From Halostagnicola larsenii XH-48 (lineage in GTDB: Archaea > Halobacteriota > Halobacteria > Halobacteriales > Natrialbaceae): a stretch of DNA of 64,000 nt. Shown here in pieces: positions 1 through 64,000 of this stretch. A program made the translations under genes and the position numbers. The stretch is from contig NZ_CP007055.1 of assembly GCF_000517625.1 (NCBI RefSeq), forward strand, positions 992,001 through 1,056,000, in the 5' to 3' direction. Under the pieces are notes generated by a model that saw nothing but the letters and a program-made list of their open reading frames with translations, was not told the origin of the DNA and did no database searches. Every line of letters begins with the position of its first letter. The first letter of the stretch is position 1.

Positions 1-971
1 GCGATTCGGTGTTCGTTCGGGTGGCGACCGTCGGTCTCGCGACTGTCGATCGCGTAGGTGTTCCCGGTCACGAACGCGACGCGGCCGTCGTTCGCGTAGG
101 CGTGATTCGGATAGGCATAGAGCGTTTCGCCGTCGATTTCGACCTCGGTCGCGAGGTCGACGCGCCACAGTTCGGCCCCGCCCGGACCGAGCAGGTAGCC
201 GCGCTTGTCGCCGTGACTCGAGACGGCGATCCGGTCGCCGTCGAACGAAACGTCGCCGACGCGTCGGTCACCTTCGGTGCCGGGGTCCCAGGACCACTCG
301 GGCGTTCCCGTCTCGGTCTCGAGGACGACCAGTCCGTTGTCGTGCTCGCCCATACACCGGTTGTAGCCGACCGCGAGGCACTCACCTGTTTCGTCGAGGT
401 CGATCGAAATCGGCGACGCGTCGGTCTCGTAGCGCCAGCGAACCGTGCCGTCGGCCTCGAACGCGTAGACGGTGCTGTGCCACTCGCGGCGCTCCCCGTC
501 GCGTTCGTAGCGTCGAGCCGCGGCGTACAGCTCGGGGCCTGATCCGCTTTCAGGTGCGTTCTCGCTGTTCCGGTCGCCGCCAGCCTCGAGGGCGACGACG
601 TAGGGCAGGTAGAAGATGCTCTCCCTTGAGGCCGCACCGACATCTTCGGCCGTGTCGGCGGACCAGCGCTTCGCACCCGACTCGAGGTCGTACGCTGCGA
701 TCGTTCCGGACTCGCCGCGACCCGCGACGACGAGCGAATCACCGACTGTCTCGAGGCCGACCGCGTGCTCCGGATGGTCGACTGACCACCGGGTCTCGAG
801 CGTGTCTCGATCGAACGCGGTGACGGTTCCGTCCCACTCGCCGGCCACGACGAGCGAATCGGTTGCGTGGACGCTCGAGCGCGTCCACATGTGCCGGCTC
901 CGAGCATTCTCGATGTCTCCCAGCGGTCGCGTCTCGAAGGGTTCCGACGGCGCGTGTTCGTTCGCCGCCAT
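1..971 (-). CDS. PQQ-like beta-propeller repeat protein, last gene of the cbi operon (3' end outside window)
   Basis: An open frame runs from an ATG at 971 to the left edge without a stop (323 codons seen), so the C-terminus is missing. The protein contains repeated blades of the type 'V.AFD..TLETRW' and 'VVLETETGTPEW', the pattern of PQQ-like or BamB-like WD-type propellers. No signal peptide or lipobox is visible at the N-terminus, so it is probably cytoplasmic. It starts 2 nt after the DUF3209 stop codon and is therefore most likely translated with the cobalamin operon. No catalytic motif is visible; a scaffold or binding role in corrin synthesis or cobalt handling is only inferred from position. 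Confidence 0.8.
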   Translation of the reverse strand, partial: MAANEHAPSEPFETRPLGDIENARSRHMWTRSSVHATDSLVVAGEWDGTVTAFDRDTLETRWSVDHPEHAVGLETVGDSLVVAGRGESGTIAAYDLESGAKRWSADTAEDVGAASRESIFYLPYVVALEAGGDRNSENAPESGSGPELYAAARRYERDGERREWHSTVYAFEADGTVRWRYETDASPISIDLDETGECLAVGYNRCMGEHDNGLVVLETETGTPEWSWDPGTEGDRRVGDVSFDGDRIAVSSHGDKRGYLLGPGGAELWRVDLATEVEIDGETLYAYPNHAYANDGRVAFVTGNTYAIDSRETDGRHPNEHRI

Positions 972-973
972 GC

Positions 974-1342
974 TTACTCCTCCGGAAACGTCTCGTGGAG
1001 CAGGTCGTGGGCGTCCTTGAGTCCCTCGAAGATACTCTCGCCCTGCGCGGTCAGCCGGTGGACGGCGCGTTCGGCGTCGCGGACGGCGAGCAGTCGCCCC
1101 CGCGTGTAGTCGTATTCGGGGTCATCCTCGTCCATCGTCGCGACCGTCTCCTCTAAGTCTACGAGTGCCGCGTCGAGGTGGCGTTCGATTTCGGCGAGGC
1201 TTTCGGCCGCCGCTAGGGCTTCGATCGGTCCCTCGAGGTGGCCTTCGAGGTCTTTCTCCGCGTGCTCGCGGGCGTGTCGGTCCCCGACGCCGAGGACGTT
1301 CATCAGTCCGAGTCTGAGCGCTTCGATTTCGTAACAGCTCAT
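974..1342 (-). CDS. DUF3209 family protein
   Basis: A 122-residue acidic, mostly helical protein that I recognise as the DUF3209 family, which I know from haloarchaeal cobalamin clusters. It begins MSCYEIEALRLGLMNVLG and has conserved His and Asp/Glu residues (for example DRHAREHAEKD near residues 21-31) that could bind metal. There is no signal peptide or membrane segment. It lies 34 nt after cbiX and 2 nt before the propeller gene, in the same operon. The function is unknown; the position next to the cobalt chelatase suggests a part in metal delivery or corrin handling, which is inference. Confidence 0.85.
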   Translation of the reverse strand: MSCYEIEALRLGLMNVLGVGDRHAREHAEKDLEGHLEGPIEALAAAESLAEIERHLDAALVDLEETVATMDEDDPEYDYTRGRLLAVRDAERAVHRLTAQGESIFEGLKDAHDLLHETFPEE

Positions 1343-1376
1343 GTGTATGTGTCGTATGTCGTCTTCTTTTCCGTTC

Positions 1377-2597
1377 TCAGAGCGTCTGATCGACGAGATC
1401 GCTCACGATGCGATCTCGATCGAGGTGATCAGAGACGATTCGATCCGCGTCGGTTTCGTCGACATCGCCGTACCAGATGCCGTCCGGGTAGACGGCGACC
1501 ATCGGCCCGTCGCCACAGCGGCCGAGACAGGACGATCTGGTGATCCGGGCGTCGCAGTGTTCGGAGTCGCGGGCTGCCTGTCGCAGGCGCTCGAGCACGG
1601 CCGACGACCCCATCCCCGAGCAGGTTCGATTCGTGCAGACGGCGACGTGTTTCCCCGGCGCGTCGTGGCTGTGTGGCTCGTCGTCGACGTCCTCGCGGTC
1701 GGCGTGACTCTCCTGGTGGGCGAGCGCTCGCAGCATCGCTCGAGCGCCGCCCCGATCCTCCTCGTAGCCCTCGAGGTCGACTTTGTACTTGCAGGTGTCA
1801 CAGGACATCTCGACGCTGTTCGATCGGGCCTCCTGCCAGCGGTCGGCGAAAACGTCGAGTAGTCTCGAGTCCGTTCCCAGCGGGTCGCCCGCGACCGCCT
1901 CGACGTAGGGGTAGTCCGCGTCGAACTCGTCGGTCCAGTCGCGGACGCGCTGGGTTAACACGCCGTCGCCGAGCATGTACGGCAGGACCACGACGGCGTC
2001 GGGTCGGTGTTTCGAGAGCCCGTGAAGCGATTCCTCGAGCGTCGGTTCCGTCACGCCGACGAACGACGCCTCGACTCGCGAGAACTCCCGACCTTCGTAG
2101 AGCAACCTGGCCAGCTTGTGCACGTCGCCGTTGGCGTCCGGATCGCTCGAGCCCCGCGCACAGAGAACGACGGCAACGTCGTCTTCGTCCCGATCGACGC
2201 CCAACCGGCGTTCGACGGCCGCGGCGCGGTCCTCGAGCAAGTCGAGAATCGCCGGGTGAATGCCCAGGTGCGCGCCGTTGTTGATCTCGATTCCGTGGGT
2301 TGCTCGAGCCTGCTCGACCGCAAGCGGTACGTCGTTTTTGACGTGGCTCGCCGCGAACAGCGAGCAGTGGACGACGGTGACCTCGCTCGCGAGCGCCGCC
2401 AGCGTCTCGAAGGCCTCGTCGATGGCCGGCTCCGCCAACTCGAGAAACGCGGCGTCGACGGGGATCCCGAGTCGCGACTCGAGGGCCGCGGCCAGTTCGC
2501 GAACCTGTTCGTTCGAGCGCTCGCGCCTCGAGCCGTGGCCGACCAGCAGGACGGCCTCGTCGTCGAAGGCGAACGCGATGTCGTCGGTTTTGCTCAT
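1377..2597 (-). CDS. cbiX: Sirohydrochlorin cobaltochelatase CbiX with C-terminal iron-sulfur domains
   Basis: Inserts cobalt into sirohydrochlorin at the start of the early-cobalt (anaerobic-type) cobalamin pathway. The first 250 residues carry two CbiX half-domains, with the metal-site signature LLVGHGSRRERSN near residue 18 and HCSLFAASHVKND near residue 76. A CDTCKYK segment follows at about residue 266, resembling the iron-sulfur region of DR2241-type CbiX. The last ~80 residues form a thioredoxin-like [2Fe-2S] ferredoxin domain (CTNRTC, then CLGRCGDGPMVAVYPDG). At 406 residues it is much longer than minimal archaeal CbiX (about 130), because it is a duplicated, two-module form. It lies 60 nt downstream of the LAGLIDADG-like gene. 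Confidence 0.93.
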   Translation of the reverse strand: MSKTDDIAFAFDDEAVLLVGHGSRRERSNEQVRELAAALESRLGIPVDAAFLELAEPAIDEAFETLAALASEVTVVHCSLFAASHVKNDVPLAVEQARATHGIEINNGAHLGIHPAILDLLEDRAAAVERRLGVDRDEDDVAVVLCARGSSDPDANGDVHKLARLLYEGREFSRVEASFVGVTEPTLEESLHGLSKHRPDAVVVLPYMLGDGVLTQRVRDWTDEFDADYPYVEAVAGDPLGTDSRLLDVFADRWQEARSNSVEMSCDTCKYKVDLEGYEEDRGGARAMLRALAHQESHADREDVDDEPHSHDAPGKHVAVCTNRTCSGMGSSAVLERLRQAARDSEHCDARITRSSCLGRCGDGPMVAVYPDGIWYGDVDETDADRIVSDHLDRDRIVSDLVDQTL

Positions 2598-2657
2598 GCG
2601 TGGGTCGTCTTTCGGTGTCGTAGCCAGTCGTTCCGCTCTCCGCTGTCGCAGACGGAC

Positions 2658-3380
2658 TCAGTCGTAGGCGTCGGCCTGCTCGAGGCTCTTTCGTAACTTT
2701 CGCTCGCGACTCGGCGCGTAGAGGCCGGTCTCATCGCAGTCCTCGTAGAGCCACGTGCCGAACTCGGGGGCGGCGTCGTCGTCGACGCCGAACCAGAATC
2801 CGCCCGAGGAAGTCTCCGAGAGGTTTCCCATCGGTGCGTCTACCGGGCAGTCTTCGATCAGCTCTCGAGTCAGTTCGAGAAGCGTCTCGTCGTCGTGGAC
2901 GAACGAGATGCCCACGGTCCCTCTCGTGGACTTGAAACAGATCGTTCCACAGCCCTCGAGGATGCCCCGAAGCAGCTCCCGATCGTGGCTCGCGAACGCC
3001 GAGAAGCGGTAGCTCCCGCGGCCGTCGACTGGGAGACCGAGCGTCCCGCTGCGTCCGAACAGTCCGTCTCCCGCGTTCTCCGCATCCTTCTCACCCGTGG
3101 AGCCGATCTCGAGCGTGTACTCGTCTTCGGTTCGGGTGATCGACGCGTCGTGGGCGTACTCGCGACTGGCCGTCTCGTGGTCGATCTCGCCGCCGGCAAT
3201 GGTTGCGAGCACTTTTGCGGACTCCTCGTCGTTGGTCACGACTTCGACGGTTCCCTCGCCAACGTCGCCGCTCCCGGCGACGTGACCCCAGAGGTAGGCC
3301 GACGCGGGGTGGCCAGCGAGCGGGTCGGCGGGGACCTCGATCTCGAGCGGGTCGCTGTCGGATCCGGCGGCGTCGCTCAT
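2658..3380 (-). CDS. LAGLIDADG-fold protein of the cobalamin operon, probably without nuclease activity
   Basis: A 240-residue protein, usually annotated only as a cobalamin-operon protein. Two segments look like the paired LAGLIDADG helices: YLWGHVAGSGDV (residues 29-40) and RELLRGILEGCGTICF (134-149). Each is followed by a beta strand and a 'DEESAKVLATI' or 'DDETLLELTRELI' helix, and the C-terminal WLYEDCDETGLYAPSRERK resembles the last element of LAGLIDADG domains. The acidic catalytic positions are Ser37 and Cys144, so cleavage activity is unlikely. The ATG at 3380 was chosen because an upstream in-frame extension would overlap the ferredoxin gene. It lies 16 nt after the ferredoxin. The homology is by eye; the role in cobalamin synthesis is unknown. 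Confidence 0.8.
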   Translation of the reverse strand: MSDAAGSDSDPLEIEVPADPLAGHPASAYLWGHVAGSGDVGEGTVEVVTNDEESAKVLATIAGGEIDHETASREYAHDASITRTEDEYTLEIGSTGEKDAENAGDGLFGRSGTLGLPVDGRGSYRFSAFASHDRELLRGILEGCGTICFKSTRGTVGISFVHDDETLLELTRELIEDCPVDAPMGNLSETSSGGFWFGVDDDAAPEFGTWLYEDCDETGLYAPSRERKLRKSLEQADAYD

Positions 3381-3396
3381 CGTCTCACCTCCCCGC

Positions 3397-3663
3397 TCAT
3401 TCGCCCACCTCGCGAACGACGATGGCGTCCGTCGGACAGGCCGCGGCGGCTTGCTGGGCCTCGTCGATCCGTTCGTCGTCAAACGTCGCGACGACTCGTT
3501 CGTCCATGTCGGTCACCTCGCCCTCGCAGTCGTAGACGGGATCTGCGTCGGGATCGATCGTCGCCAGCCCGTCGTCGCCCTCGACGAACCGCGGATCGCG
3601 GGTCAGGCAGGCGAAGATGCCGTCGCAGGCGTCTTTCTCGATGGTGATCTCGTAGGCCGGCAT
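3397..3663 (-). CDS. Ferredoxin, probably [3Fe-4S] type
   Basis: An 88-residue electron-transfer protein. Cys13 and Cys19 (CDGIFAC, C-x5-C) and a late CPTDAI motif give the three-cysteine arrangement of small [3Fe-4S] ferredoxins. The second cysteine of a normal CxxCxxxC motif is absent. The region between holds an acidic loop, as in halophilic ferredoxins. It starts 2 nt after the cbiH1 stop codon, so it is translated with the corrin-ring methyltransferases. It may deliver electrons to a redox step of corrin synthesis, such as C-ring contraction or the precorrin-6 reduction for which no gene is visible here. A [4Fe-4S] cluster with a non-Cys ligand is an alternative. Confidence 0.88.
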   Translation of the reverse strand: MPAYEITIEKDACDGIFACLTRDPRFVEGDDGLATIDPDADPVYDCEGEVTDMDERVVATFDDERIDEAQQAAAACPTDAIVVREVGE

Positions 3664-3665
3664 GG

Positions 3666-4655
3666 TTAGTAGTCGTACTTCGTCTCGTAGCCACGCGGGG
3701 TGACCATCCGGTCGTCCCAGACGTAGGTCTCCTCGTTGCCGACGACGATGGTCGTCGTCATGTCGATGATCTCGCTTTCGCCGAGCTCCTCGAGTTCGCC
3801 CAGCTCCGTGATCAGCACCTGCTCGTCCTCGCGGCCCGCGCCGTGGACGATGCCGACCGGCGTGTCGTGGTCGCGATGGGTCAGCAGGATCTCACAGCAC
3901 TTCTGGAAGTTCTCTCGGCGCTTGCGGCTCCACGGGTTGTAGATCGTGATCGTGAAGCTCTCGCTCGCGACCGAATGCAGGCGCGACTCGATTTCGGGCA
4001 TCGGAACGAGGTGATCCGAGAGCGAAATCGAGACGGTGTCGTTCACGAGGGGAGCGCCGAGGCGAGCCCCGCAGGACTGGGCCGCCGGAACGCCGGGGAC
4101 AACCTCGAAGTCGACCATCGACGCCGTCGCGCCCTTGGATTCGATGATCTCGAGCGCCAGTCCCGCCAGTGCGTAGACGTTGGGGTCGCCGCTGCCGACG
4201 ATAGCCACGTCGTTGCCCGCGAGCGTGCGGTCGATCGCTTCTTCCGTGCGCGAGACTTCGCCGCACATCGGCGTATCGTACAGTTCGTCGGCTTCTTCGG
4301 TGATCTCGTCGGGAATGAGGTCGATGTAGGTCGTGTAGCCGACGATATGTTCGGCCTCGAGCAGCGCCGCTTTCGCCCGTTCGGTCATCCCCTCCGGGTG
4401 GCCGGGACCGAGTCCGACCGCGATCAGTTGCCCGGGCTCAGCGTCGAAGTCCTCGACAGTGGAGCCGACCTTCTCGTCGGTTTTCTCCTGCTTGCTCGAG
4501 GCGGAACTCGAGCCGCACTTGGAACTCGAGGACGACGAATCGCTCGAGGCGTCCGAACTCCCGCCGCACTTCGAGGACGTCTCTTCGCTCCCGCTCGTCG
4601 ACGCGCCGCATTTGGATGTCGATTCGGTTTCGTCTGCGTTGGTATCAGTACTCAT
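3666..4655 (-). CDS. cbiH1: Cobalt-precorrin-3B C17-methyltransferase, copy 1, with Cys/Ser-rich N-terminal extension
   Basis: SAM-dependent methyltransferase that methylates C17 and drives ring contraction of cobalt-precorrin-3. The tetrapyrrole methylase domain starts near residue 75 with LIAVGLGPGHPEGMT, followed by IVGYTTYIDLI, GSGDPNVYALAG and EVVPGVPAAQSCGARLGAPL, typical of CbiH/CobJ. The ~65 residues before it are Ser-rich, contain three Lys-Cys-Gly units (SKCGAS, SKCGGS, SKCGSS) and have no counterpart in ordinary CbiH. This makes the protein 329 residues instead of about 250. It lies 12 nt downstream of cbiH2 and 2 nt upstream of the ferredoxin gene. Which of the two CbiH copies does the classical reaction cannot be told from sequence. 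Confidence 0.92.
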   Translation of the reverse strand: MSTDTNADETESTSKCGASTSGSEETSSKCGGSSDASSDSSSSSSKCGSSSASSKQEKTDEKVGSTVEDFDAEPGQLIAVGLGPGHPEGMTERAKAALLEAEHIVGYTTYIDLIPDEITEEADELYDTPMCGEVSRTEEAIDRTLAGNDVAIVGSGDPNVYALAGLALEIIESKGATASMVDFEVVPGVPAAQSCGARLGAPLVNDTVSISLSDHLVPMPEIESRLHSVASESFTITIYNPWSRKRRENFQKCCEILLTHRDHDTPVGIVHGAGREDEQVLITELGELEELGESEIIDMTTTIVVGNEETYVWDDRMVTPRGYETKYDY

Positions 4656-4667
4656 TGGCTGTTGGTG

Positions 4668-5582
4668 TTAGAAATTGTCGACGTCACGCCCGCCGCGGGG
4701 GGTGACGAGATACGTTCGGTCGTCGTTCTCCCAGATCTTGGTCTCGTGATTGCCGATGATTAGCGAGGTTCCCATTCCGGAGACCTTCTCGTCGTGGGCC
4801 GCCGCCTCGCCGAGGGTGGTGATGAAGTGATCCTCGCCGTTCCGGCCGGCGTCTTCCCGGCCGGCGTCGTTGACGATGGCGACGTACGCGTCGTCGGTCC
4901 GCTCCTCGCGGACGATATCGACCGCCTTCTCGTAGTTTCGCCAGCAGTTGTAGAGGACGATGACGAAGTCGCTGATCGCCGCCGCGCGAAGCTTCTCCTC
5001 GATCTCGTCCCAGCCGCGCCACTTATCGGAGAGCGAAATCGTACAGAAGTCGTTACACAGCGGCGCGCCGACGTTGGCCGCGCCGCCGAGCGCTGCGGTC
5101 AGGCCCGGAACGATCTCGACGGGGATGTCGTCTGCGTCCTCCTCCTCGGCCATCAGGAAGATCAGGTCCGACTTGCCGTAGACCGAGGGGTCGCCGCCCG
5201 AGACGTGGGCGACGTCTTCGCCCTCCCGAACGCGGTCGAAGGCCTCCTTCGCCAGTTCGATCTGGCGACCCATCGTCGAGCGGACGATCTGCTGTTCGAA
5301 GCCGCCCTCTCGGTCGCCTTCGGCTCGCGACGCGGTGGAATTCGATCGAGTGGCGATCCCATCCTCGTCCACCGCCTCTTCGGGAGGCAGCGTGCCGTCC
5401 TCGCGCAAGAACGTCTGATAGAGGTCCGAGGCGATCACGCAGTCGGCGGATTCGATCACCGCCTTCGCCTTCGCGGTCATGTGATCCGGCAGTCCGGGGC
5501 CGATGCCGACGACGTAGAGGGTGCCGTACTCCTCGGGAGTTCCCGAGTCGGCTTCGCTTGCGGCAGCGTCGGTTCCGCTCAT
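4668..5582 (-). CDS. cbiH2: Cobalt-precorrin-3B C17-methyltransferase paralogue, copy 2
   Basis: Second CbiH-type methyltransferase (304 residues) in tandem with cbiH1. It shows LYVVGIGPGLPDHMT, HVSGGDPSVYGKSDL, EIVPGLTAALGGAANVGAPL and the C-terminal TSLIIGNHETKIW. Compared with copy 1 it has an insertion of about 45 residues after the second helix (DGTLPPEEAVDEDG onward) and lacks the YTTYIDLI segment. Its start codon overlaps the cbiG stop codon (ATGA), so the two are translationally coupled. The divergence from copy 1 suggests division of labour or a changed substrate, perhaps covering a step whose usual enzyme is missing here. Confidence 0.9.
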   Translation of the reverse strand: MSGTDAAASEADSGTPEEYGTLYVVGIGPGLPDHMTAKAKAVIESADCVIASDLYQTFLREDGTLPPEEAVDEDGIATRSNSTASRAEGDREGGFEQQIVRSTMGRQIELAKEAFDRVREGEDVAHVSGGDPSVYGKSDLIFLMAEEEDADDIPVEIVPGLTAALGGAANVGAPLCNDFCTISLSDKWRGWDEIEEKLRAAAISDFVIVLYNCWRNYEKAVDIVREERTDDAYVAIVNDAGREDAGRNGEDHFITTLGEAAAHDEKVSGMGTSLIIGNHETKIWENDDRTYLVTPRGGRDVDNF

Positions 5583-6589
5583 TTGCCGATCGCCACCGTA
5601 ACCTCGTTTTCGTAGCCGACCTTCTCGAGGACGAGTTCATTCTCGGCCCCGCCGGCGATGGCGCTCGCCTCCGAGACGCCCGGCCAGCCGATCAAGTCCT
5701 TCGACCGCGAGGGCGTCGGCCCCTCGTGGTCGAGCAGCGTCTCCTTGTCGAAGACGACGACGCCGAGGTCGAGTTCGTCCGCGGCCTCGAGTAGCCCTTC
5801 CTCGTCTTCCTTGCGAGTCGCCGTGCCGACGAATTCGACGTCTTCGAAGCCGTAATCGGTCTCCTCGAGCGCCTGTTCCCAGGCGGCGAGGAAGGCATCC
5901 TTGCTCGCGCCCGAAACGCTCCCGGTGCCCAGCACGATTCCGTCCTGTTTGTTGCGCTTGAGCACCGTCACGTCGTCGCCGACGAGGACGGCTTTGGGGC
6001 CCTCGAGTCGTGCGACGGGTCCCAAATTATCGTCCAGCACGGCGAGGTTGGTCTTTACGGTTGAGTCGCCGTTGACCACGTGGGCGTCCATCGCCTTCGC
6101 GCGGGATTCGACGCCTTGCTTGCCGGCGGCCTCGCTCGCGGTGGTCATCGCCGGCACCGCGCCCATCGTCGCCAGGTCCTGTGCGACCTGGTTCGCGCCG
6201 TGGTGGCCGCCCGTGATCGGGATGGCCCAGGTGAGTTCCTCGTCGACGACGCAGATCGCGGGGTCGTCCCACTTGTCGTCGAGCAGATGGGCGGTCTTGC
6301 GCATCGCGATTCCGCTCGCCATCAGCCCGATGAAGCAGTCGTACTCGCCCCAGTGTTCCTCGAAGACGTCGCCGTGGTACTCGATGATGTCGATCGCCTC
6401 GTAGCGATCGCCGATCTCCGATTTGATCTCCTCGGCGGTGTCCATCTTCCGGCCGAAGGAGATGATCGCGATCTCCTCTGCGACCTCGCCGTCCGAATCC
6501 GCCGTCGAACAGTGGCCGCCGGAGTCGTTGCTGGTACTCGAGTCGTCCGTTCCCTCCGCAGTCTCGGTGTTTTCAGTTCCTGAACTCAT
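5579..6589 (-). CDS. cbiG: Cobalt-precorrin-5A hydrolase CbiG
   Basis: Opens the delta-lactone of cobalt-precorrin-5A and releases acetaldehyde in the early-cobalt pathway. The N-terminal domain has IISFGRKMDTAEEI and DCFIGLMASGIAMRKTAHLL, and the central linker WAIPITGGHHGANQVAQDLA. The C-terminal domain shows LGTGSVSGASKDAFLAAWEQ and later SEASAIAGGAENELVLEK. These match the two-domain CbiG architecture. The first ~40 residues are an acidic Ser/Thr-rich tail typical of haloarchaea. A GA-rich ribosome-binding site (GAGAGGA) lies just upstream of the ATG at 6589, which fits translation from inside a polycistronic message after the long repeat element. The gene overlaps cbiH2 by 4 nt. Confidence 0.93.
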   Translation of the reverse strand: MSSGTENTETAEGTDDSSTSNDSGGHCSTADSDGEVAEEIAIISFGRKMDTAEEIKSEIGDRYEAIDIIEYHGDVFEEHWGEYDCFIGLMASGIAMRKTAHLLDDKWDDPAICVVDEELTWAIPITGGHHGANQVAQDLATMGAVPAMTTASEAAGKQGVESRAKAMDAHVVNGDSTVKTNLAVLDDNLGPVARLEGPKAVLVGDDVTVLKRNKQDGIVLGTGSVSGASKDAFLAAWEQALEETDYGFEDVEFVGTATRKEDEEGLLEAADELDLGVVVFDKETLLDHEGPTPSRSKDLIGWPGVSEASAIAGGAENELVLEKVGYENEVTVAIGK

Positions 6590-6660
6590 TATAAATCCTC
6601 TCTCGTACTGAAATCGTCCTTCCCACGCGCTATCGACCCGGCCAAACCACCTCGAGGGTA

Positions 6661-6775
6661 GGACTGAAAGGGGCTGGCTCGGTCGGCGAGCGAGACGACG
6701 TAAGCACCGCAGCGACCGACGGGAGCGAGGGGCGCAGCGAGTCGCAGCCGTCGAGCGAGCCAGGGGCTTTCGGGG
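6661..6775. repeat. Long imperfect inverted repeat between cbiF and cbiG
   Basis: The 213-nt spacer between cbiF and cbiG is the only sizeable gap in an otherwise tightly packed operon. It holds an extended dyad. The left arm (6667-6686) and right arm (6748-6770) pair through AAAG/CTTT and CTGGCTCG/CGAGCCAG plus a TCG/CGA extension, broken by a 3-nt internal loop. The centre is rich in GCGAG-type short repeats and can fold further. No open reading frame or B12-box riboswitch motif is recognisable. It resembles the extragenic palindromic elements scattered in haloarchaeal genomes and could act as an RNA processing or attenuation site. Confidence 0.7.
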
Positions 6776-6802
6776 TGTTTGCGGTCCGTCTGTCGATTCG
6801 TT

Positions 6803-7741
6803 TCAGTCATCGCTCGCCTCCGGTTTGCTCGCGTTCTCGTCCGCACTCTCCGACGATCCCCGATTGGCCCAGTCGCCGTAGAGGAAGGATCGCTCGTAGC
6901 CCGCGCCTGTCACCGCATCGCCGATGACGACCAGTGCGGAGGCCCGATACCCAGCTTCCTCGACCTTGTCCGCAATCGTCCCGATATCGCCAATTATCAC
7001 GTCCTCGTCGGGCCAGGAGGCATGATAGATCACCGCAACCGGCGTCTCCGGATCGTGATCGGCCTCGAGCAACCGATCCATCGTGTCCCGAACGGCGTGG
7101 GTCCCGAGGTAGATGCAGGTCGTCACGTCGCCCATCTCGACGAACTCCGAAATGTGATCTTCGTCCGCAGTCAGGGTCTTGCCCTGCGGTCGGGTGAACG
7201 CGACGTGGTTCGACACCTCGTTTAACGTCAACTGCGTCCGCAGCGTCGCGCTCGCGGCAAAGGCGGACGTGACGCCGGGGACGAAATGGGTCGGGACGCC
7301 CTCGTGTTCCAGCGCGTCCATCTGCTCCAAAGCGGCCCCGTAGATCGCAGGGTCGCCGCTGTGGAGCCGAACCACGTTCTCGCCGTTTTCGTAGGCATCG
7401 CGCATGAGCGGGATCAGCTCCTCGAGATCCTTGCCCACGGAGTTCACCAGCTCCGCGTGGGCGCAGTACTCCTCAAGCAGTTCGCTGTTGACCAGCGAGC
7501 CGGCGTGGACGACCAGGTCGGCCTCCCCAAGCAGTTCCTTTCCCGCCACGGTCAGCAGCCGCGGGTTGCCGGGTCCGGCTCCGACGAAGGGAATCCCCTC
7601 CTGCTCGTCGCCGGCGCTGTGCTCGAAAATCCGCTCGTCCAGTTCCTCGCGGCGGCGCTCTCCTTGGGCGTCGATCGCCTGCTGTGGATCGTCGCCATCG
7701 GTCGCTATGCTCGTCTCTCCCGTATCGTCTGTATTCGTCAT
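6803..7741 (-). CDS. cbiF: Cobalt-precorrin-4 C11-methyltransferase CbiF
   Basis: SAM-dependent tetrapyrrole methylase (312 residues) that methylates C11 of cobalt-precorrin-4. After a ~48-residue acidic tail the domain begins IPFVGAGPGNPRLLT. The family-typical ADLVVHAGSLV, VVRLHSGDPAIYGA, FVPGVTSAFAASATLRTQLT and TRPQGKTL follow. The ATG at 7741 was preferred over an in-frame candidate 11 codons upstream because that one would overlap the cbiL stop codon. The gap to cbiL is only 2 nt. Downstream is a 213-nt spacer with a long inverted repeat before cbiG. Confidence 0.94.
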   Translation of the reverse strand: MTNTDDTGETSIATDGDDPQQAIDAQGERRREELDERIFEHSAGDEQEGIPFVGAGPGNPRLLTVAGKELLGEADLVVHAGSLVNSELLEEYCAHAELVNSVGKDLEELIPLMRDAYENGENVVRLHSGDPAIYGAALEQMDALEHEGVPTHFVPGVTSAFAASATLRTQLTLNEVSNHVAFTRPQGKTLTADEDHISEFVEMGDVTTCIYLGTHAVRDTMDRLLEADHDPETPVAVIYHASWPDEDVIIGDIGTIADKVEEAGYRASALVVIGDAVTGAGYERSFLYGDWANRGSSESADENASKPEASDD

Positions 7742-7743
7742 AC

Positions 7744-8556
7744 TCAGTTCCCTCCACAATCGCCCTGCGCACAACCCTCGGCGCGCTCGATTTTGACTAG
7801 TTCCTCGTCGCCCAGATTGCGACCGCCGTCCGCGACCGGCTCGCCGTCCGAGGCGTCGCCGGATTCGTCGTCGGTCTGAAACGCGGCCGTCGCCGACTCG
7901 ATTTCGAGATCGGTCTTTTCGGCGTACGCGAGCGTATAGTAGTCTCGCTCGTCGATTTCGGCAGGATCGTCCGTAACCAGCGTCTCGCCCTGTTCCATGA
8001 ACAGCCGTCGGCCGTAGGTCACGTCGTAACCCGCCTCCACGAGCCCCTCGTGGGTCGCCGGCGCGTCGGTGACCTTGAACAGGATCATTCGATCAGGCCC
8101 CGTGGGGCTGTGACCGGCGGCGGCCTCGCGCAGCGAGAGCCCCGCACCGGCCTCGATCTCGACGCCCATCGCAGTCGCGAAGGCCGTCACCGCGCTCACG
8201 CCGGGGACGATCTCCAACTCGACTGCCGGATGAAACGCGTCGATCGTCCGGCGCAGGTGGCCGAACGTCGAGTAGACGTTCGGATCGCCGAGCGTGACGA
8301 AGGCGACGTCGCCGTCGCGGGCGTTCGGCGCGATCTCCGCGGCGGCTTCCTTCCACGCCGCTCGCAACTTTTCTTCGTCTTTGGTCATCGGAAAGTCCAG
8401 ATCGCCGATCTTCGACTCGTCGACGTGCTCGAGCGCGACCGACCGCGAGAGGCGGCCGGGCGAGTAAACCACGTCGCACTCCTCGAGCACGTGCTTTCCG
8501 CGAACCGTCACAAGATCGGCCTCGCCGGGTCCGAGTCCGACGCCGTAGAGGGTCAT
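7744..8556 (-). CDS. cbiL: Cobalt-factor-II C20-methyltransferase CbiL
   Basis: Methylates C20 of cobalt-factor II, the step after cobalt insertion by CbiX. The 270-residue protein starts MTLYGVGLGPGEADLVTVRG. It has the CbiL-type VVYSPGR, FVTLGDPNVYSTFGHLRRTI and EIVPGVSAVTAFATAMGVEI segments. The last 30 residues form an acidic tail ending in AEGCAQGDCGGN, with two cysteines of unclear use. The start overlaps the cbiT stop codon by 4 nt (ATGA), which indicates coupled translation. Confidence 0.93.
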   Translation of the reverse strand: MTLYGVGLGPGEADLVTVRGKHVLEECDVVYSPGRLSRSVALEHVDESKIGDLDFPMTKDEEKLRAAWKEAAAEIAPNARDGDVAFVTLGDPNVYSTFGHLRRTIDAFHPAVELEIVPGVSAVTAFATAMGVEIEAGAGLSLREAAAGHSPTGPDRMILFKVTDAPATHEGLVEAGYDVTYGRRLFMEQGETLVTDDPAEIDERDYYTLAYAEKTDLEIESATAAFQTDDESGDASDGEPVADGGRNLGDEELVKIERAEGCAQGDCGGN

Positions 8557-9197
8557 CGGTCGAGCCCTCCCGCCTGACTCTCACCGTTGCCAGCAGATCG
8601 ACCGCCGTCCGCCGCCGCTTTCTGGCGTCCGTCTTCATCGTCCGCATCCGCACTCGCGCTTCCGACCAGCATGTATACCGGGTTGTCCGAATCAAAACTC
8701 GTCGCGCCGGCGAGTTCGTAACCGTGGCTCACCTGAAACTGGACGACCTCTTCGAGCAGATCGCGCTCTCGGAAGGCCTCCGTCGCCCGGCCGGCGACCT
8801 CGAGTCGCGAGACGTTCATCACCACGCGGTCGATTTCGGTCTCGACGGCGTGATCGAGGACGGCCTCGAAGTTGCGGCTGCCGCCAAGAAAGAGGGCGTC
8901 TGCGTCGGCGGGAAGCCCCGCGGGCGCTTCCTCGTTTCTGAGCTCGACATCGGCCCGAATCGACGCCTCGTTCGCCGCGAGGTTCTTCTCCGTCGTCTCG
9001 AGGCGTTCGGCTTTTCGCTCGAGCGCGGTCACTCTCCCGGCCCGTCTGGCCGCTTCGATCGTGATCGCCCCAGTGCAGGAGCCGACCTCCGCGAAGTGAT
9101 CGTCGGCCTCGAGGGCGAGTTTCGAATGGACGACGGCGCGGACCTCGGCCTTCGTCGGCCCGGCCTTCGCATCGTGTGGAAGCGCGATGGGTGGCAT
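8553..9197 (-). CDS. cbiT: Cobalt-precorrin-6B C15-methyltransferase (decarboxylating) CbiT
   Basis: Class I Rossmann methyltransferase that methylates C15 and decarboxylates the C12 side chain. It shows IALPHDAKAGPTKAEVRAVV near the N-terminus, the SAM-binding motif AEVGSCTGAITIEAAR, then VTALERKAERLETTEKNLA and DALFLGGSRNFEAVLD, matching CbiT and the C-terminal half of CobL. The C-terminal ~30 residues are an acidic, Gly-rich tail. Two adjacent starts are possible: ATG at 9197 or GTG at 9200; ATG is preferred. It is the first gene of the long cbi operon, and the AT-rich stretch at 9220-9300 upstream is the likely promoter region. Confidence 0.92.
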   Translation of the reverse strand: MPPIALPHDAKAGPTKAEVRAVVHSKLALEADDHFAEVGSCTGAITIEAARRAGRVTALERKAERLETTEKNLAANEASIRADVELRNEEAPAGLPADADALFLGGSRNFEAVLDHAVETEIDRVVMNVSRLEVAGRATEAFRERDLLEEVVQFQVSHGYELAGATSFDSDNPVYMLVGSASADADDEDGRQKAAADGGRSAGNGESQAGGLDR

Positions 9198-9224
9198 CAC
9201 CCGAGGGAACAGAAGCCACCCCTA

Positions 9225-9238
9225 AAACAATTTTGTTT
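9225..9238. promoter_or_regulatory. Candidate operator upstream of the cbi operon
   Basis: A perfect inverted repeat, AAACAA-TT-TTGTTT, lies 28-41 nt before the cbiT start, inside the only AT-rich patch of the region. Two looser partners follow: CAAT-CTGT-ATTG at about 9248-9259 and a TTGTT near 9290. The placement where a TATA box or regulator would act suggests promoter control of the whole operon. The regulator is unknown, and no B12 riboswitch features are visible. Confidence 0.5.
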
Positions 9239-9360
9239 GGTATAGAACAATCTGTATTGCTCATTCTGAATTGGGGTAGCACAAATTCCGTTGTTCATTC
9301 GACGGTGAACGAGAGGATTTCGAGCGCGTTCGTTCGCTCGCCACTTCGACGGATGCTGAC

Positions 9361-10665
9361 TTAGACAGACTCGAGAAACCGATCGAACGCCCCGCTCTCG
9401 GGATGGACGTGGACGTACGTGCCGAGCGACTCGTACTCGGTCAGGCCGTCGTGGTCGCCGTCGATGCCGTCCCCGCGGACCGTCTCGAACGCGAACCGGG
9501 CGTCGCCCGCCACGTCGGCGCTCGAGTAGTGGAACTCGTGACCGCGGATCGTCTCGCCTGCCTTCGCCGTCAGGGTTCCTTCGACTGCCTCGAGTTCGAC
9601 GTGATCCAGCGCCTGATAGCGGTCGTGCATCGTCACCTCGGCGGGGAGGATGCCGGCCATCTCGCTGGTCTCGCCCGCTGCGGTCGTCAGCGACTCGCTC
9701 ATCGCCATCAGGCCCCCGCACTCGCCGAGAACAGGGAGTCCCTCGCTCGCCAGTTTCCCGAGTTCTGCAAGCGTTCCGGCTGACTCGAGCTCCGAGGCGT
9801 GGAGTTCGGGGTAGCCACCCGGAAGATAGACGCCATCACAGTTGGGAACCGAATCGCCGGCCACCGGCGAGAACGTCACGAGTTCGGCACGCTCGCGAAC
9901 GCGCTCGAGCGTCGCCGGGTACCGAAAGCAGAAGGCGGCGTCGTTGGCGACGGCGATTCGGGCGTCGACCGGTGTCGCCTCTTGGGATGTTGTCCCCGGA
10001 ACCGGTGGTTCGCTCGCAACCGCGGCCAACCGCTCAGCCTCGAGCGACTCCGCAGCCTCCCGGAGCGCCTCCCTGGGAAGCGCTGCCTCGCCACCCATCT
10101 CGAGGCCGAGGTGTCGATCTGGGATCTCGAGAGCCGAATTCGGCGGGATTCGACCGAAGAACTCGAGGTCGTCGGGCAACGCGTCGCGGATGCCCTGTTC
10201 GTGACGACCGCCGTGGGCGCGCTGGGCGACGATGCCGGCGACCTCGACGTCGCGACCGATAGCGTCTGCGTACTCTCGAAACCCGAGCGCCGTTGCCGCG
10301 ACGCTCTCCATTCCCGCTTTGGCGTCGACGACGAGCACGACGGGCAGGTCGAGCGCTTCGGCGACCATTGCGGTGCTCGAGCCGTCGCCGTCGTACAGGC
10401 CCATGACGCCCTCGACGACGCAGATGTCTCCCTCGCCGCGCCGGTAGTTCCGACGAAGCCCGTCCTCGCCGCAGAGCCACAGGTCGAGCGTGCGAGACGG
10501 CCGGCCCGCGATCGCCTCGTGATGGCTCGGATCGATGAAGTCCGGCCCCGCCTTGGCGGGTTGGACCGAATAGCCGGCGTCTTCGAGCGACTGAACGATT
10601 GCGAGGGTCGCGACCGTTTTTCCGACACCGGAACTGACGCCACCGAGGACGAATCCGTTCATCAT
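9361..10665 (-). CDS. cbiA: Cobyrinate a,c-diamide synthase CbiA
   Basis: ATP- and glutamine-dependent amidation of the a and c acetate side chains of the corrin ring. The N-terminal P-loop GGVSSGVGKTVATLA (residues 8-22) and PAKAGPDFIDPSHHEAI are characteristic of the DRTGG-type synthetase half. The C-terminal glutamine amidotransferase half has GVYLPGGYPELHA, the nucleophile Cys in GECGGLMAMSES and a late catalytic His in TYVHVHPESGAFDRF. The 434-residue length is normal. Two consecutive ATG codons (10665 and 10662) are equally possible starts. It is separated from cbiT by about 160 nt, so it probably has its own promoter and is divergent from the small gene at 10827. Confidence 0.94.
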   Translation of the reverse strand: MMNGFVLGGVSSGVGKTVATLAIVQSLEDAGYSVQPAKAGPDFIDPSHHEAIAGRPSRTLDLWLCGEDGLRRNYRRGEGDICVVEGVMGLYDGDGSSTAMVAEALDLPVVLVVDAKAGMESVAATALGFREYADAIGRDVEVAGIVAQRAHGGRHEQGIRDALPDDLEFFGRIPPNSALEIPDRHLGLEMGGEAALPREALREAAESLEAERLAAVASEPPVPGTTSQEATPVDARIAVANDAAFCFRYPATLERVRERAELVTFSPVAGDSVPNCDGVYLPGGYPELHASELESAGTLAELGKLASEGLPVLGECGGLMAMSESLTTAAGETSEMAGILPAEVTMHDRYQALDHVELEAVEGTLTAKAGETIRGHEFHYSSADVAGDARFAFETVRGDGIDGDHDGLTEYESLGTYVHVHPESGAFDRFLESV

Positions 10666-10826
10666 TGTGGTTGCGTTCGGACAACTGAACTTGAATCCGT
10701 CGGTGGCGTCGGCGACAGGTCGCCCGTCACCAACCGAGCACCGAGAATCCGGGGGACGCCGCGGCGACCAGTTCGAACCACCGACGAACTTAACGGCACC
10801 GACCGGTTACGACCCGTTCGATCACA

Positions 10827-10991
10827 ATGACAGAGGAACCCGACGACGCCACTCGACACCACCTTCGAGAAGCCCTCCGTCACATCGACGCGGCACAAGA
10901 CGGGGACCTCAGAAAAACGAACGACGTCGCGCTCGAGGAAGTCGCAAAAACGGTCTCGACCGTATTGCGCGAGTACGAACAGGACGAGTGA
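10827..10991 (+). CDS. Small conserved-looking acidic protein (54 residues) divergent from cbiA
   Basis: Open frame from ATG at 10827 to TGA at 10991, read directly. The product begins MTEEPDDATRHHLREALRHI and ends in EYEQDE. It is highly charged and predicted as two amphipathic helices, with the acidic composition of real haloarchaeal proteins and no low-complexity shadow character. A TATA-like CTTAAC lies about 30 nt upstream (near 10794-10799), fitting a leaderless transcript. It faces away from cbiA. No domain is recognised. It might be a small regulator or partner of the cobalamin genes, which is speculation. Confidence 0.7.
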   Translation: MTEEPDDATRHHLREALRHIDAAQDGDLRKTNDVALEEVAKTVSTVLREYEQDE

Positions 10992-11280
10992 GACTGCGGT
11001 TCTCGTCTCGGCCGATTACGTGAGTCGCCTTCGTAGCAAAATTTTCATCCCCGTATAATTATCTCTCCTCTTATTTGTACAGCCCCATAGTGCGTATATA
11101 TTACCGCTTCGAAAGCTGCTTACTTCCCTCCGACAACGAATAGTGTTAGACCACGGCCATGTACACACGACGCGGCTCGAGTCGGTGCGCGCGTAGACAG
11201 ACAGAACGAACCGTTTCGCAGCCGGCGACCGCGTCTCGAGACGACTACCGGAAGACGCCCCGTTCCGGAGGTATCCGACT

Positions 11281-11961
11281 ATGACGCGATCTGATCGGTC
11301 CGACCAGGAGGTTAAAGATACCGTCCAACAGTACTGGGATGGGCGCGCCGAATCGTTTGACGAAGACAGCCAGCACGGGATTCATAGCGACGAGCAACAC
11401 GAGGCGTGGCTTTCTGTTCTGCGCGAGTGGACCGGCGAACCGCCACAGCGGGTGCTTGACCTGGGCTGTGGAACGGGGGTCGTCTCGCTGTTGTTGGCCG
11501 AACTCGGTCACGACGTTACGGGGGTCGACTTTTCGGAAGAAATGCTCGAGCGGGCTCGAGCGAAGACCGAACGGACGGACCTGTCGGTCGAATTCGAACG
11601 AGGCGACGCCGAGTCCCTCGCGCAGTCCGACGACAGCTACGACTTAGTGACGGGGCGGCACCTCATCTGGACGCTCCCGACCCCGCCGAAGGCGATAGAG
11701 GAGTGGCGTCGCGTCGTCCGCCCCGGGGGACGAATTGTACTCATCGAAGGCCACTGGGATTTCGACGACCCGTTCGACGGCTACGAGGAGATCCACGACG
11801 ACCTCCCGCTTTACGACGGCCGCCCGCCCGCGGAGTTAGCTGACTTCCTCGTGGATCAGGGGCTCGAAAACGTCGAGTACGAACCCCTGATGGATTCGGT
11901 ATTCTGGGGGAGAGAACCGAACTACGAACAGTACATTACGGTCGGCGAAGTTCCTGAGTAA
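11281..11961 (+). CDS. Class I SAM-dependent methyltransferase
   Basis: A 226-residue Rossmann-fold methyltransferase of the UbiE/Methyltransf_11 type. Motif I is VLDLGCGTGVVSLLLAELG (about residues 59-77), followed by VTGVDFSEEMLERA, FERGDAESLAQSDDSYDLVT and the post-motif VVRPGGRIVLIEGHWDF. The substrate cannot be read from sequence. It is alone on the plus strand between the two cobalamin operons, with an AT-rich ~290-nt region before it and convergence with cbiE after it. Position suggests a link to tetrapyrrole or cobalamin metabolism, but it is not a known corrin methyltransferase family. Confidence 0.88.
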   Translation: MTRSDRSDQEVKDTVQQYWDGRAESFDEDSQHGIHSDEQHEAWLSVLREWTGEPPQRVLDLGCGTGVVSLLLAELGHDVTGVDFSEEMLERARAKTERTDLSVEFERGDAESLAQSDDSYDLVTGRHLIWTLPTPPKAIEEWRRVVRPGGRIVLIEGHWDFDDPFDGYEEIHDDLPLYDGRPPAELADFLVDQGLENVEYEPLMDSVFWGREPNYEQYITVGEVPE

Positions 11962-12095
11962 GTCGTCGCGCGACGCTGTCGTTGCCCTCGCGGCACGTTT
12001 TCCGTTCGAAATCGCGTTTTCCGCTCGAAATTACGTCTACCGCCCGAGATCGCGTCTTCCACTCGAGTCAGTCTCTTTCGGTGCGCGTCGTGTAC

Positions 12096-12890
12096 TCAGG
12101 CCACCGGCTGTCTGACCGCCAGCACGACCAGATCGGAAAACGGCGTGTCCGCCGCTTCGTTCCCGCCCGCGTGGTCCGATAGCTCGGTGAGGGTAAATCG
12201 GTGGATTTCCTCGTCTGCGTGGGTCAGCTTCTCGCACACCAGCGCCTCGAGATCCGGGTCGGCTCCCGCCTTGAGCAGGAACTGGGCGATGTCGCCGGGC
12301 ATTCGATCGTAGGGTCGGGGCAACACGAGCAGGTGTCGGCCATCCGCCGTGACCGCGGCGGCCATGCGGTCCATGTCGGCCTCGAGGTCGCCGCTCTTGT
12401 GAAGCGTGACGAACTCGGTGTCCTCCATCGGCGTCCGGGCGCGGCTGGCGGCCATCTGGAGCGAGGAGATGCCGGGAATCACGCGCACTGGTGTCTCGGG
12501 CTCTTCGCGTTCGACCGCGGACTGCACCTTGCCCACGAACTGGTAGCCCGAGTGGTTCGGGTCGCCCATCGCGACGGCGGTTCCTGACTCGCCGGCCGCG
12601 ACACGCTCGGCGAACTCCTCGAGTGCGTCAGCCTCGTCCTTGTAGCCGCAGGTCAGCAGGTCAGCATCGGTTCGGTCCTCGACGAACTCCACGACGGTCG
12701 TGAAACCGACGACGGCGTCGGCCTCGCGGATCGCGCGTTCGCCCCGGGGCGTGAGATACTCGGGGTTCCCCGGCCCGACGCCGACGGCGTAGACCGGATC
12801 GTCCGTCTCCGCGTCGATATCGGGCTCCGGCGCTCCCGCCGCGAACGTCGCCGGATCCGGTCCGCTCTCGAGGTCGTACTCGTCGCTCAT
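12096..12890 (-). CDS. cbiE: Cobalt-precorrin-7 C5-methyltransferase CbiE
   Basis: Tetrapyrrole methylase that methylates C5, partner of CbiT in the early-cobalt pathway. The domain starts near residue 33 with YAVGVGPGNPEYLT. ADAVVGFTTVVEF, TAVAMGDPNHSGYQFVG and RVIPGISSLQMAASRARTPM follow, the last being typical of CbiE. The C-terminal LVVLAVRQPVA closes the domain. At 264 residues it is slightly longer than usual because of an acidic N-terminal tail. It overlaps cbiC by 4 nt in the cobN-cbiC-cbiE operon, away from cbiT, so the two halves of the classical CobL are separate proteins in separate operons here. Confidence 0.92.
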   Translation of the reverse strand: MSDEYDLESGPDPATFAAGAPEPDIDAETDDPVYAVGVGPGNPEYLTPRGERAIREADAVVGFTTVVEFVEDRTDADLLTCGYKDEADALEEFAERVAAGESGTAVAMGDPNHSGYQFVGKVQSAVEREEPETPVRVIPGISSLQMAASRARTPMEDTEFVTLHKSGDLEADMDRMAAAVTADGRHLLVLPRPYDRMPGDIAQFLLKAGADPDLEALVCEKLTHADEEIHRFTLTELSDHAGGNEAADTPFSDLVVLAVRQPVA

Positions 12891-13678
12891 CGGCCCTCGC
12901 CGGTGGTTTCCGCCGCTCTATCGGCAGCCGCGAGATCTAACTCGAGGTCGTCCGTTCGAACGTCTTTCGCGACGTGGATCAGTTCGTTCGTCAGCGCGGC
13001 CGCGAGCCCGCTCCCGCCGCGGCGACCGACGTTGGTGATCGCCGGCACGTCATAAGCCTCGCTGATCTCGCGGATGCGCTCTCTGCTCTCTTCTGCCTTG
13101 ACGAAGCCGACGGGCGTCGCGACGACGGCGGCCGGTCGCGTGCCGTTCTCGATGCAGTCCGCGAGGGCGAAGGCCGCGGTCGGCGCGTTTCCGACGACCG
13201 CAATTGCGCCGTCGTAGACGCCCTGCTTGTCCAGCTCGAGCACCGACGCGGCGGTCCGGGTCATGCCGGTCTCGGCCGCTAACTCGGCGCCGTTGCCGAT
13301 CGCCTTGCGCTTCTCGCAGTTGTGACCTCTCCCCGTAATGCCGGCTTTGGACATCGTGATATCGGTGACGATGGTCGCCTCCGCGAGCACCGCTCGAGCC
13401 CCCGCCCGAACCGGCGCGTCCTCGTCGTCGCCGATTTCGTCGCTCCCCGTGAACTCGAGGAGGTGCTGGAACTCGATATCGCCCATCGAGTGAACCGACT
13501 TCTGGCGAATCCGGTCGGCCAGCATCTCGTCGGGAACGAACTGGCGAACGATGTCCATGCTCGTCTCGGCGATGTCCATCGCGTTCTGCGTCGTCGCGCC
13601 GAGGTCTGCGTACTCTTGTTCGAAATCCGCTTCTCCGTCCTTCGTATCCGCTCCCGCCTTCTCAGTCTGCTCAGTCAT
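12887..13678 (-). CDS. cbiC: Cobalt-precorrin-8 methylmutase CbiC
   Basis: Moves the C11 methyl group to C12 to form cobyrinate. It shows ADRIRQKSVHSMGDIEFQ with the presumed catalytic His at residue 63, and TDITMSKAGITGRGHNCEKR and VVGNAPTAAFALADCIENG. The C-terminal half has VVATPVGFVKAEESRERI and TNVGRRGGSGLAAALTNEL, all standard for CbiC/CobH. Its 263 residues include acidic tails at both ends. It overlaps cobN by 8 nt and cbiE by 4 nt, so translation is probably coupled. Confidence 0.94.
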   Translation of the reverse strand: MTEQTEKAGADTKDGEADFEQEYADLGATTQNAMDIAETSMDIVRQFVPDEMLADRIRQKSVHSMGDIEFQHLLEFTGSDEIGDDEDAPVRAGARAVLAEATIVTDITMSKAGITGRGHNCEKRKAIGNGAELAAETGMTRTAASVLELDKQGVYDGAIAVVGNAPTAAFALADCIENGTRPAAVVATPVGFVKAEESRERIREISEAYDVPAITNVGRRGGSGLAAALTNELIHVAKDVRTDDLELDLAAADRAAETTGEGR

Positions 13679-16600
13679 CGTTCGTCACCCCCGCACCGAC
13701 GGCTTCGTTGGTCGTTCTGGCCTCGAGGTCGCCCTCGACGCGAAGGTTGATATCTCGCAGGCGGTCGACGGTCTTCTCGTCGGCGTCCCACAGGTCCCGG
13801 TCGATCGCCTCGAGGAGGGTATCCGAGATGGACTCGAGCGCCCACGGGTTCACGTCGCGCATCCACTCCTGTCGATCCTCGTCGAAGGCGTACTTCTCGG
13901 CGACCTCCGTCCAGAGGGTGTCCGAGACGATGCCGGTGGTCGCGTCCCAGCCCAGCGTCACGTCGACGGTCGTCGAGAGGTCTCCAGCGCCCTTGTAGCC
14001 GTGTTCCTCCATGGACTCGAGCCAGTCCGGGTTCAACACCCGAGCTCGCATCGACTTGCGGACCTTCTCCTCGTTGGTGTAGACGTCCACGTTGTCGGGA
14101 TCGGAGGAATCGCCGACGTAGGAGGCAGGTTCCTCCCCCGAAATCTCCGTCACGGCCGAGATGAACCCGCCGTGGAAGGCGTACCAGTCCGAGGAGTCGA
14201 ACTCGTCCTGTTCCATCGTGTCCTCGAGTTTGACCGTCGCGTCGACGCTCGAGAGGCGGCGCTCGAAGGCGTCGTGGGCGTCCGAGACGCGGCCGCGCGA
14301 GCCCATGGCGTAGCCGCCCCACTGGACGTAAACGCTCGCGAGGTCGCTTCGGTCGTCCCAGTTGCCCTCGTCGACGGCCTTGTTCGTCCCGGCTCCGTAG
14401 CCGCCGGGCTTCGTCGTGAAGACGCGGTGTTTGGCCTCCTTTCGCGCGTCATCGGCGTTGACCCCTTCTTCGTCCTCGAGTTCAGCCTGCTCCTCCTCGA
14501 CGTGTTTCTTGACGTAGTTCAACTCCGGTGGCTCCTCGAGGTCGACCACCGCATCCACGGCGTCGTGGATGACCCCCGCCGCGGCGGGGAACGCGTCCCG
14601 GAAAAGCCCAGAAACGCGCGTCGTCACGTCGATTCTGGGACGATCGAGTTCCTCGAGCGGGATCGGCTCAACGTCGTCGATCCGTCCGGCGTCGGTCCAC
14701 TGCGGTTCGACCCCCATCATCGCCAGCACCTGCGCGATCGTCTCGCCGCGGGTGCGGACGGTCGGGGTTCCCCAGGCGACCACGCCGATCTCTTCGGGGT
14801 ACTCGTCGTTCTCGTCGTGGTGGCGCTCGAGCACGCCTTCGGCGACCTCGCTCCCGACCTGCCAGGCGGCCTTCGCCGGCACCTTCCGCGGATCGAGCGT
14901 GTAGAAGTTCCGCGCCGTCGGGAGCAGGTCGACGCCGCCGCGGGTCGGCGCACCGGAGCCGCCCGGCGGCACGTACTCGCCCTCGAGGGCGTCGGCGGTT
15001 CGCGGAATCTCGTCTGCTGCCCCCTGCACGCGAGGCTGTGCTTCCTCGCAAATGAACGCCAGCGCCTTTCGAAGGTCGTCGTGAGCGCCGGATTTCGCCC
15101 GCGCGTCGCCGATCGTCTCGAGGTCGACGACGAGCAGGTTCATGTTGATCTCGTCCTCGGGGCCGCCGTCGACCTCGGATTCGGGCACGTCGAAGTCCTG
15201 TTCCGCGAGCGTCTCGAGCAGTTCGACGCTGGTCTCGAAGACGCGATCAGACGCCTCGGCGTAGGTCATCCCGAGGTCGTCGTCGTAGGTTCCCGGCGAG
15301 TCGAGCATGGTCTGGTAGTCGATTCCGAGCACGCCGGCGACGCTCTCGCGGAGGCTCGGTGCGCCCGGGTTCTCGAGTCGCGTGAGCGCGACCAGGTACT
15401 CGATCAGTCGCTCGCCCTCGGGCGGTTCTGACATCGTGTGCAGTCCGAGCCGAATCTGGGTCGTCTTGACGTCCGTGAGATACTCGTGGATCCGCTCGAC
15501 GAGGTCGTCGATCTCGAGATCGTCGCCAGCGACGTCGCCCTCTTCGAGGGTGGTTCCCGATTCCTCGGGTCCGCGGACGTCGACTTTCTCGTCTATCGTC
15601 CCCGCAATCCCCAACTCGACCGCGAGATCTAACTCTTCGACCGTCTCCCGGATGAGCCTCTCGAGGTGCTCGCCGTCGTCCGCGCGGGCGTCTTCCATCC
15701 CCGCTTCGCGGTACTGGTTCGCCAGTTCCTCGAGTTCCGACAGCTCGTCGTAGGTCCCCGCGTTTCGCATGACCGGCGTCAGGTAGTCCACGATCGCGGC
15801 GTAGGATCGGCGCTTCGCTTGCGTTCCCTCGCCGGGGTTGTTCACGATGTAGGGGTAGACGTTCGGCAGGTCGTCGATCAGCTGATCCGGCGCGCTCTCG
15901 CCGTCGAGGCCGACGGTCTTGCCGGGGAGCCACTCGAGGCTCCCGTGGGTTCCAAGGTGGACGACGGCGTCGGCATCGTAGGTATTGCGCACCCAACTGT
16001 AGAACGCGTAGTAGTCGTGGGGCGGCTGGAGATCCGAATCGTGGTACACCTTCGAGGGATCCATCCCGAACCCGCGCGGGGGCTGGACGGTGACGAGGAC
16101 GTTGCCGAACTCGACGCCCGGAATCGCGAACGGCCGGTCCGGCGCTTCGCCCCACTCCTCGAGGACGTTTTCTCGAAACCGCTCGTCCGCGTCCGCGAAC
16201 CAGTCGGCGTACTGGTCGCTCGAGACCACGTCGACCGAGAGATCACGAACGTCTTCCGGCGCGACCCAGCGGTCCTCGAGCGTGAGCTGTGCGGTCAGGT
16301 TTTCGACGAGCGACTGTCCGCTCTCGGGCATCTCGCCCCCGAGGTCGTAGTTTCGGGCCTCGAGTTCGGAGAGCAGGTTCACGGTCGACTCGGGCGAGTC
16401 GAGGCCGAACGCGGTCCCGATGCCGTCGTCGCTCGGCGGGTAATTGTGCAGGACGACGGCCACCTTCTTTTCCTCGTTTGGGGTGTGGCGAAGCTCGGCC
16501 CAGTTGACCGCGAGGCGCGTCGCGTGGTCGACCCGGTCCTCGATCGGGTAGTGATGTTTCGGCGCGCTGCCGATCCCCGCGTCGTCGGTTCGCTCCTTGC

Positions 16601-17579
16601 CCGAGATCGGGTGGGTGATGACGTTGCCGTCGAACTCCGGCAGCGCGACCGACAGCGCGAGTTCGAAGCCCATCACGCCCGTCTCGCTCGACTCGTACCT
16701 CGAGCGCGAGCGCATCGTCGTGATCGTCTGGAGGACGGGGACCCCGAGACGGTCCAGAAAGACATCCTCCGCGGAACTGCCTTCGTCGTCCGCGCTCCGT
16801 CCGCGCTCGTCCATCGAGAGCGAGAACATGAACGAGGAGAGGACCGCGTCGACCATCGGCTGGCCGTTATCGTTGAGGAGCCAGTTGTCCGTCACCCACT
16901 CTGCATCCTCCTGTTCGTCGGTGTCCGTGGCCGGATTGCAGAAGATGGGGAGCGCGTTTGCGCCCTGTTCATCGAGCGCTCGCACCTGCGCGTCGACGTA
17001 GCGGGTGTTTTCGTGTGTCCAGTGGGATTCGTAGAACCAGACGGCGACCGTCGGCCGATTAGAGTCGAAGGTCTCGAGGAGTTCCTCGTACTCGACGCCC
17101 GGATGGTCGGGGTGATAGACGCCTTCGGTCGGGAGCGCGGTGGGATCGGCGTACTCACCCGAGCGGTCGCTGTCGTCACCGTCGCCGTACTCCGAGACGA
17201 GGAACCGACACAGGTTCTCGACGTTGATCGTGCCGCCCTTCTCGAGGTAGTCGTACGCGAGGTCCCGATGCGAGTCGGCGACGGTCGTATCCTCGAACGC
17301 GAAGGCGTCGCCGGTCGCTTTCACGACGAGCGGAACCCCCGCCTCTGCGAGTTCGGCCGTCGCGTAGTCGTAGCCCGGCATGCTGTCTTCGGCCCCGTGA
17401 AGCCAGAAGATCGCGGCCGCCGCGTCGGTTAACTCGTCGACGAACGCTTCGATCGACGCCTCGTCGTCCAGATCGGACTCCGATCTGACGACCAGTTCGA
17501 TACCCTCGAGGCGCGCGGCCGCCTCGCCGATCGAACCGAGTTCGTTCTCGGTCGCGGTGTAGATCCCAATGGATGTCAT
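13671..17579 (-). CDS. cobN: Cobaltochelatase large subunit CobN
   Basis: A 1302-residue member of the CobN/BchH family, the metal- and tetrapyrrole-binding subunit of ATP-dependent chelatases. Recognisable segments include HLGTHGSLEWLPGKTVGLDG, YPYIVNNPGEGTQAKRRSYA, AWGTPTVRTRGETIAQVLAM, RVSGLFRDAFPAAAGVIHDA and the late VYVQWGGYAMGSRGR. The length is near the family norm. It begins 34 nt from the divergent chlID gene, which should encode the ATPase partner. CobN normally loads cobalt into hydrogenobyrinate diamide in the aerobic pathway; its coexistence with CbiX is discussed in the findings. First gene of cobN-cbiC-cbiE. Confidence 0.95.
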   Translation of the reverse strand: MTSIGIYTATENELGSIGEAAARLEGIELVVRSESDLDDEASIEAFVDELTDAAAAIFWLHGAEDSMPGYDYATAELAEAGVPLVVKATGDAFAFEDTTVADSHRDLAYDYLEKGGTINVENLCRFLVSEYGDGDDSDRSGEYADPTALPTEGVYHPDHPGVEYEELLETFDSNRPTVAVWFYESHWTHENTRYVDAQVRALDEQGANALPIFCNPATDTDEQEDAEWVTDNWLLNDNGQPMVDAVLSSFMFSLSMDERGRSADDEGSSAEDVFLDRLGVPVLQTITTMRSRSRYESSETGVMGFELALSVALPEFDGNVITHPISGKERTDDAGIGSAPKHHYPIEDRVDHATRLAVNWAELRHTPNEEKKVAVVLHNYPPSDDGIGTAFGLDSPESTVNLLSELEARNYDLGGEMPESGQSLVENLTAQLTLEDRWVAPEDVRDLSVDVVSSDQYADWFADADERFRENVLEEWGEAPDRPFAIPGVEFGNVLVTVQPPRGFGMDPSKVYHDSDLQPPHDYYAFYSWVRNTYDADAVVHLGTHGSLEWLPGKTVGLDGESAPDQLIDDLPNVYPYIVNNPGEGTQAKRRSYAAIVDYLTPVMRNAGTYDELSELEELANQYREAGMEDARADDGEHLERLIRETVEELDLAVELGIAGTIDEKVDVRGPEESGTTLEEGDVAGDDLEIDDLVERIHEYLTDVKTTQIRLGLHTMSEPPEGERLIEYLVALTRLENPGAPSLRESVAGVLGIDYQTMLDSPGTYDDDLGMTYAEASDRVFETSVELLETLAEQDFDVPESEVDGGPEDEINMNLLVVDLETIGDARAKSGAHDDLRKALAFICEEAQPRVQGAADEIPRTADALEGEYVPPGGSGAPTRGGVDLLPTARNFYTLDPRKVPAKAAWQVGSEVAEGVLERHHDENDEYPEEIGVVAWGTPTVRTRGETIAQVLAMMGVEPQWTDAGRIDDVEPIPLEELDRPRIDVTTRVSGLFRDAFPAAAGVIHDAVDAVVDLEEPPELNYVKKHVEEEQAELEDEEGVNADDARKEAKHRVFTTKPGGYGAGTNKAVDEGNWDDRSDLASVYVQWGGYAMGSRGRVSDAHDAFERRLSSVDATVKLEDTMEQDEFDSSDWYAFHGGFISAVTEISGEEPASYVGDSSDPDNVDVYTNEEKVRKSMRARVLNPDWLESMEEHGYKGAGDLSTTVDVTLGWDATTGIVSDTLWTEVAEKYAFDEDRQEWMRDVNPWALESISDTLLEAIDRDLWDADEKTVDRLRDINLRVEGDLEARTTNEAVGAGVTNDD

Positions 17580-17613
17580 CGTGTTTTTAAACCTCTATTG
17601 TATTAGCGCAAGC
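17580..17613. promoter_or_regulatory. Compact divergent promoter of cobN and chlID
   Basis: The two chelatase genes are separated by only 34 nt. A TATA-like GTTTTTAAAC (17583-17592) sits about 25 nt before the chlID ATG at 17614, fitting a leaderless chlID transcript. The cobN promoter must lie in the same gap or inside chlID; read on the minus strand the gap contains CTAATACAAT as a weak TATA candidate. Both directions therefore share most promoter bases. Confidence 0.6.
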
Positions 17614-19923
17614 ATGGTTGCAAACGCTGGAGACAAAAAGCTATCGTCACTCCCCTTTCCAGCGATCGTCGGGCAGGAGGAACTCAAGCGAGTGTTGCTC
17701 GCCGTCGCCGTCAACGACGAACTCGACGGCGCGCTCGTCGCCGGGGAAAAAGGAACGGCGAAGTCGACGGCCGTCCGCGCGCTGGTCGACCTGCTCCCTG
17801 AGCAACGAGTGGTTGCCGACTGTCCGTACGGCTGTTCGCCGGACGACCCGCGTCTGCAGTGTATGAACTGTCGAACGCGCGCGGACGGTCGAGAGGAGAA
17901 CGACGCTCGAGCGGAACTCCCGATCGAAACGCGGCCGGTTCCGCTCGTCACGCTTCCCCTCGGAGCCACTCGCGACCGCGTCGTCGGAACCCTCTCCGTC
18001 GAGGACGCGCTCGCCGGCGAGGCAGACTTCGACCCCGGACTGGTAGCCCGCGCGCATCGGGGAATTCTCTACGTCGACGAGGTCAATCTTCTCGAGGATC
18101 ACCTGGTCGACGTCATCCTCGACGCGGCGGCGAGCGGCGTCAACACCGTCGAGCGGGACGGCGTGAGCGTCTCCCATCCCGCCGAGTTCACGCTCATCGG
18201 GACGATGAACCCCGAGGAGGGCGATCTCCGTCCGCAGCTTCGGGACCGATTCGCGCTGCAGGCGACCGTCGAGGGCTGTCGGGAGATCGAAGATCGCGTC
18301 GAAATCATCGACCGCTCGCTCGGCCTCGGTCGCGAGAACGCCGACAGCACGTCCGCCGCCGACCCCGACTTCAAGTACGCCGCTGACGTTCGAGCCCTCC
18401 GAAACGACCTCGCGGACGCCCGGGATCGGCTCCCGGCAGTCGAGCTCCCCGCCGATTTCAAAGCCGACATCGCTCGGCTCTGTCTCGAGGCCGATGTCGA
18501 CGGCCATCGCGGCGATGTCGCCACCGCCAGGACGGCCAGAACGATCGCCGCGCTCGAGGGACGGACGACCGTCATCGAGCCCGACGTACGCGAAGCCGCT
18601 TCGTACACCCTCCCCCACCGGCTTCGGAGTACCCCCTTCGAGGAGGCCCCCGATCTCGAGGACCTGCTCGACGAGGAGTTCGACGACCCCGCCGACGCCG
18701 AGAGCGAGTCGGACGACGCGAACGACGGAGAGGGCGATGACGACGAGGAGAACGGTGGCGACGGCGGCGAAGCTGGAAAAGACGGCAGTAAAGGTGAGAC
18801 GGGCGCCGACGGTGAGCAAGACCGCAACGAAGCTGGAGAACCCGGAAACGACGATGAGAAATATGGTAGCAGGGACGGGCAGGAATCAGCGTCCGACCAG
18901 CCGAACGGCCCTTCACCGGCTGAAGAGCCCGCCGACGGTGAACGAGCAAGCGGCGAGTCCGGCCCCTCGAGCGAGCGGCGAGCCGACGCGGGGTCCGAAC
19001 GTGGCGAAAGTGACGGTGAGACCGACCGCGACAATAGCCGCGAAGACGACAGCGGCGATGGGGAGGACGACGGTGGGAGCGCCGACGAGACGGCGACACC
19101 ATTACTACCCGGCCAGCGGGCCGACATCGGCGAGGCGGACGCACCGAATCTCGAGATCGGGTCCGCGACCGAGACTCGCGGAGACACGTCCGGCGGCTCT
19201 CGAGCGAGCACGGCCCCGACGACCGACGGCCGCGGGGCCCGCGTCCGGACCGAACCCGTTTCCGAGAGCGACGGGACCGGATCGATCGACGCCGCCGCAT
19301 CCGTCCGATCGGCGGCGAGTCGCGGCGAGTCGCGCGTCGGCGAGCAGGACCTTCGTCGGTCCGTCCGAAGCAGCGACGCGGCGGCGACGATCGTGTTCGC
19401 GGTCGACGCGAGCGCCTCGATGGCCCCCGCGATGCGAACGGCGAAGGGGGTCGTCCTCGACCTGCTTCGAGACAGCTACCAGCGCCGCGACGAGGTCGCG
19501 TTCGTCGCGTTCGCCGGAGACGACGCCGACGTGCTTCTTCCCCCGACTACCAGCGTCACGCTCGCCGCGCGCCACCTCAAGGACCTCCCCTCCGGCGATC
19601 GCACGCCGCTTCCGGCAGGCATAGAGACGACCCGATCGGTCCTCGAGCGGACGGACACCGACGCGTCGGTCGTCGTTCTGGTCACCGACGGCGGGGCGAA
19701 CGTCGCGGGAGAATCCGCTAGTCCGACGGAGGCGACGCGACGGGCAGCCAGACGGCTCCGCGCCGCGGGCGCGTTGGTCGTCGTCGTCGATGCGGGAGAC
19801 GACTCTCGAGCCGGGCTCTCCGAACTCGTCGCCGCCGAAACGGGGGGCGAACTCGTCTCGCTGTCCGCACTTTCGGTCGAAACCGTGCGCTCGGCCGCGG
19901 AGTCAGTCCCGCAAAAGGAGTAA
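17614..19923 (+). CDS. chlID: Chelatase ATPase subunit, ChlI-ChlD fusion (AAA+ and VWA), partner of CobN
   Basis: Single 769-residue protein combining the AAA+ ATPase of ChlI/BchI with the VWA domain of ChlD/BchD. Walker A is GEKGTAKST (residues 44-52), Walker B lies in GILYVDEVNLLEDHLVDVIL and sensor 1 in FTLIGTMNPEEGDLR. Four cysteines (70, 74, 83 and 86; CPYGC then CMNC) form a likely metal-binding insert. A very acidic Gly/Ser/Asp/Glu linker occupies roughly residues 350-580. The C-terminal VWA has a MIDAS DASAS and LVTDGGAN. The ATG at 17614 was chosen over an upstream ATG that would overlap cobN. It should supply ATP-driven remodelling for cobalt insertion by CobN. Confidence 0.92.
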   Translation: MVANAGDKKLSSLPFPAIVGQEELKRVLLAVAVNDELDGALVAGEKGTAKSTAVRALVDLLPEQRVVADCPYGCSPDDPRLQCMNCRTRADGREENDARAELPIETRPVPLVTLPLGATRDRVVGTLSVEDALAGEADFDPGLVARAHRGILYVDEVNLLEDHLVDVILDAAASGVNTVERDGVSVSHPAEFTLIGTMNPEEGDLRPQLRDRFALQATVEGCREIEDRVEIIDRSLGLGRENADSTSAADPDFKYAADVRALRNDLADARDRLPAVELPADFKADIARLCLEADVDGHRGDVATARTARTIAALEGRTTVIEPDVREAASYTLPHRLRSTPFEEAPDLEDLLDEEFDDPADAESESDDANDGEGDDDEENGGDGGEAGKDGSKGETGADGEQDRNEAGEPGNDDEKYGSRDGQESASDQPNGPSPAEEPADGERASGESGPSSERRADAGSERGESDGETDRDNSREDDSGDGEDDGGSADETATPLLPGQRADIGEADAPNLEIGSATETRGDTSGGSRASTAPTTDGRGARVRTEPVSESDGTGSIDAAASVRSAASRGESRVGEQDLRRSVRSSDAAATIVFAVDASASMAPAMRTAKGVVLDLLRDSYQRRDEVAFVAFAGDDADVLLPPTTSVTLAARHLKDLPSGDRTPLPAGIETTRSVLERTDTDASVVVLVTDGGANVAGESASPTEATRRAARRLRAAGALVVVVDAGDDSRAGLSELVAAETGGELVSLSALSVETVRSAAESVPQKE

Positions 19924-19995
19924 CTCGAGCGGGGGTGGGGGTCCGGCTCGTCGAAGGAATGTTCGGTGCGATTTGGCGACCTGAAATCGCCTTTG

Positions 19996-20265
19996 CTACT
20001 CGTCGAACAGTTCGTCCACCGCCGCTCTCGCCGCCAGCGCCGCCTCGTCGGCGACGGCGTCCGGATCGGCTTCGTCCTCGGGGGCGTTGAGGTAGACGTC
20101 GACCTCGAGCACGCCCTCTTCGAAGACGACCGTCACGTCGTAATCGCGGACCGCCGACTGTTTGTACGCCGAGAAAATTCGCGCTTCAGCTGCATCGGAG
20201 GCGGTCTGCACGACCGTTTCCGGGTCCGGGTCGGCGTCCGCATCTGTGTCCGTGTCTGTATTCAT
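19996..20265 (-). CDS. DUF3194 family protein
   Basis: An 89-residue protein with an acidic N-terminal Asp/Thr repeat (MNTDTDTDADADPDPE) followed by the DUF3194 core, EARIFSAYKQSAVRDYDVTV and LEVDVYLNAPEDE. The core looks like a small alpha/beta domain. The ATG at 20265 was chosen because the in-frame extension upstream runs through the prefoldin gene and has shadow composition. It follows prefoldin beta by about 90 nt, an arrangement I know from other archaea, which hints at a role in protein folding or RNA modification. Function unknown. Confidence 0.85.
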   Translation of the reverse strand: MNTDTDTDADADPDPETVVQTASDAAEARIFSAYKQSAVRDYDVTVVFEEGVLEVDVYLNAPEDEADPDAVADEAALAARAAVDELFDE

Positions 20266-20356
20266 TGCTGGTCCTGTTGTCGATGTGGTGGCGTCGCCCC
20301 AAAAAGTGGGCGACTGGGAATCGGATCCCGCTTCGAGTCGCGTTCGATCGGTCAGT

Positions 20357-20758
20357 TTATGCGCCGCCTGCGCCCGGACCGCCTGGGCCGGCCGGGCCGC
20401 CCATGCCGCCGCCAGCGCCGCCGAGCATCTGCTCGAGTTCCTCCTGCAGGGATTCGAACTGATCCTGTACGCGGTCTTCCTGCTTTTCGAGGGTTTCGAG
20501 TCGGATCTCGAGGCTATCGACCTTCTCGTCGAGGTCCGATTCGGCTTCGTCGTACTCGGTTTCGACGAGGAGTTCGCCGACCTGTCGGTACATGGTCGTC
20601 TCGTCGTCGATGTTCTCGAGTTCCTCGAGCGCGTTCTCGGCGTCGGTGAGCGAGGATTCTGCCTCCTGTTTCTGGACGGCGACCGTCTGGGCGGTCTCCT
20701 GTAGGTCCTGTAGCTCCTCGATTTTCTCCTGTGCTTCCGGCGGCAGGTTTCCTTGCAT
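20357..20758 (-). CDS. pfdB: Prefoldin beta subunit
   Basis: A 133-residue jellyfish-chaperone subunit that captures unfolded proteins with the alpha subunit. It begins [20 protein letters not shown], continues in a heptad-rich helix to a central hairpin around [20 protein letters not shown] and then a second coiled-coil helix. The Gly/Pro/Met-rich tail ([17 protein letters not shown]) is common in haloarchaeal prefoldins. It lies downstream of pcc1 and rpo12 on the same strand. Confidence 0.95.
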
Positions 20759-20845
20759 ACCCCGACCGAAGCCCTCCGGACTGATAAAGCCAAGCTTTGC
20801 GTTCGGTCGGCCGTCGAGACCGTTCGATCGACGACTATGAGAATT

Positions 20846-21103
20846 TCAGACGAACCGGCTTCCTGCGGTGGCGGTCTCCTCTGCAACGTCGACCAGCGTA
20901 AACCAGGTGTTGAGCGCCGCTCGAAGGGCGATAACGTCTCGAGCTTCGATCTCGATGCGGACGGTTCGGTCGGACCGGGAAATCGTCGTTCTCGAGCGGT
21001 CGTCATCGATCTCGCCGATCTCGCGGGTGACGCTTTCGGCGATGAGACGCGCTCGAGCGTCGCTCTCGTAGTCGAACTCGAGGGTTGCGCCGTGAGAAAA
21101 CAC
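20846..21103 (-). CDS. KEOPS complex subunit Pcc1
   Basis: An 85-residue dimerisation subunit of the KEOPS complex, which makes t6A at position 37 of ANN-decoding tRNAs. The pattern ATLEFDYESDARARLIAESV then RTTISRSDRTVRIEIEARD and ALRAALNTWFTLVDVAEE matches archaeal Pcc1. The start appears to be GTG at 21103, 5 nt after the rpo12 stop codon, consistent with an operon eL43-rpo12-pcc1. Confidence 0.9.
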   Translation of the reverse strand: MFSHGATLEFDYESDARARLIAESVTREIGEIDDDRSRTTISRSDRTVRIEIEARDVIALRAALNTWFTLVDVAEETATAGSRFV

Positions 21104-21108
21104 GCGGG

Positions 21109-21243
21109 CTAGTGGACGTCGACTTCCTTGACGTCTCGGCTGCGCTCTTTGAGCAGGACCCGGTGTCCGCAGTACGGACAGCGGACGCCGCCGTATTCGT
21201 CGAGCTGGACGTCGCGTTTACAGCGGGAACATTTGTAACTCAT
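21109..21243 (-). CDS. rpo12: DNA-directed RNA polymerase subunit Rpo12 (RpoP)
   Basis: A 44-residue zinc-ribbon subunit of RNA polymerase, read directly from ATG at 21243 to TAG at 21109. The sequence begins [19 protein letters not shown] and continues with [19 protein letters not shown]. The CxxC...CxxC zinc site and the basic tail are the family signature. It lies 21 nt downstream of the eL43 gene and 5 nt upstream of pcc1, as in many archaea. Confidence 0.96.
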
Positions 21244-21264
21244 GGTGGACTGTTTCCGAGTGCG

Positions 21265-21537
21265 TTAGTCGTCGCTTTCGTCTTCTGCCAGCGCGGCCCG
21301 GATCGATCGGGTCACGGTCTTTCCGGCCGGCGTCTGTGGGCGGTAGGCACCGCCGGTGAACACTTCGCCGGTCTCGTCGTTCTTCCAGATACCGGTTCCG
21401 ACGCGGGTAACGTCGTCGCCGTCGACTGTCGCGTTCTCCATGTCGGCCTCGATATCGCTCACTCGTCGTCGGGAAACGCGCCCGTAGCGTGCGCCGAATC
21501 GGCCAGCGCTACCGACGATCCCAGAGTTGTTGCTCAT
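21265..21537 (-). CDS. rpl43e: Ribosomal protein eL43 (L37Ae) without zinc-ribbon cysteines
   Basis: A 90-residue large-subunit protein. The N-terminal [20 protein letters not shown] and the C-terminal [20 protein letters not shown] are classic eL43. The middle normally holds two CxxC pairs that bind zinc; here the segment from about residue 34 to 59 (including [20 protein letters not shown]) has no cysteine at all, while the GTGIW landmark is kept. The ATG at 21537 matches the usual N-terminus; an in-frame ATG 10 codons upstream is less likely. It heads the rpo12-pcc1 group. Confidence 0.93.
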
Positions 21538-21579
21538 AGTATCGTACCCTATCCCCAGCGGATTCATAAAGCTGTTGAG

Positions 21580-21792
21580 TCACGCTCGTCCGGTGGGTCC
21601 GCCGTTCACGACGGCGGTCCACACCAGTTCCCGGACGACGACGCCCAGCGCGGCGAGGTAGCCGAGCGGTGCGAGCGGTACGGCGAGCAATCCCGTCCCG
21701 ATCCCGGTGAAAACGACGAGCGCCCGGACAGTCAGTCCGCTCATCGCGAGCAGCGGAATCAGCGCCAGGACGATGTCGGCTCGCTCGAGCAT
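21580..21792 (-). CDS. Small membrane protein, two transmembrane segments
   Basis: A 70-residue hydrophobic protein beginning MLERADIVLALIPLLAMSGL, with helices at about residues 7-27 and 33-55 and a short charged C-terminus (NGGPTGRA). No family recognised. It lies just upstream of eL43 on the same strand with about 40 nt between them. The composition and clean start make it a plausible real gene. Confidence 0.7.
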   Translation of the reverse strand: MLERADIVLALIPLLAMSGLTVRALVVFTGIGTGLLAVPLAPLGYLAALGVVVRELVWTAVVNGGPTGRA

Positions 21793-21951
21793 CGTAATTA
21801 CATCTAATTACGGCCCGCCGGATAAGTGACTGACAACCAGCAGGTACTGTCTCTTCTCTCGAGTCGACAGAGTGACCTGGCAACGAACGTTATGGAACGC
21901 AACTGATACCCACCGACGGCGACTTCCGCTGCCGGTTTGTTCCGGGGTCGA

Positions 21952-22668
21952 TCACTGGAACTCTTCTTCGTCGAGTACGTCGTTGAGGTCGTCACGGACC
22001 CGTTCGCCCATCTCTCGGTCGCGTGCAGTCGTGACGATCCGGTTTTCCTGCACGCTCGAGCCGTCTCGCAAAAGGAGGCGAATGTTTCCGCCGTCGTCGG
22101 CTCGCGTGACTTTCGCGCGCAGTCCTGATTGGGACCCCTTCCCACCCGCGTCGATCGGGCCAGGGATGACTTTCTTGACGTGGGGGTGTCCCGCGACGGT
22201 TCGAATGGCCTGCATGCCCGTTCGGCCGCCGATCAGCGTCGTGTGGCTGCCACCAATTTTCTCCGAGAGTGGGAGATTAACAACGTCGAGCGCTCGTTCC
22301 CCGTTTCGCTCGATGACGGCGTCGACTGGTTCCTCATCGTCCACGCGATAGAACGTGTGATGGAGGGTGTTCCGAACGGCGCGGATGACCGAGCGCTCTC
22401 CCGCCGCGTAGACCTCCTCCGGGCGCTTCCTGCGGATCTCGTCCCCGATCAGTTCTGCGAAGTTGCGAAATTCGACGGTCTCTTCCTCGCCAGTCTCGGG
22501 AACCGTCGTGATGGTCGTCTCGCCAATCGCCGTCTCATCGGCGAGCATCGTGATTGTCGCCCGCTCGCGACCCGCCTCGAGAACGACCCGGTCGGTGTTC
22601 GACTCCCGACAGACCAGACAGAAGTCTCCGGGTTTCTCGAGCGACGATGCGCAGTGGCGACACTCCAT
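21952..22668 (-). CDS. DUF2103 protein with N-terminal zinc ribbon
   Basis: A 238-residue protein starting MECRHCASSLEKPGDFCLVC, a two-CxxC zinc ribbon, followed by the DUF2103 core. Recognisable core parts are TLHHTFYRVDDEEPVDAVIE, LPLSEKIGGSHTTLIGGRTG, PHVKKVIPGPIDAGGKGSQS and the C-terminal LLLRDGSSVQENRIVTTARD. The family is archaeal and predicted to bind metal or nucleic acid. The biochemical function is unknown. It is monocistronic by spacing. Confidence 0.85.
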   Translation of the reverse strand: MECRHCASSLEKPGDFCLVCRESNTDRVVLEAGRERATITMLADETAIGETTITTVPETGEEETVEFRNFAELIGDEIRRKRPEEVYAAGERSVIRAVRNTLHHTFYRVDDEEPVDAVIERNGERALDVVNLPLSEKIGGSHTTLIGGRTGMQAIRTVAGHPHVKKVIPGPIDAGGKGSQSGLRAKVTRADDGGNIRLLLRDGSSVQENRIVTTARDREMGERVRDDLNDVLDEEEFQ

Positions 22669-22699
22669 GGCTCTGCTCGGAGTTGGGACTATCCGTGTA

Positions 22700-22726
22700 A
22701 AACGCCCGCGCTTTTCGGTCGCGGGC
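22700..22726 (-). terminator. Terminator-like hairpin after truD
   Basis: GCCCGCG (22704-22710) and CGCGGGC (22720-22726) pair perfectly around a 9-nt loop. On the minus strand the stem is followed by GTTTTAC, giving a short T run. It lies about 60 nt past the truD stop codon and before the DUF2103 start, where termination would separate the two genes. Confidence 0.5.
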
Positions 22727-22784
22727 TGTCACGCGAGCGACCGCGCCCGCGACCCGCCCATTTCCGACGGGGCGGCCGCTCGCG

Positions 22785-24158
22785 CTACCCGAGGTCGATC
22801 GGATCGACTTTCAGATACTCGCGACACAACACCGTCGCGTAGGACCCTTTCGGCAGCGCAAACGAGAGCGTCAGCGGCTCGCTCTCGAGCGCGAGGTCGG
22901 TTCGAACGAGGATCGCGCGCCGGGTCCCGGTCGAGTGGAACTCGCCGGGCAGGTCGAAATCGTCTGGCTCGAGGTCGAGCTCCGCGAGCACGTCGCGTTC
23001 GATCTCGCCCTGCGCGCCGTCGGCCAGTGTCGTGTCGGTTCCGACCAGCGGCGCCGTGACGAACGCTCGCCCGCGCTCGCAGTGGCGGGTCACGGATCGA
23101 ATCCGGCGCTCGTCGACGCGCTGTTCCCGGTCGACGTCAGGCAACTCGAGTTCGTCGGGGGCGTCTCGGTCGGCGAAACAGACGACGTCTCCCTCGACCG
23201 GCCGGTCGAAGGGGAGTCCCCGCTCGAGCCGTTCGCTCAGCATCAGGTTGAACGCGTAGGACTGGGCCGCGTGAACGAACAGCCGCTGGAGGTTCGACGG
23301 AACCCGCTCGAGCGCCGCCCGGTACGTCTCCGGACCCGGCTCGCCGGATTCCTGGCTCTGGTGTTCGGCCAGTTCGTGGAGCATCGAGCGCTCGTACCGC
23401 AGGCGATTGGGAAACCGCTCGAGTGCCGCCTGCCAGTCGCGGCTCTCGTCGACGAACCGGCGGGCTTCTCGCGTCCCCTCCGGCTCGGACTCGGTCGGAT
23501 TGCCGAGGTAGGCCATCACGGCCCCCTCCCAGTCGCCTCGAGCGATGGCGAGGCCGACTTCGTGCGTGACCGGCCGCTGGCTTCCGAACCGCTGTTGGCC
23601 GAAGAAGTTGGGCACGCCGATGGTTTGCGGCGAGCCGTCTTCGTCATCGTTACCGACGCCCGCGCCGCCGAACTCGCCGAGTTCGTCGGTAATCTCCGCC
23701 GCGGTTTCCGGTCGCTCGGCGTCGCTGACGACCAACTCGAAGCTGTTTCCGGCGAGGTCGCCGAACTCGAGTCCGCGTCCCGCCCGCCCGAGCACCTCGA
23801 TGTCGGCTTCGTTCACCTCCGGAAGCTCGTTGCGGTCGGGCGCGTAGACCGAAAACAGCTGGGTCGTCACGGCGTACTTGTCCTTGGTTCCGGCCCAGTT
23901 GATCCGTTCGCGACTGATTCCCAGCGCGTCGGAGAGCCGGGACGCGAAGTCGTTCGTGTCCCACGCCGTGAGCGTCGCCCGGAAGACGAGGTGCGGATAG
24001 GCGTCCGTCGACGCGTCGACCGGCTCGGTCGAGAACCGCTCGAGTTCGCGCACGCGAAAGTGGTCGTCCGCGTCGCGCAAGCGACCGCCGACCCCGTCGG
24101 CGTCGCTGACGTAATACTCCATGCCGACGGCCTGTTCGGTTGGATGAGCGGGGCGCAT
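22785..24158 (-). CDS. truD: tRNA pseudouridine(13) synthase TruD
   Basis: Isomerises U13 of certain tRNAs to pseudouridine. The 457-residue protein has the catalytic motif [18 protein letters not shown] with the presumed nucleophile Asp93. The TRUD insertion region follows, with [20 protein letters not shown] and [20 protein letters not shown]. The C-terminal [20 protein letters not shown] is also typical. The ATG at 24158 gives the usual N-terminus [19 protein letters not shown]; an upstream in-frame ATG adds 20 residues of shadow-like sequence. Confidence 0.95.
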
Positions 24159-24296
24159 GTTCGTAGTTGGAACGGCTTTGGCCGCCGGGACTAAATCGGT
24201 TCGTTCTCGAGGCGGCATCCGGTCCAGTATGTGAGAACCGGCCGGTGGAAACAGGTAGACCGAATATCATTTGGTGGACGGTGTCCATCGTTCCGT

Positions 24297-24542
24297 ATGG
24301 AACTGTCTCCGCTCCGGAGCGCACTACTGGTGATGGGTGGCGTACTCGTTGCATCCGTCGCCGTCCCGTTCATCACCGGAGATTCCGTTCGGATCAGCAC
24401 GCTGCTCGGTGCCGCCCTCGGCTGTGTCGTTCCGTTGGCGCTTGCACGCCATCCCGGCGCGCTCGAGAAGCGAACGGCGGTCGTCGGGGGAGGCGTCATG
24501 ACCGTGATCCTCGTGAGCGCGGCGCTCTGGATGCACGTGTAA
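24297..24542 (+). CDS. Small membrane protein, three predicted helices
   Basis: An 81-residue hydrophobic protein beginning MELSPLRSALLVMGGVLVAS. Predicted membrane segments lie at about residues 7-25, 33-50 and 60-79, with a short basic loop HPGALEKRTA between the last two. The ATG at 24297 was chosen because the upstream in-frame extension is polar and overlaps the likely promoter region. It lies between divergent truD and the DUF2071 gene. No family recognised. Confidence 0.75.
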   Translation: MELSPLRSALLVMGGVLVASVAVPFITGDSVRISTLLGAALGCVVPLALARHPGALEKRTAVVGGGVMTVILVSAALWMHV

Positions 24543-24635
24543 CGAAAGCGGACTGCCCGCTGAAAAGGGGAACCGGTCCGATAATCGGCAGACGTTCGTA
24601 ACAAGTGATTTTTGTCCGTACGCTAGAGTGTCAAC

Positions 24636-25325
24636 ATGGTCGTTCCGTTAGAGATGGGATGGCGGCAACTGCTGTTCGAGAACTGGCCGATCGATCCCGA
24701 CGTGATGGACGCCCATCTTCCTGCCACGCTGACGCCCGACGAGTACGACGGGTCCGCGTGGCTGTCGATCGTTCCGTTCACCAACGTCGCCGTCCGACCG
24801 AGGGGCGTTCCGAAATCGCTCGGTATCAGACTACCGGAACTCAACGTTAGAACGTACGTCACGCACGACGGCGTGCCGAGCGTCTACTTCTTCAGCCTCG
24901 ATGCGCAGGGCATCTCGAGCGTGCTCGGCGCGCGCGTCTTCCACCACCTGCCGTACTACTACGCGCGTATCTCGCTGGCGGTCGAAGACGGCCGCGTCGC
25001 GTTCTCGAGCAACCGTCGTCATCCGGGTGCTCGACCCGCCCAATACGAGGGGACCTACTGGCCGACCGACGACCCGTTTTTGGCCCCGAGCGATCCGTTC
25101 GGGGAGTTCCTGGTCGAACGCTATCGGTTCTACACCGAAGCGCAGGACGGGTCGATCCGGTACACGGACGTCGAACACGACCCGTGGCAGTTGTACCCGG
25201 CCGCTGCCGACATCGAAACGAATACGCTGTTTTCGGCGCACGGATTCGAAACGCCGAACGCCGAACCGGTCTATTACTACAGTCCGGGGCTTGACGTGGT
25301 CGCCTCGCGAAGCAGGCGTTTGTGA
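24636..25325 (+). CDS. DUF2071 (YqjF-like) family protein
   Basis: A 229-residue protein of the DUF2071/YqjF family. The opening EMGWRQLLFENWPIDPDVMD and the following LPATLTPDEYDGSAWLSIVP and ELNVRTYVTHDGVPSVYFFS are strongly conserved in that family, which has an acetoacetate-decarboxylase-like fold. The enzymatic role is not known. No signal peptide is seen. It stands alone on the plus strand and is convergent with the esterase gene. Confidence 0.9.
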   Translation: MVVPLEMGWRQLLFENWPIDPDVMDAHLPATLTPDEYDGSAWLSIVPFTNVAVRPRGVPKSLGIRLPELNVRTYVTHDGVPSVYFFSLDAQGISSVLGARVFHHLPYYYARISLAVEDGRVAFSSNRRHPGARPAQYEGTYWPTDDPFLAPSDPFGEFLVERYRFYTEAQDGSIRYTDVEHDPWQLYPAAADIETNTLFSAHGFETPNAEPVYYYSPGLDVVASRSRRL

Positions 25326-25364
25326 GAAGAGCGCGGAAGTCCGATCGTCCCCTTTTACTACCGA

Positions 25365-26006
25365 TCACTCCGCCACCCTGTCGACGAGTTCGCGGACGTA
25401 CTCGAGTTCGTCCTCTAACACCGTGTGGCCGACACCCTGATAGATCCGTTTCTCGGTCTCGGCCTCGAGTTCGTCGAAGGCCCGGATCGACTCGTCGACC
25501 CGTTCGACCGGAATGTGGGGGTCCTGATCCCCGCAGCCGATGAACACCGGCGTTCCGTCCATCGAGCCGTCGTAGTCTCGAGGCGTCCCTTCGGCACCGA
25601 TCAGGCCCCCAGAGAGGGCGACGACGCCGCCGTATCGATCGGCGTTTCGAGCGGCGTATTCGGTCGAGAGACAGCCTCCCTGTGAGAAGCCGAGCAGGAT
25701 CGTTCGCTCGAGCGGCATTCCTGCCGATTCGACCGTCTCGAGAACGTCCTCGAGTTTGGCCAGCGCGGAGTCGAGATGTGGCTGGTTGTCCTCGATAGGG
25801 GCGAGAAACGAGTTCGGGTACCAGGTTCCGCGATGGGCCTGCGGCGCGAGAAAGGCGATATCGTCGCGCGCGAACTCGTTTGCGAACTCGAGCATCCCGC
25901 TCGCGCGGGCCCCGCGGCCGTGGACGAGGACCATCGCCGCGCTCGCGTCCTCGAGGTCGGCTCCGGCGCGCTCGAGGGGCTGATTTCCGTGTGGGTCGTC
26001 GATCAT
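25365..26006 (-). CDS. Alpha/beta hydrolase, phospholipase/carboxylesterase family
   Basis: A 213-residue cytoplasmic serine hydrolase. Visible features are the oxyanion strand AAMVLVHGRGARASGMLEFA, the nucleophile elbow GFSQGGCLS, the Asp in VFIGCGDQDPHIP and the His in GVGHTVLEDE. This is the organisation of small carboxylesterases. The ATG at 26006 (MIDDPHGNQ) was chosen over an upstream in-frame codon with shadow-like composition. The substrate is unknown; a short-chain acyl ester or phospholipid is typical. Confidence 0.9.
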   Translation of the reverse strand: MIDDPHGNQPLERAGADLEDASAAMVLVHGRGARASGMLEFANEFARDDIAFLAPQAHRGTWYPNSFLAPIEDNQPHLDSALAKLEDVLETVESAGMPLERTILLGFSQGGCLSTEYAARNADRYGGVVALSGGLIGAEGTPRDYDGSMDGTPVFIGCGDQDPHIPVERVDESIRAFDELEAETEKRIYQGVGHTVLEDELEYVRELVDRVAE

Positions 26007-26143
26007 AGGCAGATCTGACGGGGCCGAGGGCGAAAGATGTTGGCAAGCCGGTGACGGAAGCTGGACCACGGGATTTTTGCCCCGCCGAGGGGAGTCCGTC
26101 GTCTCGATACCTTTTTCACCACCTAGTGTTATTACCTGGTTGT

Positions 26144-27073
26144 ATGAGCGAGTTCGAAAAATTCAGCGACGTCGGCGAGGCGGACGTAACGCGAGCGATC
26201 GGACAGGAATGGACCGAGGAGTTCATGGACTTCTCGGACTCGGACGTCATCATCGTCGGTGGCGGTCCCTCCGGCCTCACGGCCGCGAAGGAACTCTCCG
26301 AGCGGGGAGTGAAGGTGATGGTCGTCGAGAAGAACAACTACCTCGGCGGCGGCTTCTGGCTCGGCGGCTTCCTGATGAACAAGGTCACGGTTCGCAGCCC
26401 CGCCCAGAAGGTGCTCGACGAACTGGACGTGTCCTACAAGGAGTCCCAGGACAGCGAGGACCTCTACGTCGCGAACGGCCCCGAGGCCTGTTCCGGCCTG
26501 ATCAAGGCGGCCTGCGACGCGGGCGCGAAGATGCAGAACATGACCGAGTTCACGGACATCGTCATCCGCGAGAACCACCGCGTCGGCGGCATCGTCATGA
26601 ACTGGACGCCGGTCCACGCGCTGCCCCGGGAGATCACCTGCGTCGACCCCATCGCCGTCGAAGCGGACCTCGTCATCGACGCGACGGGCCACGACGCGAT
26701 GGCGGTCACCAAACTCGACGAGCGCGGCGTGCTCGACGCGCCCGGCATTCAGGACGCGAAAGAGCGCGGCCAGGTCATGGACCAGACCGACAGCGACACC
26801 TACGGCGCACCGGGTCACGACTCGCCCGGCCACGACTCGATGTGGGTCGGCGAGAGCGAGGACGCCGTCGTCGAACACACGGGCCTCGTCCACGACGGCC
26901 TGATCGCGACCGGGATGGCGACCGCAACCACCTTCGGACTGCCGCGCATGGGCCCGACGTTCGGTGCCATGCTCGTCTCCGGGAAACGCGCCGCCCAGGT
27001 CGCACTCGACGAACTCGAGGTCGAGGCCGATCCCGTCGAACTGACCTCTCGAGCGGCCCCGGCCGACGACTGA
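26144..27073 (+). CDS. thi4: Thiazole synthase Thi4 (sulfide donor Cys present)
   Basis: Makes the thiamine thiazole (ADP-thiazole) from NAD and glycine. The 309-residue protein has the Rossmann dinucleotide motif [20 protein letters not shown] (residues 35-54), [19 protein letters not shown], and [20 protein letters not shown] with Cys166 at the position of the sulfur-donating Cys of suicide-type Thi4. The presence of that Cys rather than His predicts a single-turnover enzyme like the yeast and Haloferax proteins. The C-terminal region has [20 protein letters not shown]. It is followed after 7 nt by an uncharacterised gene. A ThiR-type regulator lies 3.5 kb downstream. Confidence 0.95.
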
Positions 27074-27080
27074 ACGAGCG

Positions 27081-27878
27081 ATGGACCGAGTCGTCCTGTA
27101 TCGAGCGCCGACGACCGAAGCCGGGATCGATGAGACCGCAGATTGGCTCGAAGAGCGCCTGGCGTCGTCGGTCGACGCACCCGTCGTCGTGAGAGACCGA
27201 TTCCTCGACGTTCACCGAACCGATGAGTTAGCCGAGCGGCTCGCCGAGGCTCGCGTTCGGTCTCCCTACGACCGCGAAACGGGGAACACGATGCTCGGGA
27301 CGGTCCGGTACGAGGAGCGCGTCCTCGAGTCGCCCGACCGCGGCGGGGGCGTCCTCTACGACGGCTTGCAGGTCCAGCGGGCGCTCAACGAGGCGATGAT
27401 TCCCGACGAACGGGTTCTCGAGACGCTTCACGTCGCGATTCTCGATCGAGCGATCGGAACCTGGGGCGAGCACGACGGCCGGTGGCACAAGCGGGTGAAC
27501 GTCCTCGGGCAACCCGCGCTCGTCTCCGTCCCTGGGCTATACGAGGCCCCAGCAAAGCCCGAGCGCTATTACAAAGAAAAACAGCAACACGCGCTGCTGT
27601 CGGGAGATTCGCCGCCTCGAGAAGTACTCGAGAACCGCGTCGAGGGCGAGTTCCTGATAGAAGACGACCCGCGAACGACCGAGGTGGTGAAAGGGTACGT
27701 GTTACAGGCGATGAACTATCTTCTGAATGGAACGCCGTTTTGTGATGACCCACGGTGTCGGCTATTCAACGCCCACCGTCACGAGGGGGTGATCGAGGCC
27801 CAACTTCGAGAGCCCACCTTCTGTCCGGAGCACGCCGAGTTGTACGGGCGTGATCGGACGGAGCCCGCGAGCGAATAG
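27081..27878 (+). CDS. Conserved archaeal protein, putative metal-binding, cotranscribed with thi4
   Basis: A 265-residue protein starting 7 nt after thi4. The N-terminal half is a polar alpha/beta region and has DGLQVQRALNEAMIPDERVL and RWHKRVNVLGQPALVSVPGL. The C-terminal part contains Cys and His residues in CDDPRCRLFNAHRHEGVIEA and FCPEHAELYG that could form a zinc site, similar to archaeal putative metallopeptidases (I think of DUF6775, without certainty). No HExxH motif is present. The close spacing suggests cotranscription with thi4, but I cannot connect it with thiamine synthesis. Confidence 0.8.
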   Translation: MDRVVLYRAPTTEAGIDETADWLEERLASSVDAPVVVRDRFLDVHRTDELAERLAEARVRSPYDRETGNTMLGTVRYEERVLESPDRGGGVLYDGLQVQRALNEAMIPDERVLETLHVAILDRAIGTWGEHDGRWHKRVNVLGQPALVSVPGLYEAPAKPERYYKEKQQHALLSGDSPPREVLENRVEGEFLIEDDPRTTEVVKGYVLQAMNYLLNGTPFCDDPRCRLFNAHRHEGVIEAQLREPTFCPEHAELYGRDRTEPASE

Positions 27879-27973
27879 CGGTTCGGAACACGCGACCGAA
27901 CGGCGGTCCCATCGAGACATCGGCCGCCCGATTCGGTGTACATTTTTGGGTCACTGTCGACTCACAACTATCA

Positions 27974-28405
27974 ATGAGTGACGAATTCACGCTATCGATT
28001 CCCGTTCGATTCCGGGATATCGATCGATTGAACCACGTCAACAACGCAGTGTATTCGACGTATCTCGAGGAGGCCAGATTCGCGTATCTGGAGTCGGTCC
28101 TCGACGTCGACGTCACCGAGTTCGAACTCGTCATCGTCAACCTCGAGCTTTCGTTTGCCCGGCCGATCTCGCTCGACGACGACCTCGAGGTCGCCGTGTC
28201 GGTGACCGACCTCGGCGAGACGAGCTGGACGATGGAGTACGAGTTCCGGGTCGACGGTACTGTCGTGGCGACCGGCGAGACGACGAACGTCCACTTCGAT
28301 CCGGAAACCGAACGACCGAAGCCGCTCCCCGCGGAGATCCGAGAGCCGCTGCTCGAACGCGAATCCGGACTCGAACCCGAACCGCTCGAGGGAAGCGGTT
28401 CGTAA
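27974..28405 (+). CDS. Acyl-CoA thioesterase, hotdog fold (4-hydroxybenzoyl-CoA thioesterase type)
   Basis: A 143-residue single hotdog domain. The signature RFRDIDRLNHVNNAVYSTYL near residues 12-31 includes the catalytic Asp of the FcbC/YbgC group, followed by ELVIVNLELSFARPISLDDD and TVVATGETTNVHFDPETERP. It probably hydrolyses short or aromatic acyl-CoA esters in the cytoplasm. The C-terminal 30 residues are an acidic tail. It is transcribed alone by spacing. Confidence 0.9.
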   Translation: MSDEFTLSIPVRFRDIDRLNHVNNAVYSTYLEEARFAYLESVLDVDVTEFELVIVNLELSFARPISLDDDLEVAVSVTDLGETSWTMEYEFRVDGTVVATGETTNVHFDPETERPKPLPAEIREPLLERESGLEPEPLEGSGS

Positions 28406-28509
28406 CGAGTTCGACCCCCCATTGCGGTCCAGCAACGTCCGTGAACGTCAGCTTCGGCAGCCTGGTAAACATAACTATTATGTGTGTTATTCCCTTACAA
28501 AGATGTATT

Positions 28510-28905
28510 ATGCCCGCGCCCCCCTGTCAGGAGGAAAACGGAATCGTCGAACAGTGGGACCGAATCTTCGGCGCCCTGTCGGCCGAGCCGCGGCGTCGGC
28601 TATTGGTTTCGCTCCTCGACGCTCGTCCGGAGGAGTACGTCAACCTCCCGGAAGCGGCGCTCCTAAAGGAGATCGACCGGGACGAACGCAAGCTTCGATC
28701 CCAACTCGTTCACTGTCACCTCCCGCTGTTAGCGGACTACGATTTCGTTCGCTGGCGGACGAACCCGTTTCAGGTCCGACGGGGGCCGAAGTTCGAAGCT
28801 ATCGAGGCCGTCCTGACGACGTTACTCGATCGGGCCGAGGAAGACCCACCGCTCGTGGCGGGTTCCAGCCGACTCGAGTACGACAGCGACTGCAGGACCG
28901 AGTGA
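28510..28905 (+). CDS. Winged-helix transcriptional regulator
   Basis: A 131-residue protein with IVEQWDRIFGALSAEPRRRL followed by a DERKLRSQLVHCHLPLLADY segment, the pattern of haloarchaeal ArsR-like winged-helix regulators (similar to the DUF7344 group). The region after it (VRWRTNPFQVRRGPKFEAIE) would form the wing and dimer helix. The ATG at 28510 is preferred to an upstream in-frame ATG in the AT-rich promoter. Target genes are unknown; the nearest are the methyltransferase at 28984 and the thioesterase. Confidence 0.8.
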   Translation: MPAPPCQEENGIVEQWDRIFGALSAEPRRRLLVSLLDARPEEYVNLPEAALLKEIDRDERKLRSQLVHCHLPLLADYDFVRWRTNPFQVRRGPKFEAIEAVLTTLLDRAEEDPPLVAGSSRLEYDSDCRTE

Positions 28906-28936
28906 CCGCGCAAGACCGAGTAATCGCGCAAGACCG
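28901..28936. repeat. Two copies of an 18-bp tandem repeat after the winged-helix gene
   Basis: AGTGACCGCGCAAGACCG (28901-28918) is followed by AGTAATCGCGCAAGACCG (28919-28936), and a partial third copy begins at 28937. The first copy includes the stop codon of the winged-helix gene, so slippage here could change its C-terminus. Confidence 0.7.
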
Positions 28937-28983
28937 AGCGATCGGGTTTCCCGACGATGCCGACGCCCTCGAGTGTGCGTCGA

Positions 28984-29646
28984 TTACGCGATCCGACCGC
29001 CGGTCAATCGAACGACTCCGAGCACGTGCGTTTCGTGGGCGACAGCGTCTGCGTTTTCTCGAAGCGCGTCGTGGGCGTGCCGAATGCGTTCGTCCAGCCG
29101 CCGCGTCGGCGCTGTCTCGTAGCGAAGCTTCGTCGTCGGTGGTGTCGAAAGGACCGTGATCGCGTGGAAAAGGGCGTTTACCGGCGGACTGTACCACCGA
29201 TCGCTTCTCGCCGCGTTGACCAGGACGACGTGGCCGCCGGAACCAACGAATTTCGTCCAGTCCTCGACCGCGCCGGCGGGATTCGAGAGCATGCCGACGA
29301 CGAACGTCGCGAGGACGGCGTCAACCGGTCCCGAAACCGGCGGTGCTGTTGCGTCTCCGCGGATGACGTGGACGTTGTCGTACTGGGCGGTCAACTCGCG
29401 CGCTCGCTCGAGGACGGGGGCGGTAAAATCGATCCCGATGACGGTTCCCTCGGGGCCGACCGCCGACCGAAAGAAAGGGAGGTTCGCACCCGTTCCACAG
29501 CCCATTTCGACGACCGTATCGCCCGGCTCGAGTCGACAGGCGTCTGCCGCCCGCTGGCGAAGCGCGACGATCCCCGGGGTTTTGCGCGCCAGCAGGTCGT
29601 AGAGCCGCGCCCATCGTCCGTAGAACGCCTGCGCGTCTTCGGTCAT
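28984..29646 (-). CDS. Class I SAM-dependent methyltransferase (UbiE-like)
   Basis: A 220-residue Rossmann methyltransferase. It has FYGRWARLYDLLARKTPGIV at the N-terminus, typical of the UbiE/Coq5 group, then motif I VVEMGCGTGANLPFFRSAVG, GIDFTAPVLERARELTAQYD, VIRGDATAPPVSGPVDAVLA and the late VGSGGHVVLVNAARSDRWYS. The substrate is not determined; quinone or small-molecule methylation are possibilities. It converges with the winged-helix regulator gene. Confidence 0.85.
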   Translation of the reverse strand: MTEDAQAFYGRWARLYDLLARKTPGIVALRQRAADACRLEPGDTVVEMGCGTGANLPFFRSAVGPEGTVIGIDFTAPVLERARELTAQYDNVHVIRGDATAPPVSGPVDAVLATFVVGMLSNPAGAVEDWTKFVGSGGHVVLVNAARSDRWYSPPVNALFHAITVLSTPPTTKLRYETAPTRRLDERIRHAHDALRENADAVAHETHVLGVVRLTGGRIA

Positions 29647-29678
29647 TGATGGTTCAGGTAGCTGGTGGGCGGCCGTGC

Positions 29679-30578
29679 TTAAATTACCGACCGAACCGTA
29701 TCAGCGACTGATTCCGCGTCCGGGCCGAGCACGTACGTGATCGGTTCGATCCCCATTCCGCCGGTCTGGTAGAGCACTGTCGCATCGGGCTGGGACTCGA
29801 TGGCCGCGCCCACGCTCGAGGCGACGTCGCCCGACCCGTCGAACTCCGCAGTGACGTGGCCTCGATCGGCGAGCGTGTCGACGATCTGGCGATCGTACTT
29901 GATGTTCGCCGCCGCGGACGCGTCCGCCCCGTGTCGGCGCGCCGCGAGCAACACTGACGCGACGTGTTCGGAAACGCCGAACTCCGGATCGCCGGGGACC
30001 GTCGCCTTCCCCTTCACGTCGAAGACGCGGCCGGGAACCCCCGCGACGTCGTCGATCCCCTCGGCATCGGGCGTACACGCGACGAGATTCGACCCAACCG
30101 CGGGAATCAGTCCCGCGAACCCGCTCGCGTTCTCGAGGATGCGAAGGCCTCGCCGGAGCGAGGAGAGGACGCGCTCGCTCGCCCGGAGGTCGCTTTCGGG
30201 GTCGTGGACCCGAAAACTGGATTCGTACTCCGCTAGTTCGGGAACCGCCTCCTCGTGAAGCCCCGAGAGTACGTCCCCGCCGCGCTCTAAGTTCCGAATC
30301 AGAATCTCGAGTTCGATGAGCGCCTGCACCGGCGTCGTGTCGCCCGTCGCCAGTCCCGCGCCGAGTTCCTCCACGAGCGATTCGACGCGCGAGTCGTCGG
30401 CGATTTGCTGATTGGTCGTCACGTCCCCGTGGGCGTACTTCGAGACGGCGCTCTGGCTGATTCCAAGCACCGACGCGACCTCGCTTTGGGTGAGGTCGCG
30501 CTCGCGAAGTTCGCCGGCTAGCATCGATCGAACCGTCGGTAGAAACTCCTCGACGACGATTTCTTCGACGAATTTCAT
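29679..30578 (-). CDS. thiR: ThiR-type regulator: HTH fused to thiamine-phosphate synthase-like ThiN domain
   Basis: A 299-residue protein. An XRE-like helix-turn-helix (LRERDLTQSEVASVLGISQS, about residues 24-43) precedes a Cys-free linker and a C-terminal ThiN domain (VFDVKGKATVPGDPEFGVSE, ARRHGADASAAANIKYDRQI and MGIEPITYVLGPDAESVADT). HTH-ThiN proteins are known in archaea as thiamine-phosphate-sensing repressors. Full TMP synthase in haloarchaea is normally a ThiD-ThiN fusion, so a regulatory role is favoured. The ATG at 30578 gives a clean HTH start. A four-copy repeat array lies 38-113 nt upstream, and thi4 is a likely regulon member. Confidence 0.85.
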   Translation of the reverse strand: MKFVEEIVVEEFLPTVRSMLAGELRERDLTQSEVASVLGISQSAVSKYAHGDVTTNQQIADDSRVESLVEELGAGLATGDTTPVQALIELEILIRNLERGGDVLSGLHEEAVPELAEYESSFRVHDPESDLRASERVLSSLRRGLRILENASGFAGLIPAVGSNLVACTPDAEGIDDVAGVPGRVFDVKGKATVPGDPEFGVSEHVASVLLAARRHGADASAAANIKYDRQIVDTLADRGHVTAEFDGSGDVASSVGAAIESQPDATVLYQTGGMGIEPITYVLGPDAESVADTVRSVI

Positions 30579-30615
30579 TCGTTGGCGCGGTGTAGGAACC
30601 CCGCCGGGATAACTG

Positions 30616-30691
30616 TGGCTCACCGTCGGCGGGTGTGACTCTCGGCGGGTTTGGCTCACCTCCGGTAGGTTTAGCTCATCGCCGGTAGGTT
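30616..30691. repeat. Array of four degenerate 18-20-bp direct repeats upstream of thiR
   Basis: Units at 30616-30633, 30634-30651, 30652-30671 and 30672-30691 share a core like TGGCTCACC(N)CCGG(T/C)(A/G)GG. The last two are the most alike (18 of 20 bases identical). The array fills the spacer between the dcd stop codon and the thiR start and ends about 38 nt before the thiR ATG. It could be a cluster of operator sites for ThiR autoregulation. No similar array is visible upstream of thi4. Confidence 0.75.
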
Positions 30692-30789
30692 TCGTGTACG
30701 CACGAATGGAAAGGGGACAGCCGTCTCCCGTCGGAGTACAGACGACGCCGGCTTCCAGAAGAACGCGGCTCGAGACGCCGTTTTCGGTC

Positions 30790-31395
30790 CTATTCGTCCG
30801 TCCGCTCGAGTTGGTCGCCGCCGAACTCGTCGTCGCTTTGGATCCGGGAGGCCTGCGGGCCGTCCTGGTCCTGGTACTTCGAGCCGCGATCGCTTCCGTA
30901 CGGCCTGTCCGCCGGCGTCTTGAGCTCCGTGAACGTCAACTGGGAGATCCGCATGCCGGGGGTCAGGGCGACCGGTGCGGACCCGAGGTTCGATAGCTCG
31001 AGAGTGATCTGGCCACGGTACCCCGGATCGCACAGCCCCGCGGTCGCGTGGACCACGACGGCGAGACGACCCAGCGAGGAGCGGCCTTCGACGTGGGCGA
31101 TGAGATCCGCGGGAATCTCGACGCGTTCGTGGGTCGTCCCCAGCACGAAGTCGCCGGGATGGAGGATGAAATCGTCGCCGTCCTCGACGACCGTTTCGGT
31201 GACGTACTCGTCGACCTCCCGCTCGGAGGTGGGGTGGATACAGGGGATGTTCGTCCGCTGGAACTCGAGGAACTCTCGACCCAGCCGCAGGTCGACGCTC
31301 GCCGGCTGGATCTGGAGTTCGTAGTCGTCGATCGGGTCGATCACGAGGTCGCCCTCCTCGAGGCGCTCGAGGATGTCCGCGTCGGAAAGGATCAT
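30790..31395 (-). CDS. dcd: dCTP deaminase
   Basis: A 201-residue enzyme converting dCTP to dUTP (or dUMP, if bifunctional). It has the N-terminal [38 protein letters not shown], the active-site region [20 protein letters not shown] with the conserved Arg-Ser-Ser and catalytic Glu in [11 protein letters not shown], and [13 protein letters not shown]. The C-terminal [20 protein letters not shown] is the nucleotide-closing tail. Spacing to both neighbours suggests it is transcribed alone. Confidence 0.96.
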
Positions 31396-31494
31396 GTGCG
31401 AGCACTCGCGTTGTGGGGCTTAAAAGTCATTGAACTGTTTCGGGACTACCGCTCGAGAAGCGACACGGGCCGACGACGGCAGCGTCGATCCGCG

Positions 31495-32130
31495 TTACAG
31501 CGCGTCGTCGATGGCCGACTCGATCGCGTCGTACGACGCTTCGACTTGCTCGCCGTCGACGAAAACGGACGGCGTGGCTTCGATGCCAGCGTTGCTGGCT
31601 CGTTCCTTTTCCGTCTCGAGTTCGTCTCGAAAGGCGCCGTCTTCGGTATCCGTGACCACCTGTTCGCCGTCGACGCCGGCGTCGTTCGCCGTCGATTCGA
31701 TCACCTCGAGCGAGTATCCATCGTTGAACTCGGAATAAATATTCTCTTCGAACTGCCAGAACGCCTCGTCGCCGCCCTGATCCTGCACGGAGCGGGCGGC
31801 GCTGGCGATTTCCCAGGACCACTCGTCGCTGGACGGAATCGGGAAGTCACGAAACTCGTAGCGGATGTCTCCGGGCTCGATGTACGTGGATTTGATGTCG
31901 GGATATATACTTTCCGTGTATTTCGCACACGCGGGGCAACCGAAGTCCTTGAACACCATGACGGTTACGTCCGCGTCCGGATCGCCGGCGACCGGAACGG
32001 GGAGTTCTGACTCGCCCTCGAGCTCGAGTTCGCCTTCGACGTTCCCGCTGTTCGAGTTGAGACAGCCCGCGACGGCAACGCCCGTACCGGCGAGGGCCGT
32101 TGCCGCGAACCGGCGGCGTGAAATGTCCAT
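31495..32130 (-). CDS. DsbA-like thioredoxin-fold lipoprotein
   Basis: A 211-residue exported thiol oxidoreductase. The N-terminus has a Tat-type [11 protein letters not shown] and a lipobox with Cys23 (VAVAGC), so it should be anchored to the outer face of the membrane. The thioredoxin fold has the CPAC active site (Cys65 and Cys68) in [20 protein letters not shown], and the cis-Pro loop [10 protein letters not shown]. The intervening helical domain ([20 protein letters not shown]) is typical of DsbA/DsbG-like proteins. The likely role is disulfide formation or isomerisation of surface proteins. Confidence 0.92.
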
Positions 32131-32271
32131 ACGGTTGCTAGCGACCGCGGGGTAAAATATGTAGTGACAGCGGCATCCCGTCGCCGTTCGTCGCCACGAT
32201 TGCTCGAGTCAGCACCGCCAGCCCCGCGGCTGATCGCCGCGCCTATATCGTTCCCGCTCGAGTCTTCGGGC

Positions 32272-32610
32272 ATGAAACAGGCCATCGTCGCGCGGACCGA
32301 TATCGGGATGGGCCAGGGAAAACTCGCCGCCCAGGTCGCACACGCCTCCCTCTCGGCCTACGAGAAGGCAGACAAGCGAACCCAGCGAAAGTGGAAAAAC
32401 GGCGGCCAGAAGAAAATCGTGCTGAAAGGAAGCAGCGAACGCGAACTCCACGAACTCTCCGAAATCGCAGACCACAAGGGAATCGCTCAGTCGCTCATCC
32501 GCGACGCCGGTCACACCCAACTCGAGCCGGGCACCGTCACCGCGCTGGCCGTCGGCCCCGCGGAAGAAGACCTCGTCGACCGCGTGACGGGCGAACTGCC
32601 GCTGTTTTGA
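32272..32610 (+). CDS. pth2: Peptidyl-tRNA hydrolase Pth2
   Basis: A 112-residue archaeal/eukaryotic-type peptidyl-tRNA hydrolase that recycles stalled peptidyl-tRNA. Start [20 protein letters not shown], then [20 protein letters not shown] with the conserved Lys and His, [20 protein letters not shown], and the late [20 protein letters not shown]. The ATG at 32272 fits the family N-terminus; an upstream frame extension is not conserved-looking. Confidence 0.96.
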
Positions 32611-32631
32611 GCGCTGTCGAGAGTCGAGGAT

Positions 32632-33399
32632 TCAGCTTCGGTCGAAGAGCGCCCCGGGCGCGTCGATGTCGATCGATGCGACGCGACAGATGTCCCACAG
32701 CGTCGCTCCGTTGCTCGTCACGACGGGAACGCCCAGATCGCCCTCGAGCCGATCGACTGCGGCGAGCGAGCGGTAGTTCGTACACGAGATGAACACTGCA
32801 TCGAGCGAGCGGCCGTCCGCCATCGCAGTCGCCTGTTCGTAAGCATCGTCGGGATCGAGCGTCCCGATGGCGGTGTTTGCCTCGATCCCGCGGCCGTCGA
32901 TGGCGACGACGTCGAAGCCCGCGACCTCGAGAAATTCTGCTTCTCGTTCGTCGAGCGCTTCCGTGTACGGCGTCACCACGCCGACGCGTTCGACGGCGAG
33001 TCCCTCGAGCGCTCTGCAGACGGAGCGAGCCGTTGCCACTGCGGGGACGCCCGCTGCGTCCTCGAGGCGCTCCTCGAGTTCCACGTCGAACCCGGGGCCG
33101 TGAAGTAAGCTCCCCGTGGTACAGGCGTAGGCGACCGCATCGACGGCTGCGTGTGCGAGCAGTTCTCCGCCGCGGACCGCGTCGTCGCTCATCGCGTCGA
33201 GTTCGTCGACGGTGACCGACTCGAGGGCCATTCGGGCCGAATGTATCGTCACGTCGTCCGCGGTCGCCCGCTCGAACTCGGGTTCGACCGTCGTGTTCGA
33301 CGAGGGGACGATCACCCCGATGCGGTCTCGGCCGTCGTCGCCTGCGAGTTCGGACCCACTGTCGGATCCACTGGTCTTGTGGGGGCCCTCATCACTCAT
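32632..33399 (-). CDS. Asp/Glu/hydantoin racemase superfamily enzyme (maleate isomerase-like)
   Basis: A 255-residue enzyme with the two catalytic cysteines of the superfamily: Cys93 in VAYACTTGSLLHGPG and Cys206 in VFISCTNYRSLAAVD. The start of the domain, IGVIVPSSNTTVEPEFERAT, is typical of maleate isomerase and arylmalonate decarboxylase relatives. It overlaps the 3' end of hyuB by 8 nt and is the last gene of the Nramp-hyuA-hyuB operon. In that setting hydantoin or amino-acid-derivative racemisation, or maleate isomerisation, is plausible. The first ~22 residues are an acidic tail. Confidence 0.88.
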   Translation of the reverse strand: MSDEGPHKTSGSDSGSELAGDDGRDRIGVIVPSSNTTVEPEFERATADDVTIHSARMALESVTVDELDAMSDDAVRGGELLAHAAVDAVAYACTTGSLLHGPGFDVELEERLEDAAGVPAVATARSVCRALEGLAVERVGVVTPYTEALDEREAEFLEVAGFDVVAIDGRGIEANTAIGTLDPDDAYEQATAMADGRSLDAVFISCTNYRSLAAVDRLEGDLGVPVVTSNGATLWDICRVASIDIDAPGALFDRS

Positions 33400-35125
33400 C
33401 GCCCGTCTCTCCAGCAGAAACCTTCTCGTCCGCTCGGTCCCGTTCGAGCGCCGCCGTCTCGCGATCGCTTGGATCGCCGTGACCGCCGCCGCCGGGCGTC
33501 CGAACGGTCACCGTCGTTCCGACGGGAACGTCGACAGTCGTCTTCGCGGCGACCGTGGTTTCGCCCTCGCGAGGCGATTCTCCGGCCGCTCCCGATACGG
33601 CGTTCTCGTTCAATTCGACGCCGTCGGGGAGGTCGAATCCTGCTGGTAACTCGAGTACGTTCTCTCCTCGAGCGCCGTCCCTTCCACCGGCGACCCCGCC
33701 GGGGGCGTGGCGTCGCCGTTCAGTGAGCAACGAGACGGTCGCGTCCGTCTCGACGGTGACCGATCGCTCGAGGCCGAGGCCGCCGCGGAACTTCCCCTCT
33801 CCGCCGCTTCCAGGCCGGAAGGCGTAGCGTTCGACCCGCATCGGGTACTCGGTCTCCATCGACTCGATGGGCGTGTTGAGCGTGTTGGTCATGCCGACCT
33901 GGACCCCGTCCATCCCGTCCGCGGTCGCTCGAGCGCCGAAGCCGCCGGCGATCGTCTCGTAGTAGGTAAAGGAGCCGTCTCGAGCGCCGATGGTCAGGTT
34001 GTTCATCGTTCCCTGTCCCTGCGCGGGCACGCGATCCGGAGTCGCCTTCGCGAGGGCGCTGAAGACCACGTCGGTGACTCGCTGGCTGGTTTCGACGTTG
34101 CCGCCCACCACCGCAGCGGGTGCGGTGGGGTTGAGCACCGACCCCTCGGGCGCGTCGACCGAGACCGGCTCGTAACAGCCTTCGTTCGGCGGGATTTCGG
34201 GGTCGGTGATACACCGGACGACGAAGTAGACCGCGCTCTTGGCGACGGCCAGCGGCGCGTTGAGGTTTCCGTCGACCTGCGATGCGCTCCCCGAGAAGTC
34301 GACGTCGATCGTCGCGCCGTCGACCGTGACAGTCGTCTCGATCCGGACGTCTTCGTCGGTGATCCCATCGCCTTCGAGCACGTCAGTCGCCTCGTAGACG
34401 CCGTCCGGTACCTCCTCGAGTTCGCTCGCGATCCGGTCTCGAGAGTACTCGATGACGGCGTCGAACCCGGCGAGTACGGTTTCCTCGCCGTGTTCGTCGA
34501 TCAGCGACGCGACGCGCGCTTCGGCGCGTTCGTTCGCCGCGAGCTGGGCGCGAAAGTCCGCTCTGCGCTCTCGAGCGTTGCGAACGTTCGCGAGGATGAG
34601 CGACTGCACGTCCGATCGGATCTCGCCGTCCTCGACGAGCCGGATCGGCGGCAGCCGGAGCCCCTCCTGGTAGATCTCGCGCGCACCGGCCGGCATGCTG
34701 CCGGGCGTCATCCCGCCAACGTCGGCGTGGTGGGCTCGAGAAACCGCGTAGCCGACGATCTCCGAATCGGGCGCGATCGGGGAGACCATCGTCACGTCGG
34801 GCAGGTGCGTGCCGCCGGTAAACGGGTCGTTGAGCACGAACACGTCGCCGGGCTTCGGATCGTGCTCGCGGACGGCCGCGACGGACTCGGGCATCGCGCC
34901 GAGGTGGACGGGGATGTGTTCGGCCTGGGCGACCATCCTGCCCTCGGCGTCGAACAGCGCCGTCGAACAGTCGCGGCGCTCCTTGATGTTCGGCGAGTAC
35001 GCCCCGCGGATCAGGGTCTGGCCCATCTCCTCGGCGGCGCTCTCGAGCTGGTTTCGCAGTACCTCCAGTGTGATCGGATCGATGGCTTCGTCGGTCATCG
35101 GTGTGGCTGATTTCGGTGTGCTCAT
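33392..35125 (-). CDS. hyuB: Hydantoinase/oxoprolinase B subunit (HyuB)
   Basis: A 577-residue B subunit of ATP-dependent N-methylhydantoinase or 5-oxoprolinase. The N-terminal DPITLEVLRNQLESAAEEMG, AEHIPVHLGAMPESVAAVRE and GDVFVLNDPFTGGTHLPDVT are diagnostic. It continues with VSRAHHADVGGMTPGSMPAG and the C-terminal RTPGGGGHGDPSDR. The start at 35125 (MSTPKSATPM) overlaps the hyuA stop codon as ATGA, supporting coupled translation. An alternative ATG at 35098 would be 9 codons shorter. The reading frame stays open far upstream into hyuA only because of the high GC content. Confidence 0.94.
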   Translation of the reverse strand: MSTPKSATPMTDEAIDPITLEVLRNQLESAAEEMGQTLIRGAYSPNIKERRDCSTALFDAEGRMVAQAEHIPVHLGAMPESVAAVREHDPKPGDVFVLNDPFTGGTHLPDVTMVSPIAPDSEIVGYAVSRAHHADVGGMTPGSMPAGAREIYQEGLRLPPIRLVEDGEIRSDVQSLILANVRNARERRADFRAQLAANERAEARVASLIDEHGEETVLAGFDAVIEYSRDRIASELEEVPDGVYEATDVLEGDGITDEDVRIETTVTVDGATIDVDFSGSASQVDGNLNAPLAVAKSAVYFVVRCITDPEIPPNEGCYEPVSVDAPEGSVLNPTAPAAVVGGNVETSQRVTDVVFSALAKATPDRVPAQGQGTMNNLTIGARDGSFTYYETIAGGFGARATADGMDGVQVGMTNTLNTPIESMETEYPMRVERYAFRPGSGGEGKFRGGLGLERSVTVETDATVSLLTERRRHAPGGVAGGRDGARGENVLELPAGFDLPDGVELNENAVSGAAGESPREGETTVAAKTTVDVPVGTTVTVRTPGGGGHGDPSDRETAALERDRADEKVSAGETGDE

Positions 35126-37305
35126 TGGCGTGCTGTTTCGGTCGTCGACTCGGCTCGAGTCATGACGAGCGTGCCGTCCTCGAGGATCTCGCCAGACCAC
35201 GCGGGCGGGACGACGGTCGTACTCTCGGCCTGCTCGAGGACCGCGGGGCCCTCGATCGGTGCGCCCGGCTCGAGGCGGTCTCGCTCGTAGACGGCGGTCT
35301 CCTGCGTGCCGTGGCCGGGGAAGTGGGCGTCCCGCGCTCCGATTCGAGCCTGGCCGTCGCCGTCGTGGCGGACGATCGGGTCGGGCCCGTCGACGGTCGC
35401 GGTGGCACGCAGGTTGACCACCTCGACGGTCTCGTCCATCGCGTAGCCGTAGGCCTGTTCGTGGGACTCGTGAAACCGCTCGGCGACCGCCGCCGGATCG
35501 AACTCTTGGCCGACCGAAACGGACAGCTCGAAGCTCTGGCCCGCGTACCGACAGTCGGCCGTTCGTTCGATCCGGGCCGCGTCGGGGTCGGACGCGTCGG
35601 CCAGAACCTCCGACACGAGCCCGTCGTAGACGTCCTCGAGACGGGACGGGTCCGCGCTCTCGAGGTCGACGCCGACGGTTCGGACCGCGTCGTAGCTCTC
35701 GTCTGCCGCGAGCAGGCCGAACGCCGAGAGGACGCCACCTGGCCGCGGGACGACGACTCGGTCGACCTCGAGGCTCTCGGCGAGCGCCGCCGCGTGCATC
35801 GGTCCCGCACCGCCGAAGGCGACGAGCGCGAACGAGCGCGGATCGTGGCCCCGCTCGACGGTGACCGACCGGATCGTCCGGGTCATCGTCGCGTTCGCGA
35901 CGCGGTAGACGCCGCGGGCAGCCTCGAGCGCGCTCTCGAGGCCCGCCTCGTCCGCCAGTCGTTCCAGCGCGTCGTGGGCGGCCTCGACGTCGAGGGTGAA
36001 CTCCCCGCCGAGGGCCGTCTCGGGACCGATGTAACCGAGCACGACGTTCGCGTCGGTCACCGTCGGTTCGGTGCCGCCGCGGCCGTAACAGACCGGTCCG
36101 GGCTGGGCACCCGACGAACGGGGACCGACGCGGAGCGCGCCTCCCGCGTCGACCCACGCGATCGACCCCCCGCCAGCGCCGACAGTGTTCACGTCGACCA
36201 TCGGCGTGCGAATCGGGAGGCCGTCGATTTCCGAGTCGGTCGTCCGCTCGGCTTCGCCGTCCCGGACGAGGCTCACGTCGCTCGAGGTGCCGCCCATGTC
36301 GAAGGTGACCAGTCCCGAAACGGCGTCGTCGTCCACCGTGGCGGCCGCGCCGACGACGCCCGCTGCGGGCCCCGAAAGCGTGGTCGTGACGGCCTGCTTT
36401 CGAACCGTCTCGGGATCGGCAATGCCGCCGTTGGCCTGCATGATCCGCGGCGCGGGGATGCCGGCATCCGCGGCCTCGTCGACCAGTCTACCGACGTAGC
36501 TGTCGATCGCCGGGCGGACGTAGGCGTCGACGGCCGTCGTCGAGGTTCGCTCGAACTCGCGGAACTCCGCGAGCACCTCGTGGGAGGCAGACACCGGGAC
36601 CTCGAGTTCGTCCCGGAGCACGTCGGCGACGATTCGTTCGTTTTCGGGGTCCGCGTAGGCGTGGAGCAGGCAGATGGCGACGCTCTCGACATCGCGCTCT
36701 CGCAGTGTCGCGGCGAGTTCGCGCACCGCCTCGGGGTCGACGGCCCGTTCGACGCCCTCGGGCGTCGTTCGCTCCGTGAGTTCGTATCGCCGGCGTCGAG
36801 GTACGAGCGGGTCCGGCTTTTCGACCTCGAGATCGTACAGGTCGGGCCGATCCTGCCTGCCGATCTCAAGGACGTCCCGGAACCCCTCGGTCGTGACCAG
36901 CGCGGTCTTCGCGCCGCCGCGCTCGAGCAGGGCGTTGACCGAAACCGTCATCGCGTGGGCGAACTCGTCGATCTCGCTCGGATCGATGCCCGCGCGCTCG
37001 CAGGCCTTCTCGATCCCCTCGAGGACGCCGACGCTCTGGTCGTCGGTCGTCGGCACCTTCGCGGTGACCAGCCGATCCTCGACCGAGAGCGCAACGTCAG
37101 TGAACGTCCCGCCCACGTCGACGCCGACTCGAGTAGCGGTCTCGCTCGAGTCGCCTGAACCGTCGCTAGTCGAGCGTTCCGTACGGTTGTCGCTCGAGTG
37201 TTTCGAATGACCGTCGCTCGAGCGTTCCGGTCGATCGCCGGTCGGGGTCTCGTCGTCGCTTGGCTGGTCCGATTCGGTTCCGTCCGTCATGTCTGATTCG
37301 TTCAT
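35122..37305 (-). CDS. hyuA: Hydantoinase/oxoprolinase A subunit (HyuA)
   Basis: A 727-residue ATP-binding subunit. An acidic Ser-rich tail of about 55 residues with repeated Arg-Ser/His-Ser-Ser units precedes the ASKHA-fold core, which starts RVGVDVGGTFTDVALS. Further landmarks are HAMTVSVNALLERGGAKTAL, MQANGGIADPETVRKQAVTT, LSGPAAGVVGAA, TFDMGGTSSDVSL and VNTVGAGGGSIAWVDAGGAL. With HyuB it hydrolyses a cyclic amide (hydantoin, N-methylhydantoin or 5-oxoproline) with ATP. The exact substrate is not readable. It lies 33 nt after the Nramp-like gene. Confidence 0.94.
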   Translation of the reverse strand: MNESDMTDGTESDQPSDDETPTGDRPERSSDGHSKHSSDNRTERSTSDGSGDSSETATRVGVDVGGTFTDVALSVEDRLVTAKVPTTDDQSVGVLEGIEKACERAGIDPSEIDEFAHAMTVSVNALLERGGAKTALVTTEGFRDVLEIGRQDRPDLYDLEVEKPDPLVPRRRRYELTERTTPEGVERAVDPEAVRELAATLRERDVESVAICLLHAYADPENERIVADVLRDELEVPVSASHEVLAEFREFERTSTTAVDAYVRPAIDSYVGRLVDEAADAGIPAPRIMQANGGIADPETVRKQAVTTTLSGPAAGVVGAAATVDDDAVSGLVTFDMGGTSSDVSLVRDGEAERTTDSEIDGLPIRTPMVDVNTVGAGGGSIAWVDAGGALRVGPRSSGAQPGPVCYGRGGTEPTVTDANVVLGYIGPETALGGEFTLDVEAAHDALERLADEAGLESALEAARGVYRVANATMTRTIRSVTVERGHDPRSFALVAFGGAGPMHAAALAESLEVDRVVVPRPGGVLSAFGLLAADESYDAVRTVGVDLESADPSRLEDVYDGLVSEVLADASDPDAARIERTADCRYAGQSFELSVSVGQEFDPAAVAERFHESHEQAYGYAMDETVEVVNLRATATVDGPDPIVRHDGDGQARIGARDAHFPGHGTQETAVYERDRLEPGAPIEGPAVLEQAESTTVVPPAWSGEILEDGTLVMTRAESTTETARQ

Positions 37306-37338
37306 GTGAGAGGTGGAAAGATTGTGCTGATGAGTTCG

Positions 37339-38544
37339 TTACGCGAGAAGCACGTCGTACAACGTCTGAAGACCGAGACCGACGACGACTAGCGTGATCA
37401 CCGCGCCGAGGACGTTCTGGAGCGTCCCGTTCGTGTACTCGCCGAGCAGGGACTCGTTGTTCATCGCGTAGATCAGGAAGACCGCGAGGATCGGCAGCAA
37501 AAGCCCGTTTGCGACCTGTGCGAAGACGATGATCTCCACGGGGCTGTAATCGAGCGCAGAGAAGACGATCCCGACGCCGAGGATCGCGATCCAGATCGCG
37601 CGGAATCGCGTCGACGTGAGGTCCCGTTCCCAGCCTAGCGCGCCGGCGGTTGCATAGGCCCCTGCGAGCGGCGCGCTCATCGCGCTCGTAAAGCCGGCGG
37701 CGAACAGGCCGACCGCGAAGAAGGTCATCGCGTACCCGCCGAAGACCGGCTCTAACTGGTCGGCCATCTCGCCGACGTTCTCGATCGAAGTTCCCTCGGG
37801 GAACACCGCGGCCGCTGTCACGACGATCGAGGTCGTGATGATTCCGCCGACTGCGACCATCGCGATGGTGTCGGTACGACACTCGGCGAGGTCTGCCGGG
37901 CCGTCCCAGCGCTCCTGGACGGTGCTCGCGTGGAGGAACAGGTTGTAGCCGACGACGGTGGTCCCGACGAGGCCGGCGATCAGGTACGCCGACCCGTCGG
38001 GCACTCGAGGAACGAGTCCCCCGGCGACGGCTCCGAAATCCGGTCGGACCATGATCGCGTTGACGACGAACGCGAGTCCCATGACCGTGACGAGGCCGAT
38101 GAACACCCGTTCGATCAGCTTGTAGTTGCCCGTCCAGAGCAACGCGCCCGCGACGAGGCCGATCAGCGGCCCCCAGACGGTCTCGCTGACGCCGGTGATG
38201 GTGCTCAATCCCGCCGCACCGCCGACGATGTTGCCGGTCTGGAACGCCGCCGTTCCGATGCCGATCGCGGCGACCACCAATCCGACGGTGGCCGTCCTGA
38301 TGATCGGGTTCGAAAACTCGTTTCGAAGCGCTTCCCCGAGACCTTCTCGAGAAACCAGCCCGAGACGGGCGCTCATCTCCTGAAGGACCATCGTCGCGAC
38401 GATCGAAAACGCGATGGTCCACAACAGGAGGTAGGCGTACTCAGCCCCGATGACGCTTGCTGTCGTTACTGTACCTGGGCCCACGAACGCCGCTGCGACG
38501 AGCGCCCCCGGACCGATCGCCTTGAGTCGTTCTACGACACCCAT
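37339..38544 (-). CDS. Nramp-superfamily transporter lacking canonical metal-site motifs
   Basis: A 401-residue polytopic membrane protein with about 11 hydrophobic segments. It aligns by eye with Nramp/SLC11 (MGVVERLKAIGPGALVAAAF; YNLFLHASTVQERWDGPADL). The first-helix DPGN motif that binds Mn or Fe is GPGTVT (residues 22-27), and the sixth-helix MPHN is VGYN (198-201), so transition-metal transport is doubtful. Nramp-like proteins of this kind are found next to 5-oxoprolinase or hydantoinase genes, as here. A role importing the operon's organic substrate is inferred. First gene of the operon by spacing. Confidence 0.9.
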   Translation of the reverse strand: MGVVERLKAIGPGALVAAAFVGPGTVTTASVIGAEYAYLLLWTIAFSIVATMVLQEMSARLGLVSREGLGEALRNEFSNPIIRTATVGLVVAAIGIGTAAFQTGNIVGGAAGLSTITGVSETVWGPLIGLVAGALLWTGNYKLIERVFIGLVTVMGLAFVVNAIMVRPDFGAVAGGLVPRVPDGSAYLIAGLVGTTVVGYNLFLHASTVQERWDGPADLAECRTDTIAMVAVGGIITTSIVVTAAAVFPEGTSIENVGEMADQLEPVFGGYAMTFFAVGLFAAGFTSAMSAPLAGAYATAGALGWERDLTSTRFRAIWIAILGVGIVFSALDYSPVEIIVFAQVANGLLLPILAVFLIYAMNNESLLGEYTNGTLQNVLGAVITLVVVGLGLQTLYDVLLA

Positions 38545-38793
38545 GTGCGATATCCACTCACATCCCTCTCCGTAATCGACAAAAGGGTTGTTGAGAGTCG
38601 ATCATACGAGATACGTCAAACGTTCGCATTCGATGATTCGGTATGAACTCGTATGAATGCGTGCGACCCTCTCGCAGTGTATAATCCTTTCGCGGTGTGT
38701 GGTCCACCCCAATATGTTATCCTCTTACAAACTGGTTCGCGATCGAGAATTCGATCAGAACCGTAACCTGTGGTCAGTTTCGAATTCGCGCTC

Positions 38794-39351
38794 TCAAGCG
38801 GACCGATCCGACGGCGTACTTTCCGTAATGATCACCTTCGACAGTCCCTGATCTATCTCGAGATCGACCGGCAGGTCGACCGTGCTGCGCTCGATGAACC
38901 GCGTCATGAACCACCGGATCGGCTCGGAGGCGAAGACGATCTGATAGACGCCCTCGCCCTGCGAACGAACCGCCAGAAATCCACAAAACGACAGCCACTC
39001 GAGAAGCTCCTCGACGCTCTCGAAGCGCTCTGCGTACTCGTGGGCGTGGTAGTCCGAAACGCGATCGGCGGCCTCGACGAACTCGGGGTCCGGATCGCCG
39101 TCCTCGTACAGCCGCTCGAGAAAACAGTGCAGAAAGTCAACGTCGAGCAGGACGTGCTCGCCCGAGGAGAGCATCTGGTAGTACTGCTCGAGATTGTCGC
39201 TCGGTCGCCCGCTGGCCGCCTCGAAGTTCGCCGCATAGAATGCGAGCGCCCGTCGAACCACCTCGCTCTGTCCGTTGTCGGTTTGGGACATGAGCGTCTC
39301 GAGTGCCGTCTCCGCGTCGTCGTCGAGCGATACCGTCATTCGGCGCGTCAT
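38794..39351 (-). CDS. Ribbon-helix-helix (CopG-type) transcriptional regulator
   Basis: A 185-residue protein. The N-terminal MTRRMTVSLDDDAETALETL and QSEVVRRALAFYAANFEAAS form the beta-strand and two helices of a CopG/MetJ-like DNA-binding domain. The remaining ~130 residues form an alpha/beta domain with EHVLLDVDFLHCFLERLYED, which may be a sensor or dimerisation part. The ATG at 39351 is preferred. It is upstream of, and on the same strand as, the Nramp-hyuAB operon, whose upstream region contains two TATGAA copies (near 38642 and 38653) as a possible site. The regulator-operon link is inferred. Confidence 0.85.
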   Translation of the reverse strand: MTRRMTVSLDDDAETALETLMSQTDNGQSEVVRRALAFYAANFEAASGRPSDNLEQYYQMLSSGEHVLLDVDFLHCFLERLYEDGDPDPEFVEAADRVSDYHAHEYAERFESVEELLEWLSFCGFLAVRSQGEGVYQIVFASEPIRWFMTRFIERSTVDLPVDLEIDQGLSKVIITESTPSDRSA

Positions 39352-39564
39352 GGGTTCGGGGAGGGATTGCAGACGGATAACTGTCCGCACACGCGCTTGT
39401 GGAGCGTCACATCTCGAGTGAGCCACCTCGCGCACGCGAGCGCACAACGCACGCACACCCGCGCTGTCCAGCGGTTTCGGGTGTATTTCGTCGAAAGCGT
39501 TATCCCAATCTCGGTCGTACCGAGCGATCATGATAAACGGATTAGACTCGGGAGGTGAGCGACC

Positions 39565-42096
39565 GTGGAGCTGATAATCACGGAGAAGGACAACGCTGCG
39601 CGGCGAATCGCCGAAATCCTGAGCGGGGACTCGATGGACTCGAGTCGCGAGAACGGGGTGAACGTCTACGAGTGGGGCGGCAAGCGGTGTGTGGGCCTCT
39701 CCGGCCACGTCGTCGGGGTGGACTTCCCGCCGGAGTACTCTGACTGGCGAGACGTCGAACCCGCGGAGTTGATCGACGCGAGCGTCGAAAAGACGCCGAC
39801 CAAAGAGAACATCGTCGCGACGCTGCGCATTCTCGCGCGGAAGGCAGAACGGGCGACGATCGCGACGGACTACGACCGCGAGGGCGAACTCATCGGCAAG
39901 GAAGCCTACGAAATCGTCGAGGAAGCGAACGACGACATCCCGATCCGTCGCGTTCGGTTCTCCTCGATCACCGAAAACGAGGTCAAATCGGCGTTCGACG
40001 AACCCGACGAACTCGATTTCGACCTCGCCGCCGCCGGCGAGGCCCGCCAGATCATCGATCTGATCTGGGGCGCGTCGCTGACCCGGTTCCTTTCGCTTTC
40101 CTCGGGCCAACTGGGCAACGACTTCATCTCCGTCGGGCGCGTCCAGTCGCCGACGCTCAAGCTGATGGTCGATCGCGAGCGCGAGATCGAGGCGTTTGAC
40201 CCGGAATCCTACTGGGAGCTGGTCGCCGATCTCTCGAAGACCGCCGCCGACGGTGCCGAAGCCGACGCCGAGAGCGGCGAGGACCCGACCGCGCCGTTCG
40301 AAGCCCAGTACTTCTACCGCGACGAGGACGACAACGAAGCCGAACGCGTCTGGGACGAGTCGACTGCCGAGGGCGTCTACGAGACGCTCTCGAGTGCGGA
40401 CTCGGCGACTGTCGTCGATGTCAACGGCCGCACGCGGACCGACTCGCCGCCGACGCCGTTTAACACGACTCAGTTCATCCGCGCCGCGAGCGCCATCGGC
40501 TACTCCGCCAAACGAGCGATGTCCATCGCGGAGGAGCTCTACACTGCTGGCTACATCACCTATCCCCGGACGGACAACACGGTCTACCCGGACGATCTGG
40601 ACCCCGAGGAACTGCTCGACGACTTCGTCGGCCACCCGACGCTCGGCGAGAGCGCAGAATCGCTGCTCGAGGCCGACGAAATCGTCCCGACGGAGGGCGA
40701 CGAAGAGACGACCGACCACCCGCCGATCCACCCGACCGGCGAGATCCCTTCACGGGGCGGCGACGTCTCCGACGACGAGTGGGAAGTGTTCGAACTCGTC
40801 GTGCGGCGCTTCTACGCGACCGTCGCAGAGCCCGCGGAGTGGGAACATCTCAAGGTCGTCGCCGAAGTCGCGGGCGAGGAGCGGCTCAAGGCCAACGGCA
40901 AACGACTCGTCGAACCCGGCTACCACGCCGTCTACCCGTACTTCAACACCTCGGAGAACTTCGTGCCCGCCGTCGACGTGGGCGAAGAACTCGCGCTTGC
41001 CGACGCCGAACTCGAGGCCAAGGAGACCCAGCCGCCGCGGCGATACGGCCAGTCTCGGCTCATCGAGACGATGGAGGATCTGGGCATCGGGACGAAATCG
41101 ACCCGCCACGAGACCATCGAAAAGCTCTACGATCGCGGCTACATCGAGAGCGATCCGCCGCGGCCGACGCGACTCGCGATGGCCGTCGTCACCGCCGCCG
41201 AGGACTACGCCGACCGCGTCGTCAGCGAGGGGATGACCGCCCAGCTCGAGGCGGATATGGACGCGATCGCGAACGGCGAGGCCACGCTCGAGGACGTCAC
41301 CGACGAATCCCGCGAGATGCTCGAGGACATCTTCGCGAGCCTCGCGGACTCCCGCGAGGAGATCGGCGACCAACTTCGCAAGTCGCTCAAGGACGACAAG
41401 CGCCTCGGGCCGTGTCCGGAGTGCGGCGAGGACCTGCTCGTCCGGCGCTCGCGCCACGGCTCGTACTTCATCGGTTGTGACGGCTATCCGGACTGTGAAA
41501 ACACGCTGCCGCTCCCGTCGACGGGCAAGCCGCTGATCCTCGATGAAGAGTGCGAGGAACACGGGCTCAACGAGGTGAAGATGCTCGCCGGCCGGCAGAC
41601 GTTCGTCCACGGCTGTGCGCTCTGTAAGGCAGATGAGGCGGGCGAAGGGCCGACGCTCGGGGCGTGTCCAGACTGTGGAGAAGAACACGGGGGAGAACTC
41701 GCAGTCAAGACCCTCCAGAGCGGGTCGAGACTGGTCGGCTGTACTCGTTACCCCGACTGCGAGTACTCGCTGCCGCTCCCGCGTCGCGGCGAGATAGAGG
41801 TAACGGAGGAGCGCTGCGAGGAACACGACCTGCCGGAACTGCTCGTCCACAACGGCGACGAGCCGTGGGAACTGGGCTGTCCGATCTGTAACTACCGGGA
41901 GTTCCAGGCTCGAGAGGCCGACAGCGGCTCGGACCTCGAAGCGCTCGAGGGGATCGGCGCGAAGACGGTCGAAAAGCTGGCGAACGCGGGGATCGAAGAC
42001 GTCGCGGATCTCTCAGACGCCGATCCGGACGCCGTCGCCGAGAGCGTCGAGGGCGTGAGCGCGGATCGGGTTCGGACGTGGCAGGCGAAAGCCTGA
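39565..42096 (+). CDS. topA: DNA topoisomerase I (type IA)
   Basis: An 843-residue type IA topoisomerase that relaxes negative supercoils through a 5'-phosphotyrosine link. The Toprim domain starts MELIITEKDNAARRIAEILS and contains TIATDYDREGELIGKEAYEI. The catalytic Tyr lies in AGYITYPRTDNTVYPDDLD. After about residue 610 come several zinc-ribbon segments (CPECGEDLLVRRSRHGSYFI, CALCKADEAGEGPTLGACPD, CPICNYREF). The last 50 residues form a helix-hairpin-helix domain (LEALEGIGAKTVEKLANAGI). The start is GTG at 39565, supported by a strong GGAGGTGA 7 nt upstream. Confidence 0.96.
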   Translation: MELIITEKDNAARRIAEILSGDSMDSSRENGVNVYEWGGKRCVGLSGHVVGVDFPPEYSDWRDVEPAELIDASVEKTPTKENIVATLRILARKAERATIATDYDREGELIGKEAYEIVEEANDDIPIRRVRFSSITENEVKSAFDEPDELDFDLAAAGEARQIIDLIWGASLTRFLSLSSGQLGNDFISVGRVQSPTLKLMVDREREIEAFDPESYWELVADLSKTAADGAEADAESGEDPTAPFEAQYFYRDEDDNEAERVWDESTAEGVYETLSSADSATVVDVNGRTRTDSPPTPFNTTQFIRAASAIGYSAKRAMSIAEELYTAGYITYPRTDNTVYPDDLDPEELLDDFVGHPTLGESAESLLEADEIVPTEGDEETTDHPPIHPTGEIPSRGGDVSDDEWEVFELVVRRFYATVAEPAEWEHLKVVAEVAGEERLKANGKRLVEPGYHAVYPYFNTSENFVPAVDVGEELALADAELEAKETQPPRRYGQSRLIETMEDLGIGTKSTRHETIEKLYDRGYIESDPPRPTRLAMAVVTAAEDYADRVVSEGMTAQLEADMDAIANGEATLEDVTDESREMLEDIFASLADSREEIGDQLRKSLKDDKRLGPCPECGEDLLVRRSRHGSYFIGCDGYPDCENTLPLPSTGKPLILDEECEEHGLNEVKMLAGRQTFVHGCALCKADEAGEGPTLGACPDCGEEHGGELAVKTLQSGSRLVGCTRYPDCEYSLPLPRRGEIEVTEERCEEHDLPELLVHNGDEPWELGCPICNYREFQAREADSGSDLEALEGIGAKTVEKLANAGIEDVADLSDADPDAVAESVEGVSADRVRTWQAKA

Positions 42097-42112
42097 CCGG
42101 CTTTCTCAGCCG

Positions 42113-42583
42113 CTAGGTATCGCTCTGGCTGTCGGCGTGTTCGCGCTTTCTCGAGAGGACCGTTCGATCGAACGAACAGACCAGGTCGTCGTGCTGGTTG
42201 AAGACCTCGACGCACATCGTGACGACGCCGCGCTCGCCGTCTGACGTTTCTCGCTTCTCGGTCGCGGTCGATTGCGCGCGGATCGTATCGCCGTGGAAGA
42301 CGGGTTCTGGATACTCGACGTCGTCGTAGGAGAGGTTCGCGACGATCGTTCCATCCGTCGTTTCGGGGATCGAGATGCCGACCGCCAGCGACATCGTGTA
42401 GAGGCCGTTGACGATCCGCTCGCCGAACTGGGTCTCCTCGGCGAAGCCGGAATCGAGGTGCAAGGGCTGCTGGTTCATCGTCAGATCGCAAAAGCGCTGG
42501 TTGTCGCTTTCAGATATCGTTCGACGGCGCTCGTGCTCGATTGTCTTTCCGATCTCGAGATCCTCGTAGTACAGCCCGGTCAT
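42113..42583 (-). CDS. MaoC-family hydratase (mesaconyl-CoA hydratase-like)
   Basis: A 156-residue hotdog-fold hydratase. It begins MTGLYYEDLEIGKTIEHERR; the conserved block FCDLTMNQQPLHLDSGFAEE and the following TQFGERIVNGLYTMSLAVGI look like the Asp/His active site of MaoC enzymes, close to the mesaconyl-CoA hydratase group. YDDVEYPEPVFHGDTIRAQS follows. The ATG at 42583 fits the family N-terminus. With the CitE-like lyase at 45098 and glutamate dehydrogenase at 46068 it could serve the methylaspartate cycle, though enoyl-CoA hydration in another pathway is equally possible. Confidence 0.85.
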   Translation of the reverse strand: MTGLYYEDLEIGKTIEHERRRTISESDNQRFCDLTMNQQPLHLDSGFAEETQFGERIVNGLYTMSLAVGISIPETTDGTIVANLSYDDVEYPEPVFHGDTIRAQSTATEKRETSDGERGVVTMCVEVFNQHDDLVCSFDRTVLSRKREHADSQSDT

Positions 42584-42826
42584 AGCAGCATGGTCGCGAG
42601 TCAGCATGAAAAATACCAACGGTACCGCATCCAACGCATCCCGATTCCTGTTGAATTACAATACAGTTCATACTATCGATGTCATTAAATAGAGCCGATT
42701 GATTGCTTCAACTGGAGTTGACAATCCAGTGACGGAAAGAAGACAACGTAGCGAGAAGACGAGTGTCGTACTCGACGAGCATGTTGGGCTAATCGGCATC
42801 CACCGTGGTCCAACGGCGGTGGAACG

Positions 42827-43495
42827 ATGAACAGAAAATCGATCGCAGCGATGGCGGTACTCGGTCTGGTACTCGTCTCGGGCTGTCTCCATATGACGGC
42901 GACAGTCGAAGTTTCACCCGATGGGGACCTCGAGACGATGGGCGTCGAAATGGAGATGAACGAGCTCCTCTACGACGAACTCGAGAGCAATGCCCAGGCG
43001 GACGGGTACGACTCAGTGGCGGCGATGATGGAAGACGAAATGCTGGGCGATGCCGACGAAGAACACTACGAGGAGGTCAGTTCGTCGGTCGATGAACTCG
43101 ACAACGGAGACTACCGTGTATCCGTTAGCGCACATAACGTCGATCCCGCTGGTTCGGACGACATCAACGTCACTGTCAACGACGATACGATCGAGTTCGA
43201 AGATTCCGGCATTATCGACGATACGGAGGATGAAGGCGACCCTGCAGAATATGAGAGCGAGATCACCGTCGAGTACGAACTGATCATGCCCGGCGAAATC
43301 CAGGAGCACAATGCTGATGAGATAAGCGAAGACGGAACAACGGCGACGTGGGATCTCCTCAACGCCGACGAAGAAACTGTCTACGCGGAAAGTACGATCG
43401 AAGACGACGGAATGCCCGGATTCGGTATTCCTGCAGGCCTTGCTGCAGCGCTCGTCGTAATAGGCGTTCTTGGGCTGTCTACACGGTCCTCCTGA
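42827..43495 (+). CDS. Lipoprotein with C-terminal PGF-CTERM-like archaeosortase signal
   Basis: A 222-residue exported protein. The N-terminal MNRKSIAAMAVLGLVLVSGC is a signal peptide ending in a lipobox with Cys20. The middle is strongly acidic, beta-rich and low in complexity. The C-terminus MPGFGIPAGLAAALVVIGVLGLSTRSS has the Pro-Gly-Phe-Gly motif, a hydrophobic helix and a basic residue, the PGF-CTERM layout cleaved by archaeosortase ArtA in haloarchaea. Two potential lipid anchors on one protein is unusual. No domain recognised. Confidence 0.82.
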   Translation: MNRKSIAAMAVLGLVLVSGCLHMTATVEVSPDGDLETMGVEMEMNELLYDELESNAQADGYDSVAAMMEDEMLGDADEEHYEEVSSSVDELDNGDYRVSVSAHNVDPAGSDDINVTVNDDTIEFEDSGIIDDTEDEGDPAEYESEITVEYELIMPGEIQEHNADEISEDGTTATWDLLNADEETVYAESTIEDDGMPGFGIPAGLAAALVVIGVLGLSTRSS

Positions 43496-43564
43496 GTATC
43501 GACACCCATCGAGGTGCGGTAACTCTCGACGACAGATTTCCTTTGTTAGGTCCCCCCAGACTCC

Positions 43565-44965
43565 CTACTCGACCAGTCCGTCGTCCTCGCCGCTCTCGTG
43601 TTGCACCCAGATCGTCTTCGTGTTGACGAACTCCCGAATACCTTGCTCGGCGAGTTCGCGCCCGTAGCCGGACTCCTTGACGCCGCCGAAGGGCAGTCTC
43701 GGATCGGACTTGACGAGTTCGTTCACGAACGCCATTCCCGACTCGAACCGCCTGGCAACGCGTTCGCCTCGAGTCTCGTCTTCGGTCCAGACGCTGGCAC
43801 CGAGGCCGAACTGGGTATCGTTTGCCTTCTCGACGGCCGCCGCCTCGTCGGGAACGCGAAACACCGTCGCGACGGGCCCGAACAGTTCCTCCTGATCAGC
43901 CGGCGACCCCGGCGGAATGTCGCTCAGAACCGTCGGCGGATAGAACGCGCCGTCGCGATCCATGGGTTCGCCGCCGATGTGACACTCCGCACCCCGCTCG
44001 ACGGTCTCCTGTACCTGCTCGTCGAGCGTCTCGAGCAGGTCCTCGCGAGCCTGCGGGCCGACGTCGGTGTCCTCGTCCGTCGGATCGCCGACGACCTGTT
44101 CGTCCATGCGTTCGACGAACGCCTCGAGGAACTCGTCGTAGACGTCCTCGACGACGATGAATCGCTTCGCGGCGATGCAGGACTGTCCGGAGTTGATGAG
44201 CCGCGCCTGCGTTCCCTTCTCGACGGCGAGTTCGAGGTCCGCGTCGTCGAGGACGACGAACGGGTCGCTTCCGCCGAGTTCGAGGACGGTCTTTTTCAGC
44301 TCGCTGCCGGCCGTTTCGGCCACCGAGCGGCCCGCACCGCTCGAGCCGGTGAGCGTGACGGCGTCGATTCGATCGTCGGCGATGACCTCGTCGGTTTCGT
44401 CGGAGCCGATCAGCAGGGACGTGAACGCACCCTCGGGACAGCCGGCCTCCCGGAAGACGTCTTCGATGGCTCGAGCGCAGCCGGGGACGTTCGAGGCGTG
44501 TTTCAGAACGCCGACGTTGCCGGCGGCGAGGTTCGGTACGGCGAAGCGAAACGCCTGCCAGAACGGGAAGTTCCAGGGCATGATCGCCAGCACCGTCCCG
44601 ATGGGCTCGTAGCTGATCAGCGTCCGTGCGTCAGCCTCGCTCGCGATTCGCTCGTCCTGTAAGTGCTCGGCGGCGTGTTCGGCGTAGTAGTCACAGAGCC
44701 AGGCGCACTTTTCGACCTCGGCGCGGCTCTGTGCGATCGGTTTTCCCATCTCGTTTGTCATTAACTGTGCGTACGTCGATTCGTTCTCGCGCAACTGCTC
44801 GCCCGCCCTCGTGAGCATCTGCTGTCGATCCTCGATCGGGACCTCGCGCCACTCCGCGAACACTTCCTCGGCTCGCTCGAGCGCCTCGTCTCGCTCCGCG
44901 GTCGATTCACCGTCGTAGGTCTCGAGCGTCTCACCGGTGGCTGGATTCGTACTCTCGATGGACAT
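43565..44965 (-). CDS. NAD(P)-dependent aldehyde dehydrogenase (succinate-semialdehyde type)
   Basis: A 466-residue ALDH-superfamily enzyme. It has MPWNFPFWQAFRFAVPNLAA, TLTGSSGAGRSVAETAGSEL, the catalytic Glu in LELGGSDPFVVLDDADLE and the catalytic Cys in NSGQSCIAAKRFIVVEDVYD. The late PFGGVKESGYGRELAEQGIR closes the active site. The pattern is closest to the GabD/succinate-semialdehyde group; substrate assignment is by resemblance. It is divergent from the CitE-like gene. The ATG at 44965 (MSIESTNPATGE) is chosen over an upstream in-frame extension that overlaps the promoter region. Confidence 0.92.
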   Translation of the reverse strand: MSIESTNPATGETLETYDGESTAERDEALERAEEVFAEWREVPIEDRQQMLTRAGEQLRENESTYAQLMTNEMGKPIAQSRAEVEKCAWLCDYYAEHAAEHLQDERIASEADARTLISYEPIGTVLAIMPWNFPFWQAFRFAVPNLAAGNVGVLKHASNVPGCARAIEDVFREAGCPEGAFTSLLIGSDETDEVIADDRIDAVTLTGSSGAGRSVAETAGSELKKTVLELGGSDPFVVLDDADLELAVEKGTQARLINSGQSCIAAKRFIVVEDVYDEFLEAFVERMDEQVVGDPTDEDTDVGPQAREDLLETLDEQVQETVERGAECHIGGEPMDRDGAFYPPTVLSDIPPGSPADQEELFGPVATVFRVPDEAAAVEKANDTQFGLGASVWTEDETRGERVARRFESGMAFVNELVKSDPRLPFGGVKESGYGRELAEQGIREFVNTKTIWVQHESGEDDGLVE

Positions 44966-45097
44966 GGACGAATCCACAACGAGGAGCGCCATAGGTTTCG
45001 GGGAGGAACTCGCCGGTAGCGAGCAGTCCGTCGCATCGCGATTGCACGCGCGGTGGATCACCCGTACTTTCACTTCGCTCCCCCGCGCAGACACTGT

Positions 45098-45961
45098 ATG
45101 GCTCGTCGAAGCGTTCTGTTCACCCCGGGCGATCAGTCCGAACTGCTCCGGAAAGCGCCCCGTTCCGGTGCGGACGTGATCGTTTTCGACCTCGAGGATG
45201 CGGTGTCTCCGAATCGAAAATCGGACGCTCGAGCGGCCGTCGCGTCGGTTCTCTCCGACTCCGAGTTCGATCCCGACTGCGAGGTCTGCGTGAGAGTTAC
45301 CGGGAATTCAACGGAGATCGAGGCGGATCTCGAGGCGATACTCGAGGCCGATTTCGGCGATCCGCTCGTCGATAGCGTCATGCTTCCGAAGGTCGCCTCG
45401 GCCGAGGACGTTCGGTCGCTCGTCGACAGACTTGCCGAACACGGTACAACACTGCCGGTTTTCGCCCTCGTCGAGAACGCGGCGGGCGTGTTGGCCGCGC
45501 CCGACATCGCGTCGGTTCCCGAAACGACGGCGCTCGTGTTCGGCGCGGAGGACCTCGCCGCGGATATCGGTGCGACGCGAACGGCAGAGGGAACGGAGGT
45601 GCTCTACGCTCGAGAACGCGTCGTCCTCGCCGCGTCGGCCGCCGATATCGACGCGATCGACACCGTCTTCACCGATTTCGAGGACGAGTCGGGCCTGCGC
45701 GAGGAGGCGGCGTTCGCCGTTCAACTGGGGTACGACGGCAAACTCGCGATCCACCCTGCACAGGTCGACCCGATCACCGACGCGTTCGTCCCGTCCGTCG
45801 AGGACCTCGAGTGGGCTCGAGCCGTTCTGGCGGCCAAACGCGACGCGGACGACGCCGGTCGAGGCGTCTTCGAAGTCGACGGCGAAATGATCGACGCGCC
45901 CCTGATCGCACGCGCCGAGCGAATTCTCGAGCGCTCGGGCGCCCCCTCCGAACACAACTGA
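45098..45961 (+). CDS. CitE-like CoA lyase (HpcH/HpaI aldolase family)
   Basis: A 287-residue TIM-barrel enzyme of the citrate lyase beta/malyl-CoA lyase family. The Mg-binding FDLEDAVSPNRKSDARAAV (about residues 29-47), VRVTGNSTEIEADL, ALVENAAGVLAAPDIASVPE and FGAEDLAADIG are family motifs, and the late YDGKLAIHPAQVDPITDAF is typical. It could act as malyl-CoA or beta-methylmalyl-CoA lyase, as in haloarchaeal methylaspartate-cycle enzymes. It is divergent from the aldehyde dehydrogenase and followed by gdhA after ~105 nt. Confidence 0.9.
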   Translation: MARRSVLFTPGDQSELLRKAPRSGADVIVFDLEDAVSPNRKSDARAAVASVLSDSEFDPDCEVCVRVTGNSTEIEADLEAILEADFGDPLVDSVMLPKVASAEDVRSLVDRLAEHGTTLPVFALVENAAGVLAAPDIASVPETTALVFGAEDLAADIGATRTAEGTEVLYARERVVLAASAADIDAIDTVFTDFEDESGLREEAAFAVQLGYDGKLAIHPAQVDPITDAFVPSVEDLEWARAVLAAKRDADDAGRGVFEVDGEMIDAPLIARAERILERSGAPSEHN

Positions 45962-45973
45962 TCGTACATCCGA

Positions 45974-45996
45974 TATATAGTGGTGTATATATAGTG
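45974..45996. repeat. Direct TATATAGTG repeat between citE-like gene and gdhA
   Basis: TATATAGTG occurs at 45974-45982 and again at 45988-45996, a 14-bp period, in an AT-rich island 70-95 nt before the gdhA start. Either copy could serve as a TATA box for a longer leader or as a binding site, since a closer weak TATA-like element (CTTATCC, near 46040) suits a leaderless gdhA transcript. Confidence 0.5.
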
Positions 45997-46067
45997 TAAA
46001 TATGTATTAGAACTGGTCGTGATAGACATTCGCTACGCTTATCCCCCACTCGCAAAAATAGCTGCGT

Positions 46068-47324
46068 ATGTCGGAGCAAGCCAACCCGTTCGAAAGTTTG
46101 CAATCCCAGATCGACGAGGCCAGCTCACACGTCGACATTGGCAACGACGTTCTCGAGCGTCTCAAACACCCAGAACGCGTACTCGAGACGAATCTCACCG
46201 TCGAACTCGACGACGGATCGCTCGAGCGATTCAAAGCGTTTCGCTCGCAATTTAACGGCGACCGCGGTCCGTACAAGGGCGGCATTCGATACCATCCGGA
46301 CGTTTCCCGCGACGAAGTAAAAGCGCTGTCCGGCTGGATGGTGTACAAATGTGCAACCGTGGGCATTCCCTACGGCGGCGGCAAAGGCGGAATTATCATC
46401 GACCCCGACGAGTACTCCGCCGACGAAATCGAACGACTGACGCGGGCGTTCGCGAAGGAACTCCGCCCGTTGATCGGCGTCGACCGCGACGTTCCCGCAC
46501 CCGACGTAAACACGGGTCAGCGGGAGATGAACTGGATCAAAGACACCTACGAGACGCTCGAGAACACCACCGAGCCCGGCGTCATCACCGGGAAAGCGCT
46601 CGATTCGGGCGGTAGCGAGGGCCGCGTCGAGGCGACGGGACGATCGACCGTCCTCGCCGCGCGCGAAGCCTTCGACTACCTCGATAAGGACCTCGAAGGC
46701 GCAACGGTCGCCGTACAGGGCTATGGCAACGCCGGCTGGATCGCCGCGAAACTGATCGACGAGATGGGCGCGAAAGTCGTCGCCGCGAGCGACTCGAGCG
46801 GCGGCGTCTACAACCCGGACGGCTTCGATCCCGTCGCGGCGAAAGATCACAAACACGAAACCGGCTCCATCACCGGATTCGAGGGCGCGACCGACGAAAT
46901 CACGAACGAAGATGTCCTCACGCTCGACGTCGATCTCCTGATCCCTGCGGCCCTCGAGAACGCGATCGACGGCGAACTCGCGAAATCCGTGCAGGCGGAC
47001 GTCATTTCGGAGGCGGCAAACGGGCCGCTGACGCCCGACGCCGACGAGGTACTCGCGGACGAAGACGTGCTGGTCATTCCCGACATTCTCGCAAACGCGG
47101 GCGGCGTCACCGTCTCGTACTTCGAATGGGTGCAGAACCGACAGCGCTTCTACTGGTCCGAAGAGCGCGTCAACGAGGAACTCGAGTCGATCATCGTCGA
47201 GGCCTTCGACGATCTGGTCGAGAGCTACGAAGAAAACGACCTCGAGTCGTTCCGGACGGCAGCGTACGTGGTCGCCCTCGAGCGCGTTGCCGGAGCGTTC
47301 GAAGAAGCCGGAACGTTCCCCTGA
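46068..47324 (+). CDS. gdhA: Glutamate dehydrogenase
   Basis: A 418-residue enzyme interconverting glutamate and 2-oxoglutarate plus ammonia. It shows [40 protein letters not shown] with the catalytic Lys region, [20 protein letters not shown] and the dinucleotide motif [20 protein letters not shown]. The C-terminal half has [20 protein letters not shown]. The acidic surface is typical of halophilic GDH. The NAD or NADP preference cannot be decided from the motifs. It supplies glutamate for the methylaspartate cycle if that cycle operates here. Confidence 0.95.
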
Positions 47325-47429
47325 GCCCTCCCTCGAGCGTCGATGCGGGACAGTCAAGCGCCCGCTAGTCCGATTATCTCTACTCGGTAGTTTTTTCTCG
47401 CCTGCACCACATCACCACACAACGCTTGG

Positions 47430-47936
47430 ATGATCCGAGATCGGCTGGCGGTGTACCGTGATCGCGTTCGACGCGAGTTAACCGCCGCATTCGCCGAGAA
47501 CCATACACCGCACGAGGTGGCGTTTAGTTTTTCGATCGGTCTGTTCGTAACGTCGATGCCAACCGGCGGGCTTGGGCTCGGATTGCTGGCCATTCTTGCC
47601 TACTGGTACGCCTGGGCGAGTAAAACGGCGATGTTCGCGGCCGTCGTCGTTTTGAATCCGTTCGTCAAACCAGCGGTGTACGTCGGCAGTTACCAGCTTG
47701 GAAGTACGTTTCTGGGTTCGGACCAACTGGTCACCGTCAAGCACGAGGCGGTTGATACGGTGATCGAACTCGTCCAGTTCCTGCTCGTCGGAAACGTCAT
47801 CATCGGACTGGCGATGTCCGGTATCGGCTATCTGGTGGTGTTACACTTGACACGGTCGTATCGCCAGCGAGAGGACACGTCTTTCCGTTCGTCGATCGTT
47901 TCGATCGCGCTTTCGCCGTTCGACCGGAGGAAGTAA
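47430..47936 (+). CDS. DUF2062 membrane protein
   Basis: A 168-residue protein with the DUF2062 pattern: a charged N-terminal helix, then TPHEVAFSFSIGLFVTSMPT, a hydrophobic stretch GLGLLAILAYWYAWASKTAM, and ALVVVLNPFVKPAVYVGSYQ-like LNPFVKPAVYVGSYQLGSTF. Three to four transmembrane helices are predicted. The family is of unknown function and often associated with envelope or glycosylation genes. It is convergent with the acyl-CoA dehydrogenase gene. Confidence 0.88.
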   Translation: MIRDRLAVYRDRVRRELTAAFAENHTPHEVAFSFSIGLFVTSMPTGGLGLGLLAILAYWYAWASKTAMFAAVVVLNPFVKPAVYVGSYQLGSTFLGSDQLVTVKHEAVDTVIELVQFLLVGNVIIGLAMSGIGYLVVLHLTRSYRQREDTSFRSSIVSIALSPFDRRK

Positions 47937-47969
47937 TCACTTTGGGCGGTTGTCGATCCGTCCCGCCGC

Positions 47970-49112
47970 TTAGAGACCGAGTTCCCGACCGATGACGAGG
48001 TGTTGGATCTCGCTCGTTCCTTCGCCGATCTCCATGAGCTTCGCGTCGCGATAGAACCGCTGCGGCGCGAAGTCGGTCGTGTAGCCGTATCCGCCGAGTA
48101 CCTGCACCGCGTCTTCGGCGACCTCTCGAGCGGCTTCGCTGGCGTCGAGTTTCGCGAGGGCGGAGGCCTTCGTGACTGGTTCACCTCGATCGTACTTCCG
48201 GGCGGCCTTGTGAGTGAGCAGGCGCGCTCGCTCGGTTTTACGGTACATATCGACGATCTTGTCTCGAACGGCGTCGAACTTCGAAATCGGCTGGTCGAAC
48301 TGTTCGCGCTCGGTGCTGTAGCGTTTCGCGTGCTCGTAGGCCCCCTGTGCCAGTCCCGTCGAGAGCGCGGCGATCGAAATCCGGCCACCGTCGAGGGTCT
48401 TTTTCGTCTGTTCCCATCCCTCGCCCTCCTCGCCGAGCAGTCGATCCGCCGGCAATCGCACGCTATCGAGGGAAATCTCGCAGGTGGGCGAGGCGTTGAG
48501 CCCCATTTTCTCCCAGGTCGTCGTCACCTCGAAGCCCTCGTCCTCGTTCGGATCGACGATGAACGTCGAAATCCCGTCGTACCCCGCGTCGGGATCGGTC
48601 ACGGCCTTGACGAGGATCGACCCCGCCACCGATGCATTGGTGATAAACTGCTTCGTCCCGTCGAGAACCCACTCCGAGCCGTCTTTGCGGGCTGTCGTAC
48701 TCATTCCGGACGCGTCCGATCCGCTTTCGGGTTCGGTTAGTGCCCAGCCGCCGAGATACTCGCCCTCGGCGAGCGGCCGAAGCCACCGTTCTTTCTGTGC
48801 CTCGGTGCCGAACAACTCGAGCGGTTTCGACGCCAGAGACGTGTGTGCGACGTAGGACAGGCCGATCGACCCCGAAACCGTACCGATTTCCTCGGCGATC
48901 AGCGCGTACATCAACGTATCGCCGCCGAGCCCACCGTACTCCTCGTCGATGGGAACGCCCATGATATCGAGATCGGCGAACATCTCGAAAATCTCGTCGG
49001 GAAACCGGTGTTCGTCCTCGATCTCCTGAGCGATCGGTGCGATTTCGTCCGTACAGACGTCTCTGACGGTCTGTCGAATCATCCGATGCTCGTCGGATAG
49101 GTCGGCTTCCAT
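47970..49112 (-). CDS. Acyl-CoA dehydrogenase
   Basis: A 380-residue FAD enzyme of fatty-acid or branched-chain acyl-CoA oxidation. It has WALTEPESGSDASGMSTTAR and QFITNASVAGSILVKAVTD of the middle domain, and the C-terminal helical domain with EREQFDQPISKFDAVRDKIV, AVQVLGGYGYTTDFAPQRFY and DAKLMEIGEGTSEIQHLVIG with a conserved catalytic-site Glu. The length is normal. The ATG at 49112 (MEADLSDEHR) is preferred to one three codons upstream. The electron acceptor would be an electron-transfer flavoprotein encoded elsewhere. Confidence 0.94.
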   Translation of the reverse strand: MEADLSDEHRMIRQTVRDVCTDEIAPIAQEIEDEHRFPDEIFEMFADLDIMGVPIDEEYGGLGGDTLMYALIAEEIGTVSGSIGLSYVAHTSLASKPLELFGTEAQKERWLRPLAEGEYLGGWALTEPESGSDASGMSTTARKDGSEWVLDGTKQFITNASVAGSILVKAVTDPDAGYDGISTFIVDPNEDEGFEVTTTWEKMGLNASPTCEISLDSVRLPADRLLGEEGEGWEQTKKTLDGGRISIAALSTGLAQGAYEHAKRYSTEREQFDQPISKFDAVRDKIVDMYRKTERARLLTHKAARKYDRGEPVTKASALAKLDASEAAREVAEDAVQVLGGYGYTTDFAPQRFYRDAKLMEIGEGTSEIQHLVIGRELGL

Positions 49113-49168
49113 ACGCAACACTTGCCGGCTCGAGGCATAAGCGCACCGACGAAGTACAGGGTCAGTCG

Positions 49169-50512
49169 TTACCAGCCGCGGTCGTCGAGTTCGTCGTCCT
49201 CGTCGTCCTCGGCCTCTCCGTCACTTCCTTCGAAATCATCCGTCGACTCCTCACGATCGGATTCTGTATCCGTGTCCCGCCCGCTGTCGTCACCGGTCGC
49301 TTCGTCCGCCGAGTCGTCCGTGTGGTACCATTCGAACTCGTCGTCGTCCGACGCTCCGGAACTGTCGGTCGTCGACCACGAGTCGTCGTGGTCGTCGAAC
49401 CCGGACTGGCCGGCGGTCTGTTCGTCGTCCCAGCGGGAGTCGGTTGCCTGACCCGCTGTCGATGCACCTGAAGCAGCGCCAGTCACGTTTCCACGGAGCG
49501 CTGCACGCAGGTCCGGAACGAGGTCGAGATCCGCGTTGGTGTCCCCGAGCAACAAGAGCGCGTAGTATCGGAAGTACACCGTGATCGGCGTCCAGACGAT
49601 CGACAGCAACAGCAGGAACGTTACGAGAGCGGCGACCATAAAGAGGGTAAACAGGATTCCGCCCACCAAGCCGAGTTCTGCGAGCACGGCGAACAGAACG
49701 AACGCCAGAATCACGAACGGAATCGCGAGCACGATCGCCGCGATGCCGAAGACGAACCACGCAGTGATCGTGATGACGAGCAGGAGTATCCACGCGAGCA
49801 CGAGGTAGACGACGTACTCAGACCAGTTCGCTTTGAACGTCGACCAGAACTGACCCCACGCGCTCAGCACACCGCGTTCCTCGAGTAGCATGATGGGGGC
49901 GACGAACTCGGACGTAAAGCGGAGGATGATGCTGTAAACGAGCGCGAAGACCACTCCCAACACAACGATCCCCCAGAGCGTGGCACCAGTCAATTGATCG
50001 AGTAGGTCTCCACCGGTCAGTTCGTAGTAGAGTAGCCCGCCCACGATAGCGACCGGGACGGCGTTTACGATGACTCGAAAGACGAACAGTCGAAACCCGC
50101 GTCCGAGGTTCTCGAGGAAATACTGTCTGACGTGGACCTCCTCGGATCGCAACGATTCGATAAAGACGAACTCCATGATCGCCGTGATGAGACCAAATAT
50201 GAGCCAGATTCCGATGGAGATAGCAGCGAGAACGAGCGCTACGGCGATTACTTCATCCATCGGGAACTCTTCGCCCGTTTCCTGCTCGTACTGTTCCTGA
50301 ACGCTCCCCTGGAACTCACCCTCGACGTCTGACTGTGGCGTCTCGTCGGTGACCATTCCGACGTCGCCAAACGGGATCCCCGGCCCAGAGAAGCCCAGGC
50401 TGCTCACGAAGAAGACGATCAGCGCGAGTCTGAGCACAAGTCCGAGGCTAATCGGCGTGAGGAACTCCCGTGTCGCGTCGATTGCGTCGCTGAGATTATC
50501 CACGGCATACAT
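49169..50512 (-). CDS. Multi-spanning membrane protein with long acidic tail
   Basis: A 447-residue protein. After MYAVDNLSDAIDATREFLTP come about seven hydrophobic segments to residue ~340, including RLFVFRVIVNAVPVAIVGGL and the late LLLSIVWTPITVYFRYYALL. The last ~110 residues are an acidic Ser/Asp/Thr-rich cytoplasmic tail. The layout matches the haloarchaeal DUF7544-type membrane family, which I name with limited certainty. The ATG at 50512 is chosen because the upstream in-frame part is not hydrophobic or conserved-looking. Function unknown. Confidence 0.82.
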   Translation of the reverse strand: MYAVDNLSDAIDATREFLTPISLGLVLRLALIVFFVSSLGFSGPGIPFGDVGMVTDETPQSDVEGEFQGSVQEQYEQETGEEFPMDEVIAVALVLAAISIGIWLIFGLITAIMEFVFIESLRSEEVHVRQYFLENLGRGFRLFVFRVIVNAVPVAIVGGLLYYELTGGDLLDQLTGATLWGIVVLGVVFALVYSIILRFTSEFVAPIMLLEERGVLSAWGQFWSTFKANWSEYVVYLVLAWILLLVITITAWFVFGIAAIVLAIPFVILAFVLFAVLAELGLVGGILFTLFMVAALVTFLLLLSIVWTPITVYFRYYALLLLGDTNADLDLVPDLRAALRGNVTGAASGASTAGQATDSRWDDEQTAGQSGFDDHDDSWSTTDSSGASDDDEFEWYHTDDSADEATGDDSGRDTDTESDREESTDDFEGSDGEAEDDEDDELDDRGW

Positions 50513-50649
50513 GATTGCTCGAGGGTAGTATCGCCACCATGAAAATAATACTGTTATGACGGTCGCATTCGACTGACCGTTTCGTGAAGGAACCGCTCCG
50601 AACCTCGACCGCCGGCCGACACCCATTCTCGCCTACAGTTCGAGACTCA

Positions 50650-50655
50650 TTTAAG
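50650..50655 (+). promoter_or_regulatory. TATA-like box of the kinase gene
   Basis: TTTAAG at 50650-50655 lies 25-30 nt before the ATG at 50680, the expected distance for a leaderless haloarchaeal transcript. The start is therefore also the likely 5' end of the message. Confidence 0.6.
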
Positions 50656-50679
50656 CTTCACCGTCCTTACTCACAGCAC

Positions 50680-51486
50680 ATGGATATCCGTCAGTTCGCG
50701 CGTGGATCCGTCGAATGGAGCCGCCTCGAGCGGGTCGCACGCACGCTGGCGGATCGATACGACCGGGACGTAGTACGCGTCGAGTTCCTCGAGGCGGACA
50801 ACTGGCTTTCGATACCGTGTGTGATCGACGACGAGTTCTTCGTCAAGATCGTCTCCAAACAGAACGCGCTGGTCCACGCGCTGTTGACGACCGGGCGAAA
50901 CGTCGGCGCGTTTTCCTCGGGAACCGAGGGGTTTTTCGACCGGTTCGACACGCCCCGCGAGATGGTCGAACACGAGTACGAGGCGACACAGCAAATCCGA
51001 GAAATCGGTCTCAACGCGCCAAAACCGATCGAGTCGTTCGAGGTCAACGGACTCGGCGTCCTCGTCCTCGAGTACCTACCCGACTTTCGGTCGCTCGACG
51101 ACGTGTCCGATTCGGACATCCGCTCTCGAGCGCCGGAACTGTTCGAGATGCTCGCGACGATGCACGCGAACGAGCTGGCCCACGGGGACCTCCGCGCGGA
51201 AAACGTGCTGGTGTGTGAGGACGAACTCTACGTCATCGATGCCACGAGCGTCGCAGCGGGTCGAATGGCGGAGAAGACGGCCTACGACGTCGCCTGTGCG
51301 ATGGCCCTTCTCGAGCCCAGAATCGGCGCTCGAGACGCCGTTCGTGAGGCGGTGGCCGTCTACGACGCCGACGTGTTGCTGTCGGCTCGAGAGTTCCTCG
51401 ACTTCGTGCGGATGCGCCCGGACCACCAGTTCGATTCGACGAGACTCCGAAGCGAGGTCGAAAAGGTCGCCGATCTACAGGAGTGA
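50680..51486 (+). CDS. RIO/Bud32-like atypical protein kinase
   Basis: A 268-residue kinase-fold protein. The conserved Lys is in EFFVKIVSK (Lys56), the C-helix Glu in MVEHEYEATQQIREIGL (about Glu99), and the catalytic loop is AHGDLRAENVLV (His169, Asp171 and Asn176 by eye). The metal-binding Asp is in YVIDATS, replacing DFG, as in RIO and Bud32 relatives. A GVLVLEYLPDFRSLDD hinge is visible. It is shorter than canonical RIO1/RIO2 and lacks their N-terminal winged helix. The substrate is unknown. A TATA-like box lies ~28 nt upstream. Confidence 0.88.
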   Translation: MDIRQFARGSVEWSRLERVARTLADRYDRDVVRVEFLEADNWLSIPCVIDDEFFVKIVSKQNALVHALLTTGRNVGAFSSGTEGFFDRFDTPREMVEHEYEATQQIREIGLNAPKPIESFEVNGLGVLVLEYLPDFRSLDDVSDSDIRSRAPELFEMLATMHANELAHGDLRAENVLVCEDELYVIDATSVAAGRMAEKTAYDVACAMALLEPRIGARDAVREAVAVYDADVLLSAREFLDFVRMRPDHQFDSTRLRSEVEKVADLQE

Positions 51487-51825
51487 TAGCATCGGTCTAG
51501 CCCCGCGATGTGGGATTCTCGGCCCAGTCGTCCTTTTTCGGTTCGATCGACCGGTATCAGATAACGACGGTGAGGTGTCCAAGACAGTACTCGACAATGG
51601 ATACGAAAGCGAGAAGGCGAAAGGCGTGGACGAGCGGTGGATCCGTTCTCCTAGGAGTTCGGCGGAGTCGGAGACGAGCAGTTACCGGTGAAGACGTGAA
51701 AAGCGTCCTGAACCGGCATCTCGTACACCGGCCGGGAGCACCAAAAAGATCCCGGTCGCGGAATCGATCACGATGGGTATCGAATCGGTCTCGAGCGAGA
51801 CCTCGTCGAACGGCAGTAAGAACGG
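51487..51825. other. Intergenic stretch without a supported gene (339 bp)
   Basis: Between the kinase stop codon and the nitrilase-family stop codon. No start-to-stop frame here has convincing protein-like composition. Two weak traces were seen. On the minus strand, the nitrilase frame stays open for ~44 codons past its stop and reads protein-like (IPIVIDSATGIFLVLPAG) but has no ATG start. On the plus strand, a short frame reads STKKIPVAESITMGIESV with no upstream start. It could contain a gene remnant or an untranslated RNA. Confidence 0.5.
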
Positions 51826-52686
51826 CTAGTGTCGTCGATCCTCGAGGGCGGGAAACGACGAGCGCACGTCCGCGACTTCTGCGGGATCGACCGTTGCCGT
51901 GACCAGCGCCGGGTCGTCCCCGCTCGAGGCCAGACGAACGCCCCAGGGATCGTAGACGGTCGAACGCCCGAGCAGTTCGGCGTCGTCGAACGATCCGGAC
52001 CCGTTGATCGTCGCGACGTAACACTGGTTTTCGATCGCTCGAGCGCGCGAGAGCGTCTCCCAGTGATCGACTCGCGGGTACGGCCACGCACTGGGGATCA
52101 ATAGCAACTGCGCGCCCGAATCGACCAGTTCGCGGTAGAGTTCGGGAAATCGAAGGTCGTAACAGGTGGTCACGCCGACGGTGAATCCGCAGACCTCGGC
52201 GGTGTCGACTCGTTCGCCGGGGACGAGGAGTTCGCTCTCTGCGGACTCGTACCCGAAGAGGTGGTGTTTCCGATACACTAACTCGAGCGTGCCGTCGGCG
52301 CCGAACAGGGCGGCAGTGTTTGCGAGGCCGCTCTCGGCGGGTGTCGGAACCGTGTCGGTCGCCGCGAGATCCTCGACGATGCTCCCGGCGAGAACGGCGA
52401 CGTCGTGGTCGACGGCCGCGTCCCTGAGCCGCCCGAACGTGCGTCCGTCGATCGGTTCGGCGTGGCGGGCGTACTCCTCGAAGGCGAAGTACCCCACGTT
52501 GAACAGTTCCGGAAGCGCGACGAGGTCGGCTCCAGCTGCCGCCGCTCGAGCGACTGCTGTGGTCGCTCGTTCGACGTTTCCGTCGACGTCACCCGACTCG
52601 ATCGCGATCTGTGCGAGCGCCAGCGTGACTCCCGAGTCGTCGGTCGATTGCGCTGGCGAATTCACACGCGAGTGATCGGTGGTCAT
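51826..52686 (-). CDS. Carbon-nitrogen hydrolase (nitrilase superfamily amidase)
   Basis: A 286-residue enzyme with the complete Glu-Lys-Cys triad: Glu60 in DLVALPELFNVG, Lys140 in LVYRKHHLFGYE and Cys175 in VGVTTCYDLRFPELYRELV. The order and spacing match omega-amidase and related bacterial-type nitrilase-family amidases. Later segments LIPSAWPYPRVDHWETLSRA and YVATINGSGSFDDAELLGRS are also conserved. A 20-residue acidic tail precedes the domain. The substrate is unknown; deamidation of a 2-oxoglutaramate-like compound is one option. It is followed 8 nt away by the START-fold gene as an upstream neighbour. Confidence 0.92.
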   Translation of the reverse strand: MTTDHSRVNSPAQSTDDSGVTLALAQIAIESGDVDGNVERATTAVARAAAAGADLVALPELFNVGYFAFEEYARHAEPIDGRTFGRLRDAAVDHDVAVLAGSIVEDLAATDTVPTPAESGLANTAALFGADGTLELVYRKHHLFGYESAESELLVPGERVDTAEVCGFTVGVTTCYDLRFPELYRELVDSGAQLLLIPSAWPYPRVDHWETLSRARAIENQCYVATINGSGSFDDAELLGRSTVYDPWGVRLASSGDDPALVTATVDPAEVADVRSSFPALEDRRH

Positions 52687-52693
52687 CGGCGAG

Positions 52694-53128
52694 TCAGGGC
52701 GAAGAGCGGATGTCGTTTTCGAGGCCGCGACGAAGGTTCTCGAGTTCGTCGTCGAGATTTCGCTTGAAGAACTTCTCGACGCCGGGGAGTTTTCCCTCGA
52801 CGACGAACTGGTTCTCGAGGCGAGCCCCCGTCTCGGTTGCGACGATTTCGTGATCGCCCGTGACGTCCATCACCTTCGAGTTCCCGACGAATTTGACGTA
52901 GTTCGGTGGCTCTCGGGTCACGTCTTCGGTCTCGACGGTAATCGTTCGCCGAACCAGCGGGATGGGTAGTTCGACGTGCCACGTCGCTACTCTGCCGGCT
53001 TCGTCATCGATCGTGTACTCGGAGACGACACTGATAGACTGCGCGCGATTCTCCGGGTCGGAAATGAACTCCCAGACGCGCTCGGGAGAAGCGTCGACTT
53101 CGAACGATCGATCGACCCGTACTGTCAT
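52694..53128 (-). CDS. SRPBCC (CoxG-like) START-fold protein
   Basis: A 144-residue lipid- or ligand-binding fold. It begins MTVRVDRSFEVDASPERVWE, followed by the beta-rich VATWHVELPIPLVRRTITVE and FVGNSKVMDVTGDHEIVATE, and a C-terminal long helix, EKFFKRNLDDELENLRRGLE. This is the architecture of CoxG/Pyr_redox-associated SRPBCC proteins. It is on the same strand as, and 7 nt upstream of, the nitrilase gene, so the two may be cotranscribed. The ligand is unknown. Confidence 0.85.
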   Translation of the reverse strand: MTVRVDRSFEVDASPERVWEFISDPENRAQSISVVSEYTIDDEAGRVATWHVELPIPLVRRTITVETEDVTREPPNYVKFVGNSKVMDVTGDHEIVATETGARLENQFVVEGKLPGVEKFFKRNLDDELENLRRGLENDIRSSP

Positions 53129-53182
53129 GTGAAGGTATCTCCGTGATTCACGGGTAAAAAGACGGTGAAATCGTCGACTGGC

Positions 53183-53407
53183 TCAACTGAGCGTGACTTT
53201 CCAGGTCGTCGAGCGCGCTCGGCCCCACTTCTCGATATCGACATCTTCCGATTTCTCCGCGAGGTGTGGGAGGCGAACCCCGACCTGTTTCGACGAGAGA
53301 CCGATCGCCGATGCGATGTTTTTCGCCCGGAAATACTGTTCACCTCGGGCTGCACTCTCGCGGAGATACGAGAGAATGCGCTGTTCTTCGTTGGAGTAGT
53401 CGGTCAT
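53183..53407 (-). CDS. Small winged-helix protein (DUF7123-like)
   Basis: A 74-residue protein beginning MTDYSNEEQRILSYLRESAA. It has FRAKNIASAIGLSSKQVGVR, a helix-turn-helix, and ends in EDVDIEKWGRARSTTWKVTL, a wing-like strand. I associate it with a conserved haloarchaeal family of that name, with moderate certainty. The ATG at 53407 is preferred because upstream in-frame residues look non-coding. A small DNA-binding regulator is the likely role. Confidence 0.8.
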   Translation of the reverse strand: MTDYSNEEQRILSYLRESAARGEQYFRAKNIASAIGLSSKQVGVRLPHLAEKSEDVDIEKWGRARSTTWKVTLS

Positions 53408-53616
53408 CGTCAGTATCGTATATACGGCTTCGGTGGCCTTAACTCTTAACGGGTGAGACCAGCCACTGTCCGTGAAAATCGCCACAAACGACGGATTAGA
53501 AGCGATATCCGTCGGGCAGTATCCAAGGAGTTGCCTTCTACGAGCGCTGCCATCCGAGAACTCTCCGATTCGAAGTCGGAGAACCGTCTCGAGCGATCCG
53601 TGCGTTTCGACGGGCG

Positions 53617-53820
53617 TCAGTTCCAGAGGTGAATCCCGACGACCGCGAGTATCGAAAACGCCACTGCGCCGGCAAAGCCACCTGCCGCGGTGATTTCGGG
53701 GATGCCGCCGAGTTCGAGTGCACCCACGATCATTGCGACTGCACCGACGACGGCGAGCGCACCGAGTGCCATCGCGAGGCCGACGCCCTTGTCGGTCGCT
53801 GATTTCGTTTGCGTAGCCAT
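53617..53820 (-). CDS. Small two-helix membrane protein
   Basis: A 67-residue protein starting MATQTKSATDKGVGLAMALG, with two hydrophobic helices at about residues 13-34 and 43-64 and almost no loop charge apart from the N-terminus. It ends VVGIHLWN. The layout is common in small haloarchaeal membrane proteins; no function known. The ATG at 53820 is chosen over an upstream in-frame Met preceded by polar sequence. Confidence 0.72.
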   Translation of the reverse strand: MATQTKSATDKGVGLAMALGALAVVGAVAMIVGALELGGIPEITAAGGFAGAVAFSILAVVGIHLWN

Positions 53821-53932
53821 ATCACGGTGGTTTCGAGTGAGGTCTCTTAATTGCACTCATTCGCGGTGATTCCGGGGCGTCGACTCCGTCGGATATGGAC
53901 CGACGCCCACCCCGCTCGAGAACGCGCAGATG

Positions 53933-54964
53933 TTATTTGATCGTCGTGTGTTCGGACTCCTCGTTCAGCGCGAGATTAGACGCGATTTCGACGTTTCGCA
54001 TGGCGTAGCCAGCGGTTTGTTGGACGCTGACCAGCACCTCCCGAACTTTCAGGAGATCCTCGTTTTCCATCTCGGGCAACTCGGCTAAGATCTCCTGTTC
54101 CCGATCCGCGATATCCTGGTAGAGCTTGCGCGCTTCGATCGTCTTGTCGTAGTCTCGCTCGACTGCAGACTCGACCGCGAGCGAGGTGATTTCGTCGACC
54201 AGTTCGGTTAGCTCTCGGATCTCGCGCATGACGCTGTTATCGATATTGAGGGTGTGGCCTTCCGTCTCCATTACGATATCGGCGATGTCTTCTGCGTTGT
54301 CGGCGGTCAACTCGAGGTTCTTCGCGATCGATCGGTAGCCGATCAAGGGAAAGCCGCTGTTGAGTCCGACCGCGCGGGCGAGGTTCGGGTTCTGGTAGGC
54401 CGTAAAGATCAGGCGGAGCAACAGGACGAAGATCTTGTTCGCCTGACGCTCGCGGTTGAGCGCCCGCTGTGCGAGGTCGGGGTTTCCGTGTGCAAGCGCT
54501 TTGATCGCTTCGCCGCGCATCGTCCGCCCGGTTCGCTCGAGGCGCTCTAAGAGGTTGTCGAGCGTGAAGTCCTCCGGATCGACCGAACAGCGAATAGAGA
54601 TGTTCTCCGGCGTTTCTTCGATGACGCCCAGGCCCATGAGCTGCGTTTCGGCGCGGTAGACCGCGTTGATGTGTTCGGACTCGAGTGCGCCGTCCTCGCA
54701 CTCGATTCGAATGACGCGGCGGCCGAGGACGTACTGGGCGACGATCGCCCGTTCGACCGCTTCGGAGTCGAGATTGTCGGCGTGGATGATCGCCTCGGTT
54801 TCCTCGGAGTTGGCGGATTCGGGCATCACCGTCAGCGTGCCCTTGCCGCTGGTTCGAAGCGAGACTTCGTCGCCTTTCTCGACATCGTGTTCGGAGGCCC
54901 ATTCGGCCGGAAGCGTCATTGCGAGCGTCGACGGACCGAGTCGCTGCACTTTCCGCGTTTCCAT
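53933..54964 (-). CDS. PhoU-family phosphate-signalling regulator with AbrB-like N-terminus
   Basis: A 343-residue protein. The first ~50 residues (RKVQRLGPSTLAMTLPAEWA; EKGDEVSLRTSGKGTLTVMP) form an AbrB/SpoVT-like DNA-binding swapped-hairpin domain. The rest is a PhoU-like helical repeat (EAIKALAHGNPDLAQRALNR and LTADNAEDIADIVMETEGHT). Haloarchaeal proteins of this architecture accompany phosphate-uptake systems. No pst genes are in the window. The ATG at 54964 is the natural start. It may act as a phosphate-responsive DNA-binding regulator. Confidence 0.9.
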   Translation of the reverse strand: METRKVQRLGPSTLAMTLPAEWASEHDVEKGDEVSLRTSGKGTLTVMPESANSEETEAIIHADNLDSEAVERAIVAQYVLGRRVIRIECEDGALESEHINAVYRAETQLMGLGVIEETPENISIRCSVDPEDFTLDNLLERLERTGRTMRGEAIKALAHGNPDLAQRALNRERQANKIFVLLLRLIFTAYQNPNLARAVGLNSGFPLIGYRSIAKNLELTADNAEDIADIVMETEGHTLNIDNSVMREIRELTELVDEITSLAVESAVERDYDKTIEARKLYQDIADREQEILAELPEMENEDLLKVREVLVSVQQTAGYAMRNVEIASNLALNEESEHTTIK

Positions 54965-55066
54965 ACCACAGCGTAGGACAGAGTGAACCTTAATCTTGAC
55001 TATATGCTCAATACATTCGAGGGCGTCGTTATATCCTTGAGTTGTTCACCATATTTGTCCCAGTCC

Positions 55067-56245
55067 TTAAACAACCTTCACGAGACGGGTAGTGTACCGC
55101 CCCGTCCGAACCGTAACCCACCCGCGGAGTCGCTCGTCGAGGTCATCGTCATCGGTATCGACTCGGAACGCACCGATTCCGTCGAGTTTCTCTCCAGACG
55201 CGACGACATCGAGCGCCTCGGACCGGCGAATAACGGCCGGCGATAGCTGGTGATTTCCACGACCGAAGAGAAACCCCTGTCCGCCAATTGGGGAGACGAC
55301 GATCGTGAACGGGTCGACGACCGTCGCCAGGATCTCGTCTTCGGTCGCATCCCGTGTGAGTATCTCGCCGTCCCGCCAGACGTCCACACCGAGCGGCGAA
55401 GCGTCGATCCCGAGTTCCCGTTCGATCCGCCCGACGGTGCTGCCCGGACCGAACACGTAGGTCATCTCGGGATCGACGTCTCGAGCGTAGCCGGCGGCGA
55501 GCGAGTCGACGTTGCCACTCGCGAGCTGTTTGCTGGACTGGATCTCGGGGGCAACCGGAACTGAAACCACGGCTTTCAGCTCCGAACGCACGATACCGTC
55601 ACGGTAGGCCGCTTCGTCGATATCGTTGACCTCGCGGAGTTCGACTCGGTCGAACTCGGCGGCGACGCGACCCGCGTCGGCGGGTGCCACGGCGAAAACT
55701 GAGGAGTAAATTTTCACCCCCGCTGGAACGCCGAGCATCGGCGTCTCGGCCCCCGCTTGCTCGAGCACTTCGGCCACGTCGGCGGCGGTGCCGTCGCCGC
55801 CGACGAACAACACCAGATCGACTCCGCGCTCGAGAAACGATCGGACGGCCCCTCGCGTGTCCTCAGCCGTCGTCTCGCGTTCGTTCTCGGCTGTCGTCTC
55901 CCATCCGTTTTTGGCCGTCGTCTCCTGTCCGTTCTCGGCTGCCGGCTCGCTTTCACCGGTATCTTCCGGACTCGAGAACGTCGCCGCGGAGTCGGGTTCG
56001 AAGACGACGTTCGGTTCGAACCCGGCGGCGCTCGCGACCGATTCGCCCATGCTGCCCGCCGCGGTGTAGACGGTGAGTTCGGGCCGCAAGCGAACCAACG
56101 TCTCGAGCGCGTCGCGTCCTCGATCCGGGGCTCGCGGCTCGGCACCGCGCCGGCGCGCTTCCTCGAGTTTGTCGTCCGTACCTTTCAGCCCTACTCGACC
56201 GCCCATTCCGGCGATCGGATTGACGACGAACCCGATTGCGTTCAT
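55067..56245 (-). CDS. ATP-NAD kinase family protein
   Basis: A 392-residue protein of the NAD kinase/diacylglycerol kinase-like fold, similar to archaeal ATP-NAD kinases of the AcoX group. It starts MNAIGFVVNPIAGMGGRVGL and shows the family motif LFVGGDGTAADVAEVLE at residues 146-162, then GVPAGVKIYSSVFAVAPADA and PIGGQGFLFGRGNHQLSPAV. An insert at residues 103-127 is made of three near-identical 8-residue units encoded by a DNA tandem repeat. It probably phosphorylates NAD to NADP. The ATG at 56245 is the standard family N-terminus. Confidence 0.9.
   Translation of the reverse strand: MNAIGFVVNPIAGMGGRVGLKGTDDKLEEARRRGAEPRAPDRGRDALETLVRLRPELTVYTAAGSMGESVASAAGFEPNVVFEPDSAATFSSPEDTGESEPAAENGQETTAKNGWETTAENERETTAEDTRGAVRSFLERGVDLVLFVGGDGTAADVAEVLEQAGAETPMLGVPAGVKIYSSVFAVAPADAGRVAAEFDRVELREVNDIDEAAYRDGIVRSELKAVVSVPVAPEIQSSKQLASGNVDSLAAGYARDVDPEMTYVFGPGSTVGRIERELGIDASPLGVDVWRDGEILTRDATEDEILATVVDPFTIVVSPIGGQGFLFGRGNHQLSPAVIRRSEALDVVASGEKLDGIGAFRVDTDDDDLDERLRGWVTVRTGRYTTRLVKVV
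55866..55937. repeat. Three 24-bp tandem repeats inside the NAD kinase gene
   Basis: Units at 55866-55889, 55890-55913 and 55914-55937 differ at only a few bases and encode the 8-residue repeats of the type E-N-x-x-E-T-T-A. The reading frame is kept because the unit is a multiple of three. Copy number is likely to vary between strains by slippage. Confidence 0.85.
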
Positions 56246-56363
56246 AGTGGGATATGGGGGTCGGGTCACAAAGCCGTGTGGCTTCTTGCTCGGCTACCTC
56301 GTCCGAAGATTCCGCTCGTTCGGTTTCTGAAACGTTAAGAGGGATGGGCAGGGAGTACCGTGT

Positions 56364-56486
56364 ATGACTGCACTACCAGACCTGCTTCTGGCGACGGAAC
56401 CGGTGCTACCGACGTGGACCGGTTGGGGCGTCCTGATCGTGAGCGTCGTGCTCGTCGTCGGATGGCTCGCAGTGTTGTACCGCTAA
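56364..56486 (+). CDS. 40-residue single-span membrane peptide
   Basis: Open frame from ATG at 56364 to TAA at 56486, read directly. MTALPDLLLATEPVLPTWTG is followed by one clear transmembrane helix (WGVLIVSVVLVVGWLAVLYR). A TATA-like GTTAAG lies about 28 nt upstream (near 56333-56338), suggesting a leaderless transcript. It converges with the CinA-type gene and overlaps its end by 4 nt. The function is unknown. Confidence 0.7.
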   Translation: MTALPDLLLATEPVLPTWTGWGVLIVSVVLVVGWLAVLYR

Positions 56487-57172
56487 GCGGGACTCTCGAC
56501 TCGTTTTTCGAACCACTCGGCGGCAGCCTCGACGGTTTCGCGGTCGGGGCTCTCGATAGCCACTCGAACCGATTCGCCGGGGTAACTGCCGACGGAGACG
56601 TCGAACTGGGATCTGAGTTCGGCGAGCCGATCGATGAGGGCGCTTTCGGGCTCGTCCGCGACGACGACCGCCCGGTGGGTCGTGACGCCGTTGAACTCCG
56701 GTGCGATTTCCTCGAACATCGTTTTCATCTCCGCGGGGACGCCCGGGAGGACGTAGATGTTCTCGAGGACCACGCCGGGTGCGACCCCTTCCGTATTGTG
56801 GAGGGCTCGCGACCCTGCTGGGAGCGTCCCGGTTCCGTTCGTGAGGTCTTCGCGGGAGTAGCCGCCTTCGTTTGCGAGCCACTCGAGCGCCCCGTCGTGG
56901 GGCTCGAGCGGTCGTCCGACGGCGGCAGCGACGCCGTCCATGGTCACGTCGTCGTGTGTCGGTCCCAGTCCGCCGGTGACGATCACCGCGTCGTACTCGG
57001 CTCGGTACTCGTTTACGACGCGAGCGATATCGCCGACGCGGTCTGGAATCGTCGTCACGCGCTCGACGGTTACCCCGCGGTCGGTGAGCCGCTCGGCGAG
57101 CCACGTCGCGTTGGTGTTCGCTGTCCGACCGGCGAGTAACTCGTCCCCGACCGTTACGACTGCAACGTTCAT
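56483..57172 (-). CDS. CinA-type molybdopterin-binding-fold protein
   Basis: A 229-residue protein of the MoaB/MogA-like fold found in CinA. It begins MNVAVVTVGDELLAGRTANT, with NATWLAERLTDRGVTVERVT and the nucleotide-site VIVTGGLGPTHDDVTMDGVA. It matches the N-terminal half of bacterial CinA and the stand-alone archaeal form; the NMN deamidase domain of full-length CinA is absent. It is proposed to be an ADP-ribose pyrophosphatase or a nicotinamide-nucleotide repair protein in this family. The ATG at 57172 fits the family N-terminus. Confidence 0.9.
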   Translation of the reverse strand: MNVAVVTVGDELLAGRTANTNATWLAERLTDRGVTVERVTTIPDRVGDIARVVNEYRAEYDAVIVTGGLGPTHDDVTMDGVAAAVGRPLEPHDGALEWLANEGGYSREDLTNGTGTLPAGSRALHNTEGVAPGVVLENIYVLPGVPAEMKTMFEEIAPEFNGVTTHRAVVVADEPESALIDRLAELRSQFDVSVGSYPGESVRVAIESPDRETVEAAAEWFEKRVESPA

Positions 57173-57285
57173 ACCCGCCGTTGGGTTGCCGGACCCATAG
57201 CTATCTCGTCTTCGCGCCAGATTCACCGGCACCATCCGAATCGGATTTGGGGAGGAACTAAGTAATCTCAAGGTATTCTCCAGGT

Positions 57286-57771
57286 ATGGACACAGGACTC
57301 GAGTCTGGAGACGACGCGACCAACACGGAAAAATCTCAGTCCACGGATATCGTCGGCAGGACGCGAACGCTCCGAGTCGGACACGACCGTCCCCTTCGGA
57401 TTAGTGCGGGACACCGAATCCGTCACCACGATGGGAAGTGCGCTCGTCCGCACGGTCACAACTACGAAATCGCCGTCTCGGTGGCGGGCAAACTGACCGA
57501 GGAAGGCTGGGTCGTGGACAAAGGAGATATTACTCGAGTCATCTCCGAGTGGGATCACATGTTCTTGCTCGAGGCCGGCGATCCGCTCGTCGAGGCCTTC
57601 GAAGCCGCAGGCGACGGCGACGCGCTCGTCGTGCTCGAACACCCGCCGACGGCGGAGGTCATGAGCGTCGTGCTCGAAAACAGGCTCGTGGACGCGCTGC
57701 CCGAGACCGTCGAGACGGTCAGCGTTCAGGTGAGCGAAACGAGCGAACTCTGCGGCGGAGGGCAGTTCTGA
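57286..57771 (+). CDS. queD: 6-carboxytetrahydropterin synthase QueD
   Basis: Makes 6-carboxy-tetrahydropterin from dihydroneopterin triphosphate, the second step of preQ0 synthesis. The 161-residue protein carries the zinc ligands His43, His56 and His58 (SAGHRIRHHDGKCARPHGHN) and the catalytic Cys52. WDHMFLLEAGDPLVEAF and VLEHPPTAEVMSVVLENRLV follow. A ~25-residue acidic tail precedes the domain. First gene of queD-queE-queC; QueE starts 1 nt after its stop codon. Confidence 0.94.
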   Translation: MDTGLESGDDATNTEKSQSTDIVGRTRTLRVGHDRPLRISAGHRIRHHDGKCARPHGHNYEIAVSVAGKLTEEGWVVDKGDITRVISEWDHMFLLEAGDPLVEAFEAAGDGDALVVLEHPPTAEVMSVVLENRLVDALPETVETVSVQVSETSELCGGGQF

Positions 57772-57772
57772 G

Positions 57773-58636
57773 ATGCCCGTCTCGAGTACTGGCCCCGGCG
57801 CAGACGACGGCGTTTCACGCCGAAACGGCGACGACTCCGCCAGACCCGAGGGAGATTCCCTCCCGATCAACGAACTCTTCTACTCGATACAGGGCGAAGG
57901 AGTCCTCGCGGGCGTTCCGTCAGTGTTCGTTCGCACGAGCGGCTGTAACCTCCGGTGTTGGTTCTGTGATTCTTACCACACCTCCTGGGAGCCGACCCAC
58001 GCCTGGATGGATCTCGACGACATCGTTGGCGAGGTAACGAACTTCGAACGAGCGAACCACGTCGTCCTCACGGGCGGCGAACCACTGCTTCACGACGAAT
58101 CGGTGCAACTGCTCGAGCGCCTCGCAGAACTGGGCTATCACACGACCGTCGAGACCAACGGGACGATTTTCCGCGACGCACCTATCGATCTCGCGTCTAT
58201 CAGCCCGAAACTCGAGAGCAGCACCCCGACGCCCGAACGCGACCCGAGAAGCGATCCGCCGGCGGATAACTCGAGCAGTGGCCAGCGGCCTGTGACGAAC
58301 TCAGGTTCGGAAACCGGCACGTTCGCAACCCGTCACGAACGCGAGCGAATCGATATCGAGGCGATGGCGCGACTCGTCGAGGTCTGTGACACCCAGTTGA
58401 AGTTCGTCGTCACCGGCGAGGACGACATGGACGAAATCCTGTCCGTTCTCGAGGATCTTCGCGCGGAATCGACGGCGTCGATCGGAGACGACGACGTCCT
58501 GTTGATGCCCGAAGGTGCGACACGCGACCGACTCGAGCAGACCCGCACTCGCGTCGCCGAACTCGCGATGGAACACGGCTTTCGGTACACGCCGCGACTC
58601 CACGTCGATCTGTGGAACGACGCTCCGGAGACGTAA
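57773..58636 (+). CDS. queE: 7-carboxy-7-deazaguanine synthase QueE
   Basis: Radical SAM enzyme that contracts 6-carboxytetrahydropterin to 7-carboxy-7-deazaguanine. The iron-sulfur motif is C58-x3-C62-x2-C65 in SGCNLRCWFCDSYHT. It is preceded by ELFYSIQGEGVLAGVPSVFV and followed by VVLTGGEPLLHDESVQLLER and TTVETNGTIF. A low-complexity acidic insert (about residues 148-190) interrupts the barrel, as is common in halophiles. It is tightly linked to queD and is followed 16 nt later by queC. Confidence 0.94.
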   Translation: MPVSSTGPGADDGVSRRNGDDSARPEGDSLPINELFYSIQGEGVLAGVPSVFVRTSGCNLRCWFCDSYHTSWEPTHAWMDLDDIVGEVTNFERANHVVLTGGEPLLHDESVQLLERLAELGYHTTVETNGTIFRDAPIDLASISPKLESSTPTPERDPRSDPPADNSSSGQRPVTNSGSETGTFATRHERERIDIEAMARLVEVCDTQLKFVVTGEDDMDEILSVLEDLRAESTASIGDDDVLLMPEGATRDRLEQTRTRVAELAMEHGFRYTPRLHVDLWNDAPET

Positions 58637-58652
58637 TCGAGTGATTACACGA

Positions 58653-59396
58653 ATGACAGCACCAACTGACGCTGCGACGACCGACGAATCAACATCCGAC
58701 CGCAAGCGAGCCGTCGTGCTCCTCTCTGGCGGCATGGACAGCGCGACGGCCGCTTACGAGGCCCGAGCGCGCGGCTACGACATCTACGCGTTGCACACCT
58801 CCTACGGACAGCGCACGGAAACGCGCGAGCTCGAGTGTGCGCGACAACTCGCCCAAGCGCTCGAGGTCGAGGACTTCCTCCGGATCGAGACCGGCCATCT
58901 CGCCGCAATCGGCGGCTCGAGTCTCACCGACGACGAGCTACCGGTCGGCGACGCGGAGACGGAAAGCGACGACATTCCGAACACCTACGTGCCGTTTCGC
59001 AACGCGAACCTCCTCTCGATGGCCGTCTCCTACGCGGAGGCCAACGACTGCGAGGCGGTCTTCATCGGCGCGCACAGCGAGGATTTCTCGGGCTATCCGG
59101 ACTGTCGGCCCGCGTTCTTCGAGGCCTTCGAAACGGTCGTCGACGTCGGGACGAAACCCGAGACCGACGTTTCGATCGAAGCGCCGTTCGTCGAGTGGTC
59201 CAAAACCGACATCGCGCGGCGAGGCCTCGAACTCGAGGTCCCCTACGAGCACACCTGGTCGTGTTACCGCGAGGACGAACCCGCGTGCGGAACCTGCGAC
59301 TCGTGTGCCTTTCGACTGGAAGCCTTTCGAAACAACGACGTGCGCGATCCGATCGCGTACGCCGAACGGCCGTCCGAGTTCGGCGACCGCAGCTGA
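58653..59396 (+). CDS. queC: 7-cyano-7-deazaguanine (preQ0) synthase QueC
   Basis: ATP-dependent conversion of 7-carboxy-7-deazaguanine to preQ0. PP-loop motif VVLLSGGMDSATAAYEARAR at residues 21-40. The C-terminal zinc ligands include the four cysteines of SCYREDEPACGTCDSC. YVPFRNANLLSMAVSYAEAN and EAVFIGAHSEDFSGYPDCRP are conserved in QueC. With QueD and QueE this supplies preQ0 for archaeosine at tRNA position 15; the tRNA-guanine transglycosylase and amidotransferase are not in the window. Confidence 0.95.
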   Translation: MTAPTDAATTDESTSDRKRAVVLLSGGMDSATAAYEARARGYDIYALHTSYGQRTETRELECARQLAQALEVEDFLRIETGHLAAIGGSSLTDDELPVGDAETESDDIPNTYVPFRNANLLSMAVSYAEANDCEAVFIGAHSEDFSGYPDCRPAFFEAFETVVDVGTKPETDVSIEAPFVEWSKTDIARRGLELEVPYEHTWSCYREDEPACGTCDSCAFRLEAFRNNDVRDPIAYAERPSEFGDRS

Positions 59397-59485
59397 ACGC
59401 GACAGAACTCACCGAAACGGCGGTCTCGAGTCGACGACAATCGCGGGGAAACGCTAATCCGTCACTGCGTCGAACCAGCCTACAG

Positions 59486-59935
59486 ATGCGATCTACGCCG
59501 CTCGAGTGGTTTCGGGCCGACGACGGCGACTGGACCGTTCCGGAGGGCCGTCGCGGCGAGTTCGTCGCCCTCCTCGTCGGACTTCCCGTCGTGGCCTGGC
59601 TGCTCGTAAGCGAATTGGGCACGCTCGACCCCGGCTGGCGCTGGCCGGTGGTTCCGCTCGGCGTCGTCGCCGGGATACTGTACACGCGACGCTATCGCTC
59701 GCTCGTTATCGACGCGATTCCCGACGACCTTGGAACCACACTGCTCTTGGCCCTGTTCGGCGGCGGATTCGGACTCTCGACGCTCGAGAGCCTCCATCTC
59801 GCGAGACCCGTGCTGTTCTTCGCACTCGCAGCGGGGGCCACGATAGCGTGTATCTACGCGCTTCGTCTCCTCTCGCCGCTTCACGACGGCTGTCAACCCG
59901 CGCGTCGCGGTGTCGAACCGCCGAAAACAGTGTGA
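59486..59935 (+). CDS. Four-helix membrane protein
   Basis: A 149-residue protein beginning MRSTPLEWFRADDGDWTVPE, followed by about four transmembrane helices (for example FVALLVGLPVVAWLLVSELG, VVPLGVVAGILYTRR, LGTTLLLALFGGGFGLSTLE and VLFFALAAGATIACIYALRL). The C-terminus is polar (HDGCQPARRGVEPPKT). No family recognised. The antisense frame is also open but has the charge pattern of a shadow. It converges with the EamA transporter gene. Confidence 0.75.
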   Translation: MRSTPLEWFRADDGDWTVPEGRRGEFVALLVGLPVVAWLLVSELGTLDPGWRWPVVPLGVVAGILYTRRYRSLVIDAIPDDLGTTLLLALFGGGFGLSTLESLHLARPVLFFALAAGATIACIYALRLLSPLHDGCQPARRGVEPPKTV

Positions 59936-59975
59936 CCGTTTCTCTCCGATCGACATCGACGCCAGCCGAATCCGC

Positions 59976-60878
59976 TCATCGGCCGTCAGTGTCTGGCCGC
60001 CGTCGCTCGCGCCCGAGCGTCGTGACGTAGATCCCGCCGAGTACGATCAGGCCTCCCACGACGGTGACTGCGTCGGGAACCTCCCCGAGAAACGCCAACG
60101 CGAGGACCGTCGCCCCGACCGGTTCGCCGAGCCAGGCCACGCTCACGACGACCGATTCGAGGTGCTCGAGCACCCAGTTGATGACGGTGTGGCCGAAGAC
60201 GCCGGGACCGACGGCCATTCCGAGAAAGAGCAGCCACTCTTCTCGCGGGTACGCGATGTATTCGTGGCCCTGCACGCCAACGAGGACGAACAGGGAAATC
60301 CCACAGGCGGTGTAGACGACGGTAACGTACGGAAACAGCGACACGCGCTGACGGATAGATCGGCCTGCCAGAACGTACCACGCGACAGCAATCGCACCCA
60401 GAAATGCGAGCGCGTTGCCGTAGGCGGTCGAATTCGATATCGGTGCCTGTCCCGCGTCGCCGAACGACATCGCCGTCGCCCCGACGATGGCGACTACGAT
60501 ACCAATGACCGTCTGTCGGTCGACGCGCTCGCCGAGTACGAGCGCAGCACCGACTGCCACGAAGATTGGCTGCGTTTGCACGAGCGTTACGCTCGCGGCG
60601 ACGCTGGTATGATTGAGACTTTCGAACCATGCCGCGAAGTGGACTGCGAGGGCGATGCCGGCGACGATCGCGAACCCGAGATCTCGAGTCGAAAGTCGGC
60701 CAAACTCCTCGCGGTGAGCTGTGAATGCGATCGGCGCGACGATGGCCGTCGTAAAGAGGACTCGATAAAAGGCGGCGACGGAACTCGGGGCGGTGCTCCA
60801 CCGAACCAGAATCGCGCTCGTACTGGCGGCAAACACCGCGAACGCGAGCGCAGCCGCGGGCGTCGCCCGGATATCCAT
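59976..60878 (-). CDS. EamA-family (DMT superfamily) transporter
   Basis: A 300-residue protein with 10 predicted transmembrane helices in two EamA repeats. The first repeat contains SAILVRWSTAPSSVAAFYRV and AAWFESLNHTSVAASVTLVQ; the second AYGNALAFLGAIAVAWYVLA and ESVVVSVAWLGEPVGATVLA. These are typical of drug/metabolite exporters. The ATG at 60878 (MDIRATPAAAL) starts just before the first helix; the upstream in-frame part is polar. The substrate is unknown. Confidence 0.9.
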   Translation of the reverse strand: MDIRATPAAALAFAVFAASTSAILVRWSTAPSSVAAFYRVLFTTAIVAPIAFTAHREEFGRLSTRDLGFAIVAGIALAVHFAAWFESLNHTSVAASVTLVQTQPIFVAVGAALVLGERVDRQTVIGIVVAIVGATAMSFGDAGQAPISNSTAYGNALAFLGAIAVAWYVLAGRSIRQRVSLFPYVTVVYTACGISLFVLVGVQGHEYIAYPREEWLLFLGMAVGPGVFGHTVINWVLEHLESVVVSVAWLGEPVGATVLALAFLGEVPDAVTVVGGLIVLGGIYVTTLGRERRRPDTDGR

Positions 60879-61005
60879 CCGCTCGGACACTGCTCGAGTA
60901 TCATCGCGTCGAACCAAACCCGTTTCGAAAGGGAGACTGACGAACGCCAACGAGACGCGCGGAAGAAATCGGCAAAGAAACGCGGAGGAAACCGCCAAAC
61001 GGGGC

Positions 61006-61584
61006 TCAGTAGATCGATGCGATATCGCTGTCTACGTCCTCGAAGCCGACGATGTCGTCCTCGGTAAGATTGTCGTACTTCTCGACGTACGCGACGGCGT
61101 CGGCCCGTTCGGCGAACGGGACGGGACTGTCCATCGGAGCATCGTTGCGGTCGTGATTGTCCTCGAGGACGAACGAAGCCTCCGTCGCGTCGATCAGATC
61201 GAGGGTATCGAAGCCAGTCACCCAGCCGCCAGCTATTTCCGAGTCGGGTCCCCCGTAGTACGCCGGATCGACGTAGTAGTTGAGCAGACAGCCCGCGGAG
61301 TCGAAAAAGGTCGCCCCGTCGTCTTCGTGAACGAGTTGGGCGTTCCAGTTCTGCCAATCGGCCGGTTGCATGTTACAGACCGGACATCTGTACTCCTCCG
61401 GGGTGTCCATCGGCTCGTCGCCAGAGTGCGAGACGAGTTCGATGGGCTCTGTTTCCCGTTCGTCTTCGGGGTCTTCTTCGGTCCCCTCCGAGCGATTCAG
61501 ACAGCCTGCGAGACCCCCGGCACCGACGCTCGCAACAGCGACGAACGTCCGTCTCGAGAGCGAACGGCTACCGGAGCGGTTCAT
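61006..61584 (-). CDS. NosL-type copper-binding lipoprotein
   Basis: A 192-residue exported lipoprotein. The N-terminus has a Tat-like SRRTFVAVASVGAGGLAGC with lipobox Cys28. The NosL hallmark CPVCNM is at residues 67-72, inside PEEYRCPVCNMQPADWQNWN, with FFDSAGCLLNYYVDP later. The family delivers copper to nitrous oxide reductase or oxidase copper sites. No nos genes are in the window, so the target is open. It is on the same strand as the EamA gene with ~130 nt between them. Confidence 0.9.
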   Translation of the reverse strand: MNRSGSRSLSRRTFVAVASVGAGGLAGCLNRSEGTEEDPEDERETEPIELVSHSGDEPMDTPEEYRCPVCNMQPADWQNWNAQLVHEDDGATFFDSAGCLLNYYVDPAYYGGPDSEIAGGWVTGFDTLDLIDATEASFVLEDNHDRNDAPMDSPVPFAERADAVAYVEKYDNLTEDDIVGFEDVDSDIASIY

Positions 61585-61685
61585 ACGCTAGCTACCCGGT
61601 AGAGAAACAAAACCCGTTTGGTTCGATCGCCGAACCACCTGTCGCGCGAATCACCGGCAGCGACGACTCATCCGACTGGTCGAAC

Positions 61686-62174
61686 TCACCGAAGCGACTC
61701 GAGGCGTTCTTTCGTCCGTCTGTGGCGGGTCCGAAACATCGGCTCGAACCCGATCCGGGAAAACGGCGTGACCGCGTCGCCGACGAGACCAAACGGGAAC
61801 GCGTACTCGACGTGATCGCGGAGGATCGTCTCCTCGCCGTCCGCGTAAACCGAGTGGGTGTGCACCCAGGTCTCGAAGGGGCCGTCGACCATCTCGTCCC
61901 GAAAGAACGCGCTGCCGTCGGCGCGTTCTCGAGCCGTGATGACCGAGCGCCATCGCTGTCTCGGTCCGACGCCGAACGGCCGGATCGAAAGCGACACTTC
62001 GGCTCCGACATCGAGCACGTCCGGATCGGGGTCACCGTCGGGTCCTATCACTGACTCGACGCGCAGGTTCATCCAGTCGGGCGTGAGCACTTTGAGCCCC
62101 GATATCGACGAGTGAAACCTCCAGACATTCTCGAGCGGTGCCCGGATTCGCGTCTCTTGCTGGTAGGTGGCCAT
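61686..62174 (-). CDS. SRPBCC (polyketide cyclase/dehydrase-like) protein
   Basis: A 162-residue START-fold protein. It begins MATYQQETRIRAPLENVWRF, then HSSISGLKVLTPDWMNLRVE, FFRDEMVDGPFETWVHTHSV and YAFPFGLVGDAVTPFSRIGF and the C-terminal helix. This pattern is common in the haloarchaeal cyclase/dehydrase SRPBCC family. The ATG at 62174 is preferred over upstream in-frame Met codons with shadow-like sequence. Ligand unknown. Confidence 0.85.
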   Translation of the reverse strand: MATYQQETRIRAPLENVWRFHSSISGLKVLTPDWMNLRVESVIGPDGDPDPDVLDVGAEVSLSIRPFGVGPRQRWRSVITARERADGSAFFRDEMVDGPFETWVHTHSVYADGEETILRDHVEYAFPFGLVGDAVTPFSRIGFEPMFRTRHRRTKERLESLR

Positions 62175-62238
62175 GAGACGGTACACGCCTTCGAGCGGGA
62201 AAAGTCCGAAGCCGCTTTTCGTCGATCCAGCCGAACGA

Positions 62239-62667
62239 TTACTTGAGCCGCTCTTGCAGGAATGATGGGTGTGCCGCCGTGACACCGTCGATCTCGAGGA
62301 TTTCGCCCGAGATAATCTCGCCGAGCGAGTCGCCGTCTTCGGCCCGAACTTCGGCCATTAGCATGTGATCGCCGCTCGAACTGTACAGCGCCTCGACCTT
62401 TGCTAAGGCTTTGAGCGCGTTCGTCGCCTCGACGTAGCGCTCGCTCGCGACGTCGATTCCGACGAGTGCGATCGTTTGACTCGAGAGCTTTTTCGGATCG
62501 ATATCCGCAGAATATCCGATAATGACCCCCTCTTCCTCGAGTTGCTTGATGTATTTTCGAACGGTTGGTTTCGAGACGTCCGCCCGATCGGCGATGTCGG
62601 CGTAGGACGCCTGCGCATCCTCCTCGAGAACTTCGAGGATGCGATCTTGCGTTCCCTGAGTACTCAT
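62239..62667 (-). CDS. Lrp/AsnC-family transcriptional regulator
   Basis: A 142-residue regulator. The winged helix DRILEVLEEDAQASYADIAD and ADVSKPTVRKYIKQLEEEGV (about residues 8-46) is followed by the RAM/AsnC ligand-binding domain, with IALVGIDVASERYVEATNAL, YSSSGDHMLMAEVRAEDGDS and ILEIDGVTAAHPSFLQERLK. The ATG at 62667 gives the family's usual length. The targets cannot be told; amino-acid-responsive regulation is the family norm. Confidence 0.94.
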   Translation of the reverse strand: MSTQGTQDRILEVLEEDAQASYADIADRADVSKPTVRKYIKQLEEEGVIIGYSADIDPKKLSSQTIALVGIDVASERYVEATNALKALAKVEALYSSSGDHMLMAEVRAEDGDSLGEIISGEILEIDGVTAAHPSFLQERLK

Positions 62668-62859
62668 ACCAGTATGTTTTGCTGGCGCGGAAAAATATCT
62701 TTTGTATCTGAAAACGACGGATCGTTGATGGACGGGGGCGATATTCCGGTCGCTTTGGGGCGGGTACGGGTAAATCGGGCACGGTATTCTCACGGCGGTT
62801 CCCGACGGCGAGAATGGGCGACCGTGGAACTTATTCGGTCGGTCACCACAGAGCAACCA

Positions 62860-63177
62860 ATGGTCGATTACAATCTGATCAGCGGGCTCGTCTGGCTGGT
62901 CTGTGGTCTGGTGATCCTCTATCTCGGCTATCTGATCGCCGTTCGAGGACGGATAGAGCTTCACTCGGCGTACGAGGAGTCGGTCGATTCGGCCTACGCC
63001 TCGCGCTGGGCTGGCGGTACCGCCCTTCTCATGGGCGCACTCGTCGTCCTCTACGGGGCTCGAGAACTGGTGTACGGCTTTCATCCGTACGCGCTGGGTG
63101 GCCTTGTCGTCTCGCTGTTGATTCTCAGCTACGTCTCGAAACTGTTCGCTCGCGGGTACGGATCTCCGGACCGTTAA
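62860..63177 (+). CDS. Small membrane protein, three predicted helices
   Basis: A 105-residue protein beginning MVDYNLISGLVWLVCGLVIL. Hydrophobic segments lie at about residues 8-28, 52-68 and 76-94, with a charged loop RIELHSAYEESVDSAYASRW. A TATA-like CTTATT lies about 28 nt upstream. The longer in-frame upstream region overlaps the lrp gene on the other strand and is unlikely to be translated. No family recognised. Confidence 0.78.
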   Translation: MVDYNLISGLVWLVCGLVILYLGYLIAVRGRIELHSAYEESVDSAYASRWAGGTALLMGALVVLYGARELVYGFHPYALGGLVVSLLILSYVSKLFARGYGSPDR

Positions 63178-63219
63178 CGAGTCGAATAATTAATGTATTG
63201 ACCTCACAAATTCGCGCTC

Positions 63220-64000
63220 ATGTCACGGTTCCGGCTTCGAACGGCCCTTCTCGTCTGTCTCGGTCTCGTCGTCCTCGCAGGTTGTGCCGGTCTCATCACC
63301 GATGACGCAAGCGACGACATAAGCGAAGACGACCTCCGAGAAGACGTAAACGAGTCCGAGCCGCCCGAATCGATTACGGCCACGCTCGAGACCGAGGCGA
63401 CGCTCGATAACGAGACTCTCGAAGTGAGCGAAGACCTGTGGCTGCGTTCCGACGGGACGAGTCGAAGCGAAAGTGAGTTCGGCGGCAATTCCACGACGAC
63501 CGTCGACGACGGGACGCAAGTCTGGACGTACAGCGAAGGCTCCGAGACGGTTACGGTCATGGACTCTCGAGAACCGTTCGGAAACCGTCTCGACGCCATC
63601 TACGACGCGAACGAGCAGTTACTCGAGGAGTTTGACGTTGCGAAACTAGAGGAGACGAGCGTCGGCGATCACGACGCGTATCGGGTCGTGCTCGAGACGG
63701 ACTCGAACGAATCCATCGGTCGATCGATAGACGTCGCAATGGGCGAATCAATCTATTCCGTTCCGCTCGGATCATCGGACGACGGCGCGGCCGGCGAGAA
63801 CCTGAGCGACGAGCCCGAACAGGTCGAACTCTGGCTCGATCAGGAGTATCTCTTCCCGGTCAAATATCAGTTCGAGACCGCAGAGGGACAGTTCCAGATG
63901 CAGTATCGAGATCTCACGTTCGAGTCCGACCTCTCGGACGACCTATTCGAGTTCGAACCGCCCGAAAACGCGACCGTCGAGGAAGTAGATATTCCGACAC
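63220..64000 (+). CDS. LolA-like lipoprotein (3' end outside window)
   Basis: Frame from ATG at 63220, open to the right edge (260 codons seen). The N-terminal MSRFRLRTALLVCLGLVVLA is followed by the lipobox GC, so the protein is exported and lipid-anchored. The mature part starts with an acidic Ser/Asp spacer, then beta strands of the type ITATLETEATLDNETLEVSE, QVWTYSEGSETVTVMDSREP and LDQEYLFPVKYQFETAEGQF. These resemble the half-barrel of LolA/LppX-like proteins in haloarchaea (similar to outer-membrane lipoprotein-sorting proteins). A TAATTAATG-like AT-rich element lies ~30 nt upstream. The C-terminus is cut. Confidence 0.85.
   Translation, partial: MSRFRLRTALLVCLGLVVLAGCAGLITDDASDDISEDDLREDVNESEPPESITATLETEATLDNETLEVSEDLWLRSDGTSRSESEFGGNSTTTVDDGTQVWTYSEGSETVTVMDSREPFGNRLDAIYDANEQLLEEFDVAKLEETSVGDHDAYRVVLETDSNESIGRSIDVAMGESIYSVPLGSSDDGAAGENLSDEPEQVELWLDQEYLFPVKYQFETAEGQFQMQYRDLTFESDLSDDLFEFEPPENATVEEVDIPT

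Follow-up and report, generated by a model that had tools for sequence, protein, structure and literature searches.

The window, by which we mean the whole 64,000-nucleotide stretch of Halostagnicola larsenii XH-48 DNA analysed here, carries a cobalamin biosynthesis cluster in the order cbiT-cbiL-cbiF-cbiG-cbiH1-cbiH2-ferredoxin-LAGLIDADG gene-cbiX-DUF3209-PQQ protein. The gene of interest, which we name after the LAGLIDADG fold predicted for its product, has the following surroundings:

1..971, minus strand: PQQ-like beta-propeller gene, the last of the module, cut by the window start
974..1342, minus strand: DUF3209 gene, which co-occurs with the LAGLIDADG gene
1377..2597, minus strand: cbiX, adjacent downstream, with a C-terminal 2Fe-2S thioredoxin-like domain
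2658..3380, minus strand: LAGLIDADG-protein gene, 240 amino acids plus stop, judged nuclease-dead from its sequence, the counterpart of HVO_B0055 by position
3397..3663, minus strand: ferredoxin gene (Fer4_15), adjacent upstream, a partner gene by synteny and co-absence

A sequence-only reading of this DNA had placed the gene between the ferredoxin and cbiX, and both the open reading frame and its two neighbors were confirmed. By itself, the window protein gave no Pfam, NCBIfam or PDB match in family scans and phmmer searches; the LAGLIDADG signal emerges only through its homologues and through structure. The product names given to these homologues by NCBI are 'cobalamin biosynthesis protein' or 'hypothetical protein'. 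In Haloferax volcanii, the same gene position, between cbiX1 (B0054) and B0056, is occupied by HVO_B0055, whose function is unassigned and which is one of four unassigned cluster genes named by Pfeiffer and Dyall-Smith as pathway-gap candidates (PMC8305020). We equated the window gene with HVO_B0055 by gene order only. The word LAGLIDADG is absent from the main text of that paper. A full-text search for HVO_B0055 returned this single open paper, and none of the top full-text results linked LAGLIDADG proteins to cobalamin or haloarchaea; neither search covered subscription papers or supplements.

We utilized an alignment of 41 homologues to build an AlphaFold model of the window protein. The model (pLDDT 88, pTM 0.86) is composed of two alpha-beta-beta-alpha halves, with the motif helices at residues 25-37 and 127-144. 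When the model was searched against the PDB with Foldseek, the first 44 matches were all LAGLIDADG proteins, with E-values from 8.9e-7 and query-normalised TM-scores of about 0.4-0.55. These matches cover homing endonucleases, maturases, inteins and WhiA, and include I-Tsp061I (8.9e-7), the bI3 maturase, I-DmoI and PI-SceI by name. A second AlphaFold model, of homologue L074 (37% identity), had a pLDDT of 90; its first 36 PDB matches were exclusively LAGLIDADG proteins, with full-length WhiA ranked second (3.4e-6). A fold search of a viral library agreed with the PDB result, placing named LAGLIDADG and intein proteins among the best matches. The two-fold alpha-beta-beta-alpha-beta-beta-alpha architecture of the LAGLIDADG superfamily is present in the window protein, in predicted structure only. 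The fold proposed by the sequence-only reading is thereby borne out by two models whose leading PDB matches all belong to the superfamily, WhiA included, and we conclude that, by prediction and without a solved structure, the window protein has the single-chain LAGLIDADG fold. The model of the window protein also places a helix at the C-terminus:

2664..2714, minus strand: C-terminal helix (residues 223-239), in which the basic run R225-(R226)-R227-K228 is conserved

LAGLIDADG_3 proteins typically close with a basic run of this kind. At position 226, 94% of the homologues have Arg, whereas the window protein has Glu.

At the sequence level, 13 of the 41 homologues matched Pfam LAGLIDADG_3 (PF14528) when scanned singly, some at motif 1 and others at motif 2. 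The best match, homologue L025 (E 2.7e-5, two stretches), reached 24.8 bits against the curated cut-off of 22.5 and was the only one to exceed it, the other 12 being weaker. The family profile matched the GyrB intein of the haloarchaeal genome G063 (E 0.0023), and when aligned with a profile of nine intein domains from haloarchaea it ran collinear over both motifs (E 4.4e-4); because the probability of this profile-profile alignment was only 34%, we regard it as supporting rather than decisive. Searching PDB sequences with the family profile (hmmsearch) gave chance-level matches only. The LAGLIDADG similarity exceeds chance. Both LAGLIDADG-like helices claimed earlier appear in the model, and both motifs align across homologues; Gly32 and Gly139, which lie at the LAGLIDADG helix interface, are invariant in 133 homologues. 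One homologue (L075 1498-2208, genome G298) carries about 17 extra residues in the second strand after motif 2.

We then considered the catalytic positions and the most conserved residues, which are encoded as follows:

3267..3299, minus strand: LAGLIDADG motif 1, residues 28-38 AYLWGHVAGSG, with the codon of Ser37, a catalytic position, at 3270-3272
3150..3152, minus strand: codon of His77 in the strand hairpin of half 1, invariant in 133 of 133 distinct homologues
2946..2972, minus strand: LAGLIDADG motif 2, residues 137-145 LRGILEGCG, with the codon of Cys144, a catalytic position, at 2949-2951
2937..2939, minus strand: codon of Cys148 in the first strand after motif 2, invariant in 133 of 133 distinct homologues

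Ser37 and Cys144 had been assigned to the catalytic positions, and this assignment holds in the LAGLIDADG register, with an intein Glu opposite both residues in the intein alignment. Of the 133 distinct homologues, in which the two motifs align, 130 have Cys at position 144 and the remaining three have Ser, Ala and Thr, respectively; none has Asp or Glu there. Position 37 is Ser in 75, Asp in 44, Gly in 7, Asn in 6 and Ala in 1, with about seven changes between acid and non-acid on a maximum-likelihood tree computed with this column left out. The proposed loss of the acid pair is thus complete for the second acid, which is gone from every homologue, but only partial for the first. With the second acid lost family-wide and the first one drifting, a two-acid nuclease of the normal kind can be ruled out, from sequence and not from activity data. 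The median dN/dS over 52 close pairs was 0.17, indicating that the protein is under purifying selection. Away from the catalytic positions, Ser159, Trp196, Phe197, Arg225 and Lys228 are invariant along with His77 and Cys148. Although the protein has only about 19 Lys+Arg and a net charge of about -26, eleven alignment columns are conserved as basic at 85% or more.

We analyzed the distribution of the gene across Halobacteria. It was present in 205 of 391 genomes and CbiG in 210, with about 202 genomes carrying both (lists compared by eye; phi about 0.94 by our own arithmetic). Among 295 genomes sampled from the phylum, matches to the gene were confined to Halobacteria. The ferredoxin-LAGLIDADG-cbiX order was found at all 80 of 80 named loci. 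DUF3209 and the LAGLIDADG gene occurred together in 142 genomes, with three DUF3209-only exceptions and one spurious LAGLIDADG match, again by comparing lists by eye. There were three cases of the gene without CbiG, of which G332 and G355 (an incomplete draft) are real; the third, a match in G153 (E 9e-5), was rejected as spurious, the profile search finding nothing there. In G046, the LAGLIDADG gene lies on a different contig from the main cluster.

Conversely, eight CbiG genomes had no LAGLIDADG gene; the profile search returned no match in seven of them and only the intein in G063. Six of the eight were read in detail (G374, G333, G045, G047, G063 and G016). The first five lack the LAGLIDADG gene, the cluster ferredoxin and DUF3209 alike; CbiX is without the 2Fe-2S tail in G045, G047 and G063, and no cbiX is present in the cluster of G374 and G333. 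G016 lacks the LAGLIDADG gene yet keeps the ferredoxin, DUF3209 and the rest of the cluster.

Several further features of these clusters were observed. In G016, the exact place of the LAGLIDADG gene is taken by a short second copy of cbiX whose end is His-rich (L086 10703-11644). In clusters with ferredoxin and DUF3209 (L086 and the window), CbiX has the 2Fe-2S domain at its C-terminus, and a His-rich tail replaces this domain where they are missing, as in G045 and G047 (L081-L085). A 638-amino-acid open frame in G318, considered as a LAGLIDADG-CbiX fusion, was rejected as a GC-rich overlapping frame, and no fusion of the LAGLIDADG protein with CbiX or ferredoxin was found. The start of CbiH2 (window 4480-4655, minus strand) is a repetitive Ser-rich stretch in which Cys-Gly-Ala/Gly-Ser units recur; it has a greater length in G016 and G318 and is possibly a metal-binding leader.

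The earlier suggestion that a homing-endonuclease fold had been recruited to another job is supported by the loss of the acid pair, purifying selection, co-occurrence with CbiG and fixed synteny. We are highly confident that the protein is a nuclease-dead, domesticated member of the LAGLIDADG fold tied to corrin synthesis, with the fold resting on prediction and the loss of nuclease function on sequence. As its distribution follows that of CbiG, we consider it a dedicated part of de novo (cobalt-early) corrin synthesis in Halobacteria.

An active or nicking homing endonuclease merely seated in the operon would share the LAGLIDADG fold and motifs, and the Asp37 kept in 44 of 133 homologues is in its favor, but the second acid is missing from all 133, the gene is free-standing in an operon without intron or intein context, and its invariable synteny and its occurrence in step with CbiG are not those of a sporadic element; we regard this reading as barely tenable. 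Another proposal is an enzyme filling the gap left by CbiD (C1-methylation) or CbiJ (reduction) in the haloarchaeal cobalt-early pathway, for example a ferredoxin-fed reductase. The gap itself is evident: CbiD (PF01888) was found in 0 of 391 sampled Halobacteria genomes and CbiJ (PF02571) in 0 of 61 relatives tested, G016, G045 and G047 included. HVO_B0055 is also among the four unassigned candidates in the published analysis (PMC8305020), and the invariance of Cys148 and His77 would suit an enzyme. The window protein itself, however, has no Pfam match to PF01888 or PF02571, and we know of no LAGLIDADG-fold methyltransferase or reductase. Moreover, the five CbiG-positive genomes described above possess cbiT, L, F, G, H1 and H2 without CbiD, the LAGLIDADG protein or the cluster ferredoxin; two of them, G045 and G047, are CbiJ-negative as well, and G016 does without the protein while the rest of its cluster is intact. 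The pathway gap is present with or without the LAGLIDADG protein, which argues against a gap-filling role, provided that those genomes make cobalamin. This co-absence test led us to set the proposal aside; we give it only a slim chance, and the protein is probably not the missing CbiD/CbiJ enzyme.

A further alternative is a WhiA-like regulator, in which the dead LAGLIDADG saddle would bind DNA or RNA and tune the cbi operon or another cobalamin-related target. WhiA is among the best fold matches, the eleven conserved basic columns stand out in a very acidic protein, and the gene is located within the operon that it might control. The relevant promoter elements are:

9223..9293, minus strand: conserved array of promoter boxes ahead of cbiT, examined as a possible binding site for the LAGLIDADG protein and found not to depend on it
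17598-17620, minus strand: box in the cobN intergenic region
G000:C1:1827589-1827611: box before ribonucleotide reductase

The box core AATTGTTTTA lies 30-34 bases before cbiT in 58 of 58 readable loci, against 0.36 expected by shuffling; no other operator-like element of the operon is strongly conserved. Upstream of cbiT in the window, the repeat pattern is CAA-N6-TTG-NN-CTA-NNN-CAA, which has four exact matches in the window genome: two before cbiT, one in the gap between cobN and a divergent chelatase gene, and one before ribonucleotide reductase. Pfam gives only the RNR large chain for this reductase, which is probably, judging by its sequence, of the B12-dependent type. The box set looks like a haloarchaeal cobalamin regulon. 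The same box occurs in genome G005 (L246) close to an nrdR gene, whose product combines a Zn-ribbon NrdR domain with an ATP-cone; NrdR or a related factor may therefore read it. Of six genomes that lack the LAGLIDADG protein, five keep the box core when no more than one mismatch is allowed, and in the sixth the core has one extra base. Its presence at ribonucleotide reductase and near nrdR points to a regulon independent of de novo synthesis, unlike the LAGLIDADG protein, and neither Pfam nor the model reveals a helix-turn-helix domain. Because the box persists without the protein, its reader is most likely another protein, and the LAGLIDADG protein was set aside in this capacity; a regulatory role at some other target is weakened, not excluded. 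Co-occurrence in the operon fits an accessory protein and a regulator alike and cannot separate them by itself. To our knowledge, the domesticated non-nuclease LAGLIDADG proteins that can be named all bind nucleic acid, which favors a regulator over an accessory protein. We consider a WhiA-like regulator possible but rather doubtful, a close rival ranking just behind the accessory-binding reading. Among the structural, regulatory and enzymatic roles originally suggested, the enzymatic gap-filler and the simplest operon repressor are thus disfavored, and the evidence does not settle the role.

The explanation that we favor is the accessory one. A single-chain LAGLIDADG protein would have lost DNA cleavage and been domesticated for de novo (cobalt-early) cobalamin synthesis in Halobacteria, where it may belong to an accessory module that also includes the neighboring ferredoxin, DUF3209 and the cobalt chelatase CbiX with its 2Fe-2S tail. 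The LAGLIDADG saddle could hold an anionic partner, be it a tetrapyrrole of the polycarboxylate type or another protein of the module such as ferredoxin, and the protein would act at or near cobalt insertion. We infer the module from the synteny at 80 of 80 loci, the sharing with DUF3209 and the joint absence in the five module-free CbiG genomes, and the anionic ligand from the 11 conserved basic columns in so acidic a protein. The analysis establishes the fold (by prediction), the absence of the acid pair, purifying selection, the shared occurrence and gene order, and membership of the module, whereas the ligand, the site of action and binding rather than catalysis are inferred, with no direct evidence for a ligand or partner. 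Against the accessory reading, the gene is dispensable in G016, with a second cbiX copy in its place; the protein was not found fused to CbiX or ferredoxin; and the G046 gene is off the main cluster contig. As a whole, we see this best explanation as evenly poised between right and wrong. Its mechanism, in which the protein binds without catalysing as part of an accessory module centered on CbiX, is offered tentatively, and with more reserve still we suggest that this LAGLIDADG fold does not act on nucleic acid and instead binds a tetrapyrrole or redox partner in B12 synthesis. If true, this would add a new type of function to those of the fold.

Domesticated LAGLIDADG proteins are rare, and WhiA is the standard prokaryotic example. 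The present family is, as far as could be found, a second prokaryotic one, which is archaeal, lacks a helix-turn-helix and is locked to a metabolic pathway. One of the four haloarchaeal cobalamin-cluster genes left unassigned in PMC8305020 thereby gains a fold and a dead-site signature. The genome comparison arguing against a CbiD/CbiJ role narrows the search for those activities, and the role of the protein is testable in Haloferax volcanii.

WhiA (DUF199) is a domesticated single-chain LAGLIDADG fold without a nuclease role (PMC3984707). The window protein is likewise a domesticated, non-nuclease LAGLIDADG fold by prediction, with fold matches to WhiA structures (3hyi, 3.4e-6; 8dy7_I, 7.5e-4). 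WhiA carries a C-terminal helix-turn-helix, whereas the window protein has none, its LAGLIDADG domain using up the fold and no helix-turn-helix Pfam match being found; WhiA is bacterial and serves cell division and transcription, whereas the window protein is haloarchaeal and tied to corrin synthesis. The LAGLIDADG_3 domains (PF14528) of haloarchaeal inteins have the two-motif arrangement in common with the window family, in collinear order. The intein domains compared, however, have acids at both positions and reside inside host proteins, while the window protein comes from a free-standing gene and has dead positions. Lastly, the archaeal intron-encoded endonucleases I-DmoI and I-Tsp061I are the best PDB fold matches (I-Tsp061I at 8.9e-7 and 1.7e-6); these enzymes cut DNA with two acids, in contrast to the window protein, which has Ser37 and Cys144 in their place and no intron.
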